Positions 1 through 20,110 of a DNA stretch of 20,110 nucleotides are shown piece by piece. A program made the translations under genes and the position numbers. Positions within the stretch are counted from its first letter, which is position 1, and each line of letters opens with the position of its first letter. The notes beneath the pieces are model-generated. The model was given only the letters and a program-made list of their open reading frames with translations. It was not told the origin of the DNA and did no database searches. The stretch lies in the IMG/VR virus record IMGVR_UViG_3300025872_001385, positions 1 through 20,110 of that record; one strand, given 5' to 3'. This DNA comes from a virus.

Positions 1-280
1 CTCGGCCAACAGCAAGGTCATTGGCTTTGCTCAGGCTTCCATTGCGTCGGGTTCCTACGGTTGGGTGCAGATCGGCGGTAAGCCGGTTGTGAACCTTGCC
101 GCATCGTGCCTCCCAGCTGTGCCGCTCTTTACGACGGCCACGGCGGGAACGCTTGATGACGCCACGGTAACCGGCGGTTTGGTGATGGGCATCGTTGCCC
201 TTACCACGGCGTCGGGTGCTACCGCTCTGACCTGCGTTGCGGGCTACCCGCACGTTGCGACGGGCGTCGTGGGCTTCTAA
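1..280 (+). CDS. Capsid-associated (decoration-type) virion protein, C-terminal part only
   Basis: An open frame runs in from the left edge (first full codon at base 2) and ends with TAA at 278-280, so only about the last 92 residues are present. The visible part is rich in Ala, Gly, Thr and Val, with alternating small and hydrophobic residues typical of beta structure. The stretch SYGWVQIGGKPVVNLAA followed by a TAGTLDDATVTGG segment resembles the C-terminal beta domain of phage capsid decoration or head-associated proteins, in which a 'YGWVQ.rG' strand precedes an Ala/Thr-rich region. The GTG at 65 is an internal valine rather than a start, because the frame is open upstream. The next gene begins two bases after the stop. 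Family assignment is by remembered pattern; the protein could instead be the end of the major capsid protein itself. Confidence 0.6.
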   Translation, partial: SANSKVIGFAQASIASGSYGWVQIGGKPVVNLAASCLPAVPLFTTATAGTLDDATVTGGLVMGIVALTTASGATALTCVAGYPHVATGVVGF

Positions 281-282
281 CG

Positions 283-1059
283 ATGCAACCTCTGGAAATC
301 ACGGTTCAAGCGGCGGGTACGGCAGAGGAACTTTGTTCCAATATCCGCTCGGCGCTTGGCCGTGGTTTGCCAGAACTGACCCTCGCTCCCATCAAGCACG
401 ATGGCAACATGGTGTTGGTGGCGAGCGGGTGGTCTATGCCCGACTACATTGACGAGATTAAGGCGCACCGCCGAGCCGGTCGCCCGATTGTGGCTATCAA
501 GGCCGCACACGACTTTCTGGTGGAGAACGGGGTTGAGCCTGACCTGTGGGTTAACCTTGACCCGCGTGACCGTACAAGCGGCATACAGCGGCTGAACAAG
601 CACACGGTGTATATGCCCTCGTCACGCTGCCCACCGACTACGTTTGACTATCTTAAAGATCACAAGGTGCTGCTGTGGCACTCATGGGCAGAAGGCCCAG
701 AGATGCAGGCTATCGGCCCCGGCAAACTCGCCATTGGCGGCGGCACCACATCAGGATTGCGAGCCATTAACATCGGCTACATCCTCGGATTCCGACACTT
801 CACGCTATACGGCTATGACTCTTGCAACCGTGCTGACGGCGTAAAGCGGTTCACGGGCGACAAGGCAGGCCAAACCATAGACATCTGGGTAGGCGGCCCG
901 ACCGGCAAGAAGTTCAACTGCAACCTTGCTATGGCCCAGCAGGCCAACGAGTTCCAGAAGATTTACGAGGTTATGGGCGATGTCAACATTGAGGCCCACG
1001 GCCCCGGTCTGATTGCAGAGATTCTGCGTGTCAGGCGCGAACGGGCGATGGCAGCCTAA
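283..1059 (+). CDS. DUF115 / MptE-like Rossmann-type protein
   Basis: This 258-residue protein looks like the DUF115 family (6-hydroxymethylpterin pyrophosphokinase MptE-like, also found in Maf flagellin-modification proteins). Visible family features are a first strand with a Gly/Ser turn, LVASGWSMPD (residues 45-54). Next comes AIKAAHDFLVENGVEPDLWV (71-90) running into a NLDP motif (91-94), which matches the family's 'PD....lDp' signature. A Gly-rich loop GGGTTSGLRA (152-161) is followed by YILGFRHFTLYGYDS (166-180), matching the family's 'G....A..lA..lGf..i.l.G.D' block. The family is known for nucleotide- or sugar-nucleotide-related folds. The phage role is unknown; proximity to capsid and fibre genes could suggest virion or host-surface glycan modification, but that is inference. 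Only a weak ribosome site precedes the ATG. It ends with TAATG, overlapping the next start by one base. Confidence 0.75.
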   Translation: MQPLEITVQAAGTAEELCSNIRSALGRGLPELTLAPIKHDGNMVLVASGWSMPDYIDEIKAHRRAGRPIVAIKAAHDFLVENGVEPDLWVNLDPRDRTSGIQRLNKHTVYMPSSRCPPTTFDYLKDHKVLLWHSWAEGPEMQAIGPGKLAIGGGTTSGLRAINIGYILGFRHFTLYGYDSCNRADGVKRFTGDKAGQTIDIWVGGPTGKKFNCNLAMAQQANEFQKIYEVMGDVNIEAHGPGLIAEILRVRRERAMAA

Positions 1060-1886
1060 TGGCGATCCCTTCCCGAGTATTGGGGTCGGGCGTTAACCAA
1101 CTCTCCACGGTATCTATCTGCGGGGACGGTAATGTTTCGGTGACGGCTGCTGGCACCTCGGCAGGCGATGCGACGGCCATCACATTTGTTTACAACAACG
1201 TCACGACGGTAGGTGCAGGTGCAGGGGTCAAACTGCCGCCGACCGAGATGGGCGAAACCATTATCGTGCGTAATGGCGGCGCAAATCCGCTGCTGGTGTA
1301 TCCCTATGATGCTAACAGCACCATCAACAACGTAGGTTCTGGGCTAATCAACACAGGTTGCTCGGCCTTGTTCTTTGCTGTAAGCAACACAGTTTGGGAA
1401 GAATTGCAGGGGTTTGGGCGAGCGGTGCCGATCCTGCATTACGGTGCGTTTAGCGATACGACGCTGCAAACAGCGGCATCTATCAACACCGCTTACGGTA
1501 TGGTTTTTAACACCACCGATAGCAGCAATGGCGTGTCTATCGGCTCACCGTCCTCTCGGCTTGTTGTGGCTAACCAAGGCGTCTACAACGTGCAGTTTTC
1601 GGCACAGCTAGACAAGACCTCGGGCGGCACGGGAAACATTTACATCTGGTTGCGTAAAAACGGCACCAACGTCGCCAACACCGCCACTACTGTCGCCATC
1701 CAAGGAAGCGCAGCGCGTACCGTTGCCGCTTGGAACTTCATCATCCAGCTTGAGCCTACTCACTACGTTGAATTGATGTGGGCTACGGATGACACAAGCG
1801 TTAGAATTCTTGCAGCCAGCGCCACAAGCGTATGGCCTGCGATTCCCTCGGTCATTTGTACCATCACACAGGTCAACAACCTGTAA
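1059..1886 (+). CDS. Two-domain beta-rich virion protein (capsid or tail fibre, C1q/jelly-roll-like C terminus)
   Basis: This 275-residue protein has no obvious enzyme motif. Residues about 15-117 form a beta-rich domain with a VTTVGAGAGVKLPP segment, then ETIIVRNGGANPLLVYPYDA and a TVWEEL end. This pattern recurs in phage structural proteins, where small strands end in an Asn-Ala-Gly-Ala 'n.G.n.l.vyP' turn. Residues about 125-272 start with ILHYGAFSDTTLQTAAS and contain NQGVYNVQFSAQLD and GNIYIWLRKNGTNV, ending in a hydrophobic strand. This is the arrangement of the C1q/TNF-like jelly roll used at the tips of many phage fibres and receptor-binding proteins. The gene overlaps its upstream neighbour at TAATG and sits between capsid and connector genes, so a head fibre is as likely as a tail fibre. 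Confidence 0.6.
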   Translation: MAIPSRVLGSGVNQLSTVSICGDGNVSVTAAGTSAGDATAITFVYNNVTTVGAGAGVKLPPTEMGETIIVRNGGANPLLVYPYDANSTINNVGSGLINTGCSALFFAVSNTVWEELQGFGRAVPILHYGAFSDTTLQTAASINTAYGMVFNTTDSSNGVSIGSPSSRLVVANQGVYNVQFSAQLDKTSGGTGNIYIWLRKNGTNVANTATTVAIQGSAARTVAAWNFIIQLEPTHYVELMWATDDTSVRILAASATSVWPAIPSVICTITQVNNL

Positions 1887-1893
1887 TCCCCAC

Positions 1894-1898
1894 AGGAG
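1894..1898 (+). promoter_or_regulatory. Ribosome binding site fixing the start at 1907
   Basis: AGGAG lies eight bases before ATG 1907, in the only gap (20 bases) between late genes in this part of the operon. It supports ATG 1907 over an in-frame start at 1832, which would overlap the previous gene by 55 bases. Confidence 0.7.
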
Positions 1899-1906
1899 CA
1901 AGGACA

Positions 1907-2455
1907 ATGCCACTAGATAGCGATGTTTCTAACGCCGACGCACAGTTGCACGTTGAGTTTTACGTTAAGGACGATGGCCCCGGCAAAGGCAAAACCTACT
2001 GCCGCGTCATGGCCCCCGGCGATAAGACCAACATCATTGACCAGCCCGCACGCGAGGAAGATAAAGCACGTTTCCCGCGCCAATGGCTGTACTTTCAGAC
2101 GCAACAGAGCGATGGCGTGGCCGCAGAAATCGGCACTCCGCTGTCAGCGTGGCACAAGGACGCTCCCGAGGAAATTACGCGCGACCAGATCGCAGAACTG
2201 GTCATTTTGAAGTTTGTGACGGTGGAGCAGTTGGCTCTGGCGTCGGACGCGCAACTACAGCGCATTGGCATGGGTGGAGTTGGCCTACGTGAGCGGGCAA
2301 AACTGTACCTTAACCGCAAGAACCGCGCTGAAAGCAGCGCAGAACTTGAGGACACCAAGCGCCAGTTAGCCGAATTGCAAGCACAGATGGCGGCTTTGAT
2401 AGAGGACAAACCTCGTCGTGGCCGCCCGCCGAAAGAGGCTTTAGTGGAGGCATAG
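1907..2455 (+). CDS. Hypothetical virion-region protein with helical middle and AT-hook-like basic tail
   Basis: This 182-residue protein is not assigned to a named family. Its N-terminal third (VEFYVKDDGPGKGKTYCRVM, residues 16-35) looks beta-rich. Residues about 102-137, FVTVEQLALASDAQLQRIGM and onward to GLRERAKLYL, resemble a small helical repeat of the SAM or helix-hairpin-helix type. Residues about 141-165 form an Ala/Leu/Gln/Glu helix that could be coiled coil. The C terminus PRRGRPPKEA (169-178) contains RGRPPK, the core of an AT-hook minor-groove-binding motif. The 25-residue upstream extension was rejected because ATG 1907 has a good AGGAG site. Proteins with this layout often lie just before the adaptor gene in podoviruses and may be minor capsid or head-completion factors; that role is inferred from position only. 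Confidence 0.75.
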   Translation: MPLDSDVSNADAQLHVEFYVKDDGPGKGKTYCRVMAPGDKTNIIDQPAREEDKARFPRQWLYFQTQQSDGVAAEIGTPLSAWHKDAPEEITRDQIAELVILKFVTVEQLALASDAQLQRIGMGGVGLRERAKLYLNRKNRAESSAELEDTKRQLAELQAQMAALIEDKPRRGRPPKEALVEA

Positions 2456-2456
2456 T

Positions 2457-3368
2457 ATGGGCAGCACGATGATTCAACTCATTCAGCAATGCACGAATGA
2501 GTTAGGCATCCCGACGCCAAACACGGTGGCTGGTAACGCCAGCCAAGAAACCGTGCAGTTGTTGGCGTTGATGAACGCAGCAGGCTATGAGTTGCTTCGT
2601 CGTGCTGATTGGCGTGAACTGACGCGCCAGCATACTTTCTACACCGAGGCGACGACCGCCACGGGTAACTGGGTCAATGGAGTGGCCGCGATCACCGGCC
2701 TTGCCTCTACGACAGGGCTGGATACGACGTATCAGGTGCAAGGCGTTGGTATCCCCAATGCGACCTACATCACATCCGTTGGCCCCACCTCGGTTGCGCT
2801 TAACTATCAGGTCACCGAAACGCAGGTTGGCGGGCAGGTCATCTTTCAGAAGGTGAAGTATTCCATGCCTGCTGACTACTACAGCACGGTCAACCGCACG
2901 CATTGGGATAAGAGCAAGCGTTGGGAAATGCTCGGCCCCGAGTCGCCGCAGCAATGGGAATGGCTGCTGTCAGGCTACATCAGCACCGGCCCCCGTATCC
3001 GTTGGCGTCTGCTTGGTCAGTATTTCCAGATTTGGCCGGGCATGAACGCGGGCGAGTTGCTGGGCTTTGAGTACCGCAGCAAGGGCTGGGCATACAGTTT
3101 AACAGGCTTGGTGCAAAACAGTTTTACCGCTGACAACGACACCTGCATCTACCCAGATCGCGTGATGGTGTTGATGACCAAGCTCAAATACTTTGAGGCC
3201 AAGGGCTTTGACACCACGGCGCTGTACCGCGATTTTCTGATGGAATTGGAAGCAGCGGTGGCGCAGGACACGGCAGCCGCCAATCTCTCGTTTGCACCAC
3301 GACCGGGAACCGTACTCATTGGATACGACAACATCCCCGACTCTGGCTACGGCACGGGCAACAACTAA
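2457..3368 (+). CDS. Phage head-tail adaptor protein (SU10-type)
   Basis: This 303-residue protein fits the phage adaptor family of short-tailed phages, which forms a ring between the portal and the tail nozzle. The start is IQLIQQCTNELGIPTP, followed by NASQETVQLLALMNAAGYEL (residues 27-46) and LRRADWREL, the characteristic N-terminal helical part. A beta-rich insertion follows (about 58-125), containing GLASTTGLDTTYQVQGVGIP. Then comes the YSMPADYYSTVNRTHWD block and a WEWLLSGYISTGPRIRWRL segment, both typical of this family. The C-terminal helices (DFLMELEAAVAQDTAAA) precede a flexible tail. GGAGG at 2446-2450 is spaced six bases from ATG 2457. Placement immediately before the nozzle gene agrees with the conserved podovirus order. 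Confidence 0.8.
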   Translation: MGSTMIQLIQQCTNELGIPTPNTVAGNASQETVQLLALMNAAGYELLRRADWRELTRQHTFYTEATTATGNWVNGVAAITGLASTTGLDTTYQVQGVGIPNATYITSVGPTSVALNYQVTETQVGGQVIFQKVKYSMPADYYSTVNRTHWDKSKRWEMLGPESPQQWEWLLSGYISTGPRIRWRLLGQYFQIWPGMNAGELLGFEYRSKGWAYSLTGLVQNSFTADNDTCIYPDRVMVLMTKLKYFEAKGFDTTALYRDFLMELEAAVAQDTAAANLSFAPRPGTVLIGYDNIPDSGYGTGNN

Positions 3369-4943
3369 ATGGCTTCGCCCACTCGCCGCCGTCTCATCCA
3401 GCGCACACAAGCCAATGTGGCGTCCCTCCCCGCCCCTGTGGGCGGTTGGAACGCACGCGATGCGCTTGCCAACATGGCTCCCACGGATGCCGTCACGCTA
3501 GACAATTTGTTCCCCGGCGTCAGCAGCGTGACGTTGCGCGGTGGCTACGACAAACACGCCACAGGCATGACCGGCCAGATTGAAACGCTGATGACCTACA
3601 GCGCAGGCACGACAGACAAACTGTTTGCCATCGTTGGCGGCAACATTTTTGACGTTACTGTGGCAGGCCCGGTGGGTGCCGCAGTCGTAACGGGGCTGTC
3701 TAACAGCCGCTGGGAATACACCAACATTACGACCGCAGGCGGCAGTTACCTGTATGCCGCGAACGGCGCTGACAAACCACGCCTTTACAACGGATCATCG
3801 TGGACAGCCATTGACGGCGCATCCACACCTGCCATTACAGGCGTCACCACTACCACGCTCACCTCGCCCACCCTGTTTAAAAACAGGATGTGGTTCATCC
3901 AAAAAGACACCTTAAAAGCATGGTATTTGCCGACCGCATCGGTGGGCGGTGCAGCTAACGCGCTAGACCTGTCATCGGTTGCACATTTGGGTGGCAGCCT
4001 TGTGGCGATGGCGTCATGGACGATTGACGCAGGCTACGGCGTAGACGACAACCTTGTTTTTGTCACCGATCAAGGCGAGGTTATCGTTTATCGCGGCACC
4101 GACCCCTCTAGCGCCTCCACATGGGCGCTGATCGGCGTCTGGATTATCGGTGCGCCTATTTCTCGGCGTTGCTTGCTGAAATACGGCGGCGATTTGCTGG
4201 TTTTGACGCTTGATGGCCTGATTCCGATGGCATCGGCGCTGCAATCGTCACGCCTTGACCCCAACGTGGCGCTGTCGGACAAGATTCAAGGCGCGTTTGC
4301 CGTTGCTGCCAAAACGTACAAGAGCAACTTTGGTTGGGGGATGCTGTATCACCCGCTAAACAACGCTCTAATTGTCAACATTCCTGTGTCGTCTAACGCA
4401 CAAGTGCAGTTTGTGATGAACAACATCACCAAAGCGTGGTGTCGGTTCACCGGCTGGTATGCAAACTGTTGGTCATCGCTAAACGATGAGCCGTATTACG
4501 GCGCTGATGGGTACGTCGCAAAGGCTTGGACGACGGGAACCGGCTCGGCGGGCTATAACGACAATGGTCAGGCCATCAATAGCAAGGCACTACAAGCGTT
4601 CAATTACTTTGACACCCGTGGCGTCATCAAATACTTCACCCGTGGCCGCACAACCACCTACTCCAACGGTCAGCCGACCATTGGCGTTGGTATTGCGGTG
4701 GATTTCCAGACCGATGACTTCCTTGGTGCGTTGTCGTTTGTCGGCACCAATTACGGTCTATGGGACGTTGGGCTATGGGATCAGGCGATTTGGGGCAGCA
4801 ACACGATTGCGAGCAACACGGTCGTAGGGTTGAGCGGTATCGGTTATTGCGGCGGCATCATTTTCAACAGCAGCAGCAAGAACGTATCGCTTGAGTGGGC
4901 ATCAACTGATGTGGTGTATCAACTCGGATGGGCTGGGATATAG
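3369..4943 (+). CDS. Tail nozzle / tail tube protein (P22 gp10-like position)
   Basis: This 524-residue protein has the hallmark N terminus of podoviral tail nozzle proteins: APVGGWNARDALANMAPTDA (residues 22-41), then LDNLFPG and VTLRGGYDKHATG. A long series of beta-propeller-like strands follows, including DKLFAIVGGNIFDVTVAG, SYLYAANGADKPRLYNG and LFKNRMWFIQKDTLKAWYLP. The KAWCRFTGWYANCW block lies later in the protein, and the C terminus has paired GLWDVGLWDQAIWG repeats before a beta-rich end. Nozzle proteins assemble as hexamers under the adaptor ring and close the tail channel until DNA ejection. It starts directly after the adaptor stop codon, with only a weak ribosome site, suggesting coupled translation. 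Its last 16 bases overlap the next gene. Confidence 0.85.
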   Translation: MASPTRRRLIQRTQANVASLPAPVGGWNARDALANMAPTDAVTLDNLFPGVSSVTLRGGYDKHATGMTGQIETLMTYSAGTTDKLFAIVGGNIFDVTVAGPVGAAVVTGLSNSRWEYTNITTAGGSYLYAANGADKPRLYNGSSWTAIDGASTPAITGVTTTTLTSPTLFKNRMWFIQKDTLKAWYLPTASVGGAANALDLSSVAHLGGSLVAMASWTIDAGYGVDDNLVFVTDQGEVIVYRGTDPSSASTWALIGVWIIGAPISRRCLLKYGGDLLVLTLDGLIPMASALQSSRLDPNVALSDKIQGAFAVAAKTYKSNFGWGMLYHPLNNALIVNIPVSSNAQVQFVMNNITKAWCRFTGWYANCWSSLNDEPYYGADGYVAKAWTTGTGSAGYNDNGQAINSKALQAFNYFDTRGVIKYFTRGRTTTYSNGQPTIGVGIAVDFQTDDFLGALSFVGTNYGLWDVGLWDQAIWGSNTIASNTVVGLSGIGYCGGIIFNSSSKNVSLEWASTDVVYQLGWAGI

Positions 4944-5368
4944 TCAGCGGCCCCCATGTGGGCCATTGGGTCATGTCACGCACCGATGGTGCGTATAACT
5001 CCGACCGCTCGGTTGCCATCGGGCTTGAGCGAGACGGTGAGTTGGTCGCCGGTACGGTTTACGAGATGTGGAACGGCAGATCGGTCGTTTGCCACATCAC
5101 TTGGGATCAAATCACACCGGCTTACCTTGCCGCTGTGTACGACTATCCCTACAACGTCGCAAATGTTGATAAGATAATAGGGCCGATTTCCAGCAAGCAT
5201 ACCCGCGCGCTGAAACTGGTCACGAAAATGGGGTTTTCGGAGGAAGCGCGTATCAAAGACGGCGCACCTGACGGAGACATTGTTTTTATGACGCAGACAC
5301 CAGACAGGTGTCGTTTCTTGGAGCCGAGGTATGGGCAAAAAATCACCAGCACCGCCGCCAGCGCCTGA
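4928..5368 (+). CDS. GNAT-type N-acetyltransferase-like protein
   Basis: This 146-residue protein looks like the GNAT-family proteins often found among podovirus structural genes. The strand pair VAIGLERDGELVAGTVYEMW (residues 29-48) matches the family's central 'g.a.giVeddrivAg..y' hairpin. YDYPYNVANVDKIIGPISSK (71-90) and ALKLVTKMGFSEEARIKDG (94-112) match the acetyl-CoA-binding helix and the 'a....eklGF..e....d' segment. GDIVFM (116-121) is the last core strand, followed by DRCRFLEPRYG, which is common in the phage members. The acceptor substrate is unknown; a virion protein, a host protein or a surface sugar are all possible. It overlaps the nozzle gene by 16 bases and the next gene by 38, so its final dozen residues are read from DNA that also encodes the next gene's start. 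Confidence 0.75.
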   Translation: MGWDIVSGPHVGHWVMSRTDGAYNSDRSVAIGLERDGELVAGTVYEMWNGRSVVCHITWDQITPAYLAAVYDYPYNVANVDKIIGPISSKHTRALKLVTKMGFSEEARIKDGAPDGDIVFMTQTPDRCRFLEPRYGQKITSTAASA

Positions 5369-8003
5369 TTACACAACCCTAGCCATCAAGCAGGGTGAGG
5401 CGAACTTGGCCGCTGCCAAGCAATCGGCTTATATGTCCAATCCCAACATCTACGGCCCCACCGGGTCGCAGACGGTTACTTGGCAAAAAACCCCGACCAT
5501 AGACACCGACGCCTACAACAAGGCGTTGCAGGCTTATCAGGATCGCATCGCCCAATACGGCCCCGAATACGCTGGCGAAGCTCCTAACCAAGATCAGTTC
5601 ACGACGTTTATTGAGCAACCGACTGTTCGCCAATCGCTAACGCCAACGGGTCAGGCGACGTTAGAACAACAGCAAGCCGCAGAACTGTATTTGTCACAAG
5701 CGGCGCGTGGCGCTGCACAAGGGCTTGGCAATCTTGGCATTGCGTCAGCCTTTGACGCCCGTAGCATCCCCGGCATCCAGTACAACGTCGCAAACGCAGG
5801 CGCGATTGATCGCGGCGTGGTTGGCGGCGAATTGCCGGGTTATACAGACGTTAATTACGCGACAACAGGCTTGGCCGGTGCGCCAACTGGCGGTTATACG
5901 CCGATTGCGGGTTACAACCTTGAAGGTCTGCCGGGTCAAGTCGGGCCGGGGCAGCAAGCATCGGTCAACCTTCCGGTGCAGGGCGCAAGCAACGTACAAA
6001 ATCAGTTTTTTGGCATGGCAGGCGCTGGCCCTGCTGCGCCAACCAACCTTGGGCAAATAGATGAAGCGCGGTTTTTCTCGCAAATTGCCCCTGGAGCATT
6101 TGATTTTGGCGCTGCACGAACTGGCCCCAATGCACCGCAACTGCAAGGGTTAAACCTTGCCGGTGTAGGTGGCGTTGGTGAGGGTGTAGGCGGCGGTGCG
6201 TTTGGTTATGCTCAAGGTGGCCCATCGGGCGGTCTTTTTGGACTTGCAAGTGGCGGCCCGCAAGGCTTAAACCTTCAAGGACTTGATTTGTCAGGCGTTG
6301 GTAGCGTCTCGGGCGGCCCGCAGCAAGGCCAATTTGGCTACGCACAGCGTTTTGTGCAAGGCCCGCAGTTGCAGCGCGACATAGACATTGCCAACTTGCC
6401 GCAAGGGCCAGTAAACGCTGGCATGACCGCGCAGACGGCGTTGTTGTCGCGTTTGTCACCGCAGTTGCAGGGTGAGCGTCAGCAACTCCAAACGCAACTT
6501 ATCAACCAAGGTTTGCGACCGGGTGGCGAGGCGTACAACGCTGCCATGTCGGCGCAGATGCAGAAGGAAAACGACCTTTTGTTGCAGGCCGCAGCGCAGG
6601 GCATCAGCCTTGATCAAGCCGCTCGTCAGCAAGCATTTAGTGAGCAGCAATCCCGCGCTATGTTTGCCAATCAAGCCGCTCTATCGGGCTTTGGCGCAGG
6701 CATGGAGCAGGCGGGGCTGTTTAACCTCGGAGCACAGCAGGACTTGCAGTCCTCACTTGCTACGCAAGCCGCGCAAAACCAGGCACAACAGCAGGCGTTC
6801 CAGCAGCGTTTACAGGCTGGTGAGTTTGGCCGTGAAGCGCAATTAGCGTCGTTTGGCACGCAACAGTCTGCTGCTGATGCGTATAACCGCGCAATCGCAC
6901 AAAACTTTGGGCAATTCCAATCTGCACAGCAGATGCAAAATCAGGCTGTGCAGCAAAACCTGCAAAACCAGTTGGCTGCCGAGGAAGCGCAACGCGCCGC
7001 TCAAGCGCAACGGTTCGGTCAGGCCGTTGGTGCAACCGAATTAGGCGCACAGTTAGCCGGCCAACAGTTTGGCATGGGACAAGAAGCGCAACAGATGGCA
7101 AATCAGTCTGTCGCGCAAAATTTCCAACAAGCGTTGCAATCGCAGGCCGCGCAAAACGCCGCCATTGCACAGAATTACCAGCAAGCCCTTGGTGCGGCGG
7201 GCTTCAACCGTGAAGGGTTATTGCAGCAGTTCGGCATGGGTCAGCAGGCCCAGCAACTAGCTAATCAGGCTCTCGCGCAAAACTATCAGACGACGTTTGA
7301 TCAGGCGCGGGCGCAAAACGAGGCGTTGCAGCAAATCTTCAATCAGTCGCAAGCCCAGCAGCAAATGTATAACCAAGCTGCCGGTCAGAACTTCCAGCAG
7401 CAGTTGGCCGCGCAACAGTTCAATCTTGCACGACAAGCCCAACAGGCCGGTCAGTCGCAAGAAGCCGCGCAGTTCTACAACCAAGCCCAAGCGCAGGCTA
7501 TGCAACAGGAGTTGGCTCGTCAGCAGGCGCAAAACGCCGTGCAGGGCCAGCAATTCCAGCAGGTTGTGCAGCAGCAGGAAGCCCGCAACGCCGCGTTGGC
7601 GCAGCGGTTCCAGCAGGACATGGCGCGACAGGCCGCTGGCAATGCCGCTCAACAGCAGCAGTTCCAGCAAAACATTGCCAACCAGCAGTTTTACAACACC
7701 GCTGTGCAGCAGGCACTTGCCCAACAGGCGGCTATCCGCTCGTTGCCAGTCAACGAGATCAGCGCCTTGTTGTCAGGCGGTCAGGTCAGCATCCCGCAGT
7801 TCCAAGGCTATCAAGGCGTGTCGGTCGCACCTGCTCCGGTATTTCAAGCCGGTCAGGCAGCGGGCGATTTCGCACAACGCAATTACCAGAACCAAGTGGG
7901 CGCATACAACGCAAACATGGGCCTCCTCGGCAGCATCGCGGGTATTGCAGGCTCTGCCGCAGGCGGCCCGCTTGGCCTCATGGGCGGCTTATTCGGGAGA
8001 TAA
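5331..8003 (+). CDS. Large Gln/Ala/Asn-rich internal virion (putative ejection) protein
   Basis: This 890-residue protein starts with GKKSPAPPPAPDYTTLA and then MSNPNIYGPTGSQTVTW (residues 35-51), an N terminus shared by many podoviral virion proteins of unknown function. Residues about 200-340 are Gly-rich and include a duplicated block (an LQGLNLAGVGGVG segment ending GAFGYAQ, then LQGLDLSGVGSVS ending GQFGYAQ). Residues about 370-435 become helical and Gln-rich. Residues 436-795 are 20 head-to-tail 18-residue units without a single insertion or deletion, mostly starting with Phe or Tyr and carrying Asn at position 12. The last 25 residues are Gly/Ala/Leu-rich (GSIAGIAGSAAGGPLGLMGG) and could touch membrane. 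The gene order (nozzle, acetyltransferase, this protein, then two more low-complexity proteins) suggests a protein packaged in the head and ejected with DNA. GGAG and GAGG lie just before ATG 5331. Confidence 0.75.
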   Translation: MGKKSPAPPPAPDYTTLAIKQGEANLAAAKQSAYMSNPNIYGPTGSQTVTWQKTPTIDTDAYNKALQAYQDRIAQYGPEYAGEAPNQDQFTTFIEQPTVRQSLTPTGQATLEQQQAAELYLSQAARGAAQGLGNLGIASAFDARSIPGIQYNVANAGAIDRGVVGGELPGYTDVNYATTGLAGAPTGGYTPIAGYNLEGLPGQVGPGQQASVNLPVQGASNVQNQFFGMAGAGPAAPTNLGQIDEARFFSQIAPGAFDFGAARTGPNAPQLQGLNLAGVGGVGEGVGGGAFGYAQGGPSGGLFGLASGGPQGLNLQGLDLSGVGSVSGGPQQGQFGYAQRFVQGPQLQRDIDIANLPQGPVNAGMTAQTALLSRLSPQLQGERQQLQTQLINQGLRPGGEAYNAAMSAQMQKENDLLLQAAAQGISLDQAARQQAFSEQQSRAMFANQAALSGFGAGMEQAGLFNLGAQQDLQSSLATQAAQNQAQQQAFQQRLQAGEFGREAQLASFGTQQSAADAYNRAIAQNFGQFQSAQQMQNQAVQQNLQNQLAAEEAQRAAQAQRFGQAVGATELGAQLAGQQFGMGQEAQQMANQSVAQNFQQALQSQAAQNAAIAQNYQQALGAAGFNREGLLQQFGMGQQAQQLANQALAQNYQTTFDQARAQNEALQQIFNQSQAQQQMYNQAAGQNFQQQLAAQQFNLARQAQQAGQSQEAAQFYNQAQAQAMQQELARQQAQNAVQGQQFQQVVQQQEARNAALAQRFQQDMARQAAGNAAQQQQFQQNIANQQFYNTAVQQALAQQAAIRSLPVNEISALLSGGQVSIPQFQGYQGVSVAPAPVFQAGQAAGDFAQRNYQNQVGAYNANMGLLGSIAGIAGSAAGGPLGLMGGLFGR
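6636..7715 (+). repeat. 20 tandem 54-base units encoding 18-residue helical repeats
   Basis: Codons 436-795 of the large virion protein divide exactly into 20 units of 18 residues. Position 1 is Phe in 14 units and Tyr in 2, otherwise Leu, Met or Ala. Position 12 is Asn in 15 units and Arg in 3. Examples are FGMGQQAQQLANQALAQN, FQQDMARQAAGNAAQQQQ and FQQNIANQQFYNTAVQQA. Phase is kept over 1080 bases even though sequence identity between units is low. Confidence 0.85.
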
Positions 8004-8006
8004 ACA

Positions 8007-8390
8007 ATGAACGGATTTACACCTGACCGAAAACCGCAGCAGATGGCGCGTATGCTGGCAATGCAGGAGCGAAATCTGTCGCTCAACAGCCCCGGCAACA
8101 ATATGCGGAATGTCCCGCAGCCTAACCTGATGTACTCGGGCGCTACGCCTAACACCAACCCCGGTGTGCCGCCGCAGGCCATGAACTTTAACGGCCCACC
8201 GCAGGCTATGCAGGGTGGTCGTCCGATGGGTTACGGCCCGCCCGTTCGCAGCATGGGTCAGCCGCAGATGGGGCCGCCTCGCTCACCGCAAGTGGGCGGC
8301 ATGATGCAGCGCCCGCGTATGCCCGCTCCCGCAGGTATGACTACGCCGCAGGGAGGCTCATACAGAGGGGACTTTGAAAATGCCAGTTAA
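8007..8390 (+). CDS. Small Pro/Gly/Met/Gln-rich virion-region protein
   Basis: This 127-residue protein is not recognised as a named family. After a short charged helix (RKPQQMARMLAMQERNLSL, residues 8-26) it is almost entirely low complexity. It is rich in Pro, Gly, Met, Gln and Asn, with repeats such as GPPQAMQGGRPMGYGPPVRS and MMQRPRMPAPAGM. It is expected to be disordered. GGGAGA lies just upstream and overlaps the previous stop codon, and the gene's end overlaps the start of the next gene by 11 bases. It sits between two probable internal virion proteins and may be a small component or chaperone of that complex, but no function can be assigned from sequence. Confidence 0.7.
   Translation: MNGFTPDRKPQQMARMLAMQERNLSLNSPGNNMRNVPQPNLMYSGATPNTNPGVPPQAMNFNGPPQAMQGGRPMGYGPPVRSMGQPQMGPPRSPQVGGMMQRPRMPAPAGMTTPQGGSYRGDFENAS
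8364..8370 (+). promoter_or_regulatory. Ribosome binding site fixing the start at 8380
   Basis: AGAGGGG lies nine bases before ATG 8380, inside the 3' end of the previous gene. An in-frame TTG at 8374 is too close to this site, so ATG 8380 is preferred. Confidence 0.6.
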
Positions 8391-9810
8391 GTACACGCAA
8401 ACTTTCCGCGCACCGACTGAATACGAGCGCCAGTTAGAGGAAGCGCGTCGGCGTGCCGCATTGGCAGAAGCCCTTGCACAGCAGGAATATCAGCCGATGG
8501 AAGGCAACGCAGCGCCGATCCCCAAGGCTGCGCCGCTCGTAAAGGCATTGCAGAGTTTTATGACCGCCCGCGCAGGTCGTCAGGCAGAAGAAGCCAAGGC
8601 TGAAGCAGAAAAGGCAGGCCGCACAGAATTCGCTGATTACATCCGTTCGTTTGATCCCGAGCAGCGCAACGTCAACATGGCGCAACTTGCTGCTATGGAA
8701 GCGCCGATGCCGATGATCAATACGGAGCCGGGCGGCGGCCCTGCCGTGCCGTATGGTCAGCCGGGGTTCCGCAGCACCGAATATGCACAACCGAGCGCCA
8801 TTGCAGCGCCAAACCAGCGTTTGATACCGGTAATGGGCGCAGACGGCCAGCCTGACTTTAGTCAGCCAATGCAGATGCAGGTTGGCGGCCCGCTCACGGC
8901 AGCGCAGAAGCGTGCGCGAGCGTTGGAAGGCTTTGAAAGCAGCAACCCGATGGTGCAGCAGTTTGCTGCCGCGCAATATGAAAAAACAATGCCGCGTGAG
9001 CTTGATTTAAAACTTGCGCCACTTGATCCAACCAAAGTTGACATGGCATCTGTTGTTGAAGCTCAACGAACTGGCGACATTGGTAAAATTAAAGCTCGTA
9101 CAGAAGCGCCAGAAACCATGACGCCGTATCAAAAAGAGCAAATTCGCCTTGAAGAAGAAAAGTTAGCGTTCCAAAAAACAAAGGCAGGCCAAGCAAGTGA
9201 TCGCGGCAAAGCGCCGTCTGGATACCGTTATGACGAAAACAATGAGCTAGAACCAATTCCCGGCGGCCCGCAAGACCCGACTCGCCCAATGAATATGCCT
9301 GCAACTGTTAGAACGCAAATTGTTAGCGAACAAGACAATTCGCGTCAGTTTGCAATTGCGTCACAACGCACCAACAAATTTATTAAAGATATTCAAGACG
9401 GAAAGTTGCCGCTTTATAAGGGCGCGGGCGTTGTTTATGCGGCTGAAAGAGCGTTTGGCGGTGATGAAACGTATGACGAGGAAACTCGTCCAGCGTATGA
9501 CCGTTATTACGAACTTGAGCGGTTTGTTACCGAACAAGTCAATATGATTTTGTCTCGTGCCAAAGGCCCGCAGACAGATGCGGATGCGCTTCGCGCTCGG
9601 CAGCAGATATTGGACAACCTTGATAACAAGCAGGTTGTGACAACTGCTCTAAAGACGCTTGATCGGTTGTGGAACGATGAAATCAACCTTTCAGAATCCA
9701 CCATTGATGATTGGTACTCGCAATACAATCAATCTCGTAAAACCAAAGACGATGGAATAATTGATTTGCCGCCTCGTCGTCGCGGCGGTCGTCCCGGCGG
9801 CGGGAGATAA
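8380..9810 (+). CDS. Putative internal virion / DNA-ejection protein
   Basis: This 476-residue protein starts with a charged helix (YERQLEEARRRAALAEALAQ, about residues 14-33) and then APIPKAAPLVKALQSFMTAR, a layout common in podoviral proteins encoded just after the large Gln-rich virion protein. The middle is Pro/Gly/Met-rich and probably disordered. The C-terminal third is helical: RQFAIASQRTNKFIKDIQDG, YDRYYELERFVTEQVNMILS, then AKGPQTDADALRARQQILDN. 'GPqTd.Da' blocks recur in the C-terminal helical domains of phage ejection-type proteins. It ends in a very basic Gly/Arg tail (PPRRRGGRPGGGR). Bases after about 8980 are visibly richer in A and T than the first third of the gene. Function is inferred from layout and neighbours. 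Confidence 0.65.
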   Translation: MPVKYTQTFRAPTEYERQLEEARRRAALAEALAQQEYQPMEGNAAPIPKAAPLVKALQSFMTARAGRQAEEAKAEAEKAGRTEFADYIRSFDPEQRNVNMAQLAAMEAPMPMINTEPGGGPAVPYGQPGFRSTEYAQPSAIAAPNQRLIPVMGADGQPDFSQPMQMQVGGPLTAAQKRARALEGFESSNPMVQQFAAAQYEKTMPRELDLKLAPLDPTKVDMASVVEAQRTGDIGKIKARTEAPETMTPYQKEQIRLEEEKLAFQKTKAGQASDRGKAPSGYRYDENNELEPIPGGPQDPTRPMNMPATVRTQIVSEQDNSRQFAIASQRTNKFIKDIQDGKLPLYKGAGVVYAAERAFGGDETYDEETRPAYDRYYELERFVTEQVNMILSRAKGPQTDADALRARQQILDNLDNKQVVTTALKTLDRLWNDEINLSESTIDDWYSQYNQSRKTKDDGIIDLPPRRRGGRPGGGR

Positions 9811-9813
9811 GCA

Positions 9814-11748
9814 ATGCCTAAATATCGCATTGAAGGCGAAATTTATGAAGCGGCAAACGAAGATGAAGCGTATGCCAAACATGACCTTGCAAAAGGTCGT
9901 GAACCAAGCGTTACGGTAACGCGCATTGGCGACCGTGAAATAAAGCCGCCAGAATCTAACCGTGACTTGTTAGACGCATTGCGTACAGCAGGCGGCAAGG
10001 CGGTTCGCGCTGTCGGCCCGTATGTAGCTGCTGGCGCAGCCGGGGCAGCGGCAGGCGCTCCGTTGATGGGCGTTGGCGCTATTCCCGGTGCGATCGCAGG
10101 CATGACCGCTTACGGACTTGGCTCAACCGCAGCCGATTTAATGACGGGCGGTCAAGCAAGCCAAGGCGTTGAAAACCTGATGACCCGCGCAGGATTGCCC
10201 GAATACGACACCGCGCTTGAACGCATGGCGTCCTCTGGCGTTCGTGGCGCATTAGGTGGGTTTTCTGGTGCTCAAAGTGCCGCGGCATTGCAAGCCGCTC
10301 GCGGAACGGTGCCGCAAACCACTACGCAACGCATTATTGACATCATGGCGCAAAGCCCCGGCGCACAAACCGCAGGCGCAGGCATTGCTGGCGTCAGCGC
10401 ACAAGGCGCAAGAGAGGTTGGTTTGCCCGAACCTGTTCCGTCGTTAGTGGGTATGGCGGCAGGCACGGCTCCGTTTGTGCGTATGGGTTCGTTTAGGCCA
10501 GAAACACCGCCAGTACAATCGGGTGCAACACGGCCAATGCCGCCAACACCGCCCGCATCAGGCACGCCTACAGGTCGCGGAGCGCCGCTAACACAACCGC
10601 CTGTTACACCAATGCCGCCGCAAGACGTTCGCATGGGTAACGTGGCGCGGCTTGAGCGAGCGGGTGTTCCCGTATCGCCGGGTCAGCGGTCGGGTGCGCC
10701 ATTGACGCAGACTGTTGAAAGCGTAATGAAGTATTTGCCACCGTCTGCGCCGCGTTCTGCGCGGTTTATGGACGATCAAATGCGCTCTTACACAAAAGCG
10801 CTGTTAAGTCACGCTGGCATTAACGCAGATACCGCCACGCCTGATGTGTTGTCAACCGCACAACGTCGGTTTGGCGATATTTACAACGACCTTGAGCAAT
10901 CAACGGTGCTTGGCGGCCCCGATGAAAAGATGATTGATGATTTGGCTCGCGCCGAACAAATTGTTGGGCAAGGCGCGCCGCAAAACATTAAAGATTCGTT
11001 CCTTGGATACCGAGATGCGGTGCTGAATTGGGCAAGCGGAACGCCGCGCCAAGGTCAAACCTTTAAGGGATTGGCTGAAGATTTAGGCGCGGAAATACGC
11101 AAAGCCGAGCGCAGCAATGAGGCGGGGTCGGTAAAGAACGCGCAAGCATTGATTACGTTGCGAAATGCTTTGTTTGGGTTAGTAGAGCGTCAAGCATCGC
11201 CAGAGTTGGCTAACGCATGGCGTCAGGCTAACCGCGAATATGCCATTTTCAAAGCGATTGAAGATTCCATGCTTGACCCGTCGCAAGTCACGCTCAACAC
11301 AGGGTTTGTTAACCCGCGAAAGATTGGCAACATTCAAATGAAGTTGCGATCAGATGAGTGGACGCAGGGCGATGAAGATGCTGATAGCTTTACCAACTTG
11401 GTCAAGGCGGGCATGGCGTTGATTCCTGACCCTATTCCTAACAGCGGCACCGCACAACGAATGTTTGCACAAGACATTTTACAAGGCGGTCGGCAAATGT
11501 TTAACAGCCCCGCAGGCCCGGCTATTGGAGCGGCTTCAGGTGCTGCTGGCATGACAGGATTTGGAGCAGCAAGCGCCTTTGACCCAATTAGCGCCTTTGG
11601 CATTCCGTATCTTGGATCACGATTTTGGTATGGCGATGCACCACAGTCGCTTCGCCCCATCGCAGCAGCTTCGGCTGTCGGTTCGCAGCAACGTCAAAAG
11701 ACAAAGCGCGAGAAACTTGCGGAAGAACTTAAGAGGAAGCGGCAATGA
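9814..11748 (+). CDS. Putative internal virion / DNA-ejection protein with hydrophobic Gly/Ala segment
   Basis: This 644-residue protein begins PKYRIEGEIYEAANEDEAYA, a small N-terminal motif seen on many podoviral internal virion proteins. Residues about 65-112 form a long hydrophobic Gly/Ala region (VGPYVAAGAAGAAAGAPLMG, then GAIPGAIAGMTAYGLGS) able to enter membrane. A Pro/Thr-rich linker follows at about 228-268. The helical C-terminal half opens with RLERAGVPVSPGQRSGAPLT and continues through RSARFMDDQMRSYTKALLSH and AEQIVGQGAPQ. The 'le.aGipvs.gqrtg' opening recurs in phage proteins thought to leave the capsid with DNA. A second Gly/Ala segment lies near the end, followed by a basic Lys/Arg tail. 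GGGAG precedes ATG 9814. The stop overlaps the next start as ATGA. Codon use is more A/T-ending than in the flanking fibre genes. Confidence 0.65.
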   Translation: MPKYRIEGEIYEAANEDEAYAKHDLAKGREPSVTVTRIGDREIKPPESNRDLLDALRTAGGKAVRAVGPYVAAGAAGAAAGAPLMGVGAIPGAIAGMTAYGLGSTAADLMTGGQASQGVENLMTRAGLPEYDTALERMASSGVRGALGGFSGAQSAAALQAARGTVPQTTTQRIIDIMAQSPGAQTAGAGIAGVSAQGAREVGLPEPVPSLVGMAAGTAPFVRMGSFRPETPPVQSGATRPMPPTPPASGTPTGRGAPLTQPPVTPMPPQDVRMGNVARLERAGVPVSPGQRSGAPLTQTVESVMKYLPPSAPRSARFMDDQMRSYTKALLSHAGINADTATPDVLSTAQRRFGDIYNDLEQSTVLGGPDEKMIDDLARAEQIVGQGAPQNIKDSFLGYRDAVLNWASGTPRQGQTFKGLAEDLGAEIRKAERSNEAGSVKNAQALITLRNALFGLVERQASPELANAWRQANREYAIFKAIEDSMLDPSQVTLNTGFVNPRKIGNIQMKLRSDEWTQGDEDADSFTNLVKAGMALIPDPIPNSGTAQRMFAQDILQGGRQMFNSPAGPAIGAASGAAGMTGFGAASAFDPISAFGIPYLGSRFWYGDAPQSLRPIAAASAVGSQQRQKTKREKLAEELKRKRQ

Positions 11749-13841
11749 GCTTTAACGGCAGCGGCGTATTTGTCATCAATTCGGCAGGCCAGCCGGTCGT
11801 TGCCAACACGGTTATCTCGTCAACCGTTTTCAACGCTCTGACGGCTGACCTTGCTACCGGCTTGACCAACTGCATCACCAAGGACGGTCAATCCACGCCC
11901 ACGGCTAACATCCCGATGGGCAACAACAAGATCACGGGCCTTGCGGTGGGTACGCTGGCGTCCGACGCCGCTAACCTCTCACAAGTACAGTCCACCTCGG
12001 TCAAACTCATTACGGTCAGCGGTGCAGATACCGTTACCGGCACGCTCTCGCCTGTCCTTGCGGCGTATGAAGCAGGCCAGATGTTCTATTGGGTGGCCGC
12101 TGGCACCAATACTGGCGCTGTCACGCTTAACATCAACAGCCTTGGCGCAAAAGCCGTCACGCGAGACGGCAGCACGGCGCTGATTGCGGGTGACATCCAA
12201 TCTGGCGAAATCGTGATGGTCGTTTACGACGGCACGCGGTTCCAGATGATCAACGCCGCCAACTCTTTCGGCAACACGACGATTAATGGCACCCTGACGG
12301 TTACCGGCAACACGACGTTGCAGGCTAACGTCAGCGTAGGCTCTACGTTGGTGGTGGGCGGTACGCTGGCGGTAGTCGGACGATCCGACCTGCCGACCAT
12401 ATCTACCGCCTCCATGAACGCAGCGGTTGCAGCGGTTACCGATCTGCGTGCTACCAGCGCCTCTATTACCTCCGCAAACGTCGGCACGGCGGTTATTTCC
12501 ACAGGAACGGTGACTAACCTCACCTCCACCGCAGCGTCTATTGCGTCGGTTAATGCGGGCGTGGCGCTGCTGACGACAGCAACGGTTACCAATTTGTCGG
12601 CTACCGGCGCATCTATCGCATCGGCCAACCTGACCAACGCCAATATCAGCAACCTCACGCTCACGGGCGTATCGGTGGCGTCGGCAAACCTTGGTGTTGC
12701 CAATGTCACGGACTTGCGTGCAGCGGGAGCCTCGGTCACCTCTGCCAACGTCGGCACAGCGGTCATCACGACCCTGACAGCCACGGGAGCGTCGGTCGCA
12801 TCGGCTAACGTCGGCACCGCAGCGGTTACCCGATTGGACGCCACGGGCGTATCGGCTGCCTCCATCAACGCAGGTGTGGCCGTCGTTACTACCGGCACGG
12901 TCACCAACCTCACATCCACAAACGCCAGCATTGCATCGGCTAACCTTGGCACGGCCAACATCACGGCTCTGACGCTGACCGGCGTATCGGTTGCCTCTGC
13001 CAATGTTGGGGTTGCTAACATCACCGACCTGCGTGCCACAGGCGCGTCGGTTACCTCGGCCAATGTCGGCACCGCAGTTATTACGACGCTCACGGCTACC
13101 GGAGCCTCGGTCGCGTCTATCAACGCGGCTGTTGCGCTGTTCACAAACGGCACGGTGACAAACTTAACGTCAACCGGCGCGTCCATCGCCTCGGCTAACG
13201 TCAACAACTTGCAGGCTACTGGCGCATCTGCTGCGTCTGCCAACCTTGGCAACGCGGTTATTACCACGCTGACCGCCACAGGGGCGTCTATCGCCTCTGC
13301 CAATGCGGGGCGGTTGGATGTCACAGCAGCCTCGGCAGCGTCCATCAATGGTGCGGTGGCGCTCTTTACGACCGGCACGGTAACTAACTTCACCTCTACG
13401 TCGGCCAGCATCGCCTCTGCCAACCTCGGTAATGCACAGGTCACCGGAGCGAGCATTGCATCGGCCAATGTCGCGGCATTGACGGCAACAGGGGCGAGTA
13501 TTGCGTCAGCCAATATCGGCACGGCGGTAATCAGCACAATTGCCTCGGTATCCATCGCCTCGGCCAACATCGGTACAGCGGCAGTTTCCACGCTGATCGC
13601 TACCAACGCATCTATTGCCTCGGCAAACGTGGCAGCGATGCGTTTTATCGGCGCATCCTCGGGATACGTCGGCTTTATCGCTCAAACATCAGCAGGTTCC
13701 GCAACGTATACTTGGCCCAATGCCGATGGCATCAATGGGTATGTGTTGCAAACCAACGGATCAGGAAACTTGTCATGGGTCGCACAATCTGGCGGCGGTG
13801 GGGGCGGTGGCTCCAATGCCTTCGCTTGGTTTATCTCTTGA
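11745..13841 (+). CDS. Tail fibre protein with pentapeptide-register repeats
   Basis: This 698-residue protein opens FNGSGVFVINSAGQPVVANT, then FNALTADLATGLTNCITKDG, the virion-attachment N terminus of many podoviral fibres. IPMGNNKITGLAVGTLASDA (residues about 57-76) is another common fibre motif. Residues about 80-232 form a beta-rich domain. Residues 238-635 form about 20 repeats built on the pattern GAS(I/V)ASAN(V/L)GTAVIT, whose lengths are 15, 20 or 25 residues with one exception of 18. The C terminus has YTWPNADGINGYVLQTNGSG, a widespread 'P.adg..g.vL.tnGsG.lsW' cap, followed by a poly-Gly stretch and a hydrophobic end. AGAGGA precedes ATG 11745, which overlaps the previous stop as ATGA. 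The repeat arm probably forms a beta-helical shaft. Receptor binding is assumed from position. Confidence 0.8.
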   Translation: MSFNGSGVFVINSAGQPVVANTVISSTVFNALTADLATGLTNCITKDGQSTPTANIPMGNNKITGLAVGTLASDAANLSQVQSTSVKLITVSGADTVTGTLSPVLAAYEAGQMFYWVAAGTNTGAVTLNINSLGAKAVTRDGSTALIAGDIQSGEIVMVVYDGTRFQMINAANSFGNTTINGTLTVTGNTTLQANVSVGSTLVVGGTLAVVGRSDLPTISTASMNAAVAAVTDLRATSASITSANVGTAVISTGTVTNLTSTAASIASVNAGVALLTTATVTNLSATGASIASANLTNANISNLTLTGVSVASANLGVANVTDLRAAGASVTSANVGTAVITTLTATGASVASANVGTAAVTRLDATGVSAASINAGVAVVTTGTVTNLTSTNASIASANLGTANITALTLTGVSVASANVGVANITDLRATGASVTSANVGTAVITTLTATGASVASINAAVALFTNGTVTNLTSTGASIASANVNNLQATGASAASANLGNAVITTLTATGASIASANAGRLDVTAASAASINGAVALFTTGTVTNFTSTSASIASANLGNAQVTGASIASANVAALTATGASIASANIGTAVISTIASVSIASANIGTAAVSTLIATNASIASANVAAMRFIGASSGYVGFIAQTSAGSATYTWPNADGINGYVLQTNGSGNLSWVAQSGGGGGGGSNAFAWFIS
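12456..13649 (+). repeat. About 20 in-frame repeats of 15, 20 or 25 residues in the fibre shaft
   Basis: Units start at each GAS/AAS/NAS-type triplet. From residue 238 the lengths are 25, 25, 20, 20, 20, 20, 25, 20, 20, 20, 25, 15, 20, 15, 25, 15, 15, 18, 20 and 15; the last boundary is somewhat arbitrary. All but one are multiples of five. Ala or another small residue lies two positions before each hydrophobic residue, as in pentapeptide repeat proteins. The longer units contain an extra TVTNLTST-type insert. Confidence 0.8.
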
Positions 13842-13852
13842 GGTAACTAAAA

Positions 13853-14728
13853 ATGGGCATTCTTGTACTTGACGCAACTACCAAATCCATCGTCGTCGCC
13901 ATGTCGGGCGCGGCGGCCACGACCAACCCTGATTTCACGGCTGCATGGGCCGATGACACGGGATCGGCGTTTACCGAGGGCGCATCAGACGGTGCGCTAA
14001 ACGGCACCAGCAGCGTCACTTTGGTGGCTGCGCCTGCTTCTAGCACTCGGCGCGTCATCAAAAACATCACCATTGAGAACAAGGACACGGCAGCCGTCAC
14101 GCTGACCATCTCCTACAACAACAACAGCACCCTGCGCGTTATCGCCAAGGTCACGCTGAATGTAGGCGACACTTGGACAACAGACGGCACGTTTGACACC
14201 AACGGCTCGTTCAAACAGACCCTTGGCACGGTCAATTTGTCCTCAGGCGTCACCGGCACGCTTCCGGTCGCTAACGGCGGCACAGGCGTCACGACCAGCA
14301 CCGGAACGGGTAGCGTCGTGCTGTCCACTAGCCCGTCGCTTACGACCCCGGTATTGGGTACGCCGACCTCGGGCAACCTGTCTAACTGTACGGCTGATGG
14401 CACCAATGCGGTCGGCTATCGCAACATCCCGCGCTCGGGATCGGCCAAGACCACCTCGTACACGCTTGCCACAGGCGACATTGGCGAGTTCATTGAGGTT
14501 GGAACCGGCGGCTCGGTGACCATTCCTGACGCCACGTTTGCATTAGGTGATGTGGTGTCGGTGTTCAACAACACCACGGGCAATGTCACAATCACCTGCA
14601 CGATCACAACGGCTTACATCGGCGGCACGGACGCAGACAAGGCAACCGTTACGCTCGCAACAAGAGGCATAGCGACAATTTTGTTTTTGTCGGGTACGGT
14701 GTGCGTTATCTCTGGCAACGTGAGTTAA
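13853..14728 (+). CDS. Beta-rich fibre or virion-surface protein
   Basis: This 291-residue protein has three visible parts. Residues 1-115, opening GILVLDATTKSIVVAMSGAA and including STRRVIKNITIENKDTAAVT and VTLNVGDTWTTDG, form a beta domain seen in other phage structural proteins. Residues about 130-180 contain TGTLPVANGGTGVTTSTGTG and LTTPVLGTPTSGNLSNCT, the well-known fibre linker that repeats across unrelated phages. Residues about 205-291 (DIGEFIEVGTGGSVTIPDAT and LGDVVSVFNNTTGNVTI) form a short beta domain. The family pattern suggests a fibre or a neck/capsid accessory protein. TTGAGGT at 13838-13844 overlaps the previous stop and acts as the ribosome site. It lies between two fibre-type genes and probably contributes to the same appendage. 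Confidence 0.7.
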   Translation: MGILVLDATTKSIVVAMSGAAATTNPDFTAAWADDTGSAFTEGASDGALNGTSSVTLVAAPASSTRRVIKNITIENKDTAAVTLTISYNNNSTLRVIAKVTLNVGDTWTTDGTFDTNGSFKQTLGTVNLSSGVTGTLPVANGGTGVTTSTGTGSVVLSTSPSLTTPVLGTPTSGNLSNCTADGTNAVGYRNIPRSGSAKTTSYTLATGDIGEFIEVGTGGSVTIPDATFALGDVVSVFNNTTGNVTITCTITTAYIGGTDADKATVTLATRGIATILFLSGTVCVISGNVS

Positions 14729-14731
14729 GCC

Positions 14732-16342
14732 ATGAGCGGCATTATGAGTTTGCTGCTCGCCTCTAAAGTTGCGGCAGCGGGGCCAAGTTATGTCGTAGCC
14801 ACGTTCACTTCTAGCGGCACATGGACTTGCCCGAGCGGTGTTAGCGCGGTGGAGTACCTTGTCGTCGCGGGTGGAGGCGGTGGTGGTGCAAGGCGCGGCG
14901 GTGGAGGCGGCGCAGGCGGATTCCGTACCGGCACCGGCTTGTCTGTAACCGCCGGAACTGATTACACGATTACGGTTGGTGGCGGCGGCGCTGGCCGATC
15001 AGCCGCATCATTAGGCCGGGGAACAGCCGGTTCAGATTCTGTTTTCAGCACTATCACCTCAACAGGCGGCGGTGGTGGTGGAGGCGATGCGCCCAGCGGA
15101 TCAGGTGGAAGCGGCGGCTCTGGTGGCGGCGGAAGTTTTAGTACCGTTCAAGAATCTGGCGGCTCCGGTAACACTCCAAACACATCTCCATCGCAAGGAA
15201 ACAATGGCGGAAATTCTGTATCTACGCCAAACGACGGAACTGGTGGAAACGGCGGCGGTGGTGGCGCGTCAGCCGTTGGAGGGAATGGAAGTGGCACCGT
15301 TTCTGGAAACGGCGGAGCAGGCACATCCTCTAGCATTTCTGGATCGTCTGCGACTTATGCTGGCGGTGGTGGTGGCGGCGTGTTTGGCTCCGGCACAAAA
15401 GGAACTGGAGGCTCCGGTGGTGGTGGTAACGGCGGAGATGCGTCAAATGACGGCGTTTCTGGCACAACCAATACCGGAGGTGGTGGTGGTGGCGCTGGAC
15501 AATTAGGCGCACCAACATTTGGATCAAATACTGCTGGCTCTGGCGGCTCTGGCATCGTCATCCTCAAGTACGACATCGGCTCTGCCACAATCTTCACCTT
15601 CAAGTCATCGCAGAAGTGGACTGCACCAGCGGGTGCGGTGAGCGTTGACTACCTCGTTGTTGCGGGTGGCGCTAGTGGTGGAGATAGTGGCGGCGGCGGT
15701 GCAGGCGGATTTCGTACTGGCACCGGATTTAGTATTACCGCTGGTACCGATTACACCATTACGGTTGGCGCTGGTGGAGCCTCAGTATCAACTACGTCAA
15801 ACGGCAACGCTGGCAACAATAGTGTTTTTTCAACGATAACTTCTGCTGGCGGTGGAGGCGGGGCTACATACAACGGAACTGGCGGCAACGGCGGTTCTGG
15901 TGGCGGCGCTGGTGGACAAGGGCCAAATGCGGCAGGAAATGGCAACACGCCTAGCGTATCCCCATCGCAAGGAAACAATGGTGGAGTTGGTTCTGTAGGA
16001 GCAACTACAGCGGGCGGCGGCGGCGGCGGTGCAAATGCCGTTGGCGGCGCTGCGGCAGCCTCGGGCGGCAATGGCGGCAACGGTGGCGCTGGCACGGCCT
16101 CGTCAATTTCTGGAAGCAGCGTCACTTATGCTGGCGGCGGCGGCGGTGGCAGTACGGGCGGCACCGGAGGTACTGGTGGGGCAGGCGGCGGTGGCAATGG
16201 CCGAACCGAAAGTCCAACTGTTCAAGCCACTAACGGCACGGCTAATACTGGCGGCGGTGGTGGTGGTGCTAGGGCTGGAAGCACTTCTACTTCTGGAGCA
16301 GGCGGCTCGGGTATCGTAATTCTCAAGGTCAATTTCACATGA
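14732..16342 (+). CDS. Duplicated glycine-rich phage adhesin / tail fibre protein
   Basis: This 536-residue protein consists of two tandem copies of a glycine-rich domain of the type found in phage receptor-binding adhesins. Each copy opens with a short beta segment and a Trp: FTSSGTWTCPSGVSAVEYLV (residues 25-44) and FTFKSSQKWTAPAGAVSVDY (288-307), each followed by a V-V-A-G-G strand. Each has a GGFRTGTG block, a TAGTDYTITVG strand, long poly-Gly and Gly-Ser-rich loops, and the closing strand GGSGIVILK near residues 271-279 and at the end. By analogy to glycine-rich adhesins, the loops could fold as stacked polyglycine II helices and bind a cell-surface receptor. Only a weak ribosome site precedes ATG 14732; an in-frame ATG at 14744 is possible. 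The stop overlaps the next start as ATGA. Confidence 0.8.
   Translation: MSGIMSLLLASKVAAAGPSYVVATFTSSGTWTCPSGVSAVEYLVVAGGGGGGARRGGGGGAGGFRTGTGLSVTAGTDYTITVGGGGAGRSAASLGRGTAGSDSVFSTITSTGGGGGGGDAPSGSGGSGGSGGGGSFSTVQESGGSGNTPNTSPSQGNNGGNSVSTPNDGTGGNGGGGGASAVGGNGSGTVSGNGGAGTSSSISGSSATYAGGGGGGVFGSGTKGTGGSGGGGNGGDASNDGVSGTTNTGGGGGGAGQLGAPTFGSNTAGSGGSGIVILKYDIGSATIFTFKSSQKWTAPAGAVSVDYLVVAGGASGGDSGGGGAGGFRTGTGFSITAGTDYTITVGAGGASVSTTSNGNAGNNSVFSTITSAGGGGGATYNGTGGNGGSGGGAGGQGPNAAGNGNTPSVSPSQGNNGGVGSVGATTAGGGGGGANAVGGAAAASGGNGGNGGAGTASSISGSSVTYAGGGGGGSTGGTGGTGGAGGGGNGRTESPTVQATNGTANTGGGGGGARAGSTSTSGAGGSGIVILKVNFT
14801..15571 (+). repeat. Glycine-rich domain, copy 1
   Basis: Residues 24-280 of the adhesin. 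Shares with copy 2 the frame TW...VVAGG, GGFRTGTG, TAGTDYTITVG, a SPSQGNNGG loop, and GSGIVILK. A 20-base run inside it (15188-15207) is identical to one in copy 2. Confidence 0.8.
15593..16339 (+). repeat. Glycine-rich domain, copy 2
   Basis: Residues 288-536 of the adhesin, with the same order of motifs as copy 1. The loops between motifs differ in length and composition, for example SPSQGNNGG followed by VGSVGA here and by NSVSTP in copy 1. Confidence 0.8.
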
Positions 16343-16587
16343 AAACCTATCAACTCATGGGCATTGATACGGCGATGCACTTGCTTCGCCCCGGCGCAAA
16401 GTGGGAGATCAGTAACCGCGAGATCACCCGCTGGGAAGATCCGCGACCCAAGCCGTCGTGGGACGAAATCATGTTCACGATTGAAAAGATCAAGGAACTT
16501 GAGGACGCGGTGCCAACGATCCTGTTGCCCGAACAACAGGCTGCGTTTGACGATTATGTTGCCCAGATTGAAAAGGCGGTTGCGTGA
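16339..16587 (+). CDS. Small fibre-adjacent protein, possible fibre assembly factor
   Basis: This 82-residue protein is not assigned to a named family. It has ISNREITRWEDPRPKPSWDE (residues 24-43), followed by an amphipathic helix (IMFTIEKIKELEDAVPTI) and a second helix (PEQQAAFDDYVAQIEKAVA). A short 'W.dp.P.PsweEi' segment followed by a helix occurs in small proteins encoded directly after phage fibres, some of which help fibres fold; that role is a guess here. Start and stop are both coupled: ATGA with the adhesin upstream and GTGA with the oxygenase downstream. Confidence 0.7.
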   Translation: MKTYQLMGIDTAMHLLRPGAKWEISNREITRWEDPRPKPSWDEIMFTIEKIKELEDAVPTILLPEQQAAFDDYVAQIEKAVA

Positions 16588-17186
16588 TTACATACAACCT
16601 TTTTCCTACGGCTGTCGCCAAGTTTGAACTTGGACGGGACTACACCGCCGAGGAAATGGCGTTTGTGGACGAGCAGCCGATGCATAGCAACATGGGCAAC
16701 ACCACGAGCGATGACCGCTATGTGCTGCGTCACGACACAATGGCAAGCCTCAAGGCGTTTGCAGAGGCCAGCGTCAACGAGTATCTGCGTTCTATCTACG
16801 CGCCGAAACACAACGTTACGCTGCGCCTGACGCAATCGTGGCTGAACTACACGAAAGCCGGTCAGTACCACCACAAACACGCGCATCCCAACTCGTTTGT
16901 GTCTGGGGTGCTGTATCTCAAGGCCGCCCGTGAGCGGGACAAGATTTACTTTTATAAAGACGGTTATCAGCAGATCAAACTGCCGACCGACAACTACAAC
17001 GTTCACAACAGCGATTCGTGGTGGTTTGAGGTTGGCGCTGGCGATTTGATGTTGTTCCCGTCAAGCCTGACGCACATGGTAGAAACCGTGCAGGGCGATG
17101 ATCGTGTGTCTTTGGCGTTTAACACTTTTCCGGCTGGCTATGTTGGAGACGAAAGCAGCCTGACCGCATTGCATTTGAAGGAGTAA
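16584..17186 (+). CDS. Putative 2OG-Fe(II) oxygenase
   Basis: This 200-residue protein, starting at GTG 16584, fits the phage-type 2-oxoglutarate/Fe(II)-dependent oxygenases (PF13759-like). SWLNYTKAGQYHHKHAHPNS (residues 85-104) runs into a FVSGVLYL strand. It matches the family's 'n....G.yh..H.HpnS.lSGvyYl' block, with His96, His97, His99 and His101 as candidate metal ligands. GDLMLFPSSLTHMVETV (153-169) provides the distal His164, and Arg174 in DDRVSLAFNTFP is placed to bind the 2-oxoglutarate carboxylate. The family hydroxylates proteins or small molecules; the substrate is unknown. Such genes are frequent in aquatic phages beside fibre and lysis genes. It overlaps the previous stop as GTGA, so translation is coupled. 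Confidence 0.8.
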   Translation: MITYNLFPTAVAKFELGRDYTAEEMAFVDEQPMHSNMGNTTSDDRYVLRHDTMASLKAFAEASVNEYLRSIYAPKHNVTLRLTQSWLNYTKAGQYHHKHAHPNSFVSGVLYLKAARERDKIYFYKDGYQQIKLPTDNYNVHNSDSWWFEVGAGDLMLFPSSLTHMVETVQGDDRVSLAFNTFPAGYVGDESSLTALHLKE

Positions 17187-17190
17187 GACA

Positions 17191-17574
17191 ATGGCTCATT
17201 TTGCTGAACTTGATTCAAACAATGTTGTGCTGCGGGTCATCGTCGTAGCCAACTCCGACACCTCCGACGCTAACGGCAACGAGGTGGAAAGCATTGGCGT
17301 GGCGTTCTGCCAGAAATTGCTTGGCGGTAACTGGAAGCAAACCAGTTATCACGGCAACATCCGCAAAAACTACGCAGGCGTCGGCTACACCTACCGCGCT
17401 GACATTGACGCTTTCGTAGCGCCGCAGCCGTACCCGTCGTGGACGCTAGACGCCAATGCCCAATGGCAGGCTCCGGTGCCGATGCCATCGGATGCCGGTA
17501 CGGGTGAACCGCCCAAGATGTATTTCTGGGATGAGGACACGCAGTCGTGGGTTTTGATTGAGGCGGTGCCGTGA
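17191..17574 (+). CDS. Conserved aquatic-phage protein of unknown function
   Basis: This 127-residue protein follows a recognisable pattern: AHFAELDSNNVVLRVIVVAN (residues 2-21), then AFCQKLLGGNWKQTSYHGNI (38-57), RKNYAGVGYTYRADIDAFVA (58-77), and the ending YFWDEDTQSWVLIE. This layout is common in marine phages, where it is annotated only as hypothetical, and it may be a tail-associated or virion protein. The many aromatic and Gly residues and short strands suggest a compact beta fold. AAGGAG lies seven bases before ATG 17191. The stop overlaps the next start as GTGA. No catalytic residues are apparent. Confidence 0.75.
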   Translation: MAHFAELDSNNVVLRVIVVANSDTSDANGNEVESIGVAFCQKLLGGNWKQTSYHGNIRKNYAGVGYTYRADIDAFVAPQPYPSWTLDANAQWQAPVPMPSDAGTGEPPKMYFWDEDTQSWVLIEAVP

Positions 17575-17765
17575 CGACGTTGCAGGAGCTAGAAGTGACC
17601 GTAACTAGCCACGTTGACGTTTGTGCAGTACGGTACGAGGCCATCCACGCTCGCCTCAAGCGCCTTGAGCAACTGATGCTGAAGGTTGGCGGTGCCATTA
17701 TCGTCATCCTGCTAGGCGCACTCGGCAGCATGGGATTGCTGCTGTTGGAGGCGTTGCAGAAGTGA
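17571..17765 (+). CDS. Small single-TM protein of the lysis cassette (candidate holin or holin partner)
   Basis: This 64-residue protein starts at GTG 17571. Residues about 4-36 form a charged helix or coiled coil (RYEAIHARLKRLEQLML). Residues about 38-58 (VGGAIIVILLGALGSMGLLL) form one transmembrane segment, leaving a very short tail (LEALQK). It lies directly before the holin gene and overlaps it by one base in the form TGATG. Single-TM proteins of this kind sit beside holins in many phages, but whether it is a second holin, an antiholin or something else cannot be told from sequence. Confidence 0.65.
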   Translation: MTTLQELEVTVTSHVDVCAVRYEAIHARLKRLEQLMLKVGGAIIVILLGALGSMGLLLLEALQK

Positions 17766-18229
17766 TGGAAACGCTGCTCGGTGGCGTGTTTGGCGGGTTG
17801 CTGCGATTAGCTCCCGAGGCGCTGAAGTTTTTTGACCAGAAGAACGAGCGCAAACACGAACTTGCCATGCTAGATGCCGAGATGCGGTTTGCCCAAGTGA
17901 AGGGTGAAATCGCCATGCGCCAAACCGAGGCACAGATGACGATGGCCGAGGTAGACGCCATTGGTGAGGCGTTTAAGGAGCAATCCCAAACCGCCCGCGC
18001 TGCCGGTAAATGGGTTGCTGCGGTATCGGCCTTGGTGCGTCCCTTCGTGACGTATCTTTTTGTGCTGGCTTACGCTGCCGTCAAGATCGCCGCTTTCCTG
18101 ATCGCCCTTGAGCAAAACGGCGATTGGAAACAGGTTTTAACGTCCATGTGGGGCGTGGATGACATGGCTGTGCTGAACATGATCCTGTCGTTCTGGTTTG
18201 TCGGCAGAGTCTATGAGCGCACTAGATGA
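17765..18229 (+). CDS. Three-TM holin (GTA-type holin family)
   Basis: This 154-residue protein starts with a short hydrophobic segment (LLGGVFGGLLRLAPEALKFF), then a long charged helix (EMRFAQVKGEIAMRQTEAQM and onward). Two hydrophobic segments follow: VAAVSALVRPFVTYLFVLAY with AAVKIAAFLIALEQ, and the C-terminal MAVLNMILSFWFVGRVYERT. This order matches the three-TM holin family first described in gene transfer agents. Holins permeabilise the inner membrane so the lysozyme can reach the cell wall. ATG 17765 is chosen; GTG 17762 in frame is the alternative. It overlaps both its neighbours, the lysozyme start lying 17 bases inside it. Confidence 0.75.
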   Translation: METLLGGVFGGLLRLAPEALKFFDQKNERKHELAMLDAEMRFAQVKGEIAMRQTEAQMTMAEVDAIGEAFKEQSQTARAAGKWVAAVSALVRPFVTYLFVLAYAAVKIAAFLIALEQNGDWKQVLTSMWGVDDMAVLNMILSFWFVGRVYERTR

Positions 18230-18671
18230 GGCGTTGCTGATAGCTGCTGACCTTTGTAGGCATTTTGAAGGATTCCGCAGCAAGCCGTATATCTGCCCCG
18301 CAGGCTATCCCACGATAGGTTACGGCACCGTTTGGAAGCCTGACGGCACCAAGGTCACGATGGACGATGCGCCAATCACCAAGCAGACGGCCAATGAGTG
18401 GCTGTTATCGGAACTGCGAACCAACTATGCCGCTGGCGTGTTACGCGCCTCACCGGGGCTCATAAGCAATCCTAGGGCATTGGCGGCAATGATTGACTTT
18501 GCCTACAACCTAGGCGTGGCGCGTTATCGTGCCTCTACGTTACGCCGCAAGGTAGACCAACGTAATTGGGAAGCGGTTAAAGAACAACTGATGCGCTGGA
18601 CGCGAGGCGGTGGCAAAGTGCTGCCGGGGCTTGTGCGCCGTCGCAAAGCCGAGGTTGCGCTGATTGGCTAG
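18213..18671 (+). CDS. T4-type lysozyme (endolysin, GH24)
   Basis: This 152-residue protein is a phage endolysin that cleaves the N-acetylmuramic acid to N-acetylglucosamine bond in peptidoglycan. Near the N terminus FEGFRSKPYICPAGYPTIGY (residues 18-37) holds the E-x8-(D/C)-x5-T catalytic spacing as Glu19, Cys28 and Thr34; Cys in place of Asp is a known variant of this triad. Later segments ALAAMIDFAYNLGVARYRAS and WEAVKEQLMRWTRGGGKVLP with GLVRRRKAEVALI match the family core. There is no evident signal peptide or hydrophobic SAR anchor, so export probably depends on the holin. ATG 18213 is preferred to an in-frame TTG at 18198. It ends two bases from the stop of the convergent gene. Confidence 0.9.
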   Translation: MSALDEALLIAADLCRHFEGFRSKPYICPAGYPTIGYGTVWKPDGTKVTMDDAPITKQTANEWLLSELRTNYAAGVLRASPGLISNPRALAAMIDFAYNLGVARYRASTLRRKVDQRNWEAVKEQLMRWTRGGGKVLPGLVRRRKAEVALIG

Positions 18672-18673
18672 TG

Positions 18674-18904
18674 TCAGCGGTTAAGCAAATACTCTATTTC
18701 GTTGCGTAGCGTCTTAATCTCTAACTCTAGCAAAGACGCCTCATCGTGTAGCCCCATGCGCCGCATCGCTACAAACGCATTAGCAAGCCTGTCGCCCTGT
18801 TTCTGACCGTACCCCCAAGGGATACGCTCTAGCTCCTCCTTCCACGCTCCCGGCGGGGATAAATCATCTATCAGCGAGCCTGTCAGTTCGCACCGTTTCA
18901 CCAT
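18674..18904 (-). CDS. Small hypothetical phage protein
   Basis: This 76-residue protein, read on the - strand, is not recognised. Its N terminus has RCELTGSLIDDLSPPGAW, followed by ELERIPWGYGQKQGDRLANA, and the C terminus (EASLLELEIKTLRNEIEYLL) is a charged helix with heptad-like spacing. A strong ribosome site (GAGGAGG on the - strand, nine bases before the ATG) supports expression. The ATG overlaps the end of the upstream small gene by seven bases. It is the last gene of the - strand cluster and stops two bases from the lysozyme stop codon. The role may be early or middle phase, from the cluster's other members only. Confidence 0.7.
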   Translation of the reverse strand: MVKRCELTGSLIDDLSPPGAWKEELERIPWGYGQKQGDRLANAFVAMRRMGLHDEASLLELEIKTLRNEIEYLLNR

Positions 18905-19011
18905 ATATCCCGCCCTCCTCGGGAGCAGCGCCAGTTAGGGGCTGGCACATAACGCCATTCACGGTCACGGTTAATCTGTAGCCTGCGGAATAAGTCAATG
19001 ATCCATCTCAT
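18898..19011 (-). CDS. 37-residue basic, Trp-rich small protein
   Basis: This is a short coding region on the - strand starting at ATG 19011. It begins with a small helix (MRWIIDLFRRLQI) and continues INRDREWRYVPAPNWRCSRG, with several Trp and Arg residues, ending in DIW. The ATG overlaps the upstream stop as ATGA, and GGAGG lies seven bases before it, both strong signs of a real coupled gene. It overlaps the next gene start by seven bases. A longer in-frame reading with an ATG at 19080 exists but would overlap the previous gene by 73 bases. No function is known; being so short, it could be a small regulatory or anti-host protein. Confidence 0.55.
   Translation of the reverse strand: MRWIIDLFRRLQINRDREWRYVPAPNWRCSRGGRDIW
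18914..18920 (-). promoter_or_regulatory. Strong ribosome binding site for the gene ending at 18674
   Basis: GAGGAGG on the - strand lies nine bases before the ATG at 18904, inside the short upstream gene. Confidence 0.7.
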
Positions 19012-19559
19012 GGTAATGCCTCCACGCTGTAAGACATTGACGGGGATTTCCAATCCCTCGGAACATCCCCGCCAATCCAAGACGGGTCACACCACAACAG
19101 CCTGTTGTTGGGGTACGCAATCCATTGCCCATCGTCTAACGCAATAATGTGGTGATCCTTGCTCTGGTCGGGTACTTCACTCCACCCACCATTAGCCCAA
19201 AACACGGTGAAAAGATACACGCCCGGGCGCTTGACGCCATCGCGTCCAATAGCCTGCACCCGGTGGTTACGCAGGAACTGCACCTCGCGCACCTCACAGA
19301 ACCGGCTGAATGAGTCCCACCAGCACGCAATCTGAAGGCTCATGGCGGGACATGGTTTAGAGCATAGGGCATGGATAGGGATACGCGCCCACTGCGCCCC
19401 CTGTGCCGTCATAATCTGAAACATTGGCACTCGCATCGGTTCTGCGCGAAAGCCAAACACGGTACATTCTGTAAACTCGCCGTGACCGCTTTGCTGGTCG
19501 TATAAAAACTCGTTACGGACGTAGGCCGTGGTGTAGGGCGCGTCTACCCAAAAACTCAT
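19008..19559 (-). CDS. Uncharacterised phage protein with conserved Trp/Tyr-rich fold
   Basis: This 183-residue protein, read on the - strand, starts SFWVDAPYTTAYVRNEFLYD and contains GEFTECTVFGFRAEPMRVPM, then FQIMTAQGAQWARIPIHALC. This block recurs in uncharacterised phage proteins with the pattern 'v.gvra...r.l.FqvlT..GA...klPihAl'. It continues RNHRVQAIGRDGVKRPGVYL and YLFTVFWANGGWSEVPDQSK, then HHIIALDDGQWIAYPNNRLL. Cys and Trp residues are frequent, and no catalytic motif stands out. ATG 19559 is chosen because it forms an ATGA overlap with the upstream gene and has GAGGGG a few bases before it; a 10-residue longer start is possible. The - strand cluster suggests a non-structural role. 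Confidence 0.7.
   Translation of the reverse strand: MSFWVDAPYTTAYVRNEFLYDQQSGHGEFTECTVFGFRAEPMRVPMFQIMTAQGAQWARIPIHALCSKPCPAMSLQIACWWDSFSRFCEVREVQFLRNHRVQAIGRDGVKRPGVYLFTVFWANGGWSEVPDQSKDHHIIALDDGQWIAYPNNRLLWCDPSWIGGDVPRDWKSPSMSYSVEALP
19019..19023 (-). promoter_or_regulatory. Ribosome binding site fixing the start at 19011
   Basis: GGAGG on the - strand, seven bases before ATG 19011. It supports the 37-residue reading over the longer one. Confidence 0.6.
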
Positions 19560-19846
19560 TGGCCCCTCGCACGGATAGCGTCGGCACATTCTTCGGATGC
19601 AATCGCAGCCGCTCTGTCTGCATCGCTACCTGTTTTGTCAAACTCCATCCAGTACAAACTCTTTTGTCGTTCACATATTTGCTCACACGCCTCCCGCTCG
19701 GCTGCGGCAACGAGAGCGGCAAACGAATAAAGGGATTCTGAATTGTCGGCTTGAATTTGCTCTATTACCGATTTGTCATCGTCCACAAAGTCCACAAGGT
19801 AAAACCCCACGCTTTCTGCCATACGGAGTATTTCTTCACGAGTCAT
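19556..19846 (-). CDS. Small phage protein of the Ea22-like type
   Basis: This 96-residue protein, read on the - strand, holds the recognisable core YSFAALVAAAEREACEQICE (residues 40-59), followed by a charged helical stretch and the ending EECADAIRARG. The pattern 'fa.lv.aaEReAC..vce......ca.aIraRg' is widespread among small proteins of lambdoid and other phages, sometimes annotated as Ea22-like, with no known activity. AGAGGG lies eight bases before the ATG at 19846, which overlaps the upstream stop as ATGA. Both ends therefore suggest a translationally coupled row of - strand genes. Confidence 0.7.
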   Translation of the reverse strand: MTREEILRMAESVGFYLVDFVDDDKSVIEQIQADNSESLYSFAALVAAAEREACEQICERQKSLYWMEFDKTGSDADRAAAIASEECADAIRARGQ

Positions 19847-20110
19847 ATCAAACCCTCTTTCTCTAGTTGCACGATGGTTCGCGCCATGCCGTCGTAATGG
19901 GCTAGGCGTAACTCATCGCGTGTCATGCCGCTCTTGCGTGTTCTACCGTCTATTTCGTCGTGACAGGCGCTACACGCCCACGCACCGAGCAGATCGGGTG
20001 ATTTCATGCCCATGCCGCTGACGCCCGCTAAACGGATGTGAGCAAGCACGGTGGTGGCGCTGTTGAAATTGCATACGCCCGGTATGCGTACCGTACAACC
20101 TCGGTCTTTG
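19843..20110 (-). CDS. YbcO-like putative nuclease (DUF1364), start outside the window
   Basis: The - strand frame is open to the right edge, so the N terminus is missing. The readable part begins KDRGCTVRIPGVCNFNSATT and continues VLAHIRLAGVSGMGMKSPDL, then WACSACHDEIDGRTRKSG. This matches the DUF1364/YbcO family of lambdoid prophages, with Cys residues (C-x7-C, then C-x2-C-H) that can bind zinc in an HNH-like arrangement. Members are annotated as putative nucleases and lie among recombination or late-control genes. The last residues are GMARTIVQLEKEGLI. It is the first of five coupled - strand genes visible here. Confidence 0.8.
   Translation of the reverse strand, partial: KDRGCTVRIPGVCNFNSATTVLAHIRLAGVSGMGMKSPDLLGAWACSACHDEIDGRTRKSGMTRDELRLAHYDGMARTIVQLEKEGLI

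Follow-up and report, generated by a model that had tools for sequence, protein, structure and literature searches.

The locus and its genes

The window (the whole stretch of DNA analysed, a viral sequence of 20,110 bases) carries genes in the order nozzle protein, GNAT-like acyltransferase, candidate rod protein, 127-aa protein, 478-aa protein and 644-aa ejection protein. The candidate rod gene is parted from the gp10-type nozzle gene only by the GNAT gene. The genes and the parts of the 890-aa protein were assigned as follows.

3369..4943, + strand: tail-nozzle protein (tail tubular B or phage stabilization protein type), which fixes the syntenic place
4928..5368, + strand: GNAT-like acyltransferase, a conserved synteny partner (PHROG 4470)
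5331..8003, + strand: candidate rod-protein gene, complete, 890 aa, a PHROG 6121-type virion structural protein (ORF, profile match, relatives)
5331..5720, + strand: N-terminal conserved domain, residues 1-130 (invariant columns; AF2 pLDDT 80-90 at residues ~50-100)
5721..6443, + strand: Gly-rich arm, residues 131-371 (FGxAxGGP-type units; length tracks the array)
6444..6635, + strand: putative turn between the arms, residues 372-435 (sequence comparison; AF2 pLDDT 70-85 at residues ~370-420)
6636..7715, + strand: predicted helix array, residues 436-795, 20 gap-free 18-residue units (F/Y1, N12, A14, Q17)
7716..7919, + strand: C-terminal conserved segment, residues 796-863, RSLPVNEISALLSGGQV...PQFQGY (common to cultured homologues)
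7920..8003, + strand: hydrophobic glycine-zipper tail, residues 864-890, and stop codon
8374..9810, + strand: 478-aa protein, in the place of a second (tunnel) ejection protein by position and size only
9814..11748, + strand: putative ejection protein, 644 aa, PHROG 26400 'DNA ejection protein' (E = 7.5e-20)

The preliminary description of this DNA had called the 890-aa product a virion protein, which is borne out by a profile match to PHROG 6121, 'virion structural protein' (E = 3e-22, residues 2-495). The N-terminal domain comprises a PAPPPAPDY leader, an SAYMSNPN motif and two long beta strands with helices; the Gly-rich arm consists of units of ~32 and ~12 residues of the FGxAxGGP type; and the turn has the form helix - NQGLRPGGEAYN - helix, which is kept in cultured homologues too. 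These homologues, from the podoviruses Sulfitobacter phage pCB2047-A/C, Rhizobium phage RHph_N2, EBPR podovirus 2, Myxococcus phage Mx8 (p54) and Bacteriophage sp. MW202489, match PHROG 6121 with E = 3e-19 to 3e-137. Like the 890-aa protein, they lie after nozzle and GNAT genes and share the N-terminal region, the NQG-x-x-G-S-E-A-Y helix-turn-helix and a PLNEISALxSGxQV segment, and several have a C-terminal Peptidase_S74 domain. The examples compared are only 303-451 aa long and have neither the 18-residue array nor the Gly-rich arm, while keeping the turn and both ends; the order nozzle, GNAT, homologue, ejection-type gene recurs in six phage records with homologues of this size.

The 18-residue array and its relatives

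Codons 436-795 make up exactly 20 consecutive 18-residue units without a single indel, and our recount agrees with the earlier one in finding Phe or Tyr at position 1 in 16 of the 20 units and Asn at position 12 in 15 of the 20. When the same 360 residues were shuffled 20,000 times, no phase held more than eight Phe or Tyr, against the 16 observed, and identity at lag 18 reached a maximum of 0.237, against 0.292. Identity was higher at lag 54 (0.363) than at lags 36 (0.309) or 18, indicating a super-unit of three 18-residue units, and a 9-residue sub-period was also detected (identity 0.222 at lag 9). Tandem Repeats Finder gave only two tiny rows in the region; since the DNA of the array is not tandemly repeated, the phase must be held at the protein level, and DNA-level slippage was ruled out as the origin of the array.

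The window array contains 31% Gln, 22% Ala and no proline, and arrays across the family have 31% Gln, 25% Ala and 8% Asn, with no proline in 27,432 array residues. The consensus of 690 distinct units is F/Y1, Q3, L/Q5, A/F10, N12, A14 and Q17. At 100 degrees per residue, conservation falls on two opposite faces (positions 1, 12 and 5, and positions 17, 10 and 14), as expected of a straight helix held between two partners, and its maximum lies at the second harmonic of 100 degrees. Plain hydrophobicity peaks at 80 degrees per residue, not 100, because the polar residues N12, Q3 and Q17 share the conserved faces. The alpha-helical character proposed in the preliminary description is supported by the proline-free arrays and by an AF2 helix of low confidence, and the 54-nm length would hold only if the helix is unbroken; the single stripe that had been envisaged is accurate in placing F1 and N12 on one helical face, but the conserved pattern as a whole is two-faced.

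A first scan of viral contigs yielded 112 relatives, and two more scans enlarged the set. Array length was measured as the distance between two fixed anchors, QGLxPGGEAY and PVNEI. This distance was 9 modulo 18 in 47 of 47 proteins of the first set (in another anchor phase) and always 16 modulo 18 in the extended set of 83 proteins, which covers 18 lengths between 214 and 664 residues. Every array among the 83 relatives is an exact multiple of 18 residues, with 9-34 units per protein (18 different values), so that the strong phase locking claimed earlier is seen across the family as changes in steps of 18; indels of arbitrary length were looked for and did not appear. In the relatives listed, the autocorrelation has its peaks at multiples of 18, with helical lags of 54, 72 and 126, and protein size in the array-bearing family spans at least 563-1,340 aa. 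The nine-unit relative L221 matches PHROG 6121 with E = 4e-29. Bacterial and archaeal genome contigs, scanned twice, yielded no relatives, and no host or provirus was found. Within the phage collection, where a low-complexity filter could hide the array, tblastn of the whole 890-aa protein gave no match at E <= 1e-5, searches with its N- or C-terminal parts or with L221 gave only array-less homologues, and no cultured phage with arrays was detected.

Length lock and mirrored indels

Our comparison of the relatives revealed that the length of the Gly-rich stretch, which ranges over 220-490 residues in the family, is locked to that of the array: across 83 proteins and 18 repeat numbers, Gly-rich length equals 129.6 + 10.56 x units (r = 0.999). 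The Gly-rich lags of 32, 44 and 76 (unit set 12, 32, 44 and 76) are the counterparts of the helical lags 54, 72 and 126. The helix of the preliminary description would not be the whole rod, its length being locked to the Gly-rich arm.

For the mirrored-indel test, the arms of pairs of relatives were aligned separately, and pairs with one large indel per arm were kept. The paired indel sizes in the helical and Gly-rich arms were 18/11, 36/20-24, 54/28-33, 72/44, 90/50, 108/62-63 and 162/93. In 28 de-duplicated paired indels, which share sequences and are therefore not fully independent, the position of a helix indel, counted from the turn, predicted that of its Gly-rich partner (r = 0.98), with a slope of 0.566 that agrees with the independent length ratio of 10.56/18 = 0.587. 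The residual SD of the mirrored positions was 8.4 residues, compared with a mean of 70 and a minimum of 39.5 for random placement of the 28 events, and a parallel register of the arms was anticorrelated in the same data. Compound indels occur in reversed order in the two arms, for example in L200/L213 (helix 54 then 108, Gly-rich 64 then 31), and the arms of L221 and L211 are 95-98% identical apart from exactly two insertions, one of 72 aa and one of 44 aa.

Like the 18-residue quantisation and the length lock, this mirroring of indel positions and sizes is a regularity of the family, and it implies that, very probably, the Gly-rich stretch and the helix array run antiparallel and are paired in register. 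Two cases indicate that the lock allows a degree of mismatch. The single clear outlier, L066 (2690-5824), has 26 helix units and a Gly-rich arm ~20 residues short; compared with L148, its helix arm shows indels of 108 and 36 residues, of which only the 108 has a Gly-rich partner, and L066 is either a natural test case or an assembly artefact. In L174/L141, a 36-residue helix indel is paired with only 14-16 Gly-rich residues.

Proposed architecture and place in the virion

AF2 monomer models had a mean pLDDT of 49.5 for the window protein (22-sequence alignment) and 52.0 for L221 (70-sequence alignment), with confidence confined to the N-terminal domain and the helix-turn-helix; the Gly-rich arm was unmodelled and the pairing was not seen directly. 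Because the models were poor, the pairing was deduced from comparative sequence, which argues strongly for side-by-side antiparallel packing of the arms. Neither the single sequence nor a 70-sequence profile matched any PDB sequence at E <= 1, and a structure search of the PDB returned only generic helical hairpins (Z < 8); the Foldseek matches in BFVD were for the most part relatives, uncultured-phage proteins labelled 'Intramolecular chaperone auto-processing domain'. By our estimate, 18 residues at 1.5 A give 27 A per unit and hence 2.6 A per Gly-rich residue, a spacing that a nearly extended chain can reach. This geometry favours, without proving, an unbroken helix, and we hold with moderate confidence that the array is continuous; the rod would then be 54 nm long for the window array and 24-92 nm across the family. 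A Gly-rich arm wrapping a single helix once per 18 residues was rejected as too short (an estimated ~35 A available, with over 40 A needed).

The C-terminal end offers a further indication of quaternary structure. About half of the complete relatives (including L016, L009, L050 and L061) end in a Peptidase_S74 (PF13884) chaperone, placed C-terminally as in auto-processing fibres and spikes, although the shafts of the latter are beta-structured whereas the predicted shaft here is helical with a Gly-rich arm. The S74 domain starts 71-85 residues past the PVNEI anchor, and relatives that lack it end 76-90 residues past this anchor in a hydrophobic glycine-rich tail. The S74-bearing relatives run on with SDRRLK... 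from about the glycine-zipper tail of the 890-aa protein, in which a domain search found no S74 domain. In known cases, S74 self-cleaves before its conserved Ser; if this applies here, mature proteins with and without S74 would have matching ends. Known S74 structures are trimers, and these chaperones sit on trimeric fibres and spikes, so that by analogy with the S74-bearing relatives the protein may well trimerise, a point on which our confidence is moderate.

The reading that we prefer, with a probability of about 0.5, is an adjustable-length rod, probably trimeric and needle-like or central-fibre-like, with a shaft built as a hairpin of paired arms. The largely extended Gly-rich arm (residues ~131-371) would lead outward from the N-terminal anchor domain, the chain would reverse at the NQGLRPGGEAYN helix-turn-helix, forming the tip of the hairpin, and a straight alpha-helical arm of 18-residue units (18/5 = 3.6) would return alongside the Gly-rich arm to the C-terminal domain. 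Local pairing of ~10.6 Gly-rich residues with each 18-residue unit (32 per 54) would mean that rod length can change only by matched gain or loss in both arms. Such a protein would serve as a needle-like or central-fibre rod at the tail, its length set by the number of paired cassettes, and in the S74-bearing relatives the chaperone would help the trimer to assemble before being removed by cleavage, so that the mature protein ends in a glycine zipper as the window protein does.

The role in the virion is inferred from gene position, sequence and analogy, and the gene also adjoins ejection-protein genes. Synteny and the build of P22-type needles make a needle or central fibre the most likely role. 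The genes of these needles follow the nozzle gene gp10, and their products are trimeric coiled coils of phage-dependent length in which an N-terminal segment doubles back along the shaft (PMC3741392). The needles of P22 (gp26), Sf6 and HS1 resemble the proposed rod in their post-nozzle gene, long helical rod, repeat-number-dependent shaft and fold-back segment, but they have 11-16 heptads (220-320 A) with only 27 residues folding back (PMC3741392), in contrast to 9-34 units of 18 residues, a repeat that is not a heptad, and a partner segment of 220-490 residues. The protein could function as an enlarged needle of this kind, although no sequence match to the solved needles was found (PDB search, E <= 1). 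Variable rod lengths of 24-92 nm would also be more natural for an external part than for one carried inside the head.

The main rival to this rod is an ejection protein, a possibility that we regard as real though doubtful: a first ejection protein in the T7 gp14 / P22 gp7 position would be packed in the head and ejected, its Gln/Asn-rich helices forming a tube that guides DNA across the envelope like phiX174 H, and its Gly-zipper tail inserting in the membrane. The order of the rod gene and genes for ~440-480 and ~640-720 aa resembles the gp7-gp20-gp16 set, and order and sizes fit a gene placed before gp15- and gp16-like genes, but the 127-aa gene intervenes. In addition, a downstream gene product matches 'DNA ejection protein', the C-terminal S74 part of the cultured homologues matches PHROG 4287 'DNA ejection protein', the annotations of some S74 matches read DNA injection protein or internal virion protein, and the hydrophobic Gly-rich C-terminus recalls a similar segment of gp14 and gp7. 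A phiX174-like amide-lined tube is suggested only by composition, the arrays sharing long Gln- and Asn-rich helices with H (PMC7354561). The H tube has no Gly-rich partner arm, homology between the two proteins was not found, and the DNA conduit raised in the preliminary description is unsupported by any direct evidence; a conduit alone would leave the locked Gly-rich arm unexplained. A straight shaft of up to ~92 nm would be too long for a head and also for a periplasm, and S74 chaperones belong to trimeric fibres and spikes. Furthermore, gp14-like proteins have 181-240 aa and vary little (PMC8954989), whereas the 890-aa protein is far larger, belongs to a family of highly variable size, and has arrays and relatives with S74; no sequence similarity to T7 gp14 or P22 gp7 was found.

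Two other explanations concern the arms themselves. It is improbable, in our judgement, that the arms make no contact and that both hairpin ends are anchored at one place, with the turn region swapped as a block and only recombinants of matched total length surviving. Recombination is frequent in phages, and in window/L093 and L141/L198 the block between the insertion sites is more divergent than the flanks; DNA identity between 5331-8003 of the window and L093 is mostly 0.93-0.99 outside the insertion sites and 0.76-0.93 between them, which suggests that the hairpin-tip region was swapped by recombination as a block. The mirrored positions could be due in part to such block recombination of the turn region and selection on total length alone. 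However, the corresponding block in L221/L211 is no more divergent than its flanks, the Gly-rich units of 12, 32, 44 and 76 share the hierarchy of the helix units of 18, 54, 72 and 126, and the residual SD of the mirrored positions is less than one unit. Least probable, and very unlikely in our view, is the possibility that the array, instead of forming a continuous helix, folds into a compact solenoid or into alpha/beta coiled-coil nonads (18 = 2 x 9). The 9-residue sub-period and the raw hydrophobicity peak at 80 rather than 100 degrees would be consistent with it, but conservation is strongest at the second harmonic of 100 degrees, proline is absent, and the hydrophobic spacing of 4,5 (positions 1, 5, 10 and 14) is not the a-b-c-beta1-beta2-beta3-e-f-g register of nonads (PMC4786415). 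Alpha/beta coiled-coil nonads were ruled out on register: theirs has hydrophobic beta1 and beta2 residues, and offset +3 is here occupied by A/G/Q (position 4) or Q/A/E (position 13).

Under the paired-arm rod, an alpha helix and an extended Gly-rich strand of one chain would be zipped antiparallel in a fixed 18 : ~10.6 register, over 24-92 nm and in matched cassettes, and we put the odds that this is a new fibrous architecture at about even. The PHROG 6121 family is known, named only as 'virion structural' or S74-domain protein, and it is the architecture that may be new: neither the literature searched nor Pfam or NCBIfam yielded arrays that are paired and locked in length, in keeping with the earlier remark that its author knew of no described phage module of this kind. 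If true, phages would tune the length of a virion rod while both arms stay flush, by a fibre design not found in that literature. Mirrored indels in distant parts of one protein are akin to the compensatory changes that reveal an RNA stem, and they provide structural information on virion rods where structure prediction fails. The natural variants of 9 to 34 units make control of rod length in phages directly testable.

Neighbouring genes showed no convincing co-variation with repeat number. The length of the tail-fibre gene (11745-13841, + strand, and orthologues) may rise with the repeat number of the rod (r = 0.63), on a sample of 12 loci that is too thin for a firm statement. This gene encodes a 698-aa tail protein with degenerate (A)SIASANVGTA-type repeats and weak, sub-cut-off pentapeptide-repeat matches, and its low-complexity region is mirrored by a 460-aa antisense ORF (12224-13606). 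An MptE-like gene (283-1059, + strand; PF01973, E = 8e-13), unusual in a phage structural cluster, directly follows the end of an upstream ORF, possibly a capsid gene. Downstream, a 536-aa glycine-rich protein (14732-16342, + strand) has two stretches matched by Pfam Gly_rich_2 (PF21722, 1.4e-49), indicative of an internal duplication of a Gly-rich domain, and a putative 2OG-Fe(II) oxygenase (16584-17186, + strand; PF13759, 1.2e-20) is encoded in the late gene region.
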